This document shows positions 1 to 64,000 of a stretch of 64,000 nucleotides of DNA, one piece after another. The notes beneath the pieces are model-generated. The model worked only from the letters and a program-made list of their open reading frames with translations. It ran no database searches and was not told where the DNA came from. Within the stretch, counting starts at the first letter, position 1. The number at the start of each line of letters is the position of its first letter. The DNA lies in contig KB904821.1 of the NCBI GenBank assembly GCA_000380225.1, positions 1,664,830 through 1,728,829 on the forward strand, given 5' to 3'. The translations under genes and the position numbers were made by a program. Source of the stretch: a filamentous cyanobacterium ESFC-1 (GTDB taxonomy: Bacteria > Cyanobacteriota > Cyanobacteriia > Cyanobacteriales > Spirulinaceae).

Positions 1-293
1 GCACCTTTGGCCTCGCAGGGGCAGGGGCCAAACTCTTTCAAATCGCCACCGGAGACGCAACCGATACCCTCCAGTATCCCCTCCTCAACGGCGACATCAG
101 CGACATAAAACCCCTCCGCAAAAAGCTTTTACTCGATTTGCGCGATCTCGGTATTCCCCTCGATAACCTTGAAGGAATGACCCTCGGCCCCAGACTACCT
201 GATGGTAGTTCTACCCTACTCTTGATCAGCGATGATAATTTTAGTGACAACCAAGTGACGCAACTGCTGTTATTTAAGCTGATTGAGAACTAA
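1..293 (+). CDS. Esterase-like phytase-family protein, C-terminal end (partial)
   Basis: The frame is open from base 3 to a TAA at 291-293, giving the last 96 residues of a protein that begins outside the window. The conserved end reads NLEGMTLGPRLPDG, then LLLISDDNFS and QVTQLLLFKL. This matches the C-terminal blade of the 'esterase-like activity of phytase' family, secreted beta-propeller proteins that are usually attached to the cell surface. In the family the EGMT and SDDN motifs line the propeller centre. The enzymatic substrate cannot be told from this fragment. A heptamer repeat starts right at the stop codon. Confidence 0.75.
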   Translation, partial: TFGLAGAGAKLFQIATGDATDTLQYPLLNGDISDIKPLRKKLLLDLRDLGIPLDNLEGMTLGPRLPDGSSTLLLISDDNFSDNQVTQLLLFKLIEN

Positions 294-367
294 TGGTTGT
301 TGGTTGTTGGTTGTTGGTTGTTGGTTATTGGTTATTGGTTGTTGGTTATTGGTTATTGGTTATTGGT
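294..367. repeat. Heptanucleotide STRR array (TTGGTTG/TTGGTTA)
   Basis: About ten tandem copies of the 7-mer TTGGTTR fill the gap between the phytase-like gene's stop codon and the leader of the CpeT-like gene. The repeat would translate as a WLLVVGC pattern, but this is not a real protein. Here the TTGG strand is the sense strand of the downstream gene, opposite to the orientation seen before trpC and trmFO. Confidence 0.9.
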
Positions 368-432
368 ATAAACTAAAATTGACTCATTTTAAAGTTGTTA
401 ATTGTACATTTAACAAATCACAAAAGTTAAAA

Positions 433-1029
433 ATGTCTCACGCCACCGATATTAGAACATTGGCCCAATGGATGGCCGCAGATTTTAGCAATCAAGCTCA
501 AGCCTTTGAAAACCCGCCCTTTTTCGCTCATATTCGTGTTTGTATGCGACCTCTACCCCTAGATGTTCTCGATGGGGTTAGTTTTTTAGTTGAACAAGCC
601 TATGATTATGCGCTGAATTTTCCCTATCGTTTGCGGGCTTTGAAACTCATTCCAGTTAATGGCCACATTGAAATTGAAAACTACATTGTCAAAAACGATA
701 AAGACTTTTACGGGGCAACTCGCGACCTCCAACGTTTGCATCAAGTCAAAGCCGAAAATTTAGAAAAATTATGCGGCTGCAATATGGTTGTGGAGTGGAC
801 AGGACTGAGTTTTAAAGGACAAGTAGAAGCCGGAAAAAACTGTCGCGTGGTTCGCAAAGGTAAAGAAACTTACCTTGATAGTACCTTTGAAATTGACAGC
901 GAAAAGTTTATTAGTCTCGATCGCGGTCGCGATTTGGATACCGATGAACACCTCTGGGGGTCAATTGCCGGGCCTTTTTATTTTGTGCGTTGGGCGAATT
1001 TTGCTGATGAGGTGAAAATCCCAGTTTAA
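433..1029 (+). CDS. CpeT/CpcT-family chromophore lyase
   Basis: A 198-residue protein of the CpeT/CpcT family, which attaches phycobilin chromophores to a cysteine of phycobiliprotein beta subunits or helps that reaction; it would act in the cytoplasm on light-harvesting antenna subunits. Family features seen are the early LAQWMAADFSN segment, RVCMRPLP, the FLVEQAYDYALNFPYR block and a GCNMVVEW strand. The family is about 200 residues. The longer frame upstream only reads through the heptamer repeat (WLLVVG repeats), so I place the start at the ATG at 433. It converges on the peroxiredoxin gene across a terminator hairpin. Which phycobiliprotein it serves (CpcT, CpeT or a paralogue) cannot be decided here, because no antenna genes are nearby. 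Confidence 0.85.
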   Translation: MSHATDIRTLAQWMAADFSNQAQAFENPPFFAHIRVCMRPLPLDVLDGVSFLVEQAYDYALNFPYRLRALKLIPVNGHIEIENYIVKNDKDFYGATRDLQRLHQVKAENLEKLCGCNMVVEWTGLSFKGQVEAGKNCRVVRKGKETYLDSTFEIDSEKFISLDRGRDLDTDEHLWGSIAGPFYFVRWANFADEVKIPV

Positions 1030-1049
1030 GCTTTTATTACCCTGTCAAA

Positions 1050-1087
1050 AAAAGCAAAGGCGGACAAAAGTCTACCTTTGCTTAAAA
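1050..1087 (-). terminator. Hairpin between convergent genes
   Basis: A perfect 9-bp inverted repeat (AAGCAAAGG at 1052-1060, CCTTTGCTT at 1075-1083) lies between the stop codons of the CpeT-like and peroxiredoxin genes. On the minus strand it is followed by seven T residues, the form of an intrinsic terminator for the peroxiredoxin gene. Confidence 0.65.
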
Positions 1088-1105
1088 TCTTGCTAAACTT
1101 GATAA

Positions 1106-1540
1106 TTAACCCATCATTGCCAAGATATCTTGAGCATGAGAATCGGTTTTCACCGCAGCATCGACATGGGAAATCATACCCTTGTCATCAATAATGTAGG
1201 TGACGCGCTTGGAATAACCGCCTCCCTCAACATCATACGCCTTGGTGATTGCACCATCTTTGTCCGCAAGAAGCGTAAACGGTAAGCCGTATTTTTCTTT
1301 AAACTGTTTGTGGGAGGTTTCGTCATCCATGCTGACCCCCAAAACGACCATATCTTTTGCTTGATACTGCTCGTAGTTGTCCCGGAAGCTTTGGGCTTCT
1401 TTGGTACAACCGGGGGTGTCATCCTTGGGATAGAAATATAAAACAACAACTTTGCCAGCAAAATCTTTTAACGAAACCGTGTTTCCTTGGTCGTCAGTGG
1501 TTGTGAAATTGGGCGCTTGAATTCCTGAAGTTAAAGCCAT
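1106..1540 (-). CDS. Peroxiredoxin, PrxQ/BCP type, single-cysteine variant
   Basis: A 144-residue thioredoxin-fold peroxidase of the BCP/PrxQ group, which reduces hydrogen peroxide and alkyl hydroperoxides. The FYPKDDTPGCTKEA motif carries the peroxidatic Cys45 with Thr42 and Pro38. Most PrxQ proteins have the resolving cysteine five residues later; here that position is Gln50, and there is no other cysteine in the protein. It must therefore work as a 1-Cys enzyme that relies on an outside thiol. It is a single gene with its own downstream hairpin and has no signal peptide, so it is cytoplasmic. Confidence 0.93.
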   Translation of the reverse strand: MALTSGIQAPNFTTTDDQGNTVSLKDFAGKVVVLYFYPKDDTPGCTKEAQSFRDNYEQYQAKDMVVLGVSMDDETSHKQFKEKYGLPFTLLADKDGAITKAYDVEGGGYSKRVTYIIDDKGMISHVDAAVKTDSHAQDILAMMG

Positions 1541-1642
1541 TGTTCTAAAAAACTGTATTGATTAACGTCAAATCTGCGGTCTGTCTTCAGAAATTTTACA
1601 ATATTTTACAAACACCATAATTTTATTTTGTCTCAAACCACA

Positions 1643-2053
1643 ATGACCCCGGCTCAAACTTCCGAACTCAACTCCGTTGCCTATTCCGATCGCGCCATTA
1701 CCCGCGCCAATCGCGCTCTGAGGTGTCTTCCCTTTCGTTTACCCCTTTTTGCCACCATGCGGGATACCAGTGTCTCCCTCGCCGCGATCGCGGGGTCTGA
1801 GGGCATTCAAAATCAATATACCGAACGCTCCCTCCCCGAACTTTTAGCCGAAAACGATTTAACCTGGCTGATTCAAGTGGGAGTGTTGCGTCGAGAAGTA
1901 GACGGCCAGGGTATTACCGATAGTTTCCGCCTGACTCCCCTCGGTCGTCAATGCGTCGCTCAAGCTGTTGCGAATGGGGGTGTTTTTCCCCCTGCGACTT
2001 GGCGCGATCGCCTCTTAAACGCCCTCAATCGCTGGCTGCGCTTACCGCTTTAA
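1643..2053 (+). CDS. Conserved cyanobacterial protein, probably Npun_F0494 family
   Basis: About 136 residues from the ATG at 1643; a TTG at 1628 would add five residues. No enzymatic motif is visible. The central part (LPFRLPLFATMRDTSVSLAA, then PELLAENDLTWLIQVGVLRREVDGQG and DSFRLTPLGRQCV) looks like a small winged-helix or wHTH-like fold, with hydrophobic helices followed by a basic beta hairpin. From memory it resembles the uncharacterised Npun_F0494 family of cyanobacteria. A CCCTCACCCC hairpin element follows. Confidence 0.6.
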   Translation: MTPAQTSELNSVAYSDRAITRANRALRCLPFRLPLFATMRDTSVSLAAIAGSEGIQNQYTERSLPELLAENDLTWLIQVGVLRREVDGQGITDSFRLTPLGRQCVAQAVANGGVFPPATWRDRLLNALNRWLRLPL

Positions 2054-2078
2054 CGTATAAGAATAATCTTCTGCCCTC

Positions 2079-2112
2079 ACCCCAAACCCCTCTCCCACTC
2101 CGAGAGGGGCTA
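2079..2112. repeat. Dispersed CCCTCACCCC...GAGAGGGG hairpin element
   Basis: CCCCTCTCCCACTCCGAGAGGGG forms a short GC-rich hairpin after the Npun_F0494-like gene. The same element, preceded by CCCTCACCCCAA, recurs at 39013, inside each 106-bp repeat unit at 54.3-54.7 kb, and at 62688. It may act as a terminator. Confidence 0.6.
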
Positions 2113-2173
2113 AATTCAGAAACCCCAGTCTCTTCTGCAAAACCGGGGTTCTATGATTGATTTACGGAACAAT

Positions 2174-3328
2174 CTAACCTTGAGCAAACACCTTCGATGC
2201 GGCTGCGACTCCTGCACCCGATGTTGCCCCTTCGTAGCCTAATTCGATCAGGGTGGCTTCTAAAGCACCCATAGCCGTGAGGATATCGCGATCGCTCACA
2301 AAGCCTAAATGACCCACCCGGAAGATTTTACCTTTGAGTTCATTTTGACCGCCAGCGAGGGCAATATCGAACTTCTGGCGCATGGTTGAGCGAATCTTCT
2401 CGGCTTCGACATTGAGGGGGGAAACGGCGGTAACGGCGGTACTTCCGTGGCTGTCGGGGGCAAGCAACGGTAAGTTTAACGCCTTCATCCCGGCGCGAGT
2501 GGCATCCCGCAAACGAGCGTGACGAGCGAAAATATTATCTAAGCCTTCAGCCTTCATCATCCCCAAAGCCGCGTGTAAGCCAAACACCAAGTTAACCGGC
2601 GGGGTGAAGGGACTGCTATCTTTCTCTGTGGCTTTGCGATATTTGCCTAAGTCCAAGTAATAGCGGGGTAAATCGGCGGTTTTATAAGCTTCCCAAGCGC
2701 GGGGGCTGACGGCGATGAAACCCAAGCCAGGGGGAATCATGTAGCCTTTTTGGGAACCGGATGCGACGACATCCAAGCCCCACTGATCGATCGGAATGGG
2801 ATAAGCCCCCAAACTGGTGACCGCATCAACGATAATGAGAGCCTCACCGTGGGCTTTAACGTGTTTGTTAATGGTTTCGAGGTCATTGAGTACCCCGGTA
2901 GAGGTTTCTGAGTGGGTAAGAATGACCGCTTTGATTTGTTTTTCCGTGTCGGCTTCGAGTTTTTCGCGGAATTGTTCGGGGTCGAGGGGTTTGCCCCATT
3001 CGGCGGTAACGCGCTCGACTTGTAAGCCATAAGCTTCGCCCACTTCAGCCCAGCGATCGCCAAATTTACCATTACATCCGGCCAAGACGCGATCGCCTTT
3101 TTTCAAGAAGTTAATCATCCCCGCTTCCATGGCCCCAGTGCCACTCACGGTCAGCATCTGCACGTTATGTTGCGTTTGGTGCAACCAGTTCAAATCCGCC
3201 GTGACTTCGGCTTGTAGCTTGCTGTAGGGCTTACTGCGGTGACCAATGGGGTGTTGCGCCATGGCCAATAATACCTTTTCGGGTACCGGAGTCGGCCCGG
3301 GAATCATTAACTGATGCTTGCCTTCCAT
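2174..3328 (-). CDS. PLP-dependent class V aminotransferase (serine/alanine-glyoxylate type)
   Basis: A 384-residue fold-type I PLP enzyme of the alanine-glyoxylate/serine-pyruvate aminotransferase group. In older cyanobacterial annotation it is called the 'soluble hydrogenase 42 kDa subunit', a name now seen as misleading. Seen: the N-terminal IPGPTPVPEKV substrate motif, the SGTGAMEA phosphate-binding turn near 62-69, Asp168 in IIVDAVTS, and the Schiff-base Lys194 in SGSQKGYM. The C-terminal RVGHLGFVSDRDI is typical. Such enzymes handle glyoxylate from photorespiration, forming glycine or serine. Transcribed alone, with a heptamer repeat about 95 bases before the start. The exact amino donor is not decidable from sequence. 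Confidence 0.9.
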   Translation of the reverse strand: MEGKHQLMIPGPTPVPEKVLLAMAQHPIGHRSKPYSKLQAEVTADLNWLHQTQHNVQMLTVSGTGAMEAGMINFLKKGDRVLAGCNGKFGDRWAEVGEAYGLQVERVTAEWGKPLDPEQFREKLEADTEKQIKAVILTHSETSTGVLNDLETINKHVKAHGEALIIVDAVTSLGAYPIPIDQWGLDVVASGSQKGYMIPPGLGFIAVSPRAWEAYKTADLPRYYLDLGKYRKATEKDSSPFTPPVNLVFGLHAALGMMKAEGLDNIFARHARLRDATRAGMKALNLPLLAPDSHGSTAVTAVSPLNVEAEKIRSTMRQKFDIALAGGQNELKGKIFRVGHLGFVSDRDILTAMGALEATLIELGYEGATSGAGVAAASKVFAQG

Positions 3329-3424
3329 AAGAATTTGCTCCCTATAAAATTTACCGTCATAAAAATTTAATCAAAGCACGTTTAATCCTATATCAACCCG
3401 CGATCGCTCATCAAGAATTTGTTT

Positions 3425-3647
3425 TTGGTTGTTGGTTGTTGGTTGTTGGTTATTGGTTATTGGGCGGGGAAACCCCGCCCCTACAAGCCGATTGCCGATT
3501 GCCTACAGCACGCGCTGCCCAAGACCCACTGCCCAAAACACTGATTACTGATAACTGATAACTGATGACTGAAGAAACCCCCCGACTGCCGAGGAGCCGA
3601 TTGCTGATTGCCCCTTAGAAGCTGATAACTGATGACTGATAACTGAC
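3425..3647. repeat. Composite heptamer-repeat cassette (TTGGTTR - hairpin - GCCGATT - CTGCCCA - ACTGATR)
   Basis: In order on the plus strand: TTGGTTR units (3425-3463), a GCGGGGAAACCCCGC hairpin and CCCCTACA, GCCGATT copies, CTGCCCA-like units, ACTGATA/ACTGATG units, then a second GCCGATT and ACTGATR set. The last ACTGATR unit touches the stop codon of the DUF5340-like gene at 3648. The TTGGTTR end lies about 95 bases upstream of the aminotransferase start. Nearly all parts have 7-bp periodicity. Confidence 0.88.
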
Positions 3648-3908
3648 CTAACTCGGAGGGGGCAAAACTGAGTTGACTTGTTGAGTGACTTGATTAAGGG
3701 CCCAGCGATACTCATAAGGGATGTCGAGGCGATCGCAATGGGATTCGAGTTGTTTTTGTTGCGCGAGGGCTTTTCGCAACGTCGCGATTAACTGTTGGAC
3801 TTGAGCGCGAATGGCGGGGTTTTGACCCGCAGCAAAGGCGGTTTGACGCTCCAAAACTTGTAGTAACAGTTCATAGTGAATATGAGACGGTAAAGGAATT
3901 TGCTCCAT
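3648..3908 (-). CDS. Small conserved protein, DUF5340-like
   Basis: An 86-residue, mostly helical protein starting MEQIPLPSHIHYELLLQVLE and containing a QVQQLIATLRKALAQQK helix. I recognise it as resembling the cyanobacterial DUF5340 family, which has no assigned function. It lies 54 bases downstream of trpC on the same strand and is probably co-transcribed with it, although no link to tryptophan synthesis is known to me. Its stop codon directly abuts an ACTGATR repeat array. Confidence 0.65.
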   Translation of the reverse strand: MEQIPLPSHIHYELLLQVLERQTAFAAGQNPAIRAQVQQLIATLRKALAQQKQLESHCDRLDIPYEYRWALNQVTQQVNSVLPPPS

Positions 3909-3962
3909 AAAGCGATTTTATCGGCGAAAGAATGGGGAAACTCCCGTAAAATTTGGAAACCT

Positions 3963-4847
3963 TCACGCTGCAAATAAGTTCGCGATCGCCTGGGCTGGAT
4001 CGTCTTGTTTAACGAGAGATTCGCCAATTAAGACGGCTTTAGCTCCTGCTGCGCGGACTTGCTTGAGATCGTTGGCGGTGTGTAATCCTGACTCACTTAC
4101 AATTAAAATATCTTTTTCTTGTAATTGAGATTGTCGAGCCGCGAGTAAATTGTGAGTCGTGGCTAAATCCACCGAGAAGTTTTCCAAATTGCGGTTATTT
4201 ATACCTACTAGATTAACGCCTTCGATGGCTAAGACGCGATCTAATTCGGCTAAACTATGAACTTCGATCAAAGCCGCCATGCCCAAGCCTTGCAAAATTT
4301 TGAGAAAATAGCGTAAATCTTGGTCGCTGAGAATCGCCGCAATCAACAGCACCGCATCGGCTCCAGCGATTCGGGCTTTAAAGATTTGATAGGGGTAAAT
4401 AATAAATTCTTTGCACAACAAGGGCAAGTCTACGGCTTGACGCACTTGGGCTAAATATTCAAAGCTGCCTTGGAAAAACTCGCGATCGGTTAAAACTGAA
4501 AGACAACTTGCGCCCCCCTTTTCATAAGCTTGCGCGATCGCAACCGGATCGAAGTCTTCTCGAATCACCCCTTTACTCGGTGAGGCTTTCTTGACTTCGG
4601 CAATCAAGGCGGGTTGGGTTTTCTGGGCTTTGAGTGCGCCGATAAAGTCGCGCGGTGGTGCCAGATTAACTATTTGCTTGCGTAACTCTAACAACGGCAA
4701 GCGATCGCGCATTTGTTCGACCTCTACCTCTTTATGCCAGACAATTTTCTCTAGAATATTACGCGGCTCGGCATCCGGTACTTTGACTTCGTACTGCAAG
4801 ATGTCTACGTTGACATTCCGCGCGGGGGGTTTTCTACGAATTTGCAT
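3963..4847 (-). CDS. trpC: Indole-3-glycerol phosphate synthase
   Basis: A 294-residue TIM-barrel enzyme that closes CdRP to indole-3-glycerol phosphate in tryptophan synthesis. Seen: the [15 protein letters not shown] strand with catalytic Glu84/Lys86, LLCKEFII with Lys146, the [13 protein letters not shown] strand, [11 protein letters not shown], and the C-terminal SESGL and LIGESLVK phosphate-binding turns. The first 45 residues, including [21 protein letters not shown], are the extension normal in cyanobacterial TrpC. That fixes the start at the ATG at 4845-4847. The start is striking: the heptamer array ends only five bases upstream, so the mRNA leader is (CCAACAA)n followed by AAA and AUG, with no Shine-Dalgarno sequence. 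Confidence 0.97.
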
Positions 4848-5128
4848 TTTTGTTGTTGGTTGTTGGTTGTTGGTTGTTGGTTGTTGGTTGTTGGTTGTTG
4901 GTTATTGGTTATTGGTTGTTGGTTGTTGGTTATTGGTTGTTGGTTGTTGGTTATTGGTTGTTGGTTGTTGGTTGTTGGTTGTTGGTTGTTGGTTGTTGGT
5001 TGTTGGTTATTGGTTGTTGGTTGTTGGTTGTTGGTTGTTGGTTGTTGGTTATTGGGCGGGGAAAAGAGCGCCCCTACACGCTCACTGCCCAAAAACTGAT
5101 AACTGATGACTGTTGACTGATGACTGAA
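4848..5128. repeat. Composite repeat cassette filling the lpdA-trpC spacer; 29 TTGGTTR heptamers
   Basis: The whole interval from the trpC start codon to the lpdA stop codon is repeat. Bases 4853-5055 are 29 tandem TTGGTTG/TTGGTTA units with no phase slip. Then come a degenerate copy of the GCGGGG...CGCCCCTACA element, CTGCCCA-like units, and ACTGATR units that end at the lpdA stop codon (5129). On the strand of both genes it runs from the lpdA stop to the trpC start. Confidence 0.93.
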
Positions 5129-6556
5129 TTAAACCGCCACTTTTGCCCGCTTGTAGGCTTCGTCAAGGACTTCGGAGAGGGTGGGGTGGGTGTGGACGTT
5201 GAAGGCAAGTTCTTGGACGGGTTTGCGCTCGGCGATCGCGTTGGCGGCTTCTTGGATCAGGTCAGAAGCGTGAATGCCGATAATGTGAACGCCGAGTAAT
5301 TCTCCGGTATCTTGGCGATAAATCACTTTGGCCATGCCGTCGGTTTCTCCTTCGGCTAACGCCTTAGAATTGCCCTTGAAGTAGGTTTTGACCGAGGCCA
5401 CCTCAAAACCTGCATTTTTGCCTAACTCTTGCGCTGAAGGCTCGGTAAGCCCCACATAGCTAATCTCTGGGTGGGTGAAGGCGGCGGCGGGGATGCTGTT
5501 GTAGTCTACGACTTTTTCGCGACCGCAGATGTTTTCGATGGCGACAATGCCTTGGGCTGAAGCGGCATGGGCTAACATCATTCTGCCGGTTGCATCCCCA
5601 ATCGCCCAGAGGTTGGGGACGGGTTTATTGTCTAACACCACTTGCATTTTGTCGTTGACTGCAATAAAGCCGCGACGGTCGGTTTGTATGCCAACATTTT
5701 CTAAGCCGATGTCTTTGGTGTAGGGAATGCGACCTGTGGCGATTAAACAAGCGTCTACTTCTAAGGTTTCGATGGTTTCTTTAGTTTTTGCGTCAGCGAG
5801 TTCGATTTTGACGGGATAGCCGGGGGTAACTTTTTTAGCCAATGTGCCGCTATGGGTTTCGATGTCGCGGGGTTTGATTAAAACTCGTTCGGCAATTTTA
5901 GCAATTTCGGGGTCGAAGCCGGGCATGAGGTTGTCGAGGGCTTCGATCATGGTAATTTCTGACCCTAGGGCTGAGTAAATATCGGAAAATTCTAAGCCGA
6001 TGTAACCGCTTCCCACAATGGCGATCCAATCGGGGACAGAGTTCAGTTTGATTGCGTCGTCGCTGGTGTAAACGGTTTTGCCGTCTACTTCTATACCGGG
6101 AGGGACGAAGGGAATTGAACCCGTCGATATAATAATATTTTCAGCCGAAAGGGTGCGATCGCCCTCGTCAGTTTTGACGGTGACTTTTTGGGGCCCGGCG
6201 ACTTTTCCCCAACCGCGAATGGTATCAACGCCAAGGCGTTTGAGGCTGTTGGTGAGGTCGCCTCTGATTTTATCGACTAAGTTACTAGCATGGGACGCGA
6301 TCGCCCCCGCATCTACGCCAATTTGACCGACTTGAATCCCCATGGCTGCCAAGTGATGCTGGTCTTGCAATTCTCGCACTCGTCCTGATGCAGCCAGCAA
6401 GGCTTTGGAAGGAATACAACCGCGATTGACACAAGTTCCCCCCATGTCTCCAGCTTCGATGATGGCTGTCCGCAAACCGCATTTTACCGCGTGTAATGCC
6501 GCCCCATGACCGCCAACACCCGCACCGATAATCACTAAATCGTAATCAAAACTCAT
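5129..6556 (-). CDS. lpdA: Dihydrolipoyl dehydrogenase
   Basis: A 475-residue FAD disulfide oxidoreductase, the E3 component of pyruvate dehydrogenase and possibly of the glycine cleavage system. Seen: the FAD site [16 protein letters not shown] (about 8-23), the redox pair Cys42/Cys47 in [16 protein letters not shown], the NAD site [13 protein letters not shown], the second FAD motif [13 protein letters not shown], and the catalytic His457-Glu462 of HTHPTLSE. Length and motifs are those of cyanobacterial PDH E3. No other PDH gene is near. The gene ends directly against an ACTGATR array, and trpC follows on the same strand after 281 bases of repeat. Confidence 0.96.
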
Positions 6557-6774
6557 CTTTGTTATTACTAATATTGTTGTCTGTCTACTAGCCGTAGTAT
6601 GCCATTCTGGTGACCTTGACTGGGAATGTCCCGATCAAAATCTTGTTGTCTGCCTTGAGCGACAAAATGAACTTAATAAATCGTCACCAGTTTTTGATTT
6701 AAACACATTACGGATTAGCGTGGAGATAGGGTGTGTCAGGGATGGGATGAGAGGAGCAACCAAAAAAACCCGTT

Positions 6775-6987
6775 ATGAATGAAGACCACGATAAAAACCG
6801 CGATGCTGCCAATCAGGAGTTTCGAGAAGCATTAGAACATCTGAAGTCTTTGCCTGAATCTGCTGATACTGAAACGGCTGAAACTCAAGCCAGCGATCCT
6901 CCGATGAATGTAGACGATCCGTTATGGGAAGACGCTTTAGCGGATATTGAGCGATATTTAGGCGAAAAAGACGAAAAAGATGATTAG
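6775..6987 (+). CDS. Small acidic hypothetical protein
   Basis: A 70-residue, strongly acidic, largely helical protein (Glu/Asp rich; DPLWEDALADIERYLGE near the C-terminus). It has no cysteine, no transmembrane segment and no domain I recognise. The GAGGAGC at about 6748 may serve as a distant ribosome binding site. It is followed by a GACAAAR array and then another unknown gene on the same strand. It is probably a real gene, judging from its codon use and clear stop, but no function can be offered. Confidence 0.55.
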   Translation: MNEDHDKNRDAANQEFREALEHLKSLPESADTETAETQASDPPMNVDDPLWEDALADIERYLGEKDEKDD

Positions 6988-7054
6988 ATGAACATTAACT
7001 TGGTTTGAGTTTTTCTAACGTCGAAAATCTACTAAGATTAACCAACAGTTCCCT

Positions 7055-7117
7055 GACAAAAGACGAAGGGCAAAAGACGAATGACAAAGGACGAAGGACA
7101 AAAGACGAATGACAAAG
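7055..7117. repeat. Heptanucleotide array GACAAAR/GACGAAR
   Basis: Nine exact-length 7-mers (GACAAAA, GACGAAG, GGCAAAA, GACGAAT, GACAAAG and so on) lie in the spacer between two plus-strand genes. The same family occurs at 10399, 13774 and 39366, each time within a few bases of a minus-strand stop codon. Here it is in the opposite setting. Confidence 0.85.
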
Positions 7118-7205
7118 CGAGTTTGATAAACTGGACAAGCGGGGAGATTTTGCCCATAATAAACCCAAAGCTGTTCCGTGGTGTCCTGCTACGTTTTTAA
7201 GATTA

Positions 7206-7778
7206 ATGGCTCAAAACAATCAGTCGCTACGCTTAGAGTTTAATCCCGATCGCAGCTATATTGCTATCACCTATGATGATTTAGATGTCGGGTATTGTAC
7301 GCCAGAATTTGCTTCGAGAATCGTTGAAACCCTCAACGAAACCGAACAACTGCGCGAAGATAACGAAGTATTAACCAAGGCGTTGCAGTTAGCCTGTTTA
7401 GATTTATTGAAACGCATGGGGAGTAATCCTAACCGCGTGAATAAACTCATGCAACGATATCTCGAACAGTCAAAACGCCCGGAACATGGGACGCGAGCCG
7501 TCGCGTTTTTGTTGCGCGATCGCCAACGAGAATTAGGGGTGAATGACCGCGAGTTTGTTTTCTTCTGCAATTCTTATCGCCTTTCTCCCCAAGAATTACG
7601 AGATATTTATCGGGGTAAAGATATCAGCGACGATCAGCTTAAAGTGCTGTCAAGAATTTTAGGGAAAAGTTATCAAGAATTAATGGAAGTCCGCGACGGC
7701 TTTAGTAATAATGAAATTGGGATGCTGGCCCGAATTTTGGGGACATCAACCAACGAATTAGCAACGCTTTTACAATAG
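7206..7778 (+). CDS. Conserved hypothetical protein, 190 aa
   Basis: No family is recognised with certainty. The N-terminal 40 residues (LRLEFNPDRSYIAITYDDLDVGYCTPEFASRIV) look like a small beta-rich domain. Next come a coiled-coil-like helix (EQLREDNEVLTKALQLACLDLL) and a helical C-terminal half with two similar blocks, SPQELRDIYRGKDISDDQLKVLSRILGKSYQELMEV and NEIGMLARILGTSTNELATLL. The paired ILG(K/T)S motifs resemble the turn of XRE-like helix-turn-helix units, so DNA binding is possible but unproven. The ATG at 7206 follows a TTTTTAAGATTA leader without a clear ribosome binding site. Confidence 0.65.
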   Translation: MAQNNQSLRLEFNPDRSYIAITYDDLDVGYCTPEFASRIVETLNETEQLREDNEVLTKALQLACLDLLKRMGSNPNRVNKLMQRYLEQSKRPEHGTRAVAFLLRDRQRELGVNDREFVFFCNSYRLSPQELRDIYRGKDISDDQLKVLSRILGKSYQELMEVRDGFSNNEIGMLARILGTSTNELATLLQ

Positions 7779-7860
7779 TTATTCTAAAATTGAAAACGAG
7801 ATCGCGGCTGTGGCTTCCCGACGGCAAATTTTACTTGCCTTCAGAAGCTCTATTCAATGA

Positions 7861-8001
7861 CCAATTACTGATAGAGATGTGGCGGCGGCTCAAGTGGTGA
7901 AAGAACGAGGATTAAATGCGGTCGGGCAGGCCGTATCAACGCTCGTCGAGGGTAAAGATAAGGGGCAGGAGTTTATACCCCTGCGCTTAGTCTCCCTGTG
8001 A
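7861..8001 (+). pseudogene. TnpB (IS200/IS605 family) 3' remnant
   Basis: From 7861 to a TGA at 7999-8001 the frame reads ITDRDVAAAQVVKERGLNAV and then a variable tail ending LRLVSL. DRDxxAAxxV followed by RGLxAVG is the third RuvC motif and C-terminus of TnpB, the RNA-guided nuclease of IS200/IS605 elements. A stop codon (7858-7860) precedes it, so only about 46 codons survive. It is followed at once by a right-end-like hairpin, and by glyS. A related relic is at 49866. Confidence 0.72.
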
Positions 8002-8041
8002 CGCGAGAATCCCCGCTCATGACAGGACGGGGAGTTGTCAA
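8002..8041 (+). mobile_element. IS200/IS605-type right-end hairpin (possible omega-RNA scaffold end)
   Basis: CGCGAGAATCCCCG ... CGGGGAGTTGTCAA forms a stem (TCCCCG with CGGGGA) and closely matches bases 49947-49984. In IS200/IS605 elements the 3' end of tnpB plus the right-end hairpin is transcribed as the guide RNA scaffold, and the guide is the flanking DNA. Whether this relic is still transcribed is unknown. Confidence 0.6.
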
Positions 8042-8083
8042 CCTGTAACAAGAAATGTCGATTGCTGAATTGAGTTATTAGAG

Positions 8084-10228
8084 ATGGCGAACTTTTTATT
8101 AGAGATTGGTACAGAAGAACTCCCGGCGGATTTTGTGGATAGTGCGATCGCGCAATGGCGCAAACGGATACCAGAAAGCCTCAACGCGCAGTTTCTCAAG
8201 CCGGAGAATGTAGAGATTTACGCCACTCCCCGGCGCATTGCAGCCCTGATTACCGGGCTTCCTGAAGGTCAGGGCGATCGCACCGAGGAAATCAAAGGCC
8301 CCCCCGCGCAAGTGGCTTTCAAAGACGGCCAACCCACCAAAGCCGCCGAAGGTTTCGCTCGCAAGCAGGATGTCCCTCTCGAAGACCTAGAAGTGCGCCA
8401 AACGGACAAAGGGGAGTTTGTCTTTGTCAACAAAAAAATTAAAGGTCAGCCGGCCAACGCCATCTTAGCCGATTTGGTTCCCGATTGGATTCTGGGGTTA
8501 GAAGGCCGCCGTTTCATGCGCTGGAGTGACGGCGATTTGCGCTTTCCTCGTCCGATTCGCTGGTTAGTCGCCCTCCTCGATGATGGGGTGTTACCCGTGG
8601 AATTAGTCAACGGAGAGGAAAAAATACAGAGCGATCGCGTCTCGGCAGGTCATCGGGTTTTACATCCCGACCCCGTACACATACCACAAGCCGCAGAATA
8701 TGTCAAGTGTTTGCGGGAGGCTTTTATTGAAGTCGATCCGGTTATCCGTCGCCAAAAAATTGCAGAACAAGTCCAAGAAGCGGCTCAAAAAATTAACGGT
8801 GTGGCTGAAATTAGCCCGGATTTACTAACAGAAGTTACCAACTTAGTTGAATCACCCACGGCAGTTGTCGGGTCATTTGAAGAAGACTTTTTAGAACTTC
8901 CCACCGAAGTCATTATTACTGTAATGGTAACTCATCAGCGCTACTTTGCCGTGAAGAAAACCAGCGCCGCCGACAGCGAACTTTTACCTAATTTTATCAC
9001 CATATCTAACGGCGACCCGAACAAATCTAAAATTATCGCCGCCGGAAATGAACGAGTAATTCGCGCCCGATTATCCGACGCACAATTCTTCTATCATGCC
9101 GATTGTTCCGAACCTTTAGAAGCCTATATTCCCCAACTGGATTCCGTCACATTCCAAGAAGATTTAGGCACAATGCACGATAAAGTCGAGCGTATTATAG
9201 AAGTCGCCGAAGAAATTAGCGATCAACTGGATATTTCGCCAGCAACTTACGAAGAAATCGAGCGAGCTGCCTTATTATGTAAAGCGGATTTAGTTTCGCA
9301 AATGGTGTATGAGTTCCCAGAGTTACAAGGCATTATGGGACAGAAATATGCCTTAGTCAGTGACGAATCTACCACCGTAGCAACAGCAGTTTTTGAGCAT
9401 TATTTACCCCGCAATGCCGATGATATTTTACCCAAAACTTTAGCAGGTCAAGTGGTCGGTTTAGCCGATCGTCTTGATAGCTTAGTTAGTATTTTTGGCT
9501 TGGGGATGGTTCCCACGGGATCGTCCGATCCTTTTGCCTTGCGTCGGGCTGCGAATGCGGTTGTTAATATTACCTGGAATGCCAACTTAGGCATCGATCT
9601 AGACGCATTACTGCAACAATTTTCTGATGATTTTGCGGATAATCACGATCATCGCGAATCTCCTTATGAAACGTTGCGCGATTTCTTTTTACAACGGATT
9701 GAAACCCTGTTACAAGAAGAATTAAACATCGATTATGACCTTGTAAATGCCGTACTCGGAGAAGACGATCCCGAATACTTAGAACGGGCGTTACAGGATT
9801 TATTGGATGTACGCGATCGCGCCTTATTCCTCCAAACCATTCGCGACAATAAAACCCTCGATGTTATCTATCCTACCGTCAATCGTTCAGCCCGATTAGC
9901 GGTCAAAGGTGACTTAGATACTCAAGAACTTGACCCTAGCGAAGTAGTGAATCCAGAACTATTTGAAAAGACCTCCGAACAGCAGTTTTATGATGCCTTA
10001 ATTCAACTACTTCCCGATACTAAAAAAGCCCAAACCGATCGCAACTATCAATTATTAGTAGATAATCTCGCTAAAATTGCGCCAACGGTGAGTAATTTCT
10101 TCGACGGAGAAGACAGCGTTTTGGTGATGGCTGAAGATGAAAAAGTGCGGGAAAACCGACTGAATCTCCTGGGTTTATTACGCAATCATGCTCGCGTTTT
10201 AGGTGATTTTGGGGCAATTGTTATGTAG
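8084..10228 (+). CDS. glyS: Glycyl-tRNA synthetase beta subunit
   Basis: A 714-residue beta chain of the bacterial alpha2beta2 glycyl-tRNA synthetase, which carries tRNA-binding and editing-like domains. Seen: the diagnostic start [27 protein letters not shown], the [11 protein letters not shown] and GFARKQ segments, [29 protein letters not shown], the [18 protein letters not shown] block, and the C-terminal DALR-like helical domain ending in [11 protein letters not shown]. Length is normal for cyanobacteria. The alpha subunit (glyQ) is not adjacent and not in this window, as is common in cyanobacteria. The start ATG follows the relic IS end by 43 bases, so the element decayed within or beside its promoter. 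Confidence 0.97.
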
Positions 10229-10256
10229 TGCAATGACGGGAATGTAATTTGTCATT

Positions 10257-10302
10257 GGTTGTTGGTTGTTAGTTGTTGGTTGTTGGTTATTGGTTGTTAG
10301 TT
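10257..10302. repeat. TTGGTTG/TTAGTTG heptamer array
   Basis: About six 7-mers of the TTGGTTR family with TTAGTTG variants, between convergent glyS and moaE. About 100 bases on, bases 10399-10440 carry the GACAAAR family up to the moaE stop codon. Confidence 0.8.
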
Positions 10303-10398
10303 ATCAATTAAGCTCAAAACCTACCCATCACCATTAACTGCAAATTCTTCGTTGTACATTGTAAATTGTACATTGTTAATTGGTTATTTGTTGTTAGT

Positions 10399-10440
10399 CG
10401 CAAAAGACAAAGGACGAAAGACAAATGACAAAGGACAAAT
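10399..10440. repeat. GACAAAR heptamer array abutting the moaE stop codon
   Basis: Six 7-mers (CGCAAAA, GACAAAG, GACGAAA, GACAAAT, GACAAAG, GACAAAT) in register. The last base is the first base of the moaE stop codon as read on the plus strand. Confidence 0.82.
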
Positions 10441-10895
10441 TACATCCCCGTTACCCAATGACTTGAATTATCAGCCCAATGCTCTTTCTTCCAAATAGGA
10501 ACGTTGTATTTAAGCGTATCAATAGCGTAGCGACAGGCAGCAAAAGCATCGCCGCGATGGGGGCAGCTAACGGCGACTAATACGCTAATATCGCCAATAT
10601 ACAAGCGTCCGGTGCGATGATGAATCACGACACGCTGACAACTCGGCCATTGCTTGCGAATATCGGAGGCGATTTGCTCAAATACTTGCAAGGCCATGGG
10701 TTCATAGGCTTGATAATCGAGGAATTGTACCGAACGTCCATCGGTGCGATCGCGCACGGTTCCACTCATTAACACTACCGCCCCACTCGCGGGACTTTCT
10801 GCGAGATGATATACCGTATCGAGAGAAAGGCGATCGCGTGTAATCAAAAACGCATCAGGACTGGTGACAGTTGGGGTAGAGGGTTCAGAGTTCAT
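10440..10895 (-). CDS. moaE: Molybdopterin synthase catalytic (large) subunit
   Basis: A 151-residue MoaE that inserts sulfur from MoaD thiocarboxylate into precursor Z to make molybdopterin. Seen: SGAVVLMSGTVRD near the N-terminus, LDYQAYEPMA, VVIHHRTGRLYIGDISVLVAVSCPHRGDAF, and the lysine-bearing VPIWKKEHW near the C-terminus. I chose the ATG at 10893-10895; an upstream TTG at 10934 would overlap the preceding gene. Its stop codon is directly joined to a GACAAAR repeat. Other moa genes are not in the window. The lasso-B2-like gene just upstream on the same strand may be co-transcribed. Confidence 0.93.
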   Translation of the reverse strand: MNSEPSTPTVTSPDAFLITRDRLSLDTVYHLAESPASGAVVLMSGTVRDRTDGRSVQFLDYQAYEPMALQVFEQIASDIRKQWPSCQRVVIHHRTGRLYIGDISVLVAVSCPHRGDAFAACRYAIDTLKYNVPIWKKEHWADNSSHWVTGM

Positions 10896-10927
10896 GGCTG
10901 ATTTTACAAGGGAAAACAATTCTAAGT

Positions 10928-11350
10928 TTACCAATCGACGAGGGGCTTAAATCGTTCTCCATCCTGCAACTGACCGATCGCGACTTTCCCCTCGCTTTCC
11001 ACCCAAGCATGGGCCTCAAAATTGCCATCAGCGTCCTTTGCGACCCCCAAGCGCACCTTCGCAGGGTAGCTGTGACGGAGGAGTAAAGCCTGGGCGGCCA
11101 AGGCTCTCGCAAGGCATTTTGTGTCTCCTGGCAGAATGCGGGTAGCCACTTCAACAGCCCAAATTAAACGCGAAGCAGGTCGAGAAACGGTAGATTTCCA
11201 GCGAGTGTAGTATTGCAGTTGGCCGCGCAGTTGTTGAACGGTGGTGAATTTGAGGCCGAGTTTGATCGCTAAAAGTAAAATAATTGTTTGTAACAACAAG
11301 ACGCGATCGCTTTTTGATAAACTTAACAATCGTTTCACAATACGAACCAT
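10928..11350 (-). CDS. Lasso-peptide B2-like transglutaminase-fold protease
   Basis: A 140-residue protein of the transglutaminase-like (lasso peptide biosynthesis B2, Transglut_core3) family, which cleaves the leader from a RiPP precursor. Seen: an N-terminal helix, RLLSLSKSDRVLLLQT and an LGLKF segment, the catalytic Cys79 in GDTKCLARALAAQALL, and His114 in FEAHAWVES. An ATG at 11348-11350 is preferred to the TTG at 11374. No lasso cyclase (asparagine-synthase-like), RiPP recognition element (B1/PqqD-like) or precursor peptide is seen nearby. Its job here is therefore open, and it may process a substrate encoded elsewhere. A decayed copy of its first 60 bases plus upstream region lies at 12942-13075. 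Confidence 0.8.
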   Translation of the reverse strand: MVRIVKRLLSLSKSDRVLLLQTIILLLAIKLGLKFTTVQQLRGQLQYYTRWKSTVSRPASRLIWAVEVATRILPGDTKCLARALAAQALLLRHSYPAKVRLGVAKDADGNFEAHAWVESEGKVAIGQLQDGERFKPLVDW

Positions 11351-11416
11351 TGTGTAAAATTGCCCAACACTCAATAAATCTCTTTATCATAGCTCGACTT
11401 AGGAAGGGAAAAAATA
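11291..11416. repeat. Old direct repeat, copy 1 (5' end of B2-like gene and upstream region)
   Basis: This stretch and 12942-13075 align over about 130 bases, with the shared run AACAAGACGCGATCGCT and later matches such as TTCACAA, CGAA, TAGCT and GACT. By eye roughly two thirds of the positions match. Together the copies bracket the DUF2079 gene. Confidence 0.6.
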
Positions 11417-11498
11417 TTAAGATAACTTCTCTGTTATTTGGGTTGCACTCAGTTCGTTTAAGTGCTATAAATTTTCTCAAGCTAGTCATAAAAAAAAG

Positions 11499-12920
11499 AT
11501 GGAAGCAAGAGTGCGATCGCTTTTAAAACAAGAAAAACTATTATTATGGGTCTTAATTCTTGCTTGGGCTATTATTTTATTTTTCTATAGTAGCGCACGG
11601 CATATTTTATTTCATTCGACTGCTTGGGATTTAGCTATTTTTGACCAAGCGATTTATTTAATTTCTCAGGGAAAACCACCAGTTTCTTCTGTTTTAGGGT
11701 TTAATTTAATAGGCGAGCATTTCCCCGTTATTATTTATCCTTTAGCTTTATTTTATTTTATCTATCCTAGCGTCTATTGGTTGTTTTTGTTACAAGTATT
11801 AGGATTGATTTCTGGTGCAGTTTTGGTAAAAATTCTATCAGATGATGAGGGATTGAAGCCCTCACAGTCAATCAGTTTGGCAATTGCTTATTTGCTATAT
11901 CCCTTGGTTTTTAATATTAACTTATTAGATTTTCATCCTGATGTGTTTATTCCCACGTTGTTTTTCGGGGCAGTTTGGGCGGCTCGGAAAAAGAAGTTAG
12001 TTGGTTTTCTTGTTGCAATTATTCTTGCTTTAACCTGCAAAGCCGTAATTGCATTACCGATTATTACGATGGGAATTTGGTTATATTGGTTTGAGGAAAG
12101 GCGAATTTATGGGGCGACCGCGATGGGTTTGGGACTCAGTTGGTTCTTAGTCGTGACCCAAGTCATAATTCCGAGTTTTGGCGGTAATGTCGATCGATTT
12201 ACTGAACGTTACGGTAATTTGGGAAACTCAATGGTTGATATTGCCTTGAGTCCCTTTTTAAATACTTCAGTGTTTTTGAGTCACTTATTTACCTGGGAAA
12301 ATTTAGGGTATTTACTTTTATTGTTTGCGCCAGTATTGGTGTACTTATCGTGGCGATGTCTAACTCCTCTTTTAGCAGCTAGTCCGATTTTGATTATTAA
12401 TTTATTAGCTGAATACCAACCCCAAAAAGATTTAGTTCATCAATATTCTTTACCAATTTTACCCTTTTTATTTATCGCCGCGATCGCGTCTCTGGGTAAA
12501 GGCTATGGCTTGTTAAAGCGACCCCGTTGGATTATTCTTTGGTCAGCGATCGCGTTTATTGCCTTAGCGAAATATGGCTGGCTTTGGTCGCGCTATCTTA
12601 ATCATATCGATACTTGGTCAGCAACCCGCAACGCGATCGCTCGCATTGATACCCAAGGAGGAGTTCTTACCTCCCATCAACTGGCCCCTCATCTCAGTCA
12701 TCGTCCTTTGATTAATACACTAAGTTCTGTTCCTAATCCAGACAGTTTACAACCTTATGATTGGATATTAGTTAATACTCGTAATCCAGGAATGTTTGCC
12801 ACCCCTGAAATGATGACGGAAGTGGTACAAATCCTCCAAGACGTTCCTGAGTTTACTGTAGATTACAAGCAAGATGACGTTTATTTATTTGCTCGAATGA
12901 GCGATTCTAATGACTTTTAA
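11499..12920 (+). CDS. DUF2079 multi-pass membrane protein
   Basis: A 473-residue integral membrane protein with about ten hydrophobic segments, beginning at residues 15-31. DUF2079 features seen are the first loop motif STAWDLAIFDQAIYLIS, GFNLIGEHFPVIIYPLALFY and LLDFHPDVFIPTLFF. The family resembles the membrane part of GT-C glycosyltransferases such as PMT/ArnT: an acidic Asp pair in the first outer loop and a His-rich second loop. A role in sugar transfer is thus plausible, but nobody has shown it to my knowledge. The gene is more AT-rich than its neighbours and is bracketed by old direct repeats (11291-11416 and 12942-13075), which suggests insertion. Confidence 0.85.
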   Translation: MEARVRSLLKQEKLLLWVLILAWAIILFFYSSARHILFHSTAWDLAIFDQAIYLISQGKPPVSSVLGFNLIGEHFPVIIYPLALFYFIYPSVYWLFLLQVLGLISGAVLVKILSDDEGLKPSQSISLAIAYLLYPLVFNINLLDFHPDVFIPTLFFGAVWAARKKKLVGFLVAIILALTCKAVIALPIITMGIWLYWFEERRIYGATAMGLGLSWFLVVTQVIIPSFGGNVDRFTERYGNLGNSMVDIALSPFLNTSVFLSHLFTWENLGYLLLLFAPVLVYLSWRCLTPLLAASPILIINLLAEYQPQKDLVHQYSLPILPFLFIAAIASLGKGYGLLKRPRWIILWSAIAFIALAKYGWLWSRYLNHIDTWSATRNAIARIDTQGGVLTSHQLAPHLSHRPLINTLSSVPNPDSLQPYDWILVNTRNPGMFATPEMMTEVVQILQDVPEFTVDYKQDDVYLFARMSDSNDF

Positions 12921-12941
12921 AGAATCAAGCTCAACACAATA

Positions 12942-13075
12942 GAATAACAAGACGCGATCGCTCCCCGACAAATGCAAAAATCGCTTCACAACCCGAATTA
13001 TCATGCAGAATTTTTGAACCCCTACTAAATCCTTCGATTGTAGCTTGACTCAAGAAAGGAAAAAGAGATTAAGAA
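12942..13075. repeat. Old direct repeat, copy 2
   Basis: A degenerate copy of 11291-11416. On the minus strand it resembles the first ~20 codons of the B2-like gene and its upstream region, but substitutions have destroyed the frame. It ends at the stop codon of the Uma2 gene. Confidence 0.6.
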
Positions 13076-13641
13076 AGCTGTTCTATATTTTCATATAAAA
13101 ATTCGATTTCACAGCTAAAATCAATACTACTTAACACAATAGTATCACCCGCTTGATAGACTTCAGGAACCCAGAGATTACCAGATTGATGTTGAAACCG
13201 CTCTACTAAAACTTGATTTTGATGAATCAAGACATATTCTTCGAGTTCAGTAATTGATTTATAATCGGTAAACTTATCCCCGCGATCGAAAGCTTCAGTT
13301 GAGTCAGACAAAACTTCAATAATCAATTTTGGCTGGAGAATAAAATCTTCATTTGCTGCTCTATCTCTGGGGTCACAAGTTACAGCCACATCGGGATAAT
13401 AGAAAATATTGAGGGCAGGTAAACGCACTTTCATATCTGTGGTATAAGCAATACAACCCGTCCCCCTGAGATGATTAACTAATAATGCCGAAAGATTACC
13501 CGCAATAATAACGTGAGCTTTACTCGCTCCCGCCATAGCGATTAATTGACCCTGAAAATATTCATGTTTAATCGGACTAATGCGCTCGACTTCTAAATAT
13601 TCTTCTGGAGAGAAGTAAGCGTGACTTTTGCTAATCGCCAT
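13069..13641 (-). CDS. Uma2-family (DUF820) putative restriction endonuclease
   Basis: A 190-residue protein of the Uma2 family, PD-(D/E)XK-fold proteins very abundant in cyanobacteria. Seen: YFSPEEYLEVERISPIKHEYFQGQLIAMAG, the core FYYPDVAVTCDPRD with a catalytic Asp, and LIIEVLSDSTEAFDRGDK with the ExxS-type motif that replaces ExK. The family occurs in many copies per genome, commonly without methyltransferase partners; its cellular role is unsettled. A second member with low similarity is at 42362. Its C-terminal end overlaps the old repeat copy at 12942-13075. Confidence 0.88.
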   Translation of the reverse strand: MAISKSHAYFSPEEYLEVERISPIKHEYFQGQLIAMAGASKAHVIIAGNLSALLVNHLRGTGCIAYTTDMKVRLPALNIFYYPDVAVTCDPRDRAANEDFILQPKLIIEVLSDSTEAFDRGDKFTDYKSITELEEYVLIHQNQVLVERFQHQSGNLWVPEVYQAGDTIVLSSIDFSCEIEFLYENIEQLS

Positions 13642-13773
13642 AAGTCAGAAAAGGTCTTATTCAAATCGTCCCTTTATCATATAGTATTTACATAGCGCTA
13701 CATCCCGCCAAAAAAGCCCACAGATTCAAATCCGGGGCTAATATGATAAAGTCCGCTTTTTGGGCATACCAAT

Positions 13774-13798
13774 GACCAAAGACCAAGGACAAAGGACT
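13774..13798. repeat. GACCAAR/GACAAAR heptamers over the drrA-like stop codon
   Basis: Four 7-mers (GACCAAA, GACCAAG, GACAAAG, GACTACT). The last unit contains the reverse complement of the TAG stop codon of the ATPase gene (13797-13799). Confidence 0.7.
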
Positions 13799-14816
13799 AC
13801 TTCATCTGCTGCTTTTTCTCTTTTTTCAAGTCGCGAGTCCCGGCTGCGGCAAGTTCGGCATCCATAAGGGTGCGTCCGGTGGCCGCGAGGTAAACATCGT
13901 CTAAACTAGGGCGAGATTGCGCTATGCTAAAGGTCGGTAAACCAATGTCTTGCAGGGCTTTCTCGATTTGGCTGAGAGGGTTGCTTTGACCCTGGACGAC
14001 GAGGTTAATCGAGTTCCCCTGGGCTTCGTTGATAATCGCTTCTTCGACGAAGGGGAGGGAGAGGAGGCTGTGTTTGGCTTTATCGGCTTCCTCGTTGGGG
14101 GTAAACTCGCGGATGCGGAGGGTGACCATCTCACCGCCGATTCTATTTTTGAGTTCGTTGGGGCTACCTTCAGCGATGACAACGCCTTTGTCGATAATGG
14201 CAAGACGGTCAGCCAATGCGTCAACTTCTTCGAGATAATGGCTGGTAATGAGTACGGTGGTTCCCGCTTCTTTGAGTTTTTTGAGGAAGTCCCACATCAC
14301 GAAACGACTCTCAATATCAAGTCCGACGGTGGGTTCATCGAGTACCAGCAATTCCGGTTGATGCAGTAAACCTGCGGCTAAATCCAGGCGTTTGCGAATC
14401 CCTCCCGAATAGGTTCCGGTTTTTTTGTCGGCGTATTCTTGGAGTCCCAGGAGGTTGATGAGTTGATCGATGCGATCGCGAGCGGCATTTCCCGGCAGAT
14501 GATACAATGCTGCCTGGAGGTTCAGCAGTTCTCTCCCGGTGAGAACCTTATCGAGGGCGACTTCTTGGGCGACGTAACCCAAACGACGGCGGGCTGCTTT
14601 GGGGTTCGCGATCGCGTCTACCCCACAAACTTCAATTTTTCCTGAATCGGGCTTGGCAAGGGTGCATAAACAGCGAATGGTGGTGGTTTTACCCGCCCCA
14701 TTGGGCCCCAATAAACCGAAGATTTCGCCGGGTTCGACTTTGAACGAAATATCTTTAACCGCAGGGGCTGTACCGTAGCTTTTTTGTAAGTTTTCGATTA
14801 AAACGGACGCAACCAT
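13797..14816 (-). CDS. ABC transporter ATP-binding protein, DrrA-like
   Basis: A 339-residue ABC ATPase of the daunorubicin-resistance (DrrA/ABC-2) type. Seen: Walker A LLGPNGAGKTTT (about 36-46), Q-loop YVAQEVALDKVLTG, signature TYSGGIRKRLDLA, Walker B LLVLDEPTVGLD, and the H-loop ITSHYLEE. The C-terminal third (after about 215) is the accessory domain usual in DrrA and Nod-type proteins. Export ATPases of this class pair with an ABC-2 permease, but no permease lies on either side; the upstream gene is a cysteine hydrolase. The substrate is therefore unknown. The stop codon lies inside a GACAAAR-type repeat. Confidence 0.92.
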   Translation of the reverse strand: MVASVLIENLQKSYGTAPAVKDISFKVEPGEIFGLLGPNGAGKTTTIRCLCTLAKPDSGKIEVCGVDAIANPKAARRRLGYVAQEVALDKVLTGRELLNLQAALYHLPGNAARDRIDQLINLLGLQEYADKKTGTYSGGIRKRLDLAAGLLHQPELLVLDEPTVGLDIESRFVMWDFLKKLKEAGTTVLITSHYLEEVDALADRLAIIDKGVVIAEGSPNELKNRIGGEMVTLRIREFTPNEEADKAKHSLLSLPFVEEAIINEAQGNSINLVVQGQSNPLSQIEKALQDIGLPTFSIAQSRPSLDDVYLAATGRTLMDAELAAAGTRDLKKEKKQQMK

Positions 14817-14868
14817 ATTTTGTAAACGAATGTGAACTCTCTTGTTTACATTCTAAAGCGGTTGTGCG

Positions 14869-15909
14869 TTAGAGCGAGATTTCCGGCCAAGTCGCGAGAT
14901 CGTCGGTGGATTTAACTCGGTGCATTCCCGCGTCCGCAAAGCGTTTGAAGGCATTTTCGGCGGGTTCGCTGTAGTCTACCACATCAGGGACGACCACCGG
15001 AGAGGTACAATCATCAAGTAAATAGACTTTTTGAGCCAGTTTTGGGTCGCGATTTATAATTTCTGAAAGTAGGTCTTCTACTGTCCAAGCAACGCAATGA
15101 CTTTTAGCTTGTCCGGCGATAATAATGGTGTCGTAATTCAGTAATCTTTCGATTAATTTATGGTTTTTCTCAGCAATGGTTTTCCCGGTTTCATCTGTTG
15201 TGACTTCCGGGCTTAAAGCTGAGTAATTTTCGGTCAAAGGATGGCTTCCTTTTGGGTCATAAACGGTTTGACTTTGCCGAGCAATATTATGGAAAAAACA
15301 AGCTTCTTCTACGGCAGGAACGAGGGCGTGACCAATGCCCCCTAACATCCCATGATACGGCCAAATTGTCAAGGGTAATTTACTATTGAAACTTAGTTGT
15401 CGGGTATAGTGGAAAGCGTGTTTTTGTAGCTTGTCATAATCGCCATTACTAATACTATAAGCCACCGCCGGGTTAACTTTCCATTTTCCTTTTTCTACAT
15501 CTTCAAAACTAATTGTCGTTGCCGATGGGGTGGGATGTTCGCCAGCTTCATTAATCCAAAAATAAGGATGAAAAATTTGCATGGCGGTGTGAGTATCTAG
15601 GGTTGAGATAATATCGGTAATTAGGGCTAAATTACGATATATAAATTCGCATAAACGCTGGTTATCTTCAATCGCTCCCGTTCCCGATTGTCCGGCAACA
15701 AATAATTCAAAATCAGGGTTACAGAACGTATTTTGGACATCTATTAATAACAAGCCAATTTTTTTGGGATCGCCAGCAGCAGGGGTTAAACCGTGTTTTT
15801 CTGCCCATTTTTCGGCTTGTTCGGCTCGTTCTTGGTAAGGGACGCGCCAGATTTCGGGGACGCGATCGCGCTGGAAAAATTCAGGAATGGGAAGTTGTGT
15901 TGTAGACAT
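14869..15909 (-). CDS. Isochorismatase-like cysteine hydrolase
   Basis: A 346-residue member of the isochorismatase-like superfamily (nicotinamidases, ureidoacrylate hydrolases and relatives). Seen: the first strand IGLLLIDVQNTFC with catalytic Asp57, and GQAKSHCVAWTVEDLL with the nucleophilic cysteine after the cis-peptide AKS. It is longer than the typical 180-220 residues because of an N-terminal extension and a large insert between about 115 and 230 (HPYFWINEAGEHPTPSAT, LTIWPYHGMLGG). The insert suggests a distinct subfamily, and HPYFWIN and WPYHGM look like substrate-pocket segments. The substrate cannot be assigned. It is followed after 52 bases by the DrrA-like ATPase on the same strand. 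Confidence 0.85.
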   Translation of the reverse strand: MSTTQLPIPEFFQRDRVPEIWRVPYQERAEQAEKWAEKHGLTPAAGDPKKIGLLLIDVQNTFCNPDFELFVAGQSGTGAIEDNQRLCEFIYRNLALITDIISTLDTHTAMQIFHPYFWINEAGEHPTPSATTISFEDVEKGKWKVNPAVAYSISNGDYDKLQKHAFHYTRQLSFNSKLPLTIWPYHGMLGGIGHALVPAVEEACFFHNIARQSQTVYDPKGSHPLTENYSALSPEVTTDETGKTIAEKNHKLIERLLNYDTIIIAGQAKSHCVAWTVEDLLSEIINRDPKLAQKVYLLDDCTSPVVVPDVVDYSEPAENAFKRFADAGMHRVKSTDDLATWPEISL

Positions 15910-16020
15910 GATTTAAAAAGAATAACGATCAATTCGGTAAATTTACCCCGATTGCCTCAATTATAAATTCAGTTCGGGAAGGGCGATCGCGTTAGTCCCC
16001 TGGCAATTTATAATTGAATT

Positions 16021-17049
16021 ATGCAACAAATCACCCTAACCCGACCCGACGATTGGCATCTGCATCTGCGCGACGGTGCAGCCCTCAAAGCCGTTTTACC
16101 CCATACGGTGCGCCAATTTGCCCGTGCTATTGTAATGCCCAATTTGAAGCCCCCAGTGCGATCGCTGGCTGATGCAGAAGCATATCGAGATCGTATTCTC
16201 GCAGCAATTCCAGAAGGGAAACAATTTGAACCCCTGATGACCCTGTATCTCACCGACAATACTAGCCCAGACGAAATTAAAAAAGCCAAAGCTTCTGGGT
16301 TTGTCAAAGCAGTGAAATATTACCCCTCTGGTGCAACCACAAACTCCGAATTTGGGGTTACGGATATTCGCAAGTGCGATCGCGTTTTTGCGGCTATGCA
16401 AGAGGTAGACTTACCCTTATTACTGCATGGAGAAGTCACCGATTCAGAAGTGGATATTTTCGATCGCGAAAAAGTCTTTATCGAGAGATATCTTATTCCC
16501 CTCAAACAACGCTTTCCCCAACTAAGAACAGTACTCGAACATATTACCACCGCCGATGCCGTCGAGTTCGTTTTAGAAGCCGATAATATCGCCGCAACCA
16601 TCACCCCCCAACACCTATTATTCAACCGCAATCAAATCTTTAAAGGCGGCATTAATCCCCATTTTTACTGCTTACCCATCCTCAAACGAGAAATCCACCG
16701 TCAAGCCCTATTAAAAGCCGCCATATCCGGCAATCCTAAGTTCTTTCTCGGCACAGATAGCGCCCCCCACACCCGCAATAGCAAAGAAAGTTCTTGTGGC
16801 TGTGCGGGCTGTTTTTCTGCCCTCCATGCCCTAGAATTGTATGCGGAGGCATTTGAAAGCATGAATGCCCTCGATAAACTCGAAGCTTTTGCCAGTTTCT
16901 ACGGGCCAGATTTTTATCAACTCCCCCGCAATACCGAACAGATTACTTTGACTAAAACGACTTGGCAAATTCCCGACGAGTTGCCGTTTACTGACTCTGG
17001 GCTTGTACCATTACGCGCAGGACAACAGATGACTTGGCAAATGGTTTAA
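16021..17049 (+). CDS. pyrC: Dihydroorotase
   Basis: A 342-residue class II (E. coli PyrC-type) dihydroorotase, which cyclises carbamoyl-aspartate to dihydroorotate in pyrimidine synthesis. Seen: the zinc ligands His13 and His15 in [11 protein letters not shown], the carboxylated Lys99 in [45 protein letters not shown], and the catalytic Asp of [15 protein letters not shown]. The start ATG is the first base after a TAATTGAATT leader with no clear Shine-Dalgarno. Transcribed alone. A perfect 15-bp inverted repeat follows the stop codon. Confidence 0.97.
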
Positions 17050-17061
17050 TCCCCATATTTT

Positions 17062-17126
17062 AGAACCCCGGTTTCTTATTTGCTGATCCAATAAAGTTAG
17101 CATTTCACTTTAGAAACCGGGGTTCT
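17062..17126. repeat. AGAACCCCGGTTTCT inverted repeat
   Basis: AGAACCCCGGTTTCT at 17062-17076 and its exact complement AGAAACCGGGGTTCT at 17112-17126 form a 15-bp stem with a 35-base loop after pyrC. The same motif recurs, singly or as an inverted pair, at about 2138, 19843, 25790/25840, 52603, 53226 and 58261, always outside genes and mostly after stop codons. It is probably a dispersed miniature element used as a terminator. Confidence 0.75.
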
Positions 17127-17172
17127 CAATCCTCACGATTTAACCAGATTGGAATTTAGGAATTTAAGTCTT

Positions 17173-17385
17173 TCAGCCGACATCACAAGAAAAAGCCAAC
17201 TCCTCTAACTTAGGAAAGGCTTGGGTAATGAGCGTGATTACTTGCGCTTTCTCCAGTTTTTGGTCTGAGTGGAGAATTAGCTTGAGAATACTGCTGTCAA
17301 GAGATAACTGGGGTTTGATGCGGTGAGGTTGCAGGAGTTGGTGAATCTGCGAGGAAATGGTGTCAAAGTCGTAAACAAAAGTCAT
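17173..17385 (-). CDS. Hypothetical protein, 70 aa
   Basis: A short protein (MTFVYDFDTISSQIHQLLQP..., ending EELAFSCDVG), probably alpha/beta. It has no motif I recognise, and the single cysteine is near the end. It stands alone between the pyrC repeat and a toxin-antitoxin module. The frame has a natural ATG and stop and looks coding, but there is no functional clue. Confidence 0.45.
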   Translation of the reverse strand: MTFVYDFDTISSQIHQLLQPHRIKPQLSLDSSILKLILHSDQKLEKAQVITLITQAFPKLEELAFSCDVG

Positions 17386-17524
17386 AGCGCCAAAAATAGG
17401 GAGCGATCTAAACTGCTATGCTTAGAGTTCCCCAATTTTGCCTCGCGATCGCGCACTTCTCGTTAAACTATCTCATTTGTCACAAGATGCTGATATAGGA
17501 AACTGGTTTTCAGCCACTACTTAT

Positions 17525-17854
17525 TTAACCCTCAGAAGCATCACGAATACGCTGCTGGAAGCGGGCTATAATTTCAGGACTCAACTCTGCTTCTGGTTCA
17601 ACGACTTCTCGACGCTCCAAAATAGAATTAACTTCGCTTAAAGATGCTTGTCCTAACTTGTTAACTAAAGCCTGAAAATCTTGCTGTTGTTGGTTAACTT
17701 CGTCAATCGGTGTAGTATGAACTGTATAAGCCATTGTGACTTGGCGCGTCAAAGCATAGACGATATATTGGTTTAAAGAAACGCCTTCACTCTGGGCTAA
17801 ATGAGTTAACTGTTGGTGTAATGTTTCGGGTAATCGTAATGTGAATCGGCTCAT
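17525..17854 (-). CDS. Ribbon-helix-helix antitoxin (HicB-like C-terminal type)
   Basis: A 109-residue protein starting MSRFTLRLPETLHQQLTHLAQSEGVSLNQYIVYAL, a clear ribbon-helix-helix DNA-binding domain of the kind found in HicB and other type II antitoxins. The rest is acidic and helical (residues about 50-109), suited to binding the toxin. It begins two bases after the stop codon of the PIN toxin gene upstream on the same strand, so the order is toxin first, antitoxin second. Likely binds its own promoter upstream of the toxin gene near 18292-18330. Confidence 0.82.
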   Translation of the reverse strand: MSRFTLRLPETLHQQLTHLAQSEGVSLNQYIVYALTRQVTMAYTVHTTPIDEVNQQQQDFQALVNKLGQASLSEVNSILERREVVEPEAELSPEIIARFQQRIRDASEG

Positions 17855-17856
17855 GA

Positions 17857-18291
17857 TTAATTTCCTTCAAGTGCTATTTGGGTTACTAATTGAGTCGGAG
17901 TCAATACTTGTAAACCTAGAGAATCTCTGGCTTTTCTAAAGTCACGGATATTAGAGGTTGCGATCGCGGCATTAGCATTCATGGCACAATCAATTACTAG
18001 ATCGTCTCCTGCGTCGGGTGAAGTGGGTCGCCAGGAATAGTAAATTGTCGTGAATTGAGATTGACTTAGTAGAAGGGCTAAAACAGGTTGCAATTCCTGC
18101 CAACGTACTTCTGAAAGTTTACGGGATAAAACGTCTTCATACTCGTAGGCAAGTGCATTAGAAATATGAACCTGAATTAAGCCAGCTAACCAGGCATCAA
18201 TAACGAAACCCGCTGCACTACCTTGTTTCGTTAAGCCCTCAAATACAACGTTCGTATCAATAACGATACGCAACAGAGATGAAGCAAACAT
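17857..18291 (-). CDS. PIN-domain toxin of a type II toxin-antitoxin pair
   Basis: A 144-residue PIN-fold ribonuclease of the 'putative toxin-antitoxin system toxin component, PIN family' type. Seen: RIVIDTNVVFEGL with the first catalytic Asp, an internal Glu in ALAYEYEDVL, DAGDDLVIDCAMNANAAIATSNIRDF with the later acidic residues, and a C-terminal GLQVLTPTQL. By family knowledge it would cleave RNA when free of the antitoxin encoded just downstream. The upstream region is immediately adjacent to a second module and the 118-bp repeat. Confidence 0.85.
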   Translation of the reverse strand: MFASSLLRIVIDTNVVFEGLTKQGSAAGFVIDAWLAGLIQVHISNALAYEYEDVLSRKLSEVRWQELQPVLALLLSQSQFTTIYYSWRPTSPDAGDDLVIDCAMNANAAIATSNIRDFRKARDSLGLQVLTPTQLVTQIALEGN

Positions 18292-18358
18292 GATGCTATT
18301 ATAGCACCATATTCGGTGTCACACATACACGAAAAATAATATTGAAAACGATCGTTAC

Positions 18359-18476
18359 AGCAAATATAAACTTAATATGAACTCCGATCCCTACAATTTG
18401 CAACGTTTTTTAGAAGCGCAAGCCATGAACTACGATCGCGCTTTAGCTGAACTTAAAGCAGGGGAAAAGCGATCGC
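18359..18476 (+). repeat. 118-bp direct repeat, copy A
   Basis: Bases 18359-18476 and 19262-19379 are the same length with no gaps and differ at nine positions (about 92% identical); the first 60 bases are identical. They hold the start region and first 33 codons of the DUF1810 gene. Both copies end in the HIP1 site GCGATCGC, after which the sequences diverge completely. Between them lies a complete PIN toxin-antitoxin module. Confidence 0.92.
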
Positions 18477-18505
18477 GTTCTCTTAACTCAGGCGTTTTTG
18501 GCTAA
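18377..18505 (+). pseudogene. Truncated 5' copy of the DUF1810 gene
   Basis: From the ATG at 18377 the frame reads MNSDPYNLQRFLEAQAMNYD and follows the intact gene at 19280 for 33 codons up to AGEKRS. It then runs into unrelated sequence and stops at TAA 18503-18505 (42 codons). It is the stump left by the rearrangement that placed the toxin-antitoxin module in front of the intact copy. Confidence 0.85.
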
Positions 18506-18548
18506 GGTAAAATAAATTAAACACACTGTATTTACCCGCGATCGCGTT

Positions 18549-18824
18549 ATGTCTGACACAACAGTAGAGCGACAAAATCTTATTGAAGTAGTCAACGATT
18601 TGCCCGATGAGGTTTTGGTAGAACTCGCAAATTTCCTCGATTACTTACGATATAAAGCTAGTCAACGTCCAGAAATCGCTACTTCTGAGCAAAATTTTCT
18701 ACTAACTGTTGCAGGTTTAGGTGAATCTGGGCAACAAGATATTTCTGAGTCTGACGAAGAGATACTACAAAATGAAATAGACTCCATTTCCGGTTGGAGC
18801 AACAAGCTGAACAAGCGTCCATGA
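18549..18824 (+). CDS. Antitoxin of a PIN toxin module (DUF2281-like)
   Basis: A 91-residue protein whose first half, ERQNLIEVVNDLPDEVLVELANFLDYLRYKAS, has the LPDEVLxELxxFLDYLRYK pattern of DUF2281-type VapB antitoxins in cyanobacteria. The acidic second half (ISESDEEILQNEIDSISGWS) would embrace the toxin. Its stop codon overlaps the toxin start by the tetranucleotide ATGA at 18821-18824, a sign of translational coupling. The whole module lies between two 118-bp direct repeats. Confidence 0.8.
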   Translation: MSDTTVERQNLIEVVNDLPDEVLVELANFLDYLRYKASQRPEIATSEQNFLLTVAGLGESGQQDISESDEEILQNEIDSISGWSNKLNKRP

Positions 18825-19234
18825 CAGCGATACTCGATACTAGCTTTTTGTTTGCCTTAACCGATCGAGACGATCGTAATCATCAAAGGGTAGTTAGGAT
18901 TGCTCAAAGCCTGAATGAGCCATTGGTACTTCCTGTAGTTGTTTTACCCGAAATCTGTTATCTCATTGCATCCAGATTGGGACATCAAGCAATGCGCCAA
19001 TTTGTGTCTAGTATATCACTGAATACGGTTCAGATTGAATCTCTAACCCGGCAGGATTTGGTACGAGTACATGAGATTTTGGAGCGGTATGCTGATAATC
19101 AACTTGATTTTACAGATGCCGCGATCGTTGCTATTGCCGAAAGGCTAAATATCACTCGTGTTTATACACTCGATCGTCGAGATTTTTCGATCGTTCGTCC
19201 AAGTCACTGCGATTACTTTGAGTTATTTCCTTAA
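18821..19234 (+). CDS. PIN-domain ribonuclease toxin (VapC-like)
   Basis: About 137 residues from the ATG at 18821, which overlaps the antitoxin stop; a longer frame from 18794 is less likely. Seen: the first acidic residue in MTAILDTSFLFALTDRDD, a Glu in VLPEICYLIASR, and LDFTDAAIVAIAERLNITRVYTLDRRDF with the remaining acidic residues of the PIN active site. The family cleaves tRNA or rRNA. The module with its regulatory region occupies 18477-19261, exactly between direct repeats, and is likely a recent arrival or tandem rearrangement product. Confidence 0.88.
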   Translation: MTAILDTSFLFALTDRDDRNHQRVVRIAQSLNEPLVLPVVVLPEICYLIASRLGHQAMRQFVSSISLNTVQIESLTRQDLVRVHEILERYADNQLDFTDAAIVAIAERLNITRVYTLDRRDFSIVRPSHCDYFELFP

Positions 19235-19261
19235 ATCACTTTAATCCGGGTCATTGCTGAT

Positions 19262-19379
19262 AGCAAATATAAACTTAATATGAACTCCGATCCCTACAAT
19301 TTGCAACGTTTTTTAGAAGCCCAAGCAATGAACTACGATGATGCTTTAGGCGAACTTAAAGCGGGTGAAAAGCGATCGC
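19262..19379 (+). repeat. 118-bp direct repeat, copy B (inside the intact DUF1810 gene)
   Basis: The intact copy of the repeat described at 18359. It spans 18 bases of leader and the first 33 codons of the DUF1810 gene. Confidence 0.92.
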
Positions 19380-19714
19380 ATTGGATGTGGTATGTTTTCC
19401 CGCAATACAAAGGCTTGGGGATGAGTAGGATGTCGCAACAGTACGCAATCCGAAGTCTGGATGAAGCGAGGGCTTATTTAGAGCATCCCACATTGGGCGA
19501 TCGCCTGCTCGAATGTAGCGAAACTGTCTTGAGTATAGACGATTACTCTGCTTTTGATATTTTGGGTTCTCCTGATGACATGAAATTGCGCTCTTGTGCG
19601 ACTTTATTCGCTGTTGTATCTCCCCCTGATTCTCTGTTTATGCAGATATTAGATCGGTTTTATCAGGGTGAGAAAGATCGTCAAACGTTAGACTTATTGG
19701 GAATCGAGACGTAA
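19280..19714 (+). CDS. DUF1810 family protein
   Basis: A 144-residue protein of the DUF1810 family (calpastatin-like name in old annotation), small helical cytoplasmic proteins of unknown function. Seen: YNLQRFLEAQAMNYDDALGELKAGEKRSHWMWYVFPQ, with the family motif HWMWYVFPQ, and GLGMSRMSQQYAIRSLDEARAYLEHPTLGDRL. The family commonly starts DPYNLxRFLxAQ, so the ATG at 19280 is secure. The same first 33 codons are present as a truncated copy 903 bases upstream. Gene function is unaffected by the rearrangement because this copy is complete. Confidence 0.92.
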   Translation: MNSDPYNLQRFLEAQAMNYDDALGELKAGEKRSHWMWYVFPQYKGLGMSRMSQQYAIRSLDEARAYLEHPTLGDRLLECSETVLSIDDYSAFDILGSPDDMKLRSCATLFAVVSPPDSLFMQILDRFYQGEKDRQTLDLLGIET

Positions 19715-19883
19715 TTTAGAAACCGTTTATCTGATTCGCAAAACTACACATTTCCAGAGCTTACGAAAACGGTTTGGTGAAACAATCCACAAAAAACCCG
19801 ATTTCTAAGGTCACATTCTAACTTAATAAAATGAACCAACTAGAAACCGGGGTTCTGAATTAAAACCTTTCCTGGGGATATAG

Positions 19884-20552
19884 TTAAGCCGTCACTTTAT
19901 CCGCTAAATTTACTTCGGGGAACTTGACATTCACGCCACCCAAGCCGCAATAACCGCCGGGATTTTTAGCGAGATACTGTTGGTGATATTCCTCAGCATA
20001 GTAAAATTCAGGCGCATCGATAATTTCGGTGGTAATTTCGCCTAAACCCGCTTTCTTCACAGCTTCTTGGTAAACGGCTTTAGAAGCCTCAGCCAATTGC
20101 TTTTGTTCGTCGGAATAAGTGTAAATACCAGAACGATATTGCGTCCCGGTGTCATTTCCTTGACGCATTCCTTGGGTGGGGTTGTGGCTTTCCCAAAAGA
20201 CTTTGAGGAGTGTTTCGTAGCTAATAACAGAGGGGTCATAAACGACGAAAACTACCTCATTATGTCCGGTCATACCGGAACAAACTTCTTGGTAAGTCGG
20301 ATTATGGGTATATCCAGCAGCATAGCCAACCGCAGTTGAATATACGCCTTCTTGCTGCCAAAACTTACGTTCTGCGCCCCAGAAGCAACCCAAGCCAAAC
20401 ATGGCCATTTCCATCCCGTCGGGATAGGGGGGCTTGAGGCGGTTGTTGTTGACATAATGCTTTGCGGGAACGGGCATTTCTTGGTCGCGTCCCGGTAAAG
20501 CTTCTTCTGATTTGGGCATACTGGCTTTTTTACCAAATCCAAAAAGTACCAT
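19884..20552 (-). CDS. msrA: Peptide methionine sulfoxide reductase A
   Basis: A 222-residue MsrA that reduces the S-epimer of methionine sulfoxide in proteins and free methionine. Seen: [17 protein letters not shown] with the catalytic Cys56, [54 protein letters not shown], and the C-terminal [19 protein letters not shown] with the resolving cysteine. The N-terminal 45 residues ([13 protein letters not shown] and so on) are the extension typical of cyanobacterial and plant MsrA of this subgroup. Transcribed alone. Confidence 0.97.
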
Positions 20553-20867
20553 AAATATTTTTAACCTCAGATTTTTTAAGTATCTTTACATTCTTTAATA
20601 TAGCGTTCTCTCTCCGAGGATCAAAGGGGATGGAAGTAGGGATATCAGTAGTTTCAGAGATCGGTATCTCAGAGGAGCGTTTTTTGGCTCAAAGGCAGGG
20701 AAAAAATAGGGCCTCTGGGTGTCAATTTCTGGCTTTTCCCTTGAACTCGTTGCCAAATAAACAAATGCTGTGATGAATTTACGGTTATTATGAAAGCAAG
20801 TTGAGCCTCATTTCTCAAGGGGGCGATCGCGCCTTGAGGAAAGGGGAACACAATAGGCAAGTTCGGT
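20553..20867. other. Gene-free spacer between msrA and the 20868 gene
   Basis: 315 bases hold the divergent promoters of msrA and the 199-residue unknown. A HIP1 site lies inside an imperfect inverted repeat (CTCAAGG at 20814-20820 with CCTTGAG at 20832-20838). I see no RNA gene and no open frame with coding character. Confidence 0.5.
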
Positions 20868-21467
20868 ATGACCTACACAACCGAAGATTTAATTAATATC
20901 CTCGATGGCGAATTACGGGCCAATTGGTATGGCGAACGAGTCCTGATGTCCCCCGAAAAACGCCTCAAAGACCCGGTTTTAGCCAAAGCCTTGGGTCAAG
21001 GTCAAATTAGCAAAGTCTACGCTTATCGAGAATTTCGCGACCAAATCCACCGCTATCAACTCGACTACAATATTTCGGGCTTAGTCTGGCGAGAATGCAC
21101 ATTTCAAGGTAAAACTCTGCGATTTCGCGAATTGCACAATCAACTCATTGCCATTCCCCAAGACAAAGAACACCTGATGGCTGCCAAACCGCAAATTTTA
21201 CAATTTTGGCAAGAAGCCACCGAGGGAATGCAGTTTTGGTTAGCCCGCAATCATCCCGAAGCCCTCAGCCGTCAACAAGTCAAAACCCTAGCCGACGAAG
21301 CCGAATGGATCGAAATCGAAACCACCCGTCACGAACTGTATTTAGGGTTATGTTGGGGCAATCCCGGTGAATGTCGCTATCAATGGGCTTATCCCGAATC
21401 GGGGTGCGATCGCATTGTGGCATCCGTAGACGAGCCGCGATCGCTCAAATTGGTCGGCAGTTGGTAA
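20868..21467 (+). CDS. Conserved hypothetical protein, 199 aa
   Basis: I do not recognise the family. It is rich in aromatic residues and Trp (ANWYGERVL, SGLVWRECTF, FWQEATEGMQFWLAR, LGLCWGNPGECRYQWAYPES). It is a mixed alpha/beta protein without signal peptide or membrane segment. A good ribosome binding stretch, GAGGAAAGGGG, ends about 20 bases before the ATG. The sfsA gene follows 42 bases later on the same strand, so the two may form an operon. The composition is typical of cyanobacterial core genes. Confidence 0.7.
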   Translation: MTYTTEDLINILDGELRANWYGERVLMSPEKRLKDPVLAKALGQGQISKVYAYREFRDQIHRYQLDYNISGLVWRECTFQGKTLRFRELHNQLIAIPQDKEHLMAAKPQILQFWQEATEGMQFWLARNHPEALSRQQVKTLADEAEWIEIETTRHELYLGLCWGNPGECRYQWAYPESGCDRIVASVDEPRSLKLVGSW

Positions 21468-21509
21468 ACTCATGCTATCGTAGGCAAGCTGTTTGCTGGT
21501 TTCAAGACT

Positions 21510-22238
21510 GTGGTTGATTCCTTTCTCTACACCTATCCCCCCTTACAAGAGGGCATTCTCCTCAAACGCTATAAACGCTTCCTCGCCGATATTGAACTGA
21601 AATCGGGGGAAATCATCACCGCCCATTGTCCCAACACCGGGCCGATGACCGGATTAGCCATTCCGGGCAACTTAGTCCAAGTTTCGAGCAGCGACAACCC
21701 CAAGCGTAAACTGCCCTACACCTGGGAAATGATCCAAGTCCACGACACCAAACCGACTTGGGTGGGAACCAATACGGGTTTACCGAACAAAATCGTTAAA
21801 CTAGCCCTCGAACAAAAACTGTTTCCCGAACTGACTCCCCACTACAGCCAGATTCGCCCGGAAGTGCGTTACGGTGTGGAGGGCAAAAGCCGCATTGATT
21901 TCCTGTTGAGCGATGAGGGCAAACCCCCCATTTATCTAGAAGTCAAGAGTACCACTTGGGCCCAAGGAAAGCGGGTTTTATTCCCCGATACTGTCACCAC
22001 CCGCGGCCAAAAACACCTTAAAGATTTGATGGCGATTACCCCAGAAGCCAAAGCGGTGATGCTATATTTTATCAATCGTGGCGACTGTATTGAATTTGCC
22101 CCTGGAGATGCTGCCGATCAGCGTTATGGCGAGTTATTGCGAGAAGCCCGTTCCTGCGGCGTACAAGTGTTGCCCTATCGCTTCGAGATTTCGCCCCAGG
22201 GGGTTCGTTTCATCGGTTTGGCGAAGACGGCGTTTTAG
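21510..22238 (+). CDS. sfsA: Sugar fermentation stimulation protein / DNA-RNA nuclease SfsA
   Basis: A 242-residue SfsA, a PD-(D/E)XK-fold protein with an N-terminal OB-fold that binds DNA; nuclease activity has been reported for family members. Seen: FLYTYPPLQEGILLKRYKRFLADIEL, HCPNTGPMTGL, EVRYGVEGKSRIDFLLSDEG with the catalytic Asp, YLEVKSTTW with the ExK pair, and FPDTVTTRGQKHLKDLM. The start is a GTG at 21510; no ATG lies nearby upstream and the family begins close to here. Its role in photosynthetic bacteria is not known. A repeat cassette fills the space to trmFO. Confidence 0.95.
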   Translation: MVDSFLYTYPPLQEGILLKRYKRFLADIELKSGEIITAHCPNTGPMTGLAIPGNLVQVSSSDNPKRKLPYTWEMIQVHDTKPTWVGTNTGLPNKIVKLALEQKLFPELTPHYSQIRPEVRYGVEGKSRIDFLLSDEGKPPIYLEVKSTTWAQGKRVLFPDTVTTRGQKHLKDLMAITPEAKAVMLYFINRGDCIEFAPGDAADQRYGELLREARSCGVQVLPYRFEISPQGVRFIGLAKTAF

Positions 22239-22261
22239 AATTATGAGTGATGAACTATGAA

Positions 22262-22417
22262 TGTAGGGTTTTTTGGGCAATCGGCTTTTCAGCAATCGGC
22301 AATCGGTGTGTAGGGGCGGGGTTTCCCCGTCCAATAACCAATAACCAATAACCCATAACCAATAACCAACAACCAATAACCAATAACCAATAACAAACAA
22401 CCAACAACCAATAACCA
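22262..22417. repeat. Composite repeat cassette, sense orientation to trmFO
   Basis: On the plus strand: CAATCGG units (22275-22310), TGTAGGGGCGGGG-TTT-CCCCG hairpin (22309-22330), and about twelve CCAATAA/CCAACAA heptamers (22331-22416). Read on the minus strand this is the same order as the cassettes at 3425 and 4848. The array ends a few bases before the trmFO start codon. Confidence 0.88.
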
Positions 22418-22420
22418 AAA

Positions 22421-23770
22421 ATGACAAATCGAATCAATGTAATTGGTGGCGGATTAGCCGGGACAGAAGCCGCGTGGCAAATTGCCCAAGCAGGGATTCC
22501 CGTGACGCTGTATGAAATGCGTCCTGTGATGACCAGTCCTGCCCACCACAGCGAAGAATTAGCCGAATTAGTCTGTAGTAACTCGTTTGGGGCGATGGCC
22601 AGCGATCGCGCGGCGGGATTGCTACATACAGAACTGCGTCGCCTCAATTCGATTATTATCGGCAAGGCGGACGAACACGCAGTCCCGGCGGGTGGGGCTT
22701 TGGCGGTAGACCGCGCTATTTTTAGCAAAGAACTCACCCAAACTCTAGCGAATCATCCCCTGATTGAGTTATGTCGCGAGGAGATTACAGCTATCCCTAG
22801 AGAGGGCGTGACAGTCCTGACAACCGGGCCCCTCACCAGTGAAGCGTTAGCGGCGGATTTGCAGCAGTTTACGGGGATGGAGTATTGCAGCTTTTTTGAT
22901 GCGGCCAGTCCGATTATTGTGGGAGAGTCGATTAATTCTGAGATTGCGTTTTTGGCTTCTCGTTATGACAAGGGAGAGGCGGCTTATCTCAACTGTCCCA
23001 TGAACAAGGAGCAGTATTTAGCTTTTCGGGAAGCGCTCTGTGAAGCCGAACAAGCCGAAGTCAAGGATTTTGAGCGAGAAAACGCCAAATTCTTTGAAGG
23101 CTGCCTGCCGATTGAAGAATTGGCGCAACGGGGAGAGGATACGATGTGCTATGGCCCCTTGAAGCCTGTGGGTTTGAGCGATCGCCGTTACCCGGAGCGC
23201 GATCGCCCTTATGCTGTGGTTCAGCTTCGTCAGGAAGACAAAGCCGGACAGCTTTGGAATATGGTGGGCTTTCAAACAAATTTACGCTGGGGGGAACAAA
23301 AGCGGGTGTTTCGCTTGATTCCCGGTTTGGAGAATGCTGAGTTTGTGCGGATGGGGGTGATGCACCGCAATACGTTTATCAATTCGCCGCAGTTGCTCAA
23401 TGCAACTTTACAATTTAAAAATCGTCATACCTTATTAGCGGCAGGACAATTAGTAGGGACAGAAGGTTATACCGCAGCAGCAGCAGGCGGTTGGTTAGCC
23501 GGAACCAATGCGGCTCGTCTCGTTCAAGGTTTAGAACCCGTCACGCTACCCTCAACAATGATGATGGGTGCGTTGATTGAGTTTATTACTTCGGCTTCCC
23601 CGAAGCATTTTCAACCTATGCCCCCGAATTTTGGCATTATACCCCCCCTCGAAAAGCGAATTCGCAATAAACGGGAACGCTATGGGGTTTATCGCGATCG
23701 CGCTTTGGGGGATTTAGAGCAATGGCTAACGGAAATTAAACACCAGCGAGTTGTTCAGACTGTGAGCTAG
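22421..23770 (+). CDS. trmFO: Folate/FAD-dependent tRNA m5U54 methyltransferase TrmFO
   Basis: A 449-residue flavoprotein that makes 5-methyluridine at position 54 of tRNA with methylene-tetrahydrofolate as carbon source and FAD as reductant. Seen: the dinucleotide motif [15 protein letters not shown] (residues 5-19), [31 protein letters not shown], the CPMNKEQY segment with its catalytic-region cysteine, [19 protein letters not shown], and the C-terminal [22 protein letters not shown]. The ATG at 22421 fits the family start. Immediately upstream is the CCAATAA/CCAACAA heptamer array, so the message has an unstructured, G-free leader without a Shine-Dalgarno sequence, just as at trpC. Confidence 0.97.
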
Positions 23771-23945
23771 GGTTTAAGGGGGAAGATTGGGGAGTTTTAT
23801 TTTGGTGTTTATGTTGCCGAGCTGTCATCATGACATTCACCAAGTCGGGCATTTCTTGACGACATTCTAAACAGAACCAGTATAAGCGCTTGTTACCCGC
23901 GCAAAGTACCATGGCGTGGTTGCAGCAGGGACAGTTGTTATTCAT
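23736..23945 (-). CDS. Small zinc-ribbon-like protein, 69 aa
   Basis: [35 protein letters not shown] contains two CxxC pairs (CPCC and CLEC) spaced like a zinc ribbon, and another cysteine. The second half is Gln/Ser rich and disordered-looking. Small proteins of this pattern are common in cyanobacteria, but I cannot name a function. Its last 35 bases overlap the 3' end of trmFO on the opposite strand. The motif content argues that it is real and not a shadow frame. Confidence 0.65.
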
Positions 23946-24292
23946 GGCGTTATAGTTAGCTTGATGGCTTTTTTAAAAAAGGTGGTTTTAAATCCACGTC
24001 TTCTTTTAGTTTAGAAGACAAACCCAGAAACAACTGTAAAGTTACTTAAATTCTTGGCGGGGATCGCTCCGAGCAAGTGTATTCTTGTTAAGAATGGACA
24101 GTCTCTAACAAAAAACTTGGTTTTGAGAGTTAAGAGTTATTAACAGTTACTTTTCTTAAAGTTTCCTTCTAGGGGGTGGCGATCGCGCCCAAACTATGAC
24201 CATAAAATCAGAAAAAGTTTGATTTTTTTGGAAATTTTTGCCCAATTTGCCCCGGTTCGCTCCCAAAAGTGTTATGCTGAAATTTGTAGTAC

Positions 24293-24365
24293 GGGCATGT
24301 AGCTCAGGGGATAGAGCACCAGATTCCGGTTCTGGGTGTCGGGGGTTCAAATCCCTCCATGCTCG
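24293..24365 (+). tRNA. tRNA-Arg (anticodon CCG)
   Basis: A full cloverleaf of 73 bases. The acceptor arm is GGGCATG (24293-24299) with CATGCTC; the D-stem is GCTC/GAGC; the anticodon stem is CCAGA/TCTGG with loop TTCCGGT, anticodon CCG reading CGG; the variable loop is short; the T-arm GGGGG-TTCAAAT-CCCTC has one G-T pair. The discriminator is G and no CCA is encoded. A -10-like TATGCT lies at 24273-24278. It reads CGG, a rare-to-moderate arginine codon. Confidence 0.95.
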
Positions 24366-24470
24366 TTTTTGATAACGATTTGAATCTCAACACAAATCAC
24401 CAGTAGCCTACTGAGTACCCGCGTGAAAGCTCAAAGCTATTGGCGTTTAGTCTTAAATGGTGAACTGACC

Positions 24471-24526
24471 CAAAAGACGGATAACTGCTCTACTTCGAGG
24501 GGGATAGATGGATCATCCGTCTTTTT
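24471..24526 (+). terminator. Long-loop inverted repeat with T-tract
   Basis: AAAAGACGGAT (24471-24481) pairs with ATCCGTCTTTTT (about 24512-24523) around a loop of about 30 bases. The T-tract fits an intrinsic terminator on the plus strand. No gene precedes it other than the tRNA 105 bases upstream, so it may end a longer tRNA transcript or a small RNA between 24366 and 24525. Confidence 0.4.
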
Positions 24527-24589
24527 CCCATAATAAGGATGCCAAGGTCATCTCTCAACAAGCTTGGGAGTCAAGGTTTACGAAGTAAC

Positions 24590-24805
24590 TTAGGTTTGAC
24601 GAAATTGGCTTAAAACGGCCTCGATAGCGTTGGGGTCGTCTTCGTTTTCTAAAGCAGCAAGTAATTGCAGTGTCATGGTCTCTGCACACTCCAATCCTTG
24701 CTGGGTTTCGAGACGTTGTATTTCCTCTAAAACTTCGTGCAAAGTCGCGTAATTAAACAGACTCTTGACCGTTTCGAGGTTTTGATCGTTTGGGTTCGCA
24801 CTCAT
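24590..24805 (-). CDS. Hypothetical protein, 71 aa
   Basis: A small acidic helical protein: NLETVKSLFNYATLHEVLEEIQRLETQQGLECAETMTLQLLAALENEDD. It has no recognisable domain and no membrane segment. It stands alone between tRNA-Arg and a spacer that carries repeat and decayed-gene traces. It reads as a real gene from its composition, but function is unknown. Confidence 0.5.
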   Translation of the reverse strand: MSANPNDQNLETVKSLFNYATLHEVLEEIQRLETQQGLECAETMTLQLLAALENEDDPNAIEAVLSQFRQT

Positions 24806-25049
24806 AGGCTGTAAGGGCTAATATCGAAAGCTTACGGGTTTTTACTTAAATACTCTTTTCGTAGTCTCAGGCAAAAATAGGAAAACGTCAAGATGGGTTC
24901 CTCAAAACTTCATCACAACTTTATAAAAAAACGAAAATCTCTTTACAACTTTACGAAACTCTAGAAGATGTGCTACTTCTAGAAATTAACATTTACTAAC
25001 GGGAGAATTCTATTTGCTCAAAAGCTTTACTGAGTTTTTCACGGTATAA

Positions 25050-25130
25050 GGTATTGACGATGCTAATTTAGAAGATACCGATCTGGGGAATACTAATTTT
25101 AATGGTGTGATTCTTTCTCAAGAGAGCTAA
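25050..25130 (+). pseudogene. Pentapeptide-repeat fragment
   Basis: The frame GIDDANLEDTDLGNTNFNGV followed by ILSQES and TAA (25128-25130) shows the A(N/D)LxxTDLxxTNFxx rhythm of pentapeptide-repeat proteins. An in-frame stop lies just upstream (25047-25049), and no start codon precedes the frame. It is best read as the tail of a decayed pentapeptide-repeat gene. Confidence 0.45.
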
Positions 25131-25143
25131 ATCCAGCCATCAC

Positions 25144-25189
25144 GGGGACTAATTCAGGCTACAATCGGGGACTAATTCAGGCTACAATC
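25144..25189. repeat. Perfect 23-bp tandem duplication
   Basis: GGGGACTAATTCAGGCTACAATC style unit repeated exactly twice, at 25144-25166 and 25167-25189, in the spacer upstream of the 25282 gene. It looks like a recent duplication or a regulatory tandem. Confidence 0.9.
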
Positions 25190-25281
25190 TAGAGACTGTG
25201 ACCCCTGCGACTCACTTTCTCTTAATTGTTGCTGATTATTCTTATTAGATTTAGGATTGAGAGCAAGACCTGATTTGCTAA

Positions 25282-25596
25282 ATGCAAGATAGCGCTTTAG
25301 GCATGAGCCTATTGGCAATAGATGATAGTCCAAAGGACAATTTCCTTAATTTAACTATGCTTTTATCAACAGAAAATAAACCGATTATGCACCCCAAACA
25401 CGATTTGATTGTAGAAATCCTAGAATTATTAGAACAAGAAGGCATTAGTCTTCGAGATATTTTTGGTGTCGTTTACACTTATGCCAATACAGAAAAAGTC
25501 GCAAAAGCCTCAGAAACCTTGATGGCAGCGAATCTCCAAGTTGATGATTGGATTAAAAGTAATTGTCAGGATAGTTATTATAGTAATTCTCAATAA
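25282..25596 (+). CDS. Hypothetical protein, up to 104 aa
   Basis: The frame opens at 25282, but an ATG at 25387 gives a compact 69-residue protein starting MHPKHDLIVEILELLEQEGISLRDIFGVVYTYA, mostly helical and acidic. No domain is recognised. The start remains uncertain. It is preceded by a tandem 23-bp repeat and a pentapeptide-repeat remnant, and followed by a CCCCGG inverted repeat. Function unknown. Confidence 0.5.
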   Translation: MQDSALGMSLLAIDDSPKDNFLNLTMLLSTENKPIMHPKHDLIVEILELLEQEGISLRDIFGVVYTYANTEKVAKASETLMAANLQVDDWIKSNCQDSYYSNSQ

Positions 25597-25789
25597 AAAC
25601 CAACCGTGGGAAAGGAGTTTGGGGTGAGGACAATTCCCAGAGAAGGACGATAAATTGTCACAAACAACAGGCGATCGCGCCTTGAGTTCGGATGTTTAGC
25701 ACTTCCTGAAAAACTCAGGGCGATCGCGCTTTTCAATTCAGACCACCAGTAACAAACTTAGATCAAATCCGTTTAATTCGTGGGGATTA

Positions 25790-25854
25790 AGAACCCCGGT
25801 TTCTTACCTGCTTACACAGTCAAGTTAAAATTGCAAGCTAGAAACCGGGGTTCT
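25790..25854. repeat. AGAACCCCGGTTTCT inverted repeat, second full pair
   Basis: The same 15-bp arms and 35-base loop spacing as the pair after pyrC at 17062-17126. Here it lies between the 25282 gene and the 3' end of the ABC exporter gene. Confidence 0.75.
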
Positions 25855-25884
25855 CAAACAGTGGTTATTTTTTCGGATTTGATA

Positions 25885-27696
25885 TTAAGAAAACAAATCC
25901 CCCGTTTCTTGTAAAGTATTTAAGCGTTGGTAAATACCGTCATGATTGAGCAATTCTTGATGATTTCCCATTTCGACAATTTGACCATCATCTAACACGA
26001 CAATGCGATCGGCTTCGCGAACCGTACTTAAACGGTGAGCAATGACAATGAGCGTTCTTGTTCCATAAATCGAGCGCATTGCGAGTTGAATTAAGCGCTC
26101 GGATTCATAATCTAAACTCGAAGTTGCCTCATCTAAAACCAAAACATCAGGATTCATAATCAAAGCCCTGGCAATGCCTAAACGCTGCCTTTGTCCCCCC
26201 GACAAACGCACTCCTCGTTCCCCGACTACCGTTTGATAACCTTGTTCAAATTCTTGGATAAACTCATCAACACGGGCAATTTGACAAGCAGATTTCACAT
26301 CTTCCCAAGTTGCCTTCGGATTACCATAAACCAGGTTATCAAAAAGCGTCCCGTTGAAAATATCCACTTCTTGATGCACAATCGCCAACCGCTTGCGATA
26401 GCTTGTAATATTGAGATTGCGGATATCTTGACCATCGATTAAAATTTGCCCTTCGGTGGGGTCAAAATAGCGAAACAACAATTTCACAAGAGTAGATTTT
26501 CCCGAACCGGAACGACCCACTAAAGCGATAGTTTCGTAAGGCTGAATCAGTAAGTTAATATTTTTTAAAGTCAAGCGATGGGGGTTATAACCAAAGGAAA
26601 CATTCGCTAATTCAATTTTGCCTGTAAACTGATAGTTTGGTTTATTTTGGGAACTCAAGTCAATATTTTCTAAACTTTTGCCGATTAAGAGAAAATCCTG
26701 AAAACGGGTCATCGAAGCATAACGCCGCGCAAAGGTTTCTGCTACAAGGCTCAACGGTTCAAGCTCGGCATAAGCCATACTAGAAATCGTCAAAACCGTG
26801 ACAAAATGACCCAAAGAAATACGATTATTAAGAGCTTCAATTAAGGTAAAAACCAAAACCAAGAAAATACAAGTTTGCACCAAGAATCGTTGCTTGGTTT
26901 CAAGGATGACATAACCGCGATGAATGCGGTCAACAATGACTTTAAGTTCGCGCTGCATCCGTTGTTTTTGACGCTGATATTCTTGGGTTTCTGTGGCAAA
27001 AGCTTTAACAGTTTTGATGTTGGTCACAATTTCTGATGTCCGGCTTTCGGTATTCTCCATATATTCATCTAGCATTCGCTCTCGTTGAATCAAACGGCGG
27101 AGATTTTTGAAAGTGAGAGACAGAATAAGAATAAAGGACAACAGAAACGCGATCGCGATCCGCCATTCAATCAGTAAAATTACGCAGAAAATACCCAAGA
27201 TGCGAATAATCTTAGGAATAAACTGACCGGAAATATCGGGATACGTCCAGGTTTGATTCATCACCCCATTAGAAACCCGTCGCGCAATGCGTCCGGGGTT
27301 GTGTTCGTCGTAAAATTCGAGGGGGAGCGTCAGAATTTTTTGGATGACTTTGCTGGTTTGGTCTCGTCGCACCTTTAACGACACAATCCAGTGATACCAA
27401 TTCGCAAACCAAGGCTGAATCGGTGCGCGGATCACCGTCACCCCAAAGATTAGCCCCAACACTAAAATCAGGGTTAGTTCGGGAGTCGGGGTGCGATTCG
27501 TTGCTGTCGCGATCGCGTCAGTTAAGGCTTGTAATGGCGCATCTACAGGATTTTGCGCCAAGAGGTTGAGAATTTGACCAATGCCATAGGGGACAAAGAG
27601 ATCGATAATTTCAAAGAAACCCGAAGCCGCGATTCCGAAAATCGCGATCGCGCGGTACGGTTTATAGCTGCTGAGTAGATTGCGAAACGAGGCCAT
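25885..27696 (-). CDS. ABC transporter, fused permease and ATPase (exporter type)
   Basis: A 603-residue half-size ABC exporter. The membrane domain covers about residues 1-340 with six hydrophobic segments; the ATPase follows. Seen: TGKIELANVSFGYNP, Walker A LVGRSGSGKSTLVK, Q-loop IVHQEVDIFNGTL, signature [16 protein letters not shown], Walker B PDVLVLDEATSSLD and the H-loop IAHRLST. It would work as a homodimer. Relatives export lipids, peptides or drugs; the substrate cannot be inferred here. It is monocistronic, with an alpha-E gene upstream on the same strand after a 122-base gap. Confidence 0.95.
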   Translation of the reverse strand: MASFRNLLSSYKPYRAIAIFGIAASGFFEIIDLFVPYGIGQILNLLAQNPVDAPLQALTDAIATATNRTPTPELTLILVLGLIFGVTVIRAPIQPWFANWYHWIVSLKVRRDQTSKVIQKILTLPLEFYDEHNPGRIARRVSNGVMNQTWTYPDISGQFIPKIIRILGIFCVILLIEWRIAIAFLLSFILILSLTFKNLRRLIQRERMLDEYMENTESRTSEIVTNIKTVKAFATETQEYQRQKQRMQRELKVIVDRIHRGYVILETKQRFLVQTCIFLVLVFTLIEALNNRISLGHFVTVLTISSMAYAELEPLSLVAETFARRYASMTRFQDFLLIGKSLENIDLSSQNKPNYQFTGKIELANVSFGYNPHRLTLKNINLLIQPYETIALVGRSGSGKSTLVKLLFRYFDPTEGQILIDGQDIRNLNITSYRKRLAIVHQEVDIFNGTLFDNLVYGNPKATWEDVKSACQIARVDEFIQEFEQGYQTVVGERGVRLSGGQRQRLGIARALIMNPDVLVLDEATSSLDYESERLIQLAMRSIYGTRTLIVIAHRLSTVREADRIVVLDDGQIVEMGNHQELLNHDGIYQRLNTLQETGDLFS

Positions 27697-27818
27697 AAGA
27701 CAGGATAATCACAGTTTTGTATTACATCATAATACAAAGAGGTCAATCAAGCTTAAGAACCCCGTTTTTCGCGATCGCGCCAGCCATTCACTTTTGCAAC
27801 ACCGACCCTAAAGCCAGC

Positions 27819-28823
27819 CTAACTCATACTCATGGTTTGAGTTTGACCTTGGCCGAATCCTTGACTTTGGGATTGGCTGACGGGTTCCATGGCAAAAAAG
27901 GTACTGCTGACAGAGTTTCCGACCTCATTGAGCGATCGCTGCATCCCGTCGAGAAATTCGTGTAAACCCGTCTCTACCACATCTTCCATCACCAAATACC
28001 CTAACTTGGCACACAACCGCCCTAAAGCCCGTTCTGGGGGGTTGCTCCAAGTTCCCAAAGGCGTTCCGGTAATCTCATGTAATGATTTCTCGCTTTGAAT
28101 CAAACAAAAGTGAATAGAGCGAGGAAAATGGCGATTGAGAATCAAAAACTCTGCCACGGCTGAGGGATTAATGCGTCGTTGCTGCTTGCGATACATTTCA
28201 TAAGCACTCGCTGATTTGAGCAACGCCATCCACTGAATTTGATCCAGGGGCGTTCCTACCCATTGCGCCGAGGGCAACAACACGAAATACTTAACATCAA
28301 GAATGCGGGTAATTTTGTCAGCCCGTTCGAGGAGTCTTCCGAGTTGACCGAAATGCCAGCCTTCATTATGGGTCATCGTCGCATCCATCACCCCCGCAAA
28401 GCGATGACTTGCGAGTTTAACATGAGTGAAAAAGTCCGGTAAAGTCGAGAGAGGCTTGTGGTCTGCCGCTTCCTTGACCATCAGGTAAAACGAATTTACC
28501 TCCTCCCACATTTCCGAAGAAATAATCTCGCGAATCGAGCGCGCATTTTCCCTCGCACTGCGTAACACCGAAATAATCGAGTTAGAGTAGTCTTCGTCGA
28601 AGGTAAGAAAGTGAATTACGTTATCGGCGTTGGCTTGTCCATAACGCTCTTTAAACAACCGAGAATCCCCGGTTGTGATCACCAACGGTTCCCATTGTTG
28701 CTGCACCCCCGCAGGCAAATCCAGCATCAGGTTGAGGTTCACATCAATGAATCGAGCAATATTATCGGCTCGTTCGATGTAGCGGTTTAGCCAGTAGATG
28801 GAATCAGCGACGCGACTGAGCAT
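27819..28823 (-). CDS. Alpha-E domain protein (DUF403)
   Basis: A 334-residue, all-helical protein: MLSRVADSIYWLNRYIERADNIARFIDVNLNLMLDLP is the diagnostic start of the alpha-E family. EEVNSFYLMVKEAA, FGQLGRLLERADKITRILDVKYFVLLP and LGTWSNPPERALGRLCAKLGYLVMEDVV follow. In bacteria alpha-E proteins are usually encoded with a circularly permuted ATP-grasp protein and a transglutaminase-like protease, a set proposed to make and cut peptide bonds on an unknown protein or peptide. None of those partners is in the window. The C-terminus is a Gln/Ser-rich tail (QSQSQGFGQGQTQTMSMS). Confidence 0.92.
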   Translation of the reverse strand: MLSRVADSIYWLNRYIERADNIARFIDVNLNLMLDLPAGVQQQWEPLVITTGDSRLFKERYGQANADNVIHFLTFDEDYSNSIISVLRSARENARSIREIISSEMWEEVNSFYLMVKEAADHKPLSTLPDFFTHVKLASHRFAGVMDATMTHNEGWHFGQLGRLLERADKITRILDVKYFVLLPSAQWVGTPLDQIQWMALLKSASAYEMYRKQQRRINPSAVAEFLILNRHFPRSIHFCLIQSEKSLHEITGTPLGTWSNPPERALGRLCAKLGYLVMEDVVETGLHEFLDGMQRSLNEVGNSVSSTFFAMEPVSQSQSQGFGQGQTQTMSMS

Positions 28824-28933
28824 AGTTAGATTTGGAGATTATTGAGCTATGGGGTAAACTTCCCTTTTTCTTTCTCCGTATTTTAGGTTAGCGGGCGAGG
28901 TTGCGAACAACATCACCCCGCATTTCTTCGTTT

Positions 28934-29152
28934 TTAGGTCTCGAATAAGGTTTCTAAATAGACTTTGGCACAGGCTTGGTAATGCTCGGTAGCTTGGGAG
29001 TTTTGTTGATTGTTGTTTTGCAGTAGAAACAAAGATAAAGCTGCGGCAAATACCCGGTCTTGATCCCAGTTGGGATGCGCGTCAAGGTAGGTTTGGAGCG
29101 ACTTGTGGAGTTCTTCTGGGATTTCTGTCAAGATGCTGACATTCGTGTTCAT
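28934..29152 (-). CDS. DUF2811 family small protein
   Basis: A 72-residue protein: VSILTEIPEELHKSLQTYLDAHPNWDQDRVFAAALSLFLLQ. This is the DUF2811 pattern, a cyanobacterial family with a ribbon-helix-helix-like look (a strand followed by two helices), which suggests a DNA-binding or antitoxin-like role by analogy only. It stands next to the gene-poor stretch that carries DnaA-box-like repeats. Confidence 0.82.
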   Translation of the reverse strand: MNTNVSILTEIPEELHKSLQTYLDAHPNWDQDRVFAAALSLFLLQNNNQQNSQATEHYQACAKVYLETLFET

Positions 29153-29439
29153 AATGACCTCTTGAGGGCTGGAGCAGGGGGACTAAAGGAAGCACCGATC
29201 GCGGGTTCGGAAATCGTCAGCGTTGGGCAGAGTTTGAACGACTTGCCGAACTCAATGGGTGTCTCCCTACTCTCCATTTCGGGGAAGATCGCCCCGTTTG
29301 TCAATGCTGCGAAATGTTACAAATCCCTTGACAAGTTAAAAAGGCTAACGGCGCGATGGGGGTTTAGGGTCGTTTTTCGTTACATAACTTTATGAAAACT
29401 CCGGGGCGATCGCGATCGCGAGCAGCCGTTTCGCAAATC

Positions 29440-29555
29440 CCACAGGTTGACCACAGACTCACCCTCTCATGGCTTCAGCCTGTGGAAAACTTGGGGAAAA
29501 CTGTGGAAAAACTGCCTAGCCTTGGGGAAATAGTGGGGAATAAATGGGGGAAAAT
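29440..29555. promoter_or_regulatory. Helically phased DnaA-box-like array (possible origin or DnaA-binding locus)
   Basis: TGTGGAAAA, the exact complement of the cyanobacterial DnaA box TTTTCCACA, occurs at 29481 and 29502. Near copies (TGGGGAAAA, TGGGGAAAT, TGGGGAATA, TGGGGGAAA) begin at 29492, 29523, 29534 and 29545. The spacing is 10-11 bases, or 21 where a unit has decayed, i.e. one helical turn. Upstream, CCACAG occurs at 29440 and 29451 in the opposite orientation, also 11 bases apart. An AT-rich tract follows. No dnaA or dnaN is in the window, so origin function is not proven. Confidence 0.5.
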
Positions 29556-29679
29556 TATGTCAAAGAATAAGAATTACAAATTTTTGATTTTTTCTTGGGA
29601 TTGGGGAGGAGAGAAGGCGGTCAAGGCTTTGAACAAAAAATCAATAACCCACAGACCCGTCACTCAAAGAAAATAATCT

Positions 29680-29798
29680 TGCCCCGAGACGATGATGCCG
29701 ATTTACTGCAAATCAAACAGGATTTAATCGGGAATGGCCTCATTGAAGTCACAGAATTAAATGATGTGGTGTCCATTGAAACCGCCGATCCGTTTTAG
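29680..29798 (+). pseudogene. Possible decayed gene tail
   Basis: The frame ending at 29798 reads LPRDDDADLLQIKQDLIGNG then LIEVTELNDVVSIETADPF and TAG. It has good coding composition, unlike the upstream part of the same open frame, which overlaps the phased repeat region. There is no plausible start. I do not recognise the family. Confidence 0.3.
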
Positions 29799-30052
29799 AC
29801 GACGACTTTCGGTTTTTATCGGTAAGGGAAAGCAACTGGCTAATCTTTCAATACGGACTTGTTTTTCGTTTATATTCTTATCTAAATTCTATCTGTACTC
29901 GGATCGAGGATTGGACTGTCGCGAGTTCGGTTTTACCATTTCTTCCAGATATAATTGATACACTCAATACTATTCTGAAAGTTATACGCGATCGCCAAAC
30001 TCAATACTTCCATCCAGCGTTTATATAGGGATAGCCGCGATCGATTATGACC

Positions 30053-30859
30053 CTACATTCCTCCCGACAAAGCACTCCCCGTCCCCTGAAACATCAACCA
30101 AGACAGAAAGAAATTCATCACAAAAATAGCCAGCAACGAAGTCACCACCGCCGTAGTCGTCGATTGACCCACACCCTTTGCGCCGCCAGTGGTAGTGAGT
30201 CCCCAGCTACAGCCAATCGTGGCGATCATTGCGCCAAAGATCAAAGACTTAAAACAACCGCCAATCACATCCCCCACGCTCATCATATTTTGAATCGAAT
30301 TGACGAACATATAGCGGGAAATATCATTGCTATACAACGCCATAATCACCCCTAAGCCGCCGATTAACCCCGTCAGCAGGGAAAAAACCGTGAGTAAGGG
30401 TAACATCAAGCAACAGGCAATCAAGCGGGGCAGAACCAAATAATCAATCGGATCGGTTTTGAGGATGTAGAGTGCGTCGATTTGCTCGGTGACGCGCATC
30501 GTCCCCAATTCTGCCGCAAACGCCGATCCGACTCGTCCAGCTACCACCACCGCCGTTAAAACCGGAGTCAGTTCGCGAGAGAGGGCGATCGCGAGAACAC
30601 CCCCGACCAAATTGCCACTACCAAAGTTAATAAACTCCCGCGCCACTTGAATAGTAAACACCATCCCCACAAAACCCGCCGTTACCAAGGCGATCGTCAA
30701 CGAATCGGGCCCGACTACCGCCATTTGTTCGAGGGTATTGCGGCGATTAACTTTGGTTTTGAACAAGTGTAACGCCGCTTGTCCCCCCAACAACATCGCA
30801 GCAACCAGGCGATTAAACCATAAACCTAAACCCGCTTGGGGTCGCGCACTACCAGCCAT
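30053..30859 (-). CDS. MlaE-family ABC transporter permease
   Basis: A 268-residue integral membrane protein of the MlaE family, permeases that move phospholipids (or related lipids) between the inner membrane and the outer or thylakoid side. Seen: the long amphipathic N-terminal helix, then PDSLTIALVTAGFVGMVFTIQVAREFINFG, ALSRELTPVLTAVVVAGRVGSAFAAELGTMRVTEQIDAL (the family signature), LPRLIACCLMLPLLTVFS, and a C-terminal GQSTTTAVVTSLLAIFVMNFFLSW. I place the start at the ATG at 30857-30859; a longer frame to 30934 has no family support. The gene follows pilJ-like on the same strand by 84 bases. The matching ATPase and MCE protein are not adjacent. Confidence 0.9.
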   Translation of the reverse strand: MAGSARPQAGLGLWFNRLVAAMLLGGQAALHLFKTKVNRRNTLEQMAVVGPDSLTIALVTAGFVGMVFTIQVAREFINFGSGNLVGGVLAIALSRELTPVLTAVVVAGRVGSAFAAELGTMRVTEQIDALYILKTDPIDYLVLPRLIACCLMLPLLTVFSLLTGLIGGLGVIMALYSNDISRYMFVNSIQNMMSVGDVIGGCFKSLIFGAMIATIGCSWGLTTTGGAKGVGQSTTTAVVTSLLAIFVMNFFLSWLMFQGTGSALSGGM

Positions 30860-30943
30860 AACCTTGTACTCATCGCCATCGCAAGCAAAAAAAACGAAAA
30901 CATCATCAATTCCGAAAACCCGACCCAGATGCACCCCAACCTT

Positions 30944-33900
30944 TTAGCTGGTTTCAGTCGTATCTACCCGGAATCGTTCTACCGAAGCCAGCAAACTGCG
31001 GGCGATCGCGACTTGGCTTTGCAGCGAAGCCGACACCCGTTGCGATTCTTGGGAGGTTTCTTGTGCCGTTAATTCCACCGATTGCATCACCTGAGCCACC
31101 GCCAAGGTACTCTCGGTTTGTTCGACGGTATCGGCGGTAATTGAGCGCACCAGGGCATCAATCCGATTCGACACTTGAATAATATCTTCGAGCGATCGCT
31201 TGGCTTGTTCTGCCCGTTGGGTCACATCAATCACCTGAGAAACCCCTTCTTCCATCGCCGTCATCACCGAACTCGTTTCCCCTTGGATTTGCAGAACGTT
31301 TTGTTCGATTTCTTTGAGCGCCTTCGCGGAACGATCCGCCAACTGTCGCACCTCGTCTGCCACAATCGCAAAACCCCGTCCGGCTTCTCCTGCCCGCGCC
31401 GCCTCAATCGAAGCATTCAACGCCAGCAAGTTCGTGCGCGAGGCAATATTCGCAATCACCGCCACAATCTTAGAAATCTCTTGAGACGCTTCGGCCAAAC
31501 GTTTCACCTTCCGCGCCGTTTCTGCCACCGTTTCGCGAATTTGCAGAATACCCGCCACGGTATGTTCTACCGATTCGCCGCCTTTGACCGCCACATCTGC
31601 CGCCGCCCGCGCCACTTGTTCGGCTTCTTTAGCATTGTCTGCTACCCGGCGAATCGATTCGGTCATCATTTGTACCGAATTGAGGGTTACGGCTAATTCT
31701 TCAGCTTGACGCAGGGCATCTTGTTGTAAGCCGCGCGCAAATTGTTCGTTTTCGCTGGAATTTTTATTCACCTGACGCGCCGCTTCTTTTACCTGTTGGA
31801 CAATTTCCCGCAGGTTTTGAATGGTCAAGTTAAAGGCATCCGCCACCGCCCCTAATACGTCAGCCGTCACTTCCGCTTTCACGGTCAAATCACCCCGCGC
31901 TGCCCCTTCTACGTCGTCGAGGAGGCGAATTACTTGCCGTTGCAAGTCTTCTTTTTGTTGTTCGGTTTCTTCGGCGCGGCGTTGGGCTTCGCTGGTGGTG
32001 GTCAAAATCACCCGCGCCATTTCATTAAAGCCTGCGGCCAACTGCCCAAACTCATCCTCGGCATACACCGTGGCTTTGGCGTTTAAATTTCCCTGAGACA
32101 CCGCCTCAAATTGGGATTGTAAATCGTGAGTCGAGCGATTCACCTGTTGGGTCGTTAAACGCCCCAGAAACAGGGTTGCACCAAAACTGCCGCCCCCTGC
32201 TACTAATGCCATTAAAAAGCCCGCCGTCCGCATTCTCGGTACGACCTCGGGCTTGTTTTCCGGGGCGGTGGTGGCGGTGGTGGCAAAGCTGACAATGGCC
32301 ACAGCCAAAGCCGCGATCGCGCCAGTGATACTCGCAGTCAGCCATTGCTTTTTCTTAAGCGGCGCATTTTCAAACCAAGAAAAGGGCCCCTGTTCGACTT
32401 CCACGGTGGGTTCGACGGCGCGATCGCCCTTTTTGGTAAAATTCGTCGAGGGGACGGTTTCCGATTCCGCCGTCTCAGTGCCATTCAGACTAAATAAACT
32501 GTCATCCTCGGCGGCTAACCCCGCTTCGGTATTAAAGTTTAAAGCGGAGTTGTCCTCATTGCCCAAACCAATTTCTGAATCGGGAATATCTTGATTTAAG
32601 TCCGAAACACTCGGTAAATCGTCGTTGAAAACTTCAAAGTTATCCAGAAAATCTTGATTTCCGGCATAACTCGCGATCGTATCTTCTCCCGGTTGACCAA
32701 AGGCGGAAGGGTCTTCAAAGGATTCGGTATCTAAACCGTTGTCATTGTCAAACTCGTCAAAACCAAAGTCATCGCCAAAGTTATTTTCTTCAAACGCCGC
32801 AGTATCTTCGGAAAAGTCGTAGCTTTCGCTTTCATCTGTCCAGGTTTCCGGTTCAGCCGGATTCAGGTCTTCACTCTCTGTTTCAGCTTCGTAATGAGCC
32901 GCCGTTGCAAAGGTGTCTTCCTGTGCGCCGGTCGGCATTAATAGGGTTTCATCCGGTATTCTACTGCCATTGTTGAAGTCTCGATCTTCTTCTGGGGCGG
33001 ATATGTTGTCAAAATCCCCAGAGTTGAAGGTATCGGCAAAGTCAGGATCGTCTTCGCTAAACTCACCGCCTAATTCTTCTGAAGCAAAGGCGTTGTTTTC
33101 CTCAAACTCATTGCCAAAGGCGTTAGTTTCATCAAACTCACCGCCTAATTCTTCTGAAGCAAAGGCGTTGTTTTCCTCAAACTCATTGCCAAAGGCGTTG
33201 GTTTCCTCAAACTCACCGCCTAATTCTTCTGAAGCAAAGGCGTTGTTTTCCTCAAACTCACCGCCTAAATCCTCTGAAGCAAAGGCGTTGTTTTCCTCAA
33301 ACTCATTGCCAAAAGCGTTAGTTTCATCAAACTCACCGCCTAAATCCTCTGAAGCAAAGGCGTTGGTTTCCTCAAACTCATTGCCATATTCTTCCGTAAA
33401 AGAATCGCTTTCGGCACCAGACGACATCATAAACGTAGCTTCATTGTTATCAAACCCTTGCTCGCTGTCGTCAAATGCGGGTAAATTATCGCTGGCAAAA
33501 GGAGAATCTGGGATTTCGTTGGTACTGTCCCAATCCATTGATTCTGGCTCAACCGCAAACGGATTAGACCCTCCGGCGCTTTCCCCCGCGAAAATATCCT
33601 CATCGCCCTCTAAACCCAGATCGGCGGTAAACGGATCGGCAGCATTGAAGGGATCGTCAGCGCCCAACTCACCTTCATTACTAAAATCGCCCCCCTCGGC
33701 GTTATCGTCTTCTCCCTCCTCGAAAGACCCCAAGCCAAAAGTCGTTTGATCGTGAAGATCGTCTGTAGCAAAGTCTTCTGACGCTGAAAAGTCATCTTCG
33801 GAAAAGCTATCTAAATTCTCATAACTTTCGTCTAAATCCTCATAACTTTGCTGCCAGTCTTGAGCCGCATCGGGGTCATTTTCTGCCAAGTCATAGTCTT

Positions 33901-34216
33901 CAAAATTATCAACTCCCGCCTCACTACCACCCATTTCTGTGCGAAATTGATCGACATCGCGAATGCCATTGTGGGCGTAGTCAATAAAGTCTTGATTGTC
34001 GGTCAATTCCATGACCCGTTCGTACTGTTCTTGGGCAATATCGTATTGATGTAAGCCATAACAGTAAATGTGGCCCCGCAGTAGACAAATGGAGGGGTCG
34101 TCGCTGTATTCTTCTACAAGGCGATCGGCGAGTTGGGCGGCTTCTTCATAATTTCCTTGCAAGTAGGCTTTTTCTGCTTGTCCGTACTCCTGTGCATAAT
34201 CTGTGCTTTGTGCCAT
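30944..34216 (-). CDS. PilJ/PixJ-type methyl-accepting chemotaxis protein with acidic repeat region
   Basis: A 1090-residue taxis receptor for type IV pilus motility. Order: an N-terminal TPR-like segment (residues 1-90, [24 protein letters not shown]); a very acidic, disordered region to about 600 with near-identical repeats around 275-385 ([11 protein letters not shown] and LGGEF units); two membrane helices at about 625-645 and 662-685; two HAMP-like segments; then the MCP signalling domain with the hairpin tip [37 protein letters not shown]. No periplasmic sensor domain is apparent between the helices, so input may come through the cytoplasmic N-terminus. It is the fourth gene after patA/pixG-, cheY- and cheW-like genes on the same strand. 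The cheA-like partner is missing from this locus. Confidence 0.93.
33055..33390. repeat. Tandem coding repeats inside the pilJ-like gene
   Basis: Units of about 36-63 bases encode [11 protein letters not shown](D/E)LGG and [10 protein letters not shown] blocks in seven or more copies. Several DNA units are identical, which points to recent slippage or gene conversion in a disordered linker. Confidence 0.85.
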
Positions 34217-34377
34217 TTACCTTCTCCAGCTTGATTTCTTGATGGCTCGGGGGATGGGGGAACTGTTCGGGGGAGATATCTAAAACACCACGCTACAGGG
34301 TTTATTGATTGAGTGAGCGTTGAATGTTGGGGAAATGAAGATGATTCATAAAAAATTAATTTAGGCGATGGATTAAG

Positions 34378-34911
34378 TTAAGCGGCCCCCCATCGTGCCG
34401 ATCGCAAAATTGCGACTTGATCGAGCAGACGTAGGGATTGATTCTCTTCTGAATCTAACACCCACTCGCCGCGAATAAAGGGAGCAATATGATTAGGAAC
34501 GTTAGTTGGCATTTGAATTTGGGCAATATCCAACCATTCCATCTCGCCAATGCGGTCAATGGCTAATCCGAACATAATTTCTTGGTCTTCGATGGCGATA
34601 ATCGGGATTTCTTGACGTTGAGGGTTTAAAGCAACGCGATCGCCTAAAAACTGGCCGAGATCGGCAATCCAAATTACTTGACCCCTCAAGTTTATTGTTC
34701 CCAATAATAGCGGAGAAGCATTGGGGATGGGGGTGATGCGATCGGGGGGTTGATTTAAAACTTCTTTAATCCCGGAAGCGGACAAGGCAAATTCACTGCC
34801 AGACGGCAGAAAGAAGCGTAAATGCAATTCGCCTTCTGGGGTTTCGAGGCGTTCAATGTCTGACGCGATTTCCGGTGTATTTTCGGCTGGAAAATCTGAA
34901 TTACCCACCAT
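34378..34911 (-). CDS. CheW-like coupling protein
   Basis: A 177-residue CheW-domain protein that couples the PilJ-type receptor to a histidine kinase. Seen: EGELHLRFFLPSGSEFALSASGIKEVLN, ITPIPNASPLLLGTINLRGQVIWIADLGQFLG, the typical core of CheW, and IIAIEDQEIMFGLAIDRIGEM. The first 30 residues are a non-conserved extension. The order and spacing (19 bases to the cheY-like gene, 161 to pilJ) match the pixGHIJ / taxis operons of cyanobacterial motility. Confidence 0.93.
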   Translation of the reverse strand: MVGNSDFPAENTPEIASDIERLETPEGELHLRFFLPSGSEFALSASGIKEVLNQPPDRITPIPNASPLLLGTINLRGQVIWIADLGQFLGDRVALNPQRQEIPIIAIEDQEIMFGLAIDRIGEMEWLDIAQIQMPTNVPNHIAPFIRGEWVLDSEENQSLRLLDQVAILRSARWGAA

Positions 34912-34930
34912 CGTTGCTTCTTCCTCGATT

Positions 34931-35296
34931 TTAAGTTCGCAGTAATTGTTTCACTGTGCCAATCAACTCATTGGGTTGAAAGGGTTTAGCAATATAGGCA
35001 TCGGCTCCTTGCCTCATCCCCCAGTAACGATCGAATTCTTCCCCTTTAGAAGAACACATCACCACGGGGACATTTTGGGTTTTCGGGTCGGCTTTGAGGC
35101 GGCGACACACCTCATAACCGTTCATTTGTGGCATAACAATATCTAAAACTACGATGTCGGGATGACTTTGTTGAACATGGTTTAAAGCTTCAACGCCGTT
35201 ATTGGCCACCGCAACGGTTAAGCCACTATTTTTGAGCAGATCGGAAATCATCTGCTGTTGTGCTACGCTGTCTTCTACCACCAACACTTTACTCAT
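34931..35296 (-). CDS. CheY-like response regulator (PilH/PixH type)
   Basis: A 121-residue single receiver domain. Seen: VLVVEDSVAQQQMISDLL, the phospho-acceptor aspartate in PDIVVLDIVMPQMNGYEVCRRL, the VVMCSSKGEEFDRYWGMRQGADAYIAKPF strand with the conserved lysine. It would carry phosphate from a hybrid CheA kinase and steer pilus extension and retraction. It starts at an ATG, 119 bases after the PatA-like gene. It is the second gene of the taxis operon. Confidence 0.93.
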   Translation of the reverse strand: MSKVLVVEDSVAQQQMISDLLKNSGLTVAVANNGVEALNHVQQSHPDIVVLDIVMPQMNGYEVCRRLKADPKTQNVPVVMCSSKGEEFDRYWGMRQGADAYIAKPFQPNELIGTVKQLLRT

Positions 35297-35415
35297 AACG
35301 TTTTACCTGATTTGCCCCTTGGGTGATGCCTGACCACAAGCGATTCACTCAATGCTTTGAGTGTACTTTAGTACTTTCTCTATATAAAAGTATCGCTTAT
35401 TGAACTTCAAATATC

Positions 35416-36726
35416 TCATGGGTTGGCCCCGTCGGGATTAACCGAAAAGACTTCGGGGGAGGCGATCGCCCCCTCAGAAGGCGAAAACGCTGACAAGGAT
35501 TCGGACAGGGGCAAGCCGATATATTTTTCAATCAACATTAACAACTCGCTGGCCCCAAAGGGTTTAGTTAAATAATCCGTCGCCCCCACCATCCGCGCCC
35601 GCAGGCGGTCTACAAAGCCTTCTTTCCCCGTGAGCATTACAATCGGCGTTTGGCGAAAAGCCGTAGAACTGCGTAACATCGCACAAAGTTCGTAACCGTC
35701 GAGTTGGGGCATGGCAATGTCGCACAAAATCAAATCCGGTTGCAGTTTAAACACCACGCTCAAGGCTTCGAGGGGGTCGCGAATCAAAGTCGAGCGATAA
35801 CCTTGGGGAGTCAGGATATATTCTACTGTTTTCCCGATGGTGGCATCATCGTCAATGCAGACAATGTGGGGGGTTTGGGTTTTGTCAGCCCAAGCATTGG
35901 GTTCGAGACTTGCCGGGACGGTATGGGAAGGTGTTTTGAGGGTATGGCTGACCAACTGAATCCAACCCCGTTGCACATAGGGGTAAATCGCTCTGGCAAT
36001 GGCAAGTAAATCGCGATTGAGGTAGCGCGAAAGCTGGCGCAGGGAAGTTTGACCGTCAGCCCAATATTCGAGGCTTTGATAGGCATTATTGGGCAAGGCT
36101 TGTTGTAACTCGTCGGGATTAGCCAAGATCGGGCATTGATTGGGGGATTGTAAATGGGGGTAAAATTGATTCCACTGCTGAACTTGTTTGACGATCTCGA
36201 TCACGCAAGAGCCACTTTCGAGGGTGGTGAGTTGGGGGGCTAACATCGGCCCGATTTCAAAGCTAAAACTGCCTTGCCGCAAACTGAGTAAATCAAAGAG
36301 GGTTTCTTTGACCATGCTGGCCAGAATGCTGCGGCCTTGGGCGGGGCTGAGGGTATGGTTTTCCATGAGTAACCACAAGCAGGCATACTCTGGGGTATTG
36401 ATGGACGCAGTGGGGGAGGTTGGCAAGTCTCCTAGGGTATTTTCGACTTTGTAGCGGCGTAGATAATCCCGCAAGCGCCCTAAATTGTTGCTACTGCGGT
36501 CGGCAGCATAAGCGATTTGACCGTTGACGAAAAAAACTACCCAAAAGCATTCTTCTGGGAGGTGGGGGGTGGCTTCGTCGAGTAAACTGCTGTTGAGCGC
36601 AGTAGTCTCTGAGAGGGTATCGTGGGAGGAGCTATAAGCTTCCACATAAAGCTCTCCTGTGCGCTGACCGAGTTCGATCAGTTGCAGGATACTGCGAATA
36701 TCAATTTCATTGAGGGTTCCCTGCAT
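35416..36726 (-). CDS. PatA/PixG-type response regulator (DUF4388 plus receiver)
   Basis: A 436-residue protein. Residues 1-200 form the DUF4388/PATAN domain (MQGTLNEIDIRSILQLIELGQRTGELYVEA, FWVVFFVNGQIAYA), and about 290-415 a receiver domain (HIVCIDDDATIGKTVEYIL, LQPDLILCDIAMPQLDGYEL with the phosphorylated Asp, VMLTGKEG, DYLTKPFGASELLMLI). PATAN-receiver proteins act on the pilus motor ATPase PilB in cyanobacterial phototaxis and chemotaxis. It is the first gene of the taxis operon (with cheY, cheW and pilJ-like genes) and lies divergent from hmpF across a 549-base spacer that must hold both promoters. Confidence 0.93.
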   Translation of the reverse strand: MQGTLNEIDIRSILQLIELGQRTGELYVEAYSSSHDTLSETTALNSSLLDEATPHLPEECFWVVFFVNGQIAYAADRSSNNLGRLRDYLRRYKVENTLGDLPTSPTASINTPEYACLWLLMENHTLSPAQGRSILASMVKETLFDLLSLRQGSFSFEIGPMLAPQLTTLESGSCVIEIVKQVQQWNQFYPHLQSPNQCPILANPDELQQALPNNAYQSLEYWADGQTSLRQLSRYLNRDLLAIARAIYPYVQRGWIQLVSHTLKTPSHTVPASLEPNAWADKTQTPHIVCIDDDATIGKTVEYILTPQGYRSTLIRDPLEALSVVFKLQPDLILCDIAMPQLDGYELCAMLRSSTAFRQTPIVMLTGKEGFVDRLRARMVGATDYLTKPFGASELLMLIEKYIGLPLSESLSAFSPSEGAIASPEVFSVNPDGANP

Positions 36727-37275
36727 AAAATTAATGAAGAACTGGCGCTGCCGGGAAGCGAGTCCCGATAAAGTTAGATTAACAATGGAAAACCATTATT
36801 TTCTCCGAGGGCGATCGCGTGGGTTGTTAAAGAGTTCATCTTGAGCCAAGCCCGATTAAGCTTAGATTGTCTTGTTGTGATTATGGACAATTTTCTAGCA
36901 ATGATGAAACCCTCGCCTACAATCTGACCGTTCTTTTCATTGTAAGACCCGATACAGTAGAAAAGAAATGGTTATTATTTTGGGGGGAACAAGCGGGGGC
37001 TTGGCAACGGGGAATTGGGCTAGGTATGCTGGAGTAAATTTGTGGAATTTATCAGGTTTGTTTTCGGGGGAGGTGGCACTGTGGTTCCCAAGAAGCGATA
37101 AGCTATAAAAAGGAAAAAAGCTGGGAACGATCTCGCACTCGCCTGGGCGGGTTAAGAGTTCTATCCCACACGTTAAATCAAGACCAAAAAACGATACAAG
37201 CTCTTATGGGATATTGAGATCGGGATTTGGGTTCGATCGAACATTGACGGAGAAATAAACGAGAGGTCCATCAGC
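36727..37275. other. Divergent promoter spacer, taxis operon and hmpF
   Basis: 549 bases between oppositely oriented motility genes. It includes a HIP1 site (about 36811), AT-rich stretches and no known motif I can fix. A 46-codon frame at 36969-37109 looks accidental. The long leader before hmpF suggests complex regulation. Confidence 0.45.
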
Positions 37276-38994
37276 GTGCTGTATCTTGCCGAAGTCAGAA
37301 AGCAAAAAAGTGGGTTTATGGGCAAGGCTTCGACGGAACTCAAACTCCTAGCCTGCCAGCGTAACGATCAAACATGGAGTGCCGTCCCTGGCGATGAAGT
37401 CATTCCCTGCGATGCCGCCAATGATTTTGAGTCGGGGGTCATGGTGATGGTGAATTTGACGGGAAATCGCCAAGTCCAAGGAAGCCCAGAACTCGGCGGG
37501 CCGCGCTTGGTGAGTATTTTGCAAAACTTTTCTAAGCTCATTAGCGATCGCAAAAGCCAAGAAGAAGAAATCGAAGATTGGCGGCAATCTCTCACCATCC
37601 AAGCCCAAGCGTTAAGCGAAAAGGAAATGGAGTTAGAAGCCGAATGGACGCAACTCGAACAAATGCGCGAAGAAGCGTCCGGCCTCGAAGAAAAGCTCCA
37701 AGCCGCCGATGCAGTTCAAGCAGAATCTGATAAGCTGCAAGCAGAATTTGAACGCAAAACTCAAGAACTCGAACAAGCTTGGGAACATCTCCGGGGAGAA
37801 CAGCGCCAACTCGAAGAACGCCAAGACGAGATGCCGCCCGCCGGGGGACTCACCGAAGAACAAACAACTCGCATCCAAGAATTAATCGCGTCTTTAGAAA
37901 GCGCTGTCGCCAATGCCGATTTGCCCAACGACCTCAACAGTATTTTAGGCCAGGTCAGAGAACAGCAGGAAAACTGTCAAAGTCAAATCAGCGGCATCGA
38001 ACAGCAAAAAGCTGAAGCCGAAGGCCAACAAGCCGAAGCCGACCGCCAAGCCGAGGAACTGCAAGAGCGCCGTCAACAGTTGCAAGCGACCATTGAAGCC
38101 ATGCAACAAGCGCGAGAAGATTTACAAGCGCAACGTACCGCTTGTGCTGTGAAAAAAGAAGTGGTGAATCGCTTAAGCCAAGAAATAGAGGCGCAAACCG
38201 AACTGTATAGCGATCTATCCCGTTTAGCTGCCGGGGCAGGGGCGGCAGATGCCGATGAAAGTGTTGATGTTGAAGCCTTGGAAAATATGCCCCTGGGTGA
38301 GTTGCAAAAAATCGTTGATAATTTGCAAAATGACCTCAACAAGTCGGTGCAGTTTGTGAATGACCAAGAAGAAGAACTGTCTCTAGAACGAGAAGAACTC
38401 GATGAATTAAAAGGCAAGTTAGAAAATGCCAGCGATTATGACCGCATCAACTTAGAGCAAGAACTCGCAGATGCTCAGGATCGCTACAAAATGCTCAATG
38501 AAACCCTGATGGGTCAAAGACGAGAAGTTCGCAAACAAGAAAGCAAACTCAGTATTCATTTACGCACCCTGCGGCGAAGACAGGGCATTGTCGATACCGA
38601 GTCTAGCAGCCCGTCGATTAATCTGAATCCTCTGTTAGAAAGCTTAGAGGAACGGCAAAAAGAACGGCAAATTCAATTGCAAACTCTCGAAGCAGAACTC
38701 ACCGAAATGCAAGAGGGGGTGGATCATTTAGAATCTCAGTTGCAACAACATCAGCAAGAGCAAGCCGAACACGAAAAAGCCCTAAAAGACTTAGAAGAAA
38801 GTTGGCGAGAGTTGCAAGCATCCGCCGCCCAGATGTGGGCCAAAGTGAATGCGGCTCAAGATAATGTCCAACCCTTGCAAGAGACTTTAGCCGAGATGCA
38901 AAGCAAGTTAGAAGCCTTGGCTCAACATCTCGAACAAGGGCAAAATCAACAGCAGGCGATCGCGGATTTGAAAGAAACGATTGGTAGTATTTGA
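37276..38994 (+). CDS. hmpF: Pilus motility taxis protein HmpF
   Basis: A 572-residue HmpF. The N-terminal 100 residues (YLAEVRKQKSGFMGKASTEL, KLLACQRNDQTWSAVPGDEV) are conserved; the rest is a very long coiled coil (about 110-570) with Glu/Gln-rich heptads. In filamentous cyanobacteria HmpF is essential for gliding on type IV pili and helps to place the Hmp/Pil taxis complex and pili at the cell poles. The start is a GTG at 37276. Other pilus genes are absent, but the divergent pixGHIJ-like operon supports a joint role. It suggests the host is motile, most likely filamentous. Confidence 0.9.
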   Translation: MLYLAEVRKQKSGFMGKASTELKLLACQRNDQTWSAVPGDEVIPCDAANDFESGVMVMVNLTGNRQVQGSPELGGPRLVSILQNFSKLISDRKSQEEEIEDWRQSLTIQAQALSEKEMELEAEWTQLEQMREEASGLEEKLQAADAVQAESDKLQAEFERKTQELEQAWEHLRGEQRQLEERQDEMPPAGGLTEEQTTRIQELIASLESAVANADLPNDLNSILGQVREQQENCQSQISGIEQQKAEAEGQQAEADRQAEELQERRQQLQATIEAMQQAREDLQAQRTACAVKKEVVNRLSQEIEAQTELYSDLSRLAAGAGAADADESVDVEALENMPLGELQKIVDNLQNDLNKSVQFVNDQEEELSLEREELDELKGKLENASDYDRINLEQELADAQDRYKMLNETLMGQRREVRKQESKLSIHLRTLRRRQGIVDTESSSPSINLNPLLESLEERQKERQIQLQTLEAELTEMQEGVDHLESQLQQHQQEQAEHEKALKDLEESWRELQASAAQMWAKVNAAQDNVQPLQETLAEMQSKLEALAQHLEQGQNQQQAIADLKETIGSI

Positions 38995-39012
38995 GGGAAA
39001 GGTTTGTTTTTA

Positions 39013-39058
39013 GCCCTCACCCCAAACCCCTCTCCCACGGGAGGAGGGGCTTATTTTT
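39013..39058 (+). terminator. GC hairpin with T-rich tail after hmpF
   Basis: CCCCTCTCCC...GGGAGGAGGGGC is followed by TTATTTTTAT. It is one of the dispersed CCCTCACCCC elements and has the form of an intrinsic terminator for hmpF. Confidence 0.55.
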
Positions 39059-39365
39059 ATGACTGTAGCAAGGACAACAAAGTAGTAGCAGTAGTGCTGC
39101 GACCCACTTGAAGCGGTGGGTTATGGCGGATAGCTAGATTGTAGTCATAGCGTAAGTTTGAGCCGCCTAACCCCCCTACTGGCTCGACACAGCTTAATTT
39201 GTGCGATAGTCACCATCGTTAAAATGCTTGTATTTGGGTGCGTTACGCTACGCCAGCCCTGTCAAGGTGCTAGACTTCGCTTTAGTTTTACGGGTTTGAG
39301 AGGGGGAAGAGTGGGAAGAGGGGGAGGAGGGGGAAGAAAAAAACCGTGTTACAGGTCTGCCATGG
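39059..39365. other. Gene-free spacer with possible IS-end hairpin
   Basis: About 300 bases without a gene. The perfect-like stem ACCCAC-TTGAAGCG-GTGGGT (39102-39121) resembles the hairpins at ends of IS200/IS605 elements, and poly-purine GGGGGAAGAG tracts follow (39302-39340). No transposase residue is found, so the IS link is weak. Confidence 0.3.
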
Positions 39366-39399
39366 ACATAAGACCAAGGACAAATGACCTAAGACAAAC
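39366..39399. repeat. GACAAAR-type heptamers next to the symporter stop codon
   Basis: Units ACATAAG ACCAAGG ACAAATG ACCTAAG ACAAACT in 7-base register lie three bases from the stop codon (39402-39404) of the minus-strand symporter gene. Confidence 0.7.
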
Positions 39400-39401
39400 T
39401 C

Positions 39402-40802
39402 TCACGCTGCGGAGGGGGTTTTTTCGGTTTCGAGGTGGGTGAAATAGGTTTTGAGATCGGCAGCTACGCGATCGCTCAAACGGTAACAACCGAGTAAATT
39501 GGGAATGGCCATCAAAACCAGCATAATATCGCTAAAATCGACTACTGCGCTCAAATCTACCACCGAACCAAGGGCTAAGGCGATGAGAAACAAGATTTTA
39601 AAGACAAAAGTAAATTGGGTTCCCAACAGATAAGCCCAACATTGTTCGCCGTAGTAACTCCAAGAAATAATCGTCGAAAAGGCGAATAAAAAGACGACAA
39701 TGGCTAAAACCGCCGGAAACCAGGATACGGTATTACCGAAGGCTTGGGCGGTGATTTCAATGCCGTTGAGATTTTCGCCGGTGACTCCAGATGTGGCGAT
39801 CGCCAGGGCCGTTAGATTACAGATTAACACCGTATCGATAAAGGGTTCTAGTAGCGCCAGGATGCCCTGACGGACGGGTTCGGGGGTTTTGGCGGCGGCA
39901 TGGGCGATCGCGGCGGAACCCGTCCCGGCGGCGTTAGAAAAGACGCTGCGGCGTACTCCCTGGATAATGACCCCGATGATTCCGCCTTCGAGGGCGTTGG
40001 GGCTAAAAGCGTCGTGGAGAATCGTTGCGATCGCACTAGGAAGATCGGCAAAGTGTTGACCGATCGTCCAAAAACACAGCCCAATATAAATAAATAGCAT
40101 GGTCGGAACTAAATTACTCGCGACTCTGCCAATGCGACTAATGCCCCCTAGAATCACCAAACCGACGAACAAGGCTAAACCCACACCATACAAGCCTTGC
40201 CACCGCTCTAACCCAGTAAATACGGCAGTTAATGCGGCCAAGGATTGATTGGCTTGAAACATATTTCCTGCCCCAAAACTCGACCCCACGCACAATAAAG
40301 CAAAACTCCCGGCGAGTATTTTACCCAAACGGGGTTGGCCGCGATCGCGAAAGCCCCCGGCAAGATAATACATCGGGCCCCCAGAAATCGTACCATCGGG
40401 CTTGACTTCTCGGTATTTTTGGCCGAGGGTACATTCAACAAACTTGGTAGCCATCCCCAACAAGCCCACCATTGTCATCCAGAATACTGCCCCTAAACCA
40501 CCGAGATCGATCGCGATCGCAACTCCGGCAATATTCCCCAATCCTACCGTCGCTGATAACGCCGTGGCCATGGCTTGGAAGTGGGACACCTCCCCCGGAC
40601 TGTCGTCGTTGTCGTATTGGCCGAATAATACCGCGATCGCGTGACGAAAACCGCGAATATTGATAAATTTCAGCCGCAGGGTAAAGAATATACTAGCAAT
40701 GACAATCCACGCGATCGCGATCGGTATCCCCCCAATCTCAAAAAATACCAGGTGATGCAGCGTCGTCACCAGTTGCGAAAAATAGGTGTTGATATCAGGC
40801 AT
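39402..40802 (-). CDS. Sodium:alanine (AGCS-family) symporter
   Basis: A 466-residue sodium-coupled amino acid permease of the alanine/glycine cation symporter family, with about eleven membrane helices. Seen: GEVSHFQAMATALSATVGLGNIAGVAIAI (the family signature), FVECTLGQKYREV, GGPMYYLAGGF, GTGSAAIAHAAAKT, and ISWSYYGEQCWAYL. It imports alanine or glycine with sodium. The start is short of ambiguity (MPDINTYFSQLV). The gene stands alone, and the spacer upstream (91 bases) has no room for a glycine riboswitch. Confidence 0.94.
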   Translation of the reverse strand: MPDINTYFSQLVTTLHHLVFFEIGGIPIAIAWIVIASIFFTLRLKFINIRGFRHAIAVLFGQYDNDDSPGEVSHFQAMATALSATVGLGNIAGVAIAIDLGGLGAVFWMTMVGLLGMATKFVECTLGQKYREVKPDGTISGGPMYYLAGGFRDRGQPRLGKILAGSFALLCVGSSFGAGNMFQANQSLAALTAVFTGLERWQGLYGVGLALFVGLVILGGISRIGRVASNLVPTMLFIYIGLCFWTIGQHFADLPSAIATILHDAFSPNALEGGIIGVIIQGVRRSVFSNAAGTGSAAIAHAAAKTPEPVRQGILALLEPFIDTVLICNLTALAIATSGVTGENLNGIEITAQAFGNTVSWFPAVLAIVVFLFAFSTIISWSYYGEQCWAYLLGTQFTFVFKILFLIALALGSVVDLSAVVDFSDIMLVLMAIPNLLGCYRLSDRVAADLKTYFTHLETEKTPSAA

Positions 40803-40893
40803 AGATTGGGCGATCGTTAAATCAAAGATTATAGCGGGAGATTCTGACTTCCTGCTGAACTATCTTTACTCAACCTACTTTATAAGGTTTTAT

Positions 40894-41388
40894 TCAAGTG
40901 TATTTAGCTTTTATACTTCTAATTTCTGCGGCTAATGATTCCAACTTTTCTATGCCCTCGTCTAAAAAGTCATCACCTTTGTCTTGATTATCTTCCCTAG
41001 AAAGAGGTTTCCAGTTGTCACAGTCGAAGGTATAGCGAGGAAACCAATAACGGGGTAATTGGTGATCCAATGTCATACCCGGATGATTTTGCTTCCAGTT
41101 TTGATAAGTTGGATATTTAATATCGCCAACTTTTAAATAATTGCAAGCATATAAGGAGTATAAGACAGAAGCTCTCGAATACTGCTCTTTTTCTGTCGTA
41201 CCTGCTTCAATAAAATCATCTAAATCGGATTTCCTTGCAAAGCAAATATCTGTAAGAGTATAAATGTTTTGTGTCTTACCATTAAAAGGGTTTTCAGTAG
41301 TTCCGACACAATCAAACTCGAAGCAAAATACTTCAGATAATTCAACTAAGATTGTTTCCCAGTTTGGGTTTAACTGGACTTCTCTCAT
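40894..41388 (-). CDS. HNH-like nuclease-domain protein, 164 aa
   Basis: No named family is recognised, but residues 100-140 read HPGMTLDHQLPRYWF ... FDCDNWKPLSREDNQDKGDD. This has the layout of an HNH (beta-beta-alpha metal) nuclease: Asp108-His109, then Asn125, then the Asn134-x-x-Lys137-Gly138-Asp139 end seen in many HNH nucleases. The cysteine pairs often present are absent. The N-terminal half is unlike any nuclease I know and may bind a partner. It is the third gene of a tight AT-rich operon, 20 bases after the 105-residue gene. Nuclease function is inferred from the motif only. Confidence 0.65.
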   Translation of the reverse strand: MREVQLNPNWETILVELSEVFCFEFDCVGTTENPFNGKTQNIYTLTDICFARKSDLDDFIEAGTTEKEQYSRASVLYSLYACNYLKVGDIKYPTYQNWKQNHPGMTLDHQLPRYWFPRYTFDCDNWKPLSREDNQDKGDDFLDEGIEKLESLAAEIRSIKAKYT

Positions 41389-41408
41389 GTTTTCCTGCCT
41401 CAGCTTTA

Positions 41409-41726
41409 CTATTGATATTTCATTTTTATACTTTCAATCAATGCTTGCCCAGCTTCTAAAGCTTCAAATAAATCATCATTTTCTTTCGCTTCTTCGTACC
41501 TTAATTCTGCTTTATTGATGGCAAACTTAACGAAGTCTACTGGTTTGCTATCAGAAGACTTTTTCAGAAGTTCCCAGGATTTGCGAACGTTTGCCCAACC
41601 TACATTTTTGTAACCTTGTTGGCGTAGTTGTTTTTGATAATTTTTACTCAAAGCTCTAAACTTTTCCGAATTGCGCCTTTGAGCTTGTTGGTAACTTAGT
41701 CCGTCTAGTTGCTGTTTTTTTACCAT
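41409..41726 (-). CDS. Unknown small basic protein, second gene of AT-rich cassette
   Basis: A 105-residue, Lys/Gln-rich, mostly helical protein: MVKKQQLDGLSYQQAQRRNSEKFRALSKNYQ, NVGWANVRKSWELLKKSS, then an acidic helix ELRYEEAKENDDLFEALEAGQALI. No domain is recognised. Its ATG starts at the base next to the stop codon of the preceding gene (41727), implying translational coupling. The composition is low in G and C compared with neighbours. Confidence 0.6.
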   Translation of the reverse strand: MVKKQQLDGLSYQQAQRRNSEKFRALSKNYQKQLRQQGYKNVGWANVRKSWELLKKSSDSKPVDFVKFAINKAELRYEEAKENDDLFEALEAGQALIESIKMKYQ

Positions 41727-42185
41727 TTATCTTGCATTTCTGCGTTGATCGTTGTATCTAATCTTAACTTTTTTGCTAATATCTACCATTTCGCTGCTAA
41801 CTTTTTCAACTCTTTCAATATCTTCTCTTGCTGACTCTTTTGAAACTGCACCAATTTCACTCAAGATAGCATCATCTTCTTTCTTCACAGAACCGAATAT
41901 TTTTTTGAATTGCTGGATAAGTTCGCTTTTATTCCAATTCGTTAAGTTTGTGGATAAAGCACCAATCTTAGCTCGTAAGCCGAAGTTAGTCTTATTTAAC
42001 CTGTCGTTAATTGCAGCACGTTCGTTGCGTTCAGAAAATATTTTGACGAGAATTGCGGCAGATACAGTAATTTCACCAGTATTTACCCAAGACTCTAGGT
42101 GTTCTTTTCTTAAATTGTCGAGATTATTAGCTTGTAACGTTGGGTTTTCTTTTAAAATCTTTGCTTCTAGTTCTTTTCTTATCAT
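41727..42185 (-). CDS. Unknown helical protein, first gene of AT-rich cassette
   Basis: A 152-residue, charged helical protein: MIRKELEAKILKENPTLQANNLDNLRKEHLESWV, VSAAILVKIFSERNERAAI, and a coiled-coil-like C-terminus (SKESAREDIERVEKVSSEMV, basic tail YNDQRRNAR). No known domain, cysteine or membrane segment. It opens the three-gene cassette; the promoter must lie in 42186-42361, which it shares with a divergent Uma2 gene. Possibly a DNA- or partner-binding subunit. Confidence 0.6.
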   Translation of the reverse strand: MIRKELEAKILKENPTLQANNLDNLRKEHLESWVNTGEITVSAAILVKIFSERNERAAINDRLNKTNFGLRAKIGALSTNLTNWNKSELIQQFKKIFGSVKKEDDAILSEIGAVSKESAREDIERVEKVSSEMVDISKKVKIRYNDQRRNAR

Positions 42186-42361
42186 GTCCGTAATTTCCTC
42201 AGAGTGTGGAGAAAGTAAGTTAAATTAAGTGCTTAACACTACTATATCAACTTAATGTAATAAAACAAAAAACTTTGGCTTATTAGGGCAATATCGTCTA
42301 GCCTGTGTAACTTAACCTAAGTTCGGGATAAGATCGAGTAAGTTTAGTGGGATAACCCGCG

Positions 42362-42994
42362 ATGTATGCCGTCATTTCTCCAGTCGAAATACAACTACCT
42401 GTGGGCTGTGTGGTGCGGTTGTTGGGAACGTGGCAAGATTATTGTAGCCTCAGAGAAAGTCGGGGCGATCGCGCCACACCTCGCATCAAGTATAGTGAGG
42501 GTGAAATTTTACTGATGAGTCCTTTGCCCAAACACGGACGGGAAGCTCATTTGTTGGCGAGAGTAATTGAAGTTTTGTTAGAGTGCCAAAATCGTAACTA
42601 CGAAGCGTTTACACCGATTACCATAGAGTTGCCAGAACAAGGCGGCATTGAACCGGATTATTGTTTTTATTTGGATAATTGGCAAGCTGTTGTCGGTCAA
42701 GAACGTATCGATTGGCGCAACAGCCCACCACCCGATTTAGTCATAGAAGTGGATGTTACCAGTTATACCGCAGTCGAGGATTATTTGCCCTACAAAGTGC
42801 CTGAAGTTTGGTTATATCGAGATACAGGTTTGCAAATTTATAATCTCGAAAGGGACGGCTATCAACCACAAGATTTGAGTCGCTATTTCCCTAATGTAGA
42901 GTTGTCGGGATTGGTCGAACAGGTGTTTTCGGTGGCTTTAACCCAGGGTACAGGGGAAGCTATTCGCGATTTACGCCGTAGATTGGGGGCTTAA
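42362..42994 (+). CDS. Uma2-family (DUF820) putative endonuclease
   Basis: A 210-residue Uma2 protein: EILLMSPLPKHGREAHLLARVIEVLLE, ELPEQGGIEPDYCFYL with a catalytic Asp, DLVIEVDVTSYTAVEDYLPYKVPEVWLYRDTGLQIY. It is distantly related to the copy at 13069 but belongs to a different subtype (it has VTSYT where the other has LSDST). The gene is divergent from the AT-rich cassette. The role of this very large cyanobacterial family is unproved. Confidence 0.88.
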   Translation: MYAVISPVEIQLPVGCVVRLLGTWQDYCSLRESRGDRATPRIKYSEGEILLMSPLPKHGREAHLLARVIEVLLECQNRNYEAFTPITIELPEQGGIEPDYCFYLDNWQAVVGQERIDWRNSPPPDLVIEVDVTSYTAVEDYLPYKVPEVWLYRDTGLQIYNLERDGYQPQDLSRYFPNVELSGLVEQVFSVALTQGTGEAIRDLRRRLGA

Positions 42995-43047
42995 TCCATG
43001 ACCCATTACCAATCTTCAATTATTTTTCGGATTGGATATACAGAAAA

Positions 43048-43452
43048 TTACCAGATGGTTTCAATATTTTTGAGAGTCTGAATGCGAGAGTCACGGGTGA
43101 TTAGGGGGAGATTGAGAAAGAGAGCCGTTGCTGCAATAATACGGTCAGGCATATCGGGAACAGTATCTCGCGGAATTTGGGATAAGGTTTGAGCAATAAC
43201 TGCATCTAGGGGGACAAGGGATAAAGCAATATCGGGGTCAGATAATGCCTGATTCAGTTGGTCTAAAGCAGTTTGGGGAAGCCGATATTTTTCAACCAAA
43301 TAGATGATCTCAACTAGGGTAATCGCAGAAATATAAATAAAATTGCCATCTTCAATCGCTTTATCTAAGGCTAATATCGCTTCGTCAGAAAGCTGGTTTG
43401 ATGCTTCCAAATACCAGATGATGGTGTGGGTGTCAGCAACAACAGAACTCAT
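43048..43452 (-). CDS. VapC-like PIN-domain toxin
   Basis: A 134-residue PIN ribonuclease: MSSVVADTHTIIWYLEASNQLSDEAI with the first Asp, ALDKAIEDGNFIYISAITLVEIIYL with the Glu, VPDMPDRIIAATALFLNLPLITRDSRI with the remaining acidic residues. The start codon overlaps the stop of the antitoxin gene by four bases (43449-43452), the usual coupling of VapBC. The target RNA is unknown. Confidence 0.92.
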   Translation of the reverse strand: MSSVVADTHTIIWYLEASNQLSDEAILALDKAIEDGNFIYISAITLVEIIYLVEKYRLPQTALDQLNQALSDPDIALSLVPLDAVIAQTLSQIPRDTVPDMPDRIIAATALFLNLPLITRDSRIQTLKNIETIW

Positions 43453-43673
43453 GAAATATCTCTAGGAAAGCTACTCCACATTTCCTGTCGCGCAAGGGTA
43501 ATTTCCTCGTCACTGATGGGTTTGTTGAGATGAGACCACAATCCTTTAACACTGCGTCGCGGAGGGTTGCTTTTAGCTTGAGTTTGTAGGGACTCAATAA
43601 ATTGCAAAACTTCTTGCTGCTTATCGGGGGGTAAATGTCGCAGTTTGTTTAATAGGGCTTGTTCTAATGTCAT
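43449..43673 (-). CDS. VapB-like antitoxin (DUF2281)
   Basis: About 74 residues from the ATG at 43671-43673: MTLEQALLNKLRHLPPDKQQEVLQFIESLQ matches the LPxxKQxEVLxFIE pattern of DUF2281-type antitoxins of cyanobacteria. The C-terminal part SDEEITLARQEMWSSFPRDI contains the toxin-binding helix. A longer frame reaching 43709 would run into the preceding spacer and is not needed. Confidence 0.85.
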   Translation of the reverse strand: MTLEQALLNKLRHLPPDKQQEVLQFIESLQTQAKSNPPRRSVKGLWSHLNKPISDEEITLARQEMWSSFPRDIS

Positions 43674-43796
43674 GGCTGAGTTGCTAATAAATCCTATTCT
43701 AACGAACAAATTTGGCGAAAATTGGCCTCGTTATGGTTATACCTGGGAACAGATACACTCCCGCTATGTTTTGATAAGGAATACCAACTGTCAAGC

Positions 43797-43830
43797 AACC
43801 AACAACCAACAACTAACAACAAAAAACCAG
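43797..43830. repeat. CCAACAA heptamer array, sense orientation
   Basis: About five 7-mers (CAACCAA, CAACCAA, CAACTAA, CAACAA) lie about 105 bases before the start of the 43934 gene. The orientation is the same as before trpC and trmFO. Confidence 0.75.
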
Positions 43831-43933
43831 TCAATCATCGGAAAAACGTCTCACTCTACTCAACAAAAGAACAAATTTTGCGAAAATTCGTCTGTAGCTT
43901 CCTAGAACTTTATAAAATGTATGGATTATTAAT

Positions 43934-44623
43934 ATGTTGTGGAAAGCAGGTACTTCAGTCGTTTTGACGTTGGCGTTGGGGATGAGTGCGATCGCGCCGA
44001 TTTTAACTCCAGGACAAGCGAAGGCGCAATTATTCCCGTCTGAGTCTCAACCGCAGCGCCGTCCGTTGTTATTTAACGATCGCGTGGCGATTCCCATTAA
44101 TACGACTATTCCCGTCGAATATACTGAAGATAAGATTTTATTGACGAAAGAAGAAACCATGCCGTTAACCCTGACTGTTGCGGCGAATGTGCGAGATACC
44201 CGCGATCGCCTTCTAATTCCCAGAGGTAGCGAGATTATCGGGGAATTGCGACCGGATGGAGAAGGACAGCGCTTTTTTGCTCAATCTTTGAAAGTAGGGG
44301 AAGATGAGCTATATGAGTTTGATGGGACTTCCGAGATTGTGACTCGTACCGAAACCATCGACCAAGGGGCAGATACCGGGGCAATTCTGCAAAATGCGGC
44401 GATTGGGGCTGCGGCTTCGGCGTTACTTTCGTCGATTTTGGGAGACGGGCCGGGAATTGGTGAAGTCCTGGGAGGCGCGGGTATTGGGGCGTTAGGGGGC
44501 TTAATTTTCGGTCGCAAGCAAGCGGAATTAATCTCGATTGACCCCGACCAAGATTTAGATACAGTCATTCGTTCTGAGTTGATTGTAAAAGTCCAAAATT
44601 CAGGGAATTTACAAGCGCGGTAA
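43934..44623 (+). CDS. Secreted glycine-zipper conserved protein (TrbI/VirB10-like beta region)
   Basis: A 229-residue exported protein. A signal peptide (about 1-31, SVVLTLALGMSAIAPILTPGQAKA) is followed by a beta region with VAIPINTTIPVEYTEDKILLTKEE and RLLIPRGSEIIGELRPDGEGQRFFA. This resembles the sandwich of TrbI/VirB10 proteins, and such cyanobacterial genes are often named TrbI without proof. A glycine-zipper stretch (IGAAASALLSSILGDG, VLGGAGIGALGGLIFG) then suggests membrane association. It is not in a conjugation cluster. Its last 15 bases overlap the 3' end of the TPR gene on the opposite strand. Confidence 0.75.
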   Translation: MLWKAGTSVVLTLALGMSAIAPILTPGQAKAQLFPSESQPQRRPLLFNDRVAIPINTTIPVEYTEDKILLTKEETMPLTLTVAANVRDTRDRLLIPRGSEIIGELRPDGEGQRFFAQSLKVGEDELYEFDGTSEIVTRTETIDQGADTGAILQNAAIGAAASALLSSILGDGPGIGEVLGGAGIGALGGLIFGRKQAELISIDPDQDLDTVIRSELIVKVQNSGNLQAR

Positions 44624-46747
44624 TAATGCCGGGAGTAATTGACCGGGAACGAGAGACAAAGCGCGATTTTGACCGGGAATGCCGCCTTCTTGATAAAACC
44701 ACCGTAAAATGCGAGCAATGTATTTTAGGGTGGTTTCGTAAGTTTCGCCGTTGGAAGTAATGGCTTGAATGGCGCGAATATGGGCTTTGAGGCCGATTTC
44801 GAGGTAATCGGTGCGGTCGTCGTTGCTGAGGTTAAAGTCGTCGGTGGTGGCCAGTTGATAGCAAACCAAGCCTAAGTTATTATCGGTGGCGGCGTAGTCG
44901 AAGTTGACGGGGATGGGGGGTTGTTGTCCTCGGAGATCGCGCCCAATTTCTAAAGCGAGTTCGTAAGCGGCGATCGCCTCGGTGAGGTATTTTTGCCGTT
45001 GTGCGTCGCTAAACATCTCTTTTGACCCCAAGTGCCAAAAAGCCGTTCCCAGGTTGTTGTAGGTGGCAGCACAGGCGGCGGGTGCGCGATCGCGGGTGCG
45101 ATATTGTAAGCTAGAGCGATAACATTGGATGGCTTCTTGTAAACAGCTTTCGGAGTCTTCGTATTGCGCGAGATTCCAGTAAGCCGTTCCCAGGTTATTA
45201 TGAATCATCGCCCATTGCATCGATGCAGTTTGGGGGGAATATTGGGCTACGGCTTCTTCGTAAGCGGCGATCGCGGCTTTGAGGTTATTGGCCGGGTCTT
45301 GGTATTGCGCGAGATGCCAATACGCCGTCCCTAGGTTGTTTTGGGTCGAACCGTATTTCAGGGGATCGACGCTGGCACTACGATAGCGTAAGGCTTCTTC
45401 GTAGGCTTGAATCGAAAGTTGCAGATGATCGGCGGCTTCCCCATAGCGGGCTAAGTCCCCAAAAGCTGCCCCCAGATTATTTTGAATCATGGCGTAGTGT
45501 TGGGGGGAGTTTTCGGGATTGCCGAGTTTTTCGAGGGCCAGGTTATAGTATTGGATGGCTTGTTCGAGGTCGCCTAAAGCGTTGGTGAGGTTGTTGCTGC
45601 TTTGGGCATGACTGCGCGATCGCATCCAGTAGAAGTTGCCCAAATCATTGAAAATATTGGACAAGGTGGCAAAGTCATCATCGAGCCATTGTAAGCCTTT
45701 TTCATAGGCGGCGATCGCAGTAGTGAGAGTTGTATTGCTGGCTTGGCCATTCGCAATGCGATCGCGATAACGATCCCCAATGGCGATCAAGGTTTGCGCG
45801 AGGACTTCGGGGGGTTCGTTTTCGGTTTCGAGGCGATCGAGGTCTTCTAAACTGGGTAAAGTATCCCCAGGGGGCGGTTCATTTTTAACAGGGGTTGGTG
45901 GCGGGATCGCCCCAGGCGGCGTTTCTGGCGGTTTTGGTGTTTCTGGGGCTTTTTGAGTATTTTGGGGATTTAGGGGCGTTTCTGGGGCGTTCTTGGGGGG
46001 TTGAGTCGGCGGTTTAGCATTGGGAGGATGACCGGGAAAGCTCAACTGACGCACTAAGGGAAATTCCCCTAATGTTCTAGCCGCCCGTAAACGACGACCG
46101 CGATCGCTATCCTCCATTAATGCGGCTTCGGGTTGGGGGGAAGAATTACCATTCGCTTCCACCGTCTTGGCCGAAGCATCTAAACTCTTTTTGAGGACAT
46201 CAACCGCCGACTGTACCGATACTGAAGTGGAGTTGAGTTCCCCTTGAAATTCAAAAACCCCGGTGCGCCACTGCCAAAACTCCGGTACAGTCTGCTTAAT
46301 GTTGTGATACCACGGACGAGGCAGCCACAGCAATAAATTAATATTAACTTGGGGCAAATGACGCGAAATTGCACTTAAATGTTTAATAAAGCGACATTGA
46401 ACATCTTTGGGCTGCCGCGTTAAGCCTTCAATCCCAACAATCTGAAAAGTGGGGGTACAAGGGGCGGTTTGCGTGTCAGGATTTTGCTTTAACCAGCGAT
46501 CGATTTGTTTGAGAAAGGTCGGATTTTCCAAGTTCAAATCAATCTTCACCAACTGGGGCGGACGACTCGACTTATTAATCTCTTGTTCGAGTTGTAAAAC
46601 AAGGCGATCGCGCAATTCTAGATTGTCGCACACCGCAATGGAAATCTGGCGGCGTAATCCCAGAATCAGGGTTAGTTGCAGGCGTTGATACGCTTGCAAG
46701 TTAGAGCATACACTTTCGGGAATGTCGGTCAGGGCTGTAGTATTCAC
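44609..46747 (-). CDS. TPR-repeat protein with degenerate AAA-like N-terminus
   Basis: A 712-residue protein. Residues 1-165 (LQLTLILGLRRQISIAVCDN, LRDRLVLQLEQEI, KIDLNLENPTFLKQIDRWL) look like a P-loop/AAA-type domain that lacks a Walker A lysine motif, so it may not hydrolyse ATP. A proline-rich linker runs from about 240 to 300. Tetratricopeptide repeats follow to 650 (SNIFNDLGNFYWM, IQNNLGAAFGDLARYGEAADHLQ, THNNLGTAYW). TPRs in this form bind protein partners. Function is unknown. Upstream is a composite heptamer array. Confidence 0.8.
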   Translation of the reverse strand: MNTTALTDIPESVCSNLQAYQRLQLTLILGLRRQISIAVCDNLELRDRLVLQLEQEINKSSRPPQLVKIDLNLENPTFLKQIDRWLKQNPDTQTAPCTPTFQIVGIEGLTRQPKDVQCRFIKHLSAISRHLPQVNINLLLWLPRPWYHNIKQTVPEFWQWRTGVFEFQGELNSTSVSVQSAVDVLKKSLDASAKTVEANGNSSPQPEAALMEDSDRGRRLRAARTLGEFPLVRQLSFPGHPPNAKPPTQPPKNAPETPLNPQNTQKAPETPKPPETPPGAIPPPTPVKNEPPPGDTLPSLEDLDRLETENEPPEVLAQTLIAIGDRYRDRIANGQASNTTLTTAIAAYEKGLQWLDDDFATLSNIFNDLGNFYWMRSRSHAQSSNNLTNALGDLEQAIQYYNLALEKLGNPENSPQHYAMIQNNLGAAFGDLARYGEAADHLQLSIQAYEEALRYRSASVDPLKYGSTQNNLGTAYWHLAQYQDPANNLKAAIAAYEEAVAQYSPQTASMQWAMIHNNLGTAYWNLAQYEDSESCLQEAIQCYRSSLQYRTRDRAPAACAATYNNLGTAFWHLGSKEMFSDAQRQKYLTEAIAAYELALEIGRDLRGQQPPIPVNFDYAATDNNLGLVCYQLATTDDFNLSNDDRTDYLEIGLKAHIRAIQAITSNGETYETTLKYIARILRWFYQEGGIPGQNRALSLVPGQLLPALLPRL

Positions 46748-46839
46748 GTCGGATGCACGTTAAGGGGTGAGTAAAATTGATGGTCGGCCTGGTTTTATTC
46801 TGTTTTCGCATCCTCGGCTTCTAAGTCAGGATAGATTTG

Positions 46840-46938
46840 TTATTGGTTGTTGGTTGTTGGTTATTGGTTGTTGGTTGTTGGTTGTTGGTTGTTGGTTATT
46901 GGTTGTTGGTTATTGGTTGTTGGTTGTTGGTTGTTGGT
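46840..46938. repeat. TTGGTTR heptamer array
   Basis: About 14 units, reading (CCAACAA) on the strand of the TPR gene, 93 bases before its start. Together with the array at 47085-47203 it spans most of the fecE-like/TPR spacer. Confidence 0.9.
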
Positions 46939-47084
46939 TGTCGCTACTGCCTCAACAACTGATGACTCTCCAGAAACTTCAATTCGCTTTTTGACGCTGA
47001 AACTCCTATATCTTATAGCGTTGAGCTATTTTGAAAGTCTGCCCTCCAGGCCAAAGTTTCTGATCCCTTTGGAGGGGTAGAATT

Positions 47085-47203
47085 CAACTCCTCCCCCCAC
47101 TGCCTACTGCCCACTGCCCACTGCCCCTTAAATGCTGATGACTGTTGACTGATAACTGAAGAAGCTGCCTACTGCCCCTTAGATGCTAATGACCCATGAC
47201 CAA
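47085..47203. repeat. CTGCCCA and ACTGATR heptamers up to the FecE-like stop codon
   Basis: CTGCCTA/CTGCCCA/CTGCCCC (three to four 7-mers), then GCTGATG/ACTGTTG/ACTGATA/ACTGAAG, a second CTGCCCC unit and ATGACCC units. They end next to the stop codon (47204) of the FecE-like gene. They are cassette parts separated from the TTGGTTR array by about 150 bases. Confidence 0.8.
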
Positions 47204-47995
47204 TCAAGTGCGTAACGATCGCAAGGGAATACAAAGGGGAGTATGAGTCACGGGATCGTCAACAATGCGACAATCGAGGCCAAATACATCCCGCACCATG
47301 GTTTCTGTCATCGCGGTTTGGGGCGATCCGGTGGCGTAGATTTGACCGGATTTGACGGCGACGAGGTGATGGGCGTAGCGACAGGCGAGGTTAAGGTCGT
47401 GCAAGACCATGACAATGGTGCGGTGTTGATCTTGATTGAGGGTTTTGAGCAAGTCTAGCACTTCGAGTTGATAGGCGAGGTCGAGGAAGGTGGTGGGTTC
47501 GTCGAGGAGTAGAATTTGGGTATCCTGAGCGAGTGCCATGGCAATCCAAGCCCGTTGTCGCTGCCCCCCAGAAAGCTCGTCTAGGGCGCGATCGCGCAGT
47601 TGGGTCATGCTGGTAGTCTGTAGGGCAAGTTCAACTTGTTTCTCGTCTTCGGTTGACCATTGTTGCCACCAGCTTTGATAGGGATAGCGCCCTTGGGCGA
47701 CTAAATCTCCCACCGTCAAGCCTTCGGGGGCGGTGGGGTTTTGGGGTAGCAAGCCGAGTTTTTGGGCGACGAGTTTGGTGGGTTGCTCGAATATGGCTTG
47801 GTTATCGAGTAAGACTGTACCGCTACGGGGCTTCAGGAGGCGGGCCAAGCCCCGTAATAGGGTAGATTTACCGCAACCATTTGCGCCGACTAAAACGGTA
47901 ATCTGGGCGGCGGGGATGAGGAGATCGAGGTCGCGGACGATGGTTTGGGCTTGATAGCCGAGGCTGAGGTTTTGGGCTTCGAGTTGGGCTGTCAT
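47204..47995 (-). CDS. ABC transporter ATPase, FecE/FhuC-like (iron-siderophore or cobalamin)
   Basis: A 263-residue ATPase: Walker [20 protein letters not shown]-loop [32 protein letters not shown], signature [19 protein letters not shown], Walker [25 protein letters not shown] and the H-loop [13 protein letters not shown]. The GRYPYQ motif and layout are typical of the FecE/FhuC/BtuD group for iron chelates, haem or cobalamin. No binding protein or permease gene is near. It is probably an orphan ATPase serving a transporter elsewhere. Its stop codon abuts the repeat array. Confidence 0.93.
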
Positions 47996-48307
47996 AAAAA
48001 ATGCGATCGCGCACCGGAAAACAGGTTTATTTTAACGATGCTAATCATTAGCAATTAAAAAATTTTGGGGCGATCGCGCCCAGTGAGGCGTGAAATGCAA
48101 GTATGGTCTCGCGATCGCTCTCATGTTTTAGGTAACTTTGGGGAAGTCATGTCAATAACGGTTTGTCAGAATACGATCGATTACTGCAATCTCTGGGCAA
48201 TTCTGGGGTTAAGCTCTCGTTAAGAGAATGATAACTTTTAGCAACAAAAGATAAGCTGACGATAACCCAGTCGCGATCGCGAGCGTTGAAGACTGCCAGA
48301 GTCCGCC

Positions 48308-48580
48308 CTATTCTAAATCGGTGGGTTGAGCAGGCATTTGCCAACAAGTCTCTAAGCATTTCCTCTGTTCTTGGCGAGAACTGTGAAAACGGTGAAATAC
48401 TTGCCAGAACTGAATTACAGTATTGGCGTTTTCCAGTTGAATGCGGAGGGGTTGATAAGCTTTACACTCGCAGGTAATACCGAGATCGCGTAGACGATTG
48501 TACAGTAACCAGCGTCGATCTGTGTTAATTTCGATGGCGGATTGGGTAAGAGAATCGGGGTTTGAAGGATTCATCTGCAA
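48308..48580 (-). CDS. Asr1405/Asl0597 family protein
   Basis: A 90-residue protein: DRRWLLYNRLRDLGITCECKAYQPLRIQLENANTVIQFWQVFHRF then LETCWQ. The pattern RWxxYxRLxxLxIxCxC, PLxV/I and CW marks the cyanobacterial Asr1405/Asl0597 family, which has no known function. Cysteines in CEC and CW suggest a metal or redox link. The upstream spacer is shared with dpsA, which is divergent. Confidence 0.75.
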   Translation of the reverse strand: MQMNPSNPDSLTQSAIEINTDRRWLLYNRLRDLGITCECKAYQPLRIQLENANTVIQFWQVFHRFHSSRQEQRKCLETCWQMPAQPTDLE

Positions 48581-48773
48581 CTCAGGAATTAATGATTGAT
48601 TGAAATTTATTGAAACTTATTCTCAACTAACATTAATTTACAGCAAAGTGGCCTTTTTTGACAACCTGCTTTTACAATTGAAAACAACAGGCACGCAAAA
48701 CGGCTGAAATGTAGTCAAACCATGACTTTCTGCCGTTTGTTCTGCCTGCGAAGAAATTGTGTTGGCTAATTTT

Positions 48774-48781
48774 TTAGGAGA
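48774..48781 (+). promoter_or_regulatory. Ribosome binding site of dpsA
   Basis: TTAGGAGA, a strong Shine-Dalgarno sequence, ends nine bases before the ATG at 48791. It contrasts with the STRR-led genes trpC and trmFO. Confidence 0.7.
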
Positions 48782-48790
48782 TCGAAATCT

Positions 48791-49327
48791 ATGTCCGAGA
48801 CACAAACCGTATTACAACCTTTCAGCGAAATTGCACAAAATCCGATTATGCTGGAAAAATCGGTGACTGAGCCGATTTGCGAAGGGCTGAGTATTGCTTA
48901 TGCCAGTTTCCAGGCTTTATACTTGCAATACCTCAAGCATCATTTTGTAGTTGAAGGTGCAGAATATTATATGCTGCACAACTATTTTGAAGAAAGCTAC
49001 GAAGAAGTCCAAGGACACGCTCATGATGTGGGAGAGCGTCTCCACGGTTTAGGGGGAATCCCGGCGACGAGTTTCACAAAATTGGCGCAACTGTGCTGTT
49101 TTGAACCGGAAACCGATGATGCTTTGCGCTGTAGTCCGATGATTGAAAACGACTTAGCCGCCGAGCAACAAATGATTAGCTTGATCCGCCGTCAAGCCTC
49201 TCAAGCCGAAAGTTTGGGCGATCGCGCCACCCGCTACCTCTACGAACAAATTTTACTCAAAACTGAAGAACGAGCTTATCATCTGCAACATTTCTTGACC
49301 AAAGACAGCTTAAAACTGGGTTGGTAA
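48791..49327 (+). CDS. DpsA-like iron-storage/DNA-protection protein
   Basis: A 178-residue ferritin-fold Dps protein that binds and oxidises iron with peroxide and shields DNA. Seen: [33 protein letters not shown] with the ferroxidase His and Glu residues, [14 protein letters not shown], and [17 protein letters not shown] and [23 protein letters not shown] (the last helices). The N-terminal extension of about 35 residues and the [10 protein letters not shown] loop are typical of cyanobacterial DpsA. A strong ribosome binding site and terminator surround it. It is usually induced in stationary phase, iron stress or high light. Confidence 0.92.
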
Positions 49328-49398
49328 ATTGCAGATTTGATTCTAAAGATTTTTGCGATCGCGATCGCATTATTTTTCGCAAACTGAGGAACCTTAAA

Positions 49399-49441
49399 AG
49401 GAGCGCTTATTTATCTTGATAAACGCTCCTTGTTTTTTGGG
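49399..49441 (+). terminator. Intrinsic terminator of dpsA
   Basis: GGAGCGCTTAT ... ATAAACGCTCC forms an 11-bp near-perfect stem (49400-49429) and is followed by TTGTTTTTTGG, a textbook rho-independent terminator. It lies 70 bases after the dpsA stop codon. Confidence 0.85.
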
Positions 49442-49452
49442 AAATAGCAACA

Positions 49453-49803
49453 ATGCTCAAATTCTTCTGGACTCAGATTACCGTAGTTTGTCTGCTGTTG
49501 GCGATCGCGCTTTTGGGCTTTCCCTCCGCAGCCCAAGCCGATTTAACCACAATTCACGTTAAAGTCGAAGACACCAAAGCAAGCGGCAAAAATTGGGATA
49601 TGCTCGAAGGTGCGCCAGATATCGGCCTTTGTGTCACTCATTCTCTTATGGGAGTGGTTTGTTTACCTGATGGCGATCGCTTCACTACCATTAGTACCGC
49701 CGAATGTCCCAACTCTTACGATTGTCGCTTTAGCGTCGATATTCCCGACAAAATCTTCAAAGTAACCGTGGTAGATGTAGATTTACCAAAAACCTGGGTC
49801 TAA
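49453..49803 (+). CDS. Secreted hypothetical protein, 116 aa
   Basis: A signal peptide (1-29: KFFWTQITVVCLLLAIALLG and AAQA cleavage site) leads into an 87-residue beta-rich domain: DLTTIHVKVEDTKASGKNWDMLEGAPDIGLCV, then SMGVVCLPDGDR, a CPNSYDCRF pair and KVTVVDVDLPKTWV. Four cysteines could form two disulfide bonds in the periplasm. The pattern, a small C2-like beta sandwich, is only suggestive. Follows dpsA on the same strand after its terminator, so it has its own promoter. Confidence 0.65.
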   Translation: MLKFFWTQITVVCLLLAIALLGFPSAAQADLTTIHVKVEDTKASGKNWDMLEGAPDIGLCVTHSLMGVVCLPDGDRFTTISTAECPNSYDCRFSVDIPDKIFKVTVVDVDLPKTWV

Positions 49804-49807
49804 AGCC

Positions 49808-49829
49808 TCGCCTTTATAAGGCGACTTTT
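49808..49829 (+). terminator. Short hairpin after the secreted protein
   Basis: TCGCCTT-TAT-AAGGCGA (49808-49824) followed by CTTTTG. Weak intrinsic terminator five bases after the stop codon. Confidence 0.6.
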
Positions 49830-49865
49830 GTGGTAAACTTTGGTTGAGTACCGCCCTTGCAGATG

Positions 49866-49984
49866 GGAAAAATGCTCGTTGAGGGTAAAGAGATCGGGGA
49901 AAATATTGGGATATTTGTTCTGTGTTTTCTAGACTCTCCCGGTGAAGCGAGAATCCCCGACCGTTTACGGCGGGGAGTTGTCAA
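49866..49984 (+). mobile_element. TnpB 3' relic with IS200/IS605-type right end
   Basis: Bases 49873-49985 match the end of the relic at 7938-8041: GCTCGTYGAGGGTAAAGA at the start, then GCGAGAATCCCCG, hairpin (CCCCGACCG-TTTA-CGGCGGGG) and the closing AGTTGTCAA. The tnpB part encodes only MLVEGKEIGEN and a short tail, so the element is a stump. It is the second copy of the same IS family in the window. Confidence 0.65.
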
Positions 49985-50184
49985 GCAACAACGATTTGAT
50001 CGGGGTGGGGCATTGTCGCCAAAACGACACCTGCGAAGTCGGACAGGCGATCGTTACCCTCGATCGTAGTCGAAAATAAAGTGATTGAGAGACAACCCCG
50101 CGCGATAGCAGAAGGTGAACTATCTCGCAGGGATTGTCATAATTGCCTTTGGCATTGTGGCGCTGTAGAGTTCCGTTTCTACCT

Positions 50185-51111
50185 TTAGATAACAAATACT
50201 TCCGTCACCTCCGCTTCACCGTAAGCCACTTTAATCGTAAACTGTTCTCCCGGTTCACCACTAAAATCTAAAGCCAATTTATGAGTCGTTTGGGTAATCG
50301 CTTCCATCACCACTTTGTCAGTTTCATCAAGCACTTCTACCGTCACATTATCCGGTAAAACTGACGAACCATTCGCCGGGGAAACTTCCACATTAATCTC
50401 AATTTCGCCGTCTTGGATCGGATGAATCCCGATAATTAAATCAACCCCCGGATCAAGAGATTCTAACTGTAAGGTTTTGCGGCATTCAATCGCAGGGTTT
50501 ACTTGAGAAGTGCGACTTCTAAAAGCAAATTGCGGTGTGGGAACCACCCAGTTATTCATTATTTCCCAACCTTCATCAATAGTATTTTCGAGCCAATGGC
50601 TGAGACGCACTACCGAGGATTTCGCTTTAGAAGCAAAGTCTACTTGGGGACTATGTAAATGCTCAATTAAGGCTTCTAAACTTTCCAGTTGACTTAAAGG
50701 CATATTATCTTGATGCGCTTGCGGATAAAAGCCTAAAATCGTCGCTTCTGTTAATTCGGCATTCAGGGCAACAGCCACATAACCCAAGCGGTCTTTTTGA
50801 ACTTCTGGGGGAATATGGCAGGCTTCTGTTTCGGGAAGAACCGGACGACATTCTAATACTTTTCCTGCTCCTATTGTTAAAGCTCCAGTATTACTTAGAA
50901 TTTGGTAGATTGGGTCTTGGCTTTCGCTATTCTCAAAATGAGTAGTGAAGCCTAAACAAGATAAGTAATAATCCGTCGCATAAGCCGCTAATACATTGAG
51001 ATAAGCTTGTTTAATCCCGTTAGTTGTTTGGTAAACTTTTTGAGCTAAATTGTGGGCTTGGCGGATGAGAGGAACAGTGAATATCATCGAATTGGAAATG
51101 GGGTAAGTCAT
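50185..51111 (-). CDS. DUF1822 family protein
   Basis: A 308-residue protein. Seen: a helical N-terminus (FTVPLIRQAHNLAQKVYQTT), KQAYLNVLAAYATDYYLSCLGF, and the DRLGYVAVALNAELTEATILGFYPQA block typical of DUF1822, followed by a beta-rich C-terminal domain (DLIIGIHPIQDGEIEINVEVSPANG). DUF1822 proteins of cyanobacteria are typically encoded next to sigma-70-like regulators and secreted CHAT proteins; the function is unknown. Here the sigma-like gene lies 30 bases upstream on the same strand. Confidence 0.85.
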   Translation of the reverse strand: MTYPISNSMIFTVPLIRQAHNLAQKVYQTTNGIKQAYLNVLAAYATDYYLSCLGFTTHFENSESQDPIYQILSNTGALTIGAGKVLECRPVLPETEACHIPPEVQKDRLGYVAVALNAELTEATILGFYPQAHQDNMPLSQLESLEALIEHLHSPQVDFASKAKSSVVRLSHWLENTIDEGWEIMNNWVVPTPQFAFRSRTSQVNPAIECRKTLQLESLDPGVDLIIGIHPIQDGEIEINVEVSPANGSSVLPDNVTVEVLDETDKVVMEAITQTTHKLALDFSGEPGEQFTIKVAYGEAEVTEVFVI

Positions 51112-51141
51112 GGTTTTTTAGGGGGTAAAGAGTAAAGTTGT

Positions 51142-51780
51142 TTAAGATAGATAGTCTCGGAAAAAAGGAATGAATTTTTTTAAAGAGCGCTGGTAAAAAC
51201 TACTCAGGGTTGGTACGGGAATATTATGCAGTTGTTGAGAAATTTCATCCCAAGCATAACCATTAATTTTTTGTAAAGCAATGAATTGAAAAGAGGCTTT
51301 CGGATGACTTTGAACGTGGGCTGTTTTAAATACATTTTCGGGGTCTTCTTCTAATAACCGACGCAGTTCTTGACTCATGGATTCTTCCGGTGGTTCTATC
51401 CTAATTTGAGGATTAGGGAGATTATCTAAGTCATCTAAACTGAGTCTAGGCGGTCTAGATTGCCCTTCGGTATTTAGGTCGCGATAAGCTTCAATATAAA
51501 AGCGCATTTTTAGTAAAAAGTTTGCCCATTGCAATACTTCCCCTTTGTCGGCATTGTATTTATCTATATTTTCGCAAATATATTTAAAAAGTCGCGATCG
51601 CCCCTCATCTTTCACTTCTGGGTATTGCGCCCCATAAGTCCGATTAGGAGAACATAAACCCCCCGATTGTTGCAAAACTGAAATCAGTTGATTCAGGGCT
51701 TTTTGCCGTTCCTTGCTAAGAGGAGGATGCTTTTGAGCCGTGAGAGCAAGCGGCCTCAATTGTTCGTCAAACTCCAACAT
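51142..51780 (-). CDS. Sigma-70-like regulator (DUF1822-associated)
   Basis: A 212-residue protein resembling the cyanobacterial alternative sigma factors found with DUF1822. A sigma-region-2-like helix (LFKYICENIDKYNADKGEVLQWANFLLKMRF) is followed by a linker and a C-terminal sigma-4-like helix-turn-helix (ALQKINGYAWDEISQQLHNIPVPTLSSFYQRSLKKFIPFF). It forms an operon with the DUF1822 gene downstream. It may direct transcription of the secreted protein genes nearby (trypsin-like, CHAT). The sigma-70 assignment is by pattern and is not certain. Confidence 0.75.
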   Translation of the reverse strand: MLEFDEQLRPLALTAQKHPPLSKERQKALNQLISVLQQSGGLCSPNRTYGAQYPEVKDEGRSRLFKYICENIDKYNADKGEVLQWANFLLKMRFYIEAYRDLNTEGQSRPPRLSLDDLDNLPNPQIRIEPPEESMSQELRRLLEEDPENVFKTAHVQSHPKASFQFIALQKINGYAWDEISQQLHNIPVPTLSSFYQRSLKKFIPFFRDYLS

Positions 51781-51951
51781 AAAAATATAAAGTAAAAGCT
51801 TTTACGAAGACCTTGGTTTAAGTGCCTCTATTACCTACTCGCTACAAATGAGGGGGTTTTACGCAGAACTTATGATTTTTTACAAAACTTTACATAAAGC
51901 GAAATCGAAAGGATGTTGTAGCATTGAATGATCGAGACTTAGATTGAGCTT

Positions 51952-52593
51952 ATGAACCCTTTAGACGTTCCCACCACGATCGCGCAACGTCGCGCCCACA
52001 AACAGTTTAAATCTGACGAAATTCCCGCCGATTTACTCCATCGTCTCGTAGAATTGACGGTTTCTGCACCGAGTAGCTGGAATTTGCAGGATTGGCGCAT
52101 TGTGGTGGTACAAGACGAAACCCAACGCCAAGCTTTATCCGAGGCCGCTTGGGGACAACAGCAAATCGTTCAAGCCCCCGTTACCTTTGTGTTTGCGGCT
52201 CATCCTTACGCTTGGAAAACCGATTTAGACGACATTTTCGCGATCGCGAATCAATCTGGGGCTTGGGATAAAAGCCGCATTGATTACCTCAAAAATGCGA
52301 TTCCTCAGTTTCAAGAAAAACTCGGTGACAAAAATCGTGAATATGCTATCAAGGATGCCACGATCGCGGCGACTCACCTCATGTTAGCCGCCGAAAGTCT
52401 GGGTTTAGCCACTTGTCCGATGAATGGTTGGCTAGAGGAGAAAGTCAAAGAAGTCATTGGGGCGGAGGATTCCGAACTCGCGATCGCGCTTTTAGTCCCC
52501 GTCGGTTATCCTGCCGATTCTCCGCAAAATCCGGGGCGTTTGCCGTTGTCTCATAATGTCTTTCGCGATCGCGTCAACAATCCTTACGAGTAA
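51952..52593 (+). CDS. Nitroreductase family protein
   Basis: A 213-residue FMN-dependent NAD(P)H oxidoreductase. Seen: TTIAQRRAHKQFKSDEIP with the Arg-Arg FMN contact, APSSWNLQDWRIVVV, and IAATHLMLAAESLGLATCPMNGW, and LVPVGYPADSP. Such enzymes reduce nitroaromatics, quinones or enones; the physiological substrate is unknown. It is divergent from the sigma-like gene. Confidence 0.93.
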   Translation: MNPLDVPTTIAQRRAHKQFKSDEIPADLLHRLVELTVSAPSSWNLQDWRIVVVQDETQRQALSEAAWGQQQIVQAPVTFVFAAHPYAWKTDLDDIFAIANQSGAWDKSRIDYLKNAIPQFQEKLGDKNREYAIKDATIAATHLMLAAESLGLATCPMNGWLEEKVKEVIGAEDSELAIALLVPVGYPADSPQNPGRLPLSHNVFRDRVNNPYE

Positions 52594-52673
52594 TCGGCCA
52601 AAACCCCGGTTTCTTCAAAACACCAGGATTTTAAACTGAGAATGGGTTTGTCGGTCGTAAGATGCGCGGTAGC

Positions 52674-53003
52674 TTATTGGCAAACCTGTCGATCGGCATC
52701 ATTCACGATCTCAAAAACATCAAATTGGCCGAATTCAAATTCCCCTGTCACTGTGAGGCGATCGCCCACGCGAACGTGCTGAGGGGTAGAATCTCCGCAC
52801 ACTTCCCAGGTATCGGTAGTAATGCGGCGATCGCCCACTCGCAAACGAAACCCATCTTCCCAAACTCGTTCGACAACCCCTGTAAAACTGCCGTTGTTAG
52901 CCTGGGCTGCGGGAAAATTGCCTAAAACTGCCATCGAGAGCGTTGCTGTACCTAACAATCCAGTGGCGATCGCGGCCATGGGAGACAAGGACAATTTAAT
53001 CAT
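52674..53003 (-). CDS. Exported small OB-fold-like protein
   Basis: About 109 residues from the ATG at 53001-53003. A signal peptide (LSLSPMAAIATGLLGTATLS and a PAAQA cleavage site near residue 37) leads to a 70-residue all-beta domain: SFTGVVERVWEDGFRLRVGDRRITTDTWEVCGD, RVGDRLTVTGEFEFGQFDVFEI. This is the layout of the DUF5666/BOF (OB-fold) families, which bind small ligands or ions in the periplasm. Two cysteines. A longer frame to 53069 is less likely. Confidence 0.65.
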   Translation of the reverse strand: MIKLSLSPMAAIATGLLGTATLSMAVLGNFPAAQANNGSFTGVVERVWEDGFRLRVGDRRITTDTWEVCGDSTPQHVRVGDRLTVTGEFEFGQFDVFEIVNDADRQVCQ

Positions 53004-53225
53004 AATGCAAACGGTTATTACCGGGGTTATGTTGACTTTACCGTTACTGTAGAGGGGAATTATGACCACAAAATGACCCCAGGGAGGGAAGCAAACACGC
53101 TTGTAGATTTAAAATCTGCGGGCGGGCTTGTCGGTTTTTATTTAAATTGACTATAGTTGCCCATCCCCTCGTTTTCAGGCTCAAGCCTAGGGATGCAGCG
53201 ACGAGACTCTAATATTTCGCGGTAT

Positions 53226-53257
53226 AACCCCGGTTTTTCCAAAAAACCGGGGTTTTT
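53226..53257. repeat. AACCCCGGTTTTT inverted repeat
   Basis: AACCCCGGTTTTT and AAAAACCGGGGTT form a hairpin downstream of the trypsin-like gene, which ends at 53269. This is the same dispersed family as at 17062; a probable terminator. Confidence 0.65.
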
Positions 53258-53268
53258 AATCCTCAAAA

Positions 53269-54234
53269 TTAACGCATCCGCGCCGCTTGCATTGACCAAC
53301 GATTGACCTGTACGCCGCGATTAATGTAGCGGGTGCGTTCTCCTGTGGGTAAATCCATCGTCCGATTAAACTCATTTGAACCCGCATGAAGTCCAAGAAT
53401 GACATAGCGACCATCATTTAAAGCCGCAATAATCGCACTTCCCGAAGACCCCGGATTGGTGTCGCATTGATGGAATAATATGCCGTTCATTTCACCGCGA
53501 CTCACCCCTTCGAGAATGCTGCAAGCTTCGTGCATTCCGGCGGTGTCTCCGGGGTTTCCAAACTGGCGGAATTTAGCCGTGGGGAAGTCCCCAGCATATC
53601 CGGCTACAATCATTTTACCCGCGATCGCGCTCAACACTTCCGGATCGCTCAAATCTACATCTGCCCAACCTAAGTATCCCATGCGATCGCCCACGGGTTC
53701 ATCTAGCCGTAACAATGCCCAATCCTCCGCAGCAGCTTGAGGACGAGTCGCCCAACCATACTCATAAGCAACCACCGTCGCTGTCACAGAGGCAACACCG
53801 CGAATTAAATTCGGTTTAAAGATGAGGCGTTCAGGTTGAGCTTGGTATTGTCGCGAATCTACAAACCTTCCTAAACGAGGATGCTTTAAACAATGGGAAT
53901 TTGTCAGAACTAAATCCCGACCTATTAATGTTCCCGTACACCAAGAATTTGTTTGGCCATCTGCCAATACCCAATCAAGGCGACCAATCGCGGAATAAGG
54001 GAAAACGCGATTGAGGACAGGAGCGCGATCGTCTTTATCAACAATAGCTCGGACATCATCGCTATAGGGTTCGAGAGATGCGGGTAAAGAATCTGGTTGA
54101 AACCCAGGTGCTTGTCGGGCTAATTCCTCTAGAGCAGGGGTTTCTGGGGGCGTTTGCGCTTGAGTCGGAGCGAATTGCGTTGTAATCAGCAAACTCGCCA
54201 GCGCGATCGCGACATAGAGCCATTTTTTCAACAT
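53269..54234 (-). CDS. Secreted trypsin-like serine protease
   Basis: About 321 residues from the ATG at 54232-54234 (a GTG at 54252 adds six). A signal peptide (about 1-27, LYVAIALASLLITTQFAPTQAQ) is followed by a chymotrypsin-fold domain with a full triad: His114 in LIGRDLVLTNSHCL, Asp171 in AAAEDWALLRL and Ser264 in NPGSSGSAI. A disulfide is likely between Cys99 and Cys115 (CTGTL and SHC). The enzyme would be active in the periplasm or outside the cell. It lies between the OB-fold-like and CHAT genes, all on the same strand but separated by repeats. Confidence 0.93.
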   Translation of the reverse strand: MLKKWLYVAIALASLLITTQFAPTQAQTPPETPALEELARQAPGFQPDSLPASLEPYSDDVRAIVDKDDRAPVLNRVFPYSAIGRLDWVLADGQTNSWCTGTLIGRDLVLTNSHCLKHPRLGRFVDSRQYQAQPERLIFKPNLIRGVASVTATVVAYEYGWATRPQAAAEDWALLRLDEPVGDRMGYLGWADVDLSDPEVLSAIAGKMIVAGYAGDFPTAKFRQFGNPGDTAGMHEACSILEGVSRGEMNGILFHQCDTNPGSSGSAIIAALNDGRYVILGLHAGSNEFNRTMDLPTGERTRYINRGVQVNRWSMQAARMR

Positions 54235-54336
54235 TGGTTGTTTATTCCTCACTCATTGATGTTTAAATTATCTGAGATTTCTAGTAGATATTGTTCCCCG
54301 TTACCGTTTTTGATACACCCTTTCTCCCTCACCCCT

Positions 54337-54708
54337 CCCTCGTCCCTAGGCTCAAGTCTGGGGACGCACCAACGAGGCTCTGCCTCGATACCATGCCCTC
54401 ACCCCAACCCCTCTCCCACGGGAGAGGGGCTTAATCCCTTTTCCCTCGTCCCTAGGCTCAAGTCTGGGGACGCACCAACGAGGCTCTGCCTCGATACCAT
54501 GCCCTCACCCCAACCCCTCTCCCACAGGAGAGGGGCTTAATCCCTTTTCCCTCGTCCCTAGGCTCAAGCCTGGGGACGCACCAACGAGGCTCTGCCTCGA
54601 TACCATGCCCTCACCCCAACCCCTCTCCCACAGGAGAGGGGCTTAATCCCTTTTCCCTCGTCCCTAGGCTCAAGCCTGGGGACGCACCAACGAGGCTCTG
54701 CCTCGATA
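54337..54708. repeat. 106-bp tandem repeat, three and a half copies
   Basis: Units start at 54337, 54443, 54549 and 54655, exactly 106 bases apart and nearly identical. Each holds three hairpins: GTCCCTAGGCTCAAG-YC-TGGGGAC, ACGAGGCTCTGCCTCG and the dispersed CCCCTCTCCC-GGGAGAGGGG. The fourth unit breaks off after the second hairpin at about 54708 and is followed by GTAGGCAGAGCCTAC. A related fragment lies at 53166-53210. No coding frame is credible. Confidence 0.95.
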
Positions 54709-54777
54709 AAGGTAGGCAGAGCCTACAGAAAGCATTTCGCGGCTCTAGCCACGAAACGAGAGCGATAGAGAAAACCA

Positions 54778-57700
54778 TCACTGCCACTCCCCCTGCAAGG
54801 TAAACGCCGCCCACAAACGGGGGTCTTGATACTGCTCCCACAACTGCAACTGCGCCTCACGCAACGCTGCCGCCGCAGTCAGGGGATTGTCGGGGCGGTG
54901 CATGAGGTCGTAAAACTGACTCATCAACTCGGCTGTCGCGCTATCATTCACATTCCACAACGACACCACAACCCGCTCCGCCCCAGCATACATAAAGCCC
55001 CGCGTCATCCCGACCATACCCTCACCCTTAATCGTATCGCCGAGTCCCGTTTCGCAAGCACTCAGCACCACTAAATCCGCCGCCAGCTTGAGGGTGAAGA
55101 TTTCCCCCAAGCGCAGATAGCCATCTTTTTGTTGCTGACCTTGCTCGTCTACCAAGGACAACACCAACCCGGTAAACTCTGGGTTTTCCGTATCCAAACA
55201 GCCGTGGGTGGCCAGAAAGAGGTGTTGGTATTGGTCGAGTTGTGCCTGGTCAAACCAAGCCTGATTCGCTTGGAAATCCATCGCCGCAATCACCCCACTC
55301 GCGGGGAAATACTGCTTGATTGCGTCGGCTTCTTGTCGAGTACCGGGAAGGCGTTTAACCGTAGCATCGGGCATACACAGAGAGCGAGTCTCAGTAGGAA
55401 ATAAGCTGTCTGAGTTGACGAGATTATCGGAATCGTCGTCTGGGGTGGGTGGGGCTTCTCCCGTCACGCGAGCATCGGTGGCGCTATAAACCGGGTCAGC
55501 AAGGACGGCTAGGGCTTTGGGGGCAGGGGGACGGGCTTGGAGGCGTTGGCGTTGGGTGGCGATGGTGGTAGAAGACGGTGCGGCGACGATTTCGTGTTGG
55601 CTCAGGAGGGGTTGATAATTGGCAATATTGGGGAGGGGTAAGGCAGCGAAGGGGGTGTATTGCAGCGCCCCATCCCCGACAATCAGCAAGCGTTTCCCGG
55701 CGATTTCGTCAGCGACGGGGGACAGAATGAGGTCATAGAGAATTTGTCCGGGGTCTTGGATTTCTGTAGCGATACAAGTATCGCGGTTGGGGGCTACTAC
55801 ACATTTTGAATCGGTAATGCTGGCGCGAAAAGCTGTAACTGCTTCGTTAATTTCGGCTTGACTTGGCAGGGTGTAAGTTTTGTAGCCGTCTGCCGTCACT
55901 AGCCAAAGATAGCTTTGGTTTTCGGTGAGGAAGTATTGCAACAACACGGTTTCGTCGTCGAGGACTTGTTGCTGGACTTGCGCCAGAGTGAGGGGTTCGG
56001 GATATTGTAATTCGGCGTAAGCGGGGTTGAGGCGTTTGAGTTGGCTTTCGATGTCGCTGAGTTCGTCTTCGAGTTGGCGGACGGTATCGAGATAAGCTTG
56101 TTTGGCTTCGGCTTCAGCTTCAGTCGTCTCGGCGTTTTGCAGGCGTTGACCGAGGATGGTTTCTTGAGCGCGAAGTTGGTTGTAGAGGCTTTGTTCGCGG
56201 TTGATGAGTTCGATGGCTGCGGGGTTGTCTAAGTTCTCGCGAAAGTCTACATTGGCTTCTGTCAGCAGTTCTATCAGGGTACGAGCGCGGGAACGTTCAC
56301 TGACATGAAAGGCAGTTGCGTCGTAGCCTTCGGTGGGGTTTTGTTGATGGAGTTGCATCAACAAGTCGGCATAAAATTGATAATAGCCTTGGTTTTGGAC
56401 TTGAGCGAAGTAGGTTTGGCGTAAGTCAGTGTTGGTAATTTCACCGCGCAAGTCTTCGATGATTTCAAGGGCGGCTTCGATGTCGGTGAGGGCGGCTTGG
56501 AGTTGGTTTTGGTCGCGTTGGAGAAAGGCGCGGTTGTAGAGGGTAGTGGCTTCCATAGCGCGATCTCCTACGGCTTGGAGAATAGGTAAGGCTTGATTGA
56601 AATAGTTTAAAGCTTGTTGTTTTTCTCCTAAATCGTGGTAAACTAAGCCGATATTGTTGAGAGTCGTGGCTTCCCCAGCGCGATTACCCACAGCCCGATG
56701 TATGGGTAAGGCTTGGTTGAAGTAATCTATGGCAAGTTGTTTTTCTCCTAAATCTCTGGAAATTATGCCGATATTATTGAGAATGTTAGCTTCCCCAGCA
56801 TGACTGCCCAAGGCTCGAAATAGGGATAAAGCTTGTTTATAGTAATCAAAAGCTTGTCTGTAATAATTAAAGGTAAGTTGCTGTTCTCCTAAATCTCTGT
56901 AAACTGCACCAATGTTACCAATGGTAACGGCTTCCCCACTGCGATCATTCACGGCTTGATGTAAAAGTAAGGCCTGGTCAAGGTAGTCTAATGCTTTTTG
57001 TTTCTCTCCTAATGCATTGTAAACTGTACTTATATTGTTGAGAGTTGTGGCTTCCCCCGCGCGATCGCCCACTGCTCGACGTAGGAGTAAAGCTTGGTTG
57101 TAGTAATCTAATGCTCTTTGTTGTTCTCCCAGACTGCTGTAAACCGCACCGATATTGTTGAGAGTCGTGGCTTCCCCCGCGCGATCGCCCACAGCCTGAC
57201 TCAGGGGTAAGGCTTGGTTGTAGTAATCTAAAGCTTTTTGTTTTTCTCCTAAATCGCTGTAAACACTCCCAATGTTGTTGAGAGTAGTTGCTTCGCCAGC
57301 CCGGTCTCCCATAGCCTGACGCATAGGTAAAGATTGACTGTAATAAGACAATGCTTTCTGTTTTTCTCCCCAATCACTATAAACTGAACCAATATTGTTG
57401 AGAGTCGTGGCTTCCCCAGCGCGATCGCCCACCGCTCGACGTAGGAGTAAAGCTTGGTTGTAGTAATCTAATGCTCTTTGTTGTTCTCCTAAATCGCTGT
57501 AAACACTCCCAATGTTGTTGAGAGTAGTTGCTTCTCCAGCGCGATCTCCTACAGCTTGAAATAAGGGTAAAGCTTGGTTGTAGTAATCTAAAGCTTTTTG
57601 TTTTTCTCCCAGATTGCTGTAAACTGCACCTCTATTGTTAATAGCAAGAGCTTCAACAGCCAAATTTCCTACATCTTGGCTTAGTGGTAAAGCTTGTTGT

Positions 57701-58170
57701 ACAGCATCCAAGGCAAGTTGATTTTCTCCTAAAAACAAATAAACTTCACTAATGTAAACAAGAATTACGGCTTCATTCTCTTTGTCTTCCAAGGCGCGAA
57801 TTATGGGTAAAGCTTGCTTGAAATAATTTAAAGCAAGTTGACGTTCACCCAAAAGATTATATATTCCACCTATATTTGTTAGAGTAACAACTTCTCCTGT
57901 GCGATCTCTAATTTGCTGAAACAAAACTAATGCTTCTTGCCACTGCTCAAGTGCCTGTCGCAGCGATTCTGCCGTTCCTTGTTGATAAAGTTCTACCCCA
58001 CGCTGATAAGCCCGCATTGCCGCTTCACGACGCGCCGCATCTGTTTCCTGCGCCACCTCCATAGATACCCGCGAGGAAGGCATTGCTCGTCCCGCCTCCA
58101 CCATCCCCCATCCTGGCAGCATTAAACTTAGTAAAACTAACCCATTCCGCAGCAATTTTCCGTGGCGCAT
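54778..58170 (-). CDS. Secreted TPR-CHAT protein (caspase-like)
   Basis: A 1130-residue protein. A signal peptide (LVLLSLMLPGWGMVEAGRA, about 10-30) is followed by some 13 tetratricopeptide repeats (about 60-600), each of 40 residues (ALDYYNQALPLFQAVGDRAGEATTLNNIGSVYSD type). A helical linker comes next, then a CHAT domain from about 830 to 1125. Its catalytic pair is visible as the His of HLFLATHGCLD (about 988) and the Cys of LVVLSACETGLGD (about 1040). CHAT domains are C14/C50-type caspase-like peptidases. A protein target or activator is unknown. DNA-level copies within the TPR region, 360 bases apart, are almost identical. Confidence 0.9.
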   Translation of the reverse strand: MRHGKLLRNGLVLLSLMLPGWGMVEAGRAMPSSRVSMEVAQETDAARREAAMRAYQRGVELYQQGTAESLRQALEQWQEALVLFQQIRDRTGEVVTLTNIGGIYNLLGERQLALNYFKQALPIIRALEDKENEAVILVYISEVYLFLGENQLALDAVQQALPLSQDVGNLAVEALAINNRGAVYSNLGEKQKALDYYNQALPLFQAVGDRAGEATTLNNIGSVYSDLGEQQRALDYYNQALLLRRAVGDRAGEATTLNNIGSVYSDWGEKQKALSYYSQSLPMRQAMGDRAGEATTLNNIGSVYSDLGEKQKALDYYNQALPLSQAVGDRAGEATTLNNIGAVYSSLGEQQRALDYYNQALLLRRAVGDRAGEATTLNNISTVYNALGEKQKALDYLDQALLLHQAVNDRSGEAVTIGNIGAVYRDLGEQQLTFNYYRQAFDYYKQALSLFRALGSHAGEANILNNIGIISRDLGEKQLAIDYFNQALPIHRAVGNRAGEATTLNNIGLVYHDLGEKQQALNYFNQALPILQAVGDRAMEATTLYNRAFLQRDQNQLQAALTDIEAALEIIEDLRGEITNTDLRQTYFAQVQNQGYYQFYADLLMQLHQQNPTEGYDATAFHVSERSRARTLIELLTEANVDFRENLDNPAAIELINREQSLYNQLRAQETILGQRLQNAETTEAEAEAKQAYLDTVRQLEDELSDIESQLKRLNPAYAELQYPEPLTLAQVQQQVLDDETVLLQYFLTENQSYLWLVTADGYKTYTLPSQAEINEAVTAFRASITDSKCVVAPNRDTCIATEIQDPGQILYDLILSPVADEIAGKRLLIVGDGALQYTPFAALPLPNIANYQPLLSQHEIVAAPSSTTIATQRQRLQARPPAPKALAVLADPVYSATDARVTGEAPPTPDDDSDNLVNSDSLFPTETRSLCMPDATVKRLPGTRQEADAIKQYFPASGVIAAMDFQANQAWFDQAQLDQYQHLFLATHGCLDTENPEFTGLVLSLVDEQGQQQKDGYLRLGEIFTLKLAADLVVLSACETGLGDTIKGEGMVGMTRGFMYAGAERVVVSLWNVNDSATAELMSQFYDLMHRPDNPLTAAAALREAQLQLWEQYQDPRLWAAFTLQGEWQ

Positions 58171-58260
58171 CTTCTTTAAGGGATTGACGATGATTTCAGT
58201 TTAACCTGGTTTTTTCCTGCATCCTAGCCCATTACAGTTTTTGTAACGGCGAGTTACCCC

Positions 58261-58292
58261 AAAACCCCGGTTTCTTGAAGAAACCGGGGTTT
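58261..58292. repeat. AAAACCCCGGTTTCTT inverted repeat
   Basis: AAAACCCCGGTTTCTT and AAGAAACCGGGGTTTT are arms of a nearly perfect hairpin with almost no loop, between the CHAT gene's start and the endonuclease remnant's stop. The same family as at 17062. Confidence 0.7.
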
Positions 58293-58325
58293 TAAACCTC
58301 ACGATTTGCTTCCCAGTTTCAAGCT

Positions 58326-58946
58326 TTACTCAGATTGCATTCCCTGGGGAATCAAGGCTTCTATAATTTCAGTCCACTTCGTTTTATGGATCGGTTTAAG
58401 GTCTTGGTCTTGCTGTACTAATTGAGAGTAGTTCTCCAAAAAGTCTTGCTGTGAAGCGACGAGACGTAGGTAATATTTGAGGGTGGGAATAATTCCATTA
58501 ACAATAACTTCGCAGCCGTGAGAGTTTTGAATTTCTTTTAAATAGGGCGCGATCGCGTTTTCTGAGATTGTACCCGATGAAAAAACATAATATCGCCGTG
58601 GATTGTGACGATAGATTTTTTGACGGACTTCGATAATTACCGACTCGTCAATCTTTTTATCTTTCTTAATCTCAATCGCTTCGAGTAAGTTTCCCTCTGC
58701 ATTGAAGATTTCTAGATCACCTGCGGTTTGGGATGTACGGTCTGAAGCTGTATGATGATTAACATCAGAAAGTGTTTTGAAAAGGAAAGCTGTACAGCTT
58801 TTGTATGAATTTTCAGAAGCTTTTGACGATGATTCATACCTTACAGCCCTGGTATCGTTAATTGAATAAGTTTTCTCTGTTTTGGCGACACAAGAGGCAG
58901 AGTTTGAACTGAAGATTTGTGTAATAAATCTTGCTGAAGAATGGCT
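58326..58946 (-). pseudogene. SacI-like restriction endonuclease remnant without a start codon
   Basis: On the minus strand an open frame of 206 codons runs from 58946 to a TAA at 58326-58328. It has no ATG, GTG or TTG in its first 150 or so codons. Its latter part reads HTASDRTSQTAGDLEIFNAE, then GNLLEAIEIKKDKKIDESV, and RYYVFSSGTISEN. The GDLE...EAIEIKK arrangement is the PD-(D/E)XK nuclease core, resembling SacI-family enzymes. The first 120 bases overlap the end of the methyltransferase gene in another frame. It is most simply a 5'-deleted endonuclease gene; expression by rare-start or frameshift is possible. Confidence 0.7.
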
Positions 58947-59902
58947 TTAACCAACTTATAAACAACCGTTGTGGCGACTGAATTACCAATTTGTTTATAA
59001 CTTTCACTTAAGCTTTGACTGCGTTTAAAGTGTTCGGGAAAACCCATGATGCGATAGCATTCTTGAATTGTTAATTTGCGAACTCGGTCTTCCTCTGGTA
59101 AATAAATGAAGAAACGCCCTGACGATTCTTGAGAGGGAAGCGTTGGATGAACACCTCCGACAGAATAAATCCGATTAGGTTGGCGATGTACTCGCGAAAG
59201 ATGTTCCGTATTGGGACGAATACCCGTTTTCCAAATACTTTTATTGCGATAGCCGACAAAAATCAAACCAGAGTCTTGTTTTTTCGGGTTTTCGATGAGG
59301 GTATATTCTGAAGGATCGAGATATTCAAAATTGGCGCGATCGCACAGAAAACTTTTTAAAATCTGAATATTTTGCTCTGGCTCAATTTGAGAAAAATCAA
59401 ATGGTTTGTGTTTAGAAGCTACAATAAAAACTCGCTCTCGATTTTGAGGTAAGCCAAAGTCTTTGGCGTTGAGAATTTGATAACTGACAAAATAATTCAA
59501 ACTTTCTAAAGCATTAATCATGACTCGAAAGTTAGAGCCTTTCTCAACATGAAGGAGATGTTTTACATTTTCGAGGATAACAACTTCAGGCTGTTTGATT
59601 TTGATAAGTTCGCAAATATAAAAGAAAATAGTGCCGCGCTTGTCTGCAAAACCTTTCCGCTTGCCACAAATACTAAAAGGCTGGCAAGGAAACCCGGCTG
59701 TAATGATATTAATATTTGGTATTTTCTCAAAATCAACTTCTGAAATGTCAATTTCTGGCACGTCTCCGAAGTTTTGAGCATAAACCTGACGACATTCTGG
59801 ACTAATTTCACAAGAGTAAAGACATTGTAAGCCAGCTTTTTCTAACGCGATTCTAAAACCGCCAATACCTGCAAAAATATCGGCGAAAGTTGCCACAGTC
59901 AT
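58841..59902 (-). CDS. DNA (cytosine-5-)-methyltransferase
   Basis: A 353-residue C5 cytosine methyltransferase. Seen: motif I FADIFAGIGGFRIALEKAG, motif IV with nucleophilic Cys73 in TAGFPCQPFSICGKR, motif VI VVILENVKHLL, motif VIII QNRERVFIV, motif IX and X IQECYRIMGFPEHFKRSQ and YKQIGNSVATTVVYKLV. The target-recognition region (about 190-270) is short. It is complete and probably active. The restriction partner next to it is truncated (58326-58946), so the methyltransferase is now an orphan. Its target site cannot be read from sequence. Confidence 0.95.
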   Translation of the reverse strand: MTVATFADIFAGIGGFRIALEKAGLQCLYSCEISPECRQVYAQNFGDVPEIDISEVDFEKIPNINIITAGFPCQPFSICGKRKGFADKRGTIFFYICELIKIKQPEVVILENVKHLLHVEKGSNFRVMINALESLNYFVSYQILNAKDFGLPQNRERVFIVASKHKPFDFSQIEPEQNIQILKSFLCDRANFEYLDPSEYTLIENPKKQDSGLIFVGYRNKSIWKTGIRPNTEHLSRVHRQPNRIYSVGGVHPTLPSQESSGRFFIYLPEEDRVRKLTIQECYRIMGFPEHFKRSQSLSESYKQIGNSVATTVVYKLVKAILQQDLLHKSSVQTLPLVSPKQRKLIQLTIPGL

Positions 59903-60082
59903 CTGTTGTTAATATCGATTTTTATGTAGGTTTGAGTTTAATTGTACTATTGTACTGCCTTTGAGCTTCAATGGGATTGACCAGTTTCTCTAGAATTGAA
60001 CTTCCATAAGGTAGAGTCGTGGCTTCCTGATGAGAAAGTAGAATAAAGAGAAACTTAAAACACAACGAGAGAGAGAAGACTC

Positions 60083-60397
60083 ATGGATATAGAATGGCTG
60101 CGATTTCAAGTTGCCGAAGGCCATCGAGAGCAATTTGTGCAGCAAGATGATGTCATCTGGACAACGGTATTATCTCAGTATTCTGGCTTTTTAGGAAAAG
60201 AGGTCTGGATTGACCCGGACAATGATGCAGAAATTGTCACGATTGTTCGTTGGAATAGCTTTGAGGAATGGCAAGCGGTGCCGCAAGAGGTACTGAACAA
60301 AACGGATACGGCATTTTCCGAGGCAATGGGGGATACTTTTGAGTTGCTCGAATCGCGGCATTATCAAACGCGCAAGTTTGGTGCGTCGAGCCGTTAA
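60083..60397 (+). CDS. Antibiotic-biosynthesis-monooxygenase-like protein (TIGR03792 type)
   Basis: A 104-residue ferredoxin-like-fold protein: MDIEWLRFQVAEGHREQFVQQDDVIWTTVLSQYSGFLGKEVW, then IVTIVRWNSFEEWQAVP. This matches the cyanobacterial TIGR03792 family of dimeric alpha/beta barrel (ABM-like) proteins. No reaction is known. The RBS AGAGAGAG lies 8 bases before the ATG. Confidence 0.85.
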   Translation: MDIEWLRFQVAEGHREQFVQQDDVIWTTVLSQYSGFLGKEVWIDPDNDAEIVTIVRWNSFEEWQAVPQEVLNKTDTAFSEAMGDTFELLESRHYQTRKFGASSR

Positions 60398-60446
60398 CCT
60401 GCTCGCAGATAGTAGCAGACAGTAATTCAACCCGCAATGGCAGGAA

Positions 60447-60626
60447 TTACTTTTTCGGGAGGAATAAGGCGGCGACTAAGGCGGCTGTGCCACCAATTAA
60501 GCCGAGGATTAACCATAACCCTAAATTGCGACCTTTGGCGCGGGCGATCGCGGCAGCAAAGCCCCCAATGATACAGTGTAGGTTGAGTAGTAGGTAGAGG
60601 GTGGGGTCGATGGGTAGGCTTTCCAT
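60447..60626 (-). CDS. Small membrane protein, 59 aa
   Basis: A 59-residue protein with two hydrophobic helices: MESLPIDPTLYLLLNLHCII, then FAAAIARAKGRNLGLWLILG, and LIGGTAALVAALFLPKK. Its C-terminal KK suggests a cytoplasmic end. The start is an ATG at 60624-60626 and the stop a TAA at 60447-60449. It is too short for common cut-offs but has clean membrane segments and a HIP1 site inside, so I call it real. Function unknown. Confidence 0.7.
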   Translation of the reverse strand: MESLPIDPTLYLLLNLHCIIGGFAAAIARAKGRNLGLWLILGLIGGTAALVAALFLPKK

Positions 60627-60791
60627 AACAACAGATTCAGGGTGTTTTATGGGTTACTGTAGCAAAAATCAGGGGTGCGATCGCGCCCTTTTTCAGACGG
60701 CTCGATTCAAAATCGGAAATTGATATTCTAAGATTGTTATGACGCAATCCGAGCGAATCGAGCCTCTGGCCGGTTGACCGCAAAACAACTC

Positions 60792-62024
60792 ATGAATCCT
60801 GTTGAACCCCGCCCGATTACTAACGCAAAATCGAAACGAGAATGGTCTTGGCCGTTTTGGCCGCTGGTGCCATTGTATCCCTACGGCCAGCGACGCACCC
60901 TCAAAACCGAGGTGGTGAAGGATACGATTTGGACGTTTGACCAAGTGCAGGGGATTCTCTATGTGGTGGTTCCCATTCGCATGACGGTGGTGAAGTTGGC
61001 TAAGGGGGGATTGTTGGTCTATGCTCCGGTTGCGCCGACTCCTGAGTGTGTGGGGATGCTGCGGGAGTTGGAAGCCCAACACGGGGAGGTGAAGTATATT
61101 ATTTTGCCGACGGTTTCCGGGTTGGAGCATAAGGTGTTTGTGGGGCCGTTTGCGCGGCAGTTTCGCCAAGCCCAGGTTTTTGTGGCTCCAAATCAGTGGA
61201 GTTTTCCGGTGAATTTGCCGTTGAGTTGGTTGGGGTTTCCCCCGAAACGCACTCAGATTTTACCGAGTGATAGCCAGGATGCCCCGTTTGGGGATGAGTT
61301 TGCTTACGAGATTTTAGAAAAGGTCTATTTGGGGCCGGGAAGTTTTGAGGAGGTGGCGTTTCTGCACAAGGCATCCCGCACGTTGTTGGTGACGGATACG
61401 GTGGTATCGATTCCTGAAGACCCGCCCCCGATTGTACAACTTGACGGTTTTCCGTTGCTGTTTCACGCGAGAGACCAGGCCAGCGATAAGTTGGAAGATA
61501 CGCCCCAAATGCGCCGCAAGGGTTGGCAACGGATTAGTTTATTTAGTTTGTATTTCCGTCCGGGGGCGCTCGAACCTGTGGCGCTCAAAGATGCGCTCAG
61601 GAGGGCGTTTAGAGCTTCAGACCGCTCGAAAAAGAACTATTTTGGCTTTTTTCCCTTTCGCTGGCAAAATGGCTGGCAGCAGTCGTTTAATTCCCTACGA
61701 GGAGGGGGTCGGTTGTTGGTGGCTCCGGTATTGCAGACATTGATTCTCAATCGCGCTCCCCAAGAGACGCTAGATTGGGCGAAGCGGGTGAGTTCGTGGG
61801 AGTTTGAGCGTATTATTCCTTGTCATTTTAGCGCCCCGATCGCGGCAACGCCAGAGCAGTTTCGTCAGGCGTTTCGTTTCTTAGAGCGAGAGGCGGCGGT
61901 AGGATTGGGTTATGCGGGGAGTTTAGACCGTCCCCTCCCTGGGGCTGATTTTAGTTTGCTCGAAACCCTTAATCATGAGTTAAGCAAGATTGGTATTGTG
62001 CCGCCCCCGAAAGAAAAGGTATAA
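60792..62024 (+). CDS. DUF4336 domain protein
   Basis: About 410 residues from the ATG at 60792 (TTG at 60774 is possible). Seen: the beginning WPFWPLVPLYPYGQRRTLKTEVVKDTIWTFDQVQGILYVVVPIRMTVVKL and VKYIILPTVSGLEHKVFVGPFARQF. DUF4336 is related in shape to metallo-beta-lactamase folds (HKVFVGPFARQF sits where a metal-site helix is expected), but the histidine motif is incomplete. The family is found in cyanobacteria and plants, function unknown. The next gene, DUF4385, lies on the same strand. Confidence 0.88.
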   Translation: MNPVEPRPITNAKSKREWSWPFWPLVPLYPYGQRRTLKTEVVKDTIWTFDQVQGILYVVVPIRMTVVKLAKGGLLVYAPVAPTPECVGMLRELEAQHGEVKYIILPTVSGLEHKVFVGPFARQFRQAQVFVAPNQWSFPVNLPLSWLGFPPKRTQILPSDSQDAPFGDEFAYEILEKVYLGPGSFEEVAFLHKASRTLLVTDTVVSIPEDPPPIVQLDGFPLLFHARDQASDKLEDTPQMRRKGWQRISLFSLYFRPGALEPVALKDALRRAFRASDRSKKNYFGFFPFRWQNGWQQSFNSLRGGGRLLVAPVLQTLILNRAPQETLDWAKRVSSWEFERIIPCHFSAPIAATPEQFRQAFRFLEREAAVGLGYAGSLDRPLPGADFSLLETLNHELSKIGIVPPPKEKV

Positions 62025-62112
62025 ATATTTAAGTGAGGCTTTTGAAAGTCTCGGTTTAATGAATTGGGGGGCGCGATCGCGAATCGGTATCTCTGCACCA
62101 GTAGGAGTTGTG

Positions 62113-62625
62113 ATGGCGTTTAATTACAATTTGGATTTTGAGAATATTAATTTCCGTGAAAAACCGGAATTGTATCAAATTGGTAAAGGAGAACAAGGGG
62201 TGTTTTTGGTCGAACCCTATAAAAGTGAAATTCTCCCCCATTGGCGCTTTAAAAATGCCGAAGTTGCTCAAGAATCCAGCGCTAAAATTTACGATTTGTT
62301 CCTCGATTATTTAGAACAAAATGATTTTGTGGGGGCAGATATGGCGCGAAAGTTTTTACAAATGGGGTTTACGAGAGCCAGGCGTTATGCGAATCATAAA
62401 TCGGGACAAAAGTACGCTAAAACGAAAAAAAGGGATGTCTCGAAGTTAGATTATCCTTATTCAAGTGGCAGTCAATATAAGGATAATCCGGTGTTGGAAC
62501 AGTCGCAAGATTGGGGGACGAATGAGAAGGCAAAAGCGGCGGCAATTTTTAAAGAAAGGTGGTTTTTGGCGAAGGATAATGCTAAGTATAAACAGTTAGC
62601 TCAAAAGCATCGAGAAAATTCGTGA
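62113..62625 (+). CDS. DUF4385 domain protein
   Basis: About 170 residues from the ATG at 62113: MAFNYNLDFENINFREKPELYQIGKGEQGVFLVEPYKSEILPHWRFK and FVGADMARKFLQMGFTRARRYANHKSG. This is the DUF4385 pattern (conserved in bacteria, some phages and plants). Its role is unproved. A longer upstream frame (from 61990) lies in the DUF4336 gene and its spacer, so is not used. It is likely to be cytoplasmic. Confidence 0.88.
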   Translation: MAFNYNLDFENINFREKPELYQIGKGEQGVFLVEPYKSEILPHWRFKNAEVAQESSAKIYDLFLDYLEQNDFVGADMARKFLQMGFTRARRYANHKSGQKYAKTKKRDVSKLDYPYSSGSQYKDNPVLEQSQDWGTNEKAKAAAIFKERWFLAKDNAKYKQLAQKHRENS

Positions 62626-63232
62626 AAACACGTTGGTTAAGCCGATTTTAGAGCAGTAGCGCTTCGGGTTAGGAGGAGGAGGGGTTTACCCTCACCCCAA
62701 CCTCTCTCCTACGTTGAGGGGGGATGAGAGAGGATAAATTTTTAGGGATGGGGCTTGTTTTCTAAGAATTGAGGCGGTGTCTTAACTGCTTTGGCGGTTG
62801 CTATACTTAATCGGTTGAAGGTTCGTTATTTTTTGTGCTATGGTGCGAATACTCTCGATTCTGGCTATAGTAGAGTTGGCCTGTTTTAGCAGTCGGTTAA
62901 AACATCTTTTCAAAACTACTGTTTGATAGAGCTAGTTGATTAAAGAAATAACTTCTGTTTTTAACTCAAAATCCGCTAAAACGATCGCGCTTTGTTGGGG
63001 ACGAAGCCCCAAAATGTTGTTGTGATTCATTTTTAAAGAAAAATGGTGCTATGGTACTTTTTGAGTCTTAAATTTAGCTTAAGTTCGCTCAAAAAGCTGG
63101 CATTTTCTGTTGAATTTGTGCGATCGCCATGCACCGCTAAAATGCTCGCATTTCGATGCTTCCGCTTCCTAACGGCACTACGACCAGATAATACCCGGCG
63201 CTATAGCAATAATCAGTTGATTTGGGACGACT
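62626..63232. other. Gene-free spacer before the PAS-GAF gene
   Basis: 607 bases. A dispersed CCCTCACCCCAACC element with a degraded hairpin lies at 62688-62735. Beyond it are AT-rich stretches and a HIP1-like CGATCGC pair (about 62983 and 63123). I see no coding frame or RNA gene. Confidence 0.5.
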
Positions 63233-64000
63233 ATGGATACTAAAGATCGCAAACATCTCGAACTTGCCCTACAAGCTTCGGAAAATAAACTCAGCACCAT
63301 TCTCAACAGTCCGATTGCTTCGATTATTCGGATGCGGGTTTATCGGGATTATAACTGGGAGATTGATTATCTTTCCCAAGGTTGCGCTCAAATTTTTGGC
63401 TACAATGCCCAAGATGTGATGGCAGACCCAGAGCTTTGGACCCAGGGCGTTCATCCTCAAGATTACCAAACCATTGTTTTACCGACGTTTGCGGCTATAT
63501 TTGCCGAACAAGCGACGGCAACAGAATATCGCTTTCGACACAAACAAGGTCATTGGATTTGGATATCGAGCCGTTCGTCAGCTTATTATGATGCTGAAGC
63601 CGATTGTTGGTATTGTACCCAAGTGGCAGTGGATATTAGCGATCGCAAGCAGGTTGAATTTGCCCTACAGCAGCAAAAACAACAAGAACAACTCCTGGGC
63701 CAAGTTATCCAATCGATTCACCAATCTCTCGATTTAGACGAGATTTTTAGCACGACAACTACAGGAATTGCCCAACTGCTAGATTTAGACCGAGCGACGA
63801 TTATGCAGTACGACCGCGATCGCGCTTGTTGGACTTATGTTTCTGGGTATTTCAAAGAACCCGTCCCCGAAAATCAAATTCTGCGCGAAATTCCCGACGC
63901 AAACAATCCCATCGCTGCCCAAATCAAAAAAGGCCAAATCGTCCAAATTGACAATACAGAAGTAATAGACGACCCGATCAACCGCGAATTGACTCGTAAG
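63233..64000 (+). CDS. PAS-GAF signalling protein, N-terminal part (partial)
   Basis: Open from an ATG at 63233 to the end of the window (256 codons). Residues 1-140 form a PAS domain with PAC (KLSTILNSPIASIIRMRVY, LSQGCAQIFGYNAQDVMADP, TEYRFRHKQGHWIWISSRSS). From about 155 on comes a GAF domain (QSLDLDEIFSTTTTGIAQLLDLDRATIMQY, and EIPDANNPIAAQ). Such an N-terminus in cyanobacteria usually leads to a histidine kinase or a guanylate cyclase/GGDEF output; the window ends before it. No bilin-binding cysteine motif is yet visible. Confidence 0.85.
   Translation, partial: MDTKDRKHLELALQASENKLSTILNSPIASIIRMRVYRDYNWEIDYLSQGCAQIFGYNAQDVMADPELWTQGVHPQDYQTIVLPTFAAIFAEQATATEYRFRHKQGHWIWISSRSSAYYDAEADCWYCTQVAVDISDRKQVEFALQQQKQQEQLLGQVIQSIHQSLDLDEIFSTTTTGIAQLLDLDRATIMQYDRDRACWTYVSGYFKEPVPENQILREIPDANNPIAAQIKKGQIVQIDNTEVIDDPINRELTRK

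Follow-up and report, generated by a model that had tools for sequence, protein, structure and literature searches.

A putative toxin–antitoxin module between 118-bp copies of a host gene end in a filamentous cyanobacterium, and comparable frames with HIP1 as a frequent junction in other Cyanobacteriales

Introduction

How does a small toxin–antitoxin module come to lie between two copies of the beginning of a host gene when no transposase accompanies it? The question is raised by a locus of the filamentous cyanobacterium ESFC-1, situated in a window of 64,000 nucleotides (the whole stretch of DNA that was analysed), where a PIN-domain module separates a truncated and a complete copy of the 5' end of a DUF1810 gene. 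HIP1, the sequence at which the similarity of the two copies ends, is a hyperabundant cyanobacterial octamer whose function is disputed. The initial annotation considered that a module had been inserted and its target duplicated, or that recombination had occurred at HIP1, with the target gene being repaired on one side.

Precedents exist for parts of this arrangement. Restriction–modification (RM) systems insert with long, variable target duplications according to the accessible portions of PMC3874152 and PMC3031569, which cite Nobusato 2000 and Furuta 2010 and describe this mode for RM systems only. In Microcystis aeruginosa PCC 7806, a ParE/ParD-like pair is fenced by two identical 152-bp direct repeats, as stated in an excerpt of PMC7935541. 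Excerpts of PMC4390886 and PMC9239245 tie HIP1 to site-specific and illegitimate recombination in cyanobacteria. Here, we analyse the repeat, the unit between its copies and the homologous modules of other cyanobacteria, and weigh the ways in which the locus could have arisen.

Results

The repeat copies and the unit between them

Realignment of the two copies bore out an ungapped match of 118 bp with nine mismatches, at 18418, 18424, 18437-18439, 18447, 18448, 18460 and 18463, well beyond chance (BLAST E 8e-45). The initial 59 bp are free of mismatches, and the final 59 bp hold all nine. No extended similarity was present in the 58 bp compared 5' of both copies. At the other end, the homology stops in both exactly after GCGATCGC, that is, HIP1 (18469-18476 and 19372-19379), as first described; the next base differs, two bases match again, and no similarity follows. 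Because of these two matching bases, the repeat search and BLAST report a length of 121 bp. The module is thus framed by copies of its target in direct orientation and roughly 100 bp long, here 118 bp of the DUF1810 gene. The position of the PIN module between a truncated upstream copy and an intact downstream gene was likewise confirmed (Table 1), and the short upstream ORF still matches PF08837 across 29 positions. A search of the host genome with the DUF1810 protein returned two sites only, which are both copies of the locus, and found no second full DUF1810 gene.

Table 1. Features of the locus, in positions of the window
Feature	Position	Strand	Description
Left target-repeat copy	18359..18476	+	18 bp of leader and first 100 bp of the DUF1810 gene; truncated
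42-aa ORF	18377..18505	+	Begins with the DUF1810 N-terminus; its tail lies in the unit
Unit, putatively inserted, 785 bp	18477..19261	+	782 bp with a repeat length of 121 bp
Module upstream region	18477..18548	+	TAAAAT-containing stretch common to several homologous modules; HIP1 at 18538-18545
Putative antitoxin ORF, 91 aa	18549..18824	+	DUF2281-like (PF10047)
Putative toxin ORF, 137 aa, PIN domain	18821..19234	+	PF01850, 59.1 bits; start is the ATG at 18821
Right target-repeat copy	19262..19379	+	5' end of the complete DUF1810 gene
Complete DUF1810 gene, 144 aa	19280..19714	+	PF08837, E 5e-58

Judged from its sequence, the unit is a putative pair of an antitoxin and a VapC-like PIN toxin. 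The antitoxin ORF lies directly 5' of the toxin ORF and overlaps it by 4 bp, a position and overlap that fit a type II toxin–antitoxin system. Among proteins of solved structure, VapC26 and VapC20 come nearest to the toxin, whose acidic residues D6, E44, D96, D99 and D118 are invariant across eight homologues. The match of the antitoxin to PF10047 (17.1 bits) falls below the cut-off of 26.5, and an NCBIfam search gave no family name for either the antitoxin or DUF1810. A promoter scan of the module upstream region found no sigma-70-like site.

No transposase-size ORF was found between the 118-bp copies, nor any inverted repeat of at least 15 bp at the borders of the unit. With both of these missing and a duplication as long as 118 bp, we rejected a transposon or composite transposon. 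An integron cassette was discarded as well: the borders are formed by different host genes in different genomes rather than by one family of recombination sites, and the downstream sequence of loci L173, L176, L177 and L178 appeared by eye to contain dispersed repeats.

Two further features lie near the locus. A second toxin–antitoxin pair (17525-18291, minus strand) lies directly upstream in the opposite orientation, with a HicB/ribbon-helix-helix antitoxin (17525-17854, minus strand) and a PIN_3 toxin (17857-18291, minus strand). Two 69-nt arms with 75% complementarity (17056-17124 and 19794-19862) flank the toxin–antitoxin region on both sides; they belong to a dispersed repeat that the host genome matches at many places.

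Framed modules in other cyanobacteria

The toxin was used as a query against 388 genomes of the order and had matches in 138 of them (E up to 1e-15). We examined 61 modules, namely our own and the 60 next best by E-value, weaker matches being left aside, and defined a tight frame as direct repeats of at least 50 bp and at least 75% identity around the module. Such frames surrounded 18 of these best-ranked modules, which include orthologous loci and are hence not independent, and only 91 of 14,943 shifted placements (0.6%). Restricting the comparison to loci with at most six repeat pairs left 10 of 48 modules framed, versus 14 of 11,812 shifted placements. A single span test (a repeat pair around the toxin with a gap of at most 1300 bp) was then applied to several families, with 30 loci, one per genome, for each of the control sets: it was positive for 18 of the 61 DUF2281–PIN modules, 4 of 30 HepT, 3 of 30 RelE/ParE and none of 30 loci of the housekeeping control MsrA. 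The remaining 43 of the 61 modules, among them the bare module of G259 described below, had no tight frame.

Around half of the framed modules lie between dispersed-looking repeats, namely those of G067 and G045 and, within family f33, the majority of the framed ones. In others the repeat copies part of a gene, and the gene differs from genome to genome. The frame is made of a CRR42-like gene, named by Pfam, in G054 (277 bp, 94.6% identity, the complete gene being the right copy), of OsmC in G243 (232 bp, 89.2%, complete gene on the left), of an aldehyde dehydrogenase family gene, also named by Pfam, in G210 (76 bp, 98.7%, complete gene on the left) and, in G005, of the terminal part of an MmeI-type enzyme (109 bp, 85.3%); G105, G138 and G145 have gene-type frames from unnamed stretches. 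Two of the 61 modules, in G005 and G045, match the toxin only in part, and the G005 toxin is disrupted, its one-frame match stopping at residue 82. The framed units span 668-953 bp, so that the unit amounts to the operon with its upstream region and little more.

The arrangement of our locus was found in no other genome of the host's family (13 genomes). For G054, the family offered one other genome for comparison. For G210, its own locus is the one match in which the framed gene and the gene that follows the module are covered together, and thus there is no empty site among the matches.

Some modules occur in arrays. In both G005 and G145, the PIN module adjoins a nucleotidyltransferase–HepT pair, with repeat copies between them. 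This, together with the array of G105 described below, suggests that modules entered repeatedly at one site. Locus L201 of G005 (2714-5530, G005:C77) contains toxin–antitoxin modules beyond the 3' end of an MmeI-type restriction–modification gene, and copies of that gene end lie between the modules, giving an array of RM and toxin–antitoxin genes.

Sites with one repeat copy and a bare module

Genomes of two genera, g59 (10 genomes) and g18 (7 genomes), contain counterparts of framed loci with a single copy of the repeat. In G145 (g59), the order is flank, B, module, B, flank, where B is a 73-bp repeat; in G084 of the same genus, a single B lies where both flanks meet, and the flanks are 96.8% (left) and 94.4% (right) identical to those of G145. 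The module is present in G316 and G238, whose left flank is about 92% identical and whose left B is damaged in each. G132 has one B and the left flank only, and in G192, G368, G244, G259 and G272 the left match stops before or inside B. As G084, the closest relative of G145, lacks the module and the more distant G316 and G238 have it, the state of G084 may represent a precise loss. In G316, about 1.2 kb of other DNA lies between the left flank and the module (L398, 299-1500, G316:C165), at the position of the left repeat of G145.

The module of G145 also occurs in G259, at another place and without framing repeats. The homologous stretch (92.7%) begins 11 bp past the left B of G145 and stops 3 bp short of its right B, so that the moving unit is delimited by the repeats.

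In G105 (g18), a 2,969-bp insert that includes the module has a copy of a 61-bp stretch at either end, and G049 of the same genus has one copy of that stretch between flanks that are 96.1% and 98.1% identical. The insert is an array of a PIN pair, other small ORFs and pieces of antitoxin- or toxin-like ORFs, with extra copies of neighbouring sequence between its parts. Single-copy sites are thus known from the pairs G145/G084 and G105/G049, and not from our own locus; they document two states, and the change between these could be a gain or a loss. Together with the homologous modules framed by other host genes, these two congener pairs lend good support to the proposal of module insertion with target duplication.

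DUF1810 loci in other genomes

The initial annotation also suggested comparison with an uninterrupted DUF1810 gene in close relatives. We assembled 90 DUF1810 loci, 10 from relatives and the best 80 of 290 from a search of the genomes' contigs, in which the best identity was 66%. The gene is unbroken, in one match, at 86 of the 90. An uninterrupted gene is thus seen in distant homologues only, no close relatives being among the 90. Neither the toxin nor the antitoxin of the module was found near DUF1810 at any of the 90 loci, within flanks of varying length.

HIP1 at the repeat ends

HIP1 occurs 116 times in the window, versus 1.29 expected, and for that reason a single exact HIP1 end is a modest signal when taken alone. 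Our own locus has HIP1 at the right-hand repeat end and not at both ends. Near the left-hand end, the closest GATC-centred octamer is ACGATCGT at 18348, two changes away from HIP1. When all 18 framed loci with their 22 repeat pairs are taken together, HIP1 is at most 5 bp away from 18 of the 44 ends, compared with 1.77 expected by joint shifting. The eight gene-type cases, chosen by eye from the 18 with the dispersed-repeat families left out, have HIP1 at 7 of 16 ends, compared with 0.83 expected, and none of 20,000 shifts reached seven. Among them, HIP1 is found at both ends in G054 and G105, at one end in G005, G138 and our locus, and at neither end in G243, G210 and G145.

The idea that HIP1 ends are special to toxin–antitoxin frames was not upheld. 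The host genome, with a HIP1 end in 3 of 83 local repeat pairs over 864 kb, was suggestive, but HIP1 also marks an end in 58 of the 153 further repeat pairs at the 61 loci (5 of 26 at repeat-poor loci). Because the octamer is absent from the ends in G210, G243 and G145 and common at the ends of dispersed repeats, HIP1 is a frequent junction that is neither required by nor exclusive to toxin–antitoxin modules. The suggestion of recombination at HIP1 is plausible in view of the ends of the gene-type cases, and it is weakened both by the one matching end out of two at our locus and by the other repeat pairs.

Other repeats and toxin genes in the host genome

The host survey covered 864 kb (40 stretches and the window), and many of its 83 local repeat pairs come from the same tandem or CRISPR-like arrays. 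One such CRISPR-like array, with 37-bp repeats, is found at L293 (1642-2617, G000:C1:3780001-3800000). Another of the 83 pairs is a second duplication of a gene end in this genome. It lies at L287 (G000:C1:2970001-2990000), where a broken ORF is enclosed by a 318-bp repeat with 94% identity (1302-1619 and 2231-2548) that doubles the terminal part of a 280-aa ORF. The latter reads as a putative XRE-type antitoxin; Pfam matched neither the 280-aa ORF nor the broken one. At L272 (G000:C1:945001-965000), a repeat of about 490 bp and 88% identity (1023-1511 and 2470-2961) surrounds a XisI gene (PF08869), and each copy has an ORF read as Uma2-like.

Toxin searches of the host genome matched 16 HepT genes, of which nine were examined, and two RelE/ParE genes, both examined. 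Among these 11 further toxin genes, in 10 stretches, one HepT gene was framed (L449, G000:C1:887241-897528), by a repeat that starts at HIP1 (4508-4600, 5448-5540 and 6572-6665). As it has three local copies, this is probably a dispersed repeat.

Discussion

Origin of the duplication

We regard the insertion of a toxin–antitoxin module with duplication of 118 bp of its target as the probable origin of the locus. The module would have entered at the 5' end of the DUF1810 gene, and the downstream copy would have stayed complete after the insertion. The initial annotation also supposed that the target gene had been repaired on one side; we found no evidence for this, and it is not needed, because the duplication itself leaves one intact copy.

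As to mechanism, HIP1-guided template switching is our tentative proposal, which we hold at somewhat short of an even chance. The joining would occur by illegitimate recombination or by template switching during replication, HIP1 providing a short homology for one of the junctions here and for many of those at other loci. Copying would leave the target, often at HIP1, enter the module and return upstream in the target. The intervening stretch would then be doubled and one working gene kept, an outcome that would survive selection; a forward switch would delete part of the gene, and that outcome would be lost. Recombination between the copies could later excise the module, as is perhaps seen in G084. 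Addiction to the antitoxin would oppose such excision, and this might be why modules are found between repeats of this kind.

Homologous integration is the strongest alternative, although we consider it unlikely. Donor DNA with a DUF1810 5' fragment beside the module would have recombined Campbell-fashion with the resident gene, so that the left copy would be partly a donor allele and the duplication would first have been made in another lineage. The truncated copy has R and A, as in the G048 homologue, and the intact gene has D and G, which agrees with a foreign left copy; at 18463, however, it is the intact gene that is closer to the relatives. The 59-bp identical run also speaks for integration, with p of 0.014 for nine random sites and 0.096 for six codon-level events, but the clustering of mismatches is weak. 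In G105, likewise, the right 61-bp copy is similar to that of G049 and the left one departs from it. Against a donor of this kind stands the finding that none of the 90 DUF1810 loci carries the module within the flanks covered.

An origin in which the entire DUF1810 gene was first duplicated in tandem, and most of the first copy was then deleted between its HIP1 and a position ahead of the module, appears very unlikely. A deletion at HIP1 would agree with the HIP1-linked illegitimate recombination cited in an excerpt of PMC4390886. Yet this sequence of events leaves unexplained why copies of unrelated genes frame homologous modules, why fragments have HIP1 at both ends in G105 and G054, and why congeners have single copies, and the genome holds no second full DUF1810 gene. 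Slightly less probable still is a module that landed between members of a dispersed repeat family: such cases exist (G067, G045, several f33 genomes, and the HIP1-starting repeat around the host HepT gene), but the repeat here is coding, and we rejected this origin for our locus on the two places returned by the DUF1810 protein search.

Relation to known systems

If the locus arose by insertion with target duplication, it works like the RM insertions and is not one of them, since it carries a PIN toxin with a DUF2281-like ORF rather than an RM system. In common with the RM insertions of the accessible parts of PMC3874152 and PMC3031569, it has a putative addiction-type module, no transposase and a target copied into direct repeats roughly 100 bp long; it differs from them in its toxin–antitoxin cargo and in the many repeat ends at HIP1. 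The Microcystis pair resembles it as a cyanobacterial toxin–antitoxin pair tightly framed by direct repeats. As far as the excerpt of PMC7935541 goes, that pair belongs to another toxin family, concerns a single locus and has border repeats with an inner inverted repeat, and the words 'duplication' and 'HIP1' are absent from the text. The PIN/DUF2281 pairs of Synechocystis 6803 have the antitoxin followed by the PIN toxin, as here (PMC4963859, in part); that text contains none of the terms 'direct repeat', 'flanked', 'target duplication' or 'HIP1'. Junctions at GCGATCGC are shared with the HIP1-associated recombination of PMC4390886 and PMC9239245, whose accessible passages concern plasmid recombination, excision at cloned sites, inversion and repeat insertion, and no toxin–antitoxin modules. 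In a literature search that covered few subscription papers, toxin–antitoxin insertion was not tied to host-gene duplication or to HIP1.

On our best reading, insertion with long target duplication, a mode known for RM systems, would here apply to toxin–antitoxin modules, with HIP1 as a frequent junction. This bears on how toxin–antitoxin modules move without a transposase. Each long target duplication would be a footprint, legible in the sequence, of one insertion event, and such events become testable through congeners that have a single repeat copy. One prediction is that recombination between the repeats restores the gene and is counter-selected for as long as the toxin is active.

A broader view, which we find doubtful though worth stating, is that the small toxin–antitoxin operons of cyanobacteria form a transposase-free mobile class. 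Such operons would spread by template switching at HIP1, leave long duplications together with an intact gene copy, build up arrays at the same site and be kept by addiction even though the repeats allow precise loss. The arrays of G105, G005 and G145, with modules separated by copies of host gene ends, would be a product of this behaviour. In that case, selfish modules would use HIP1 as a landing site and, if it is a preferred junction, this disputed octamer would gain a testable role.
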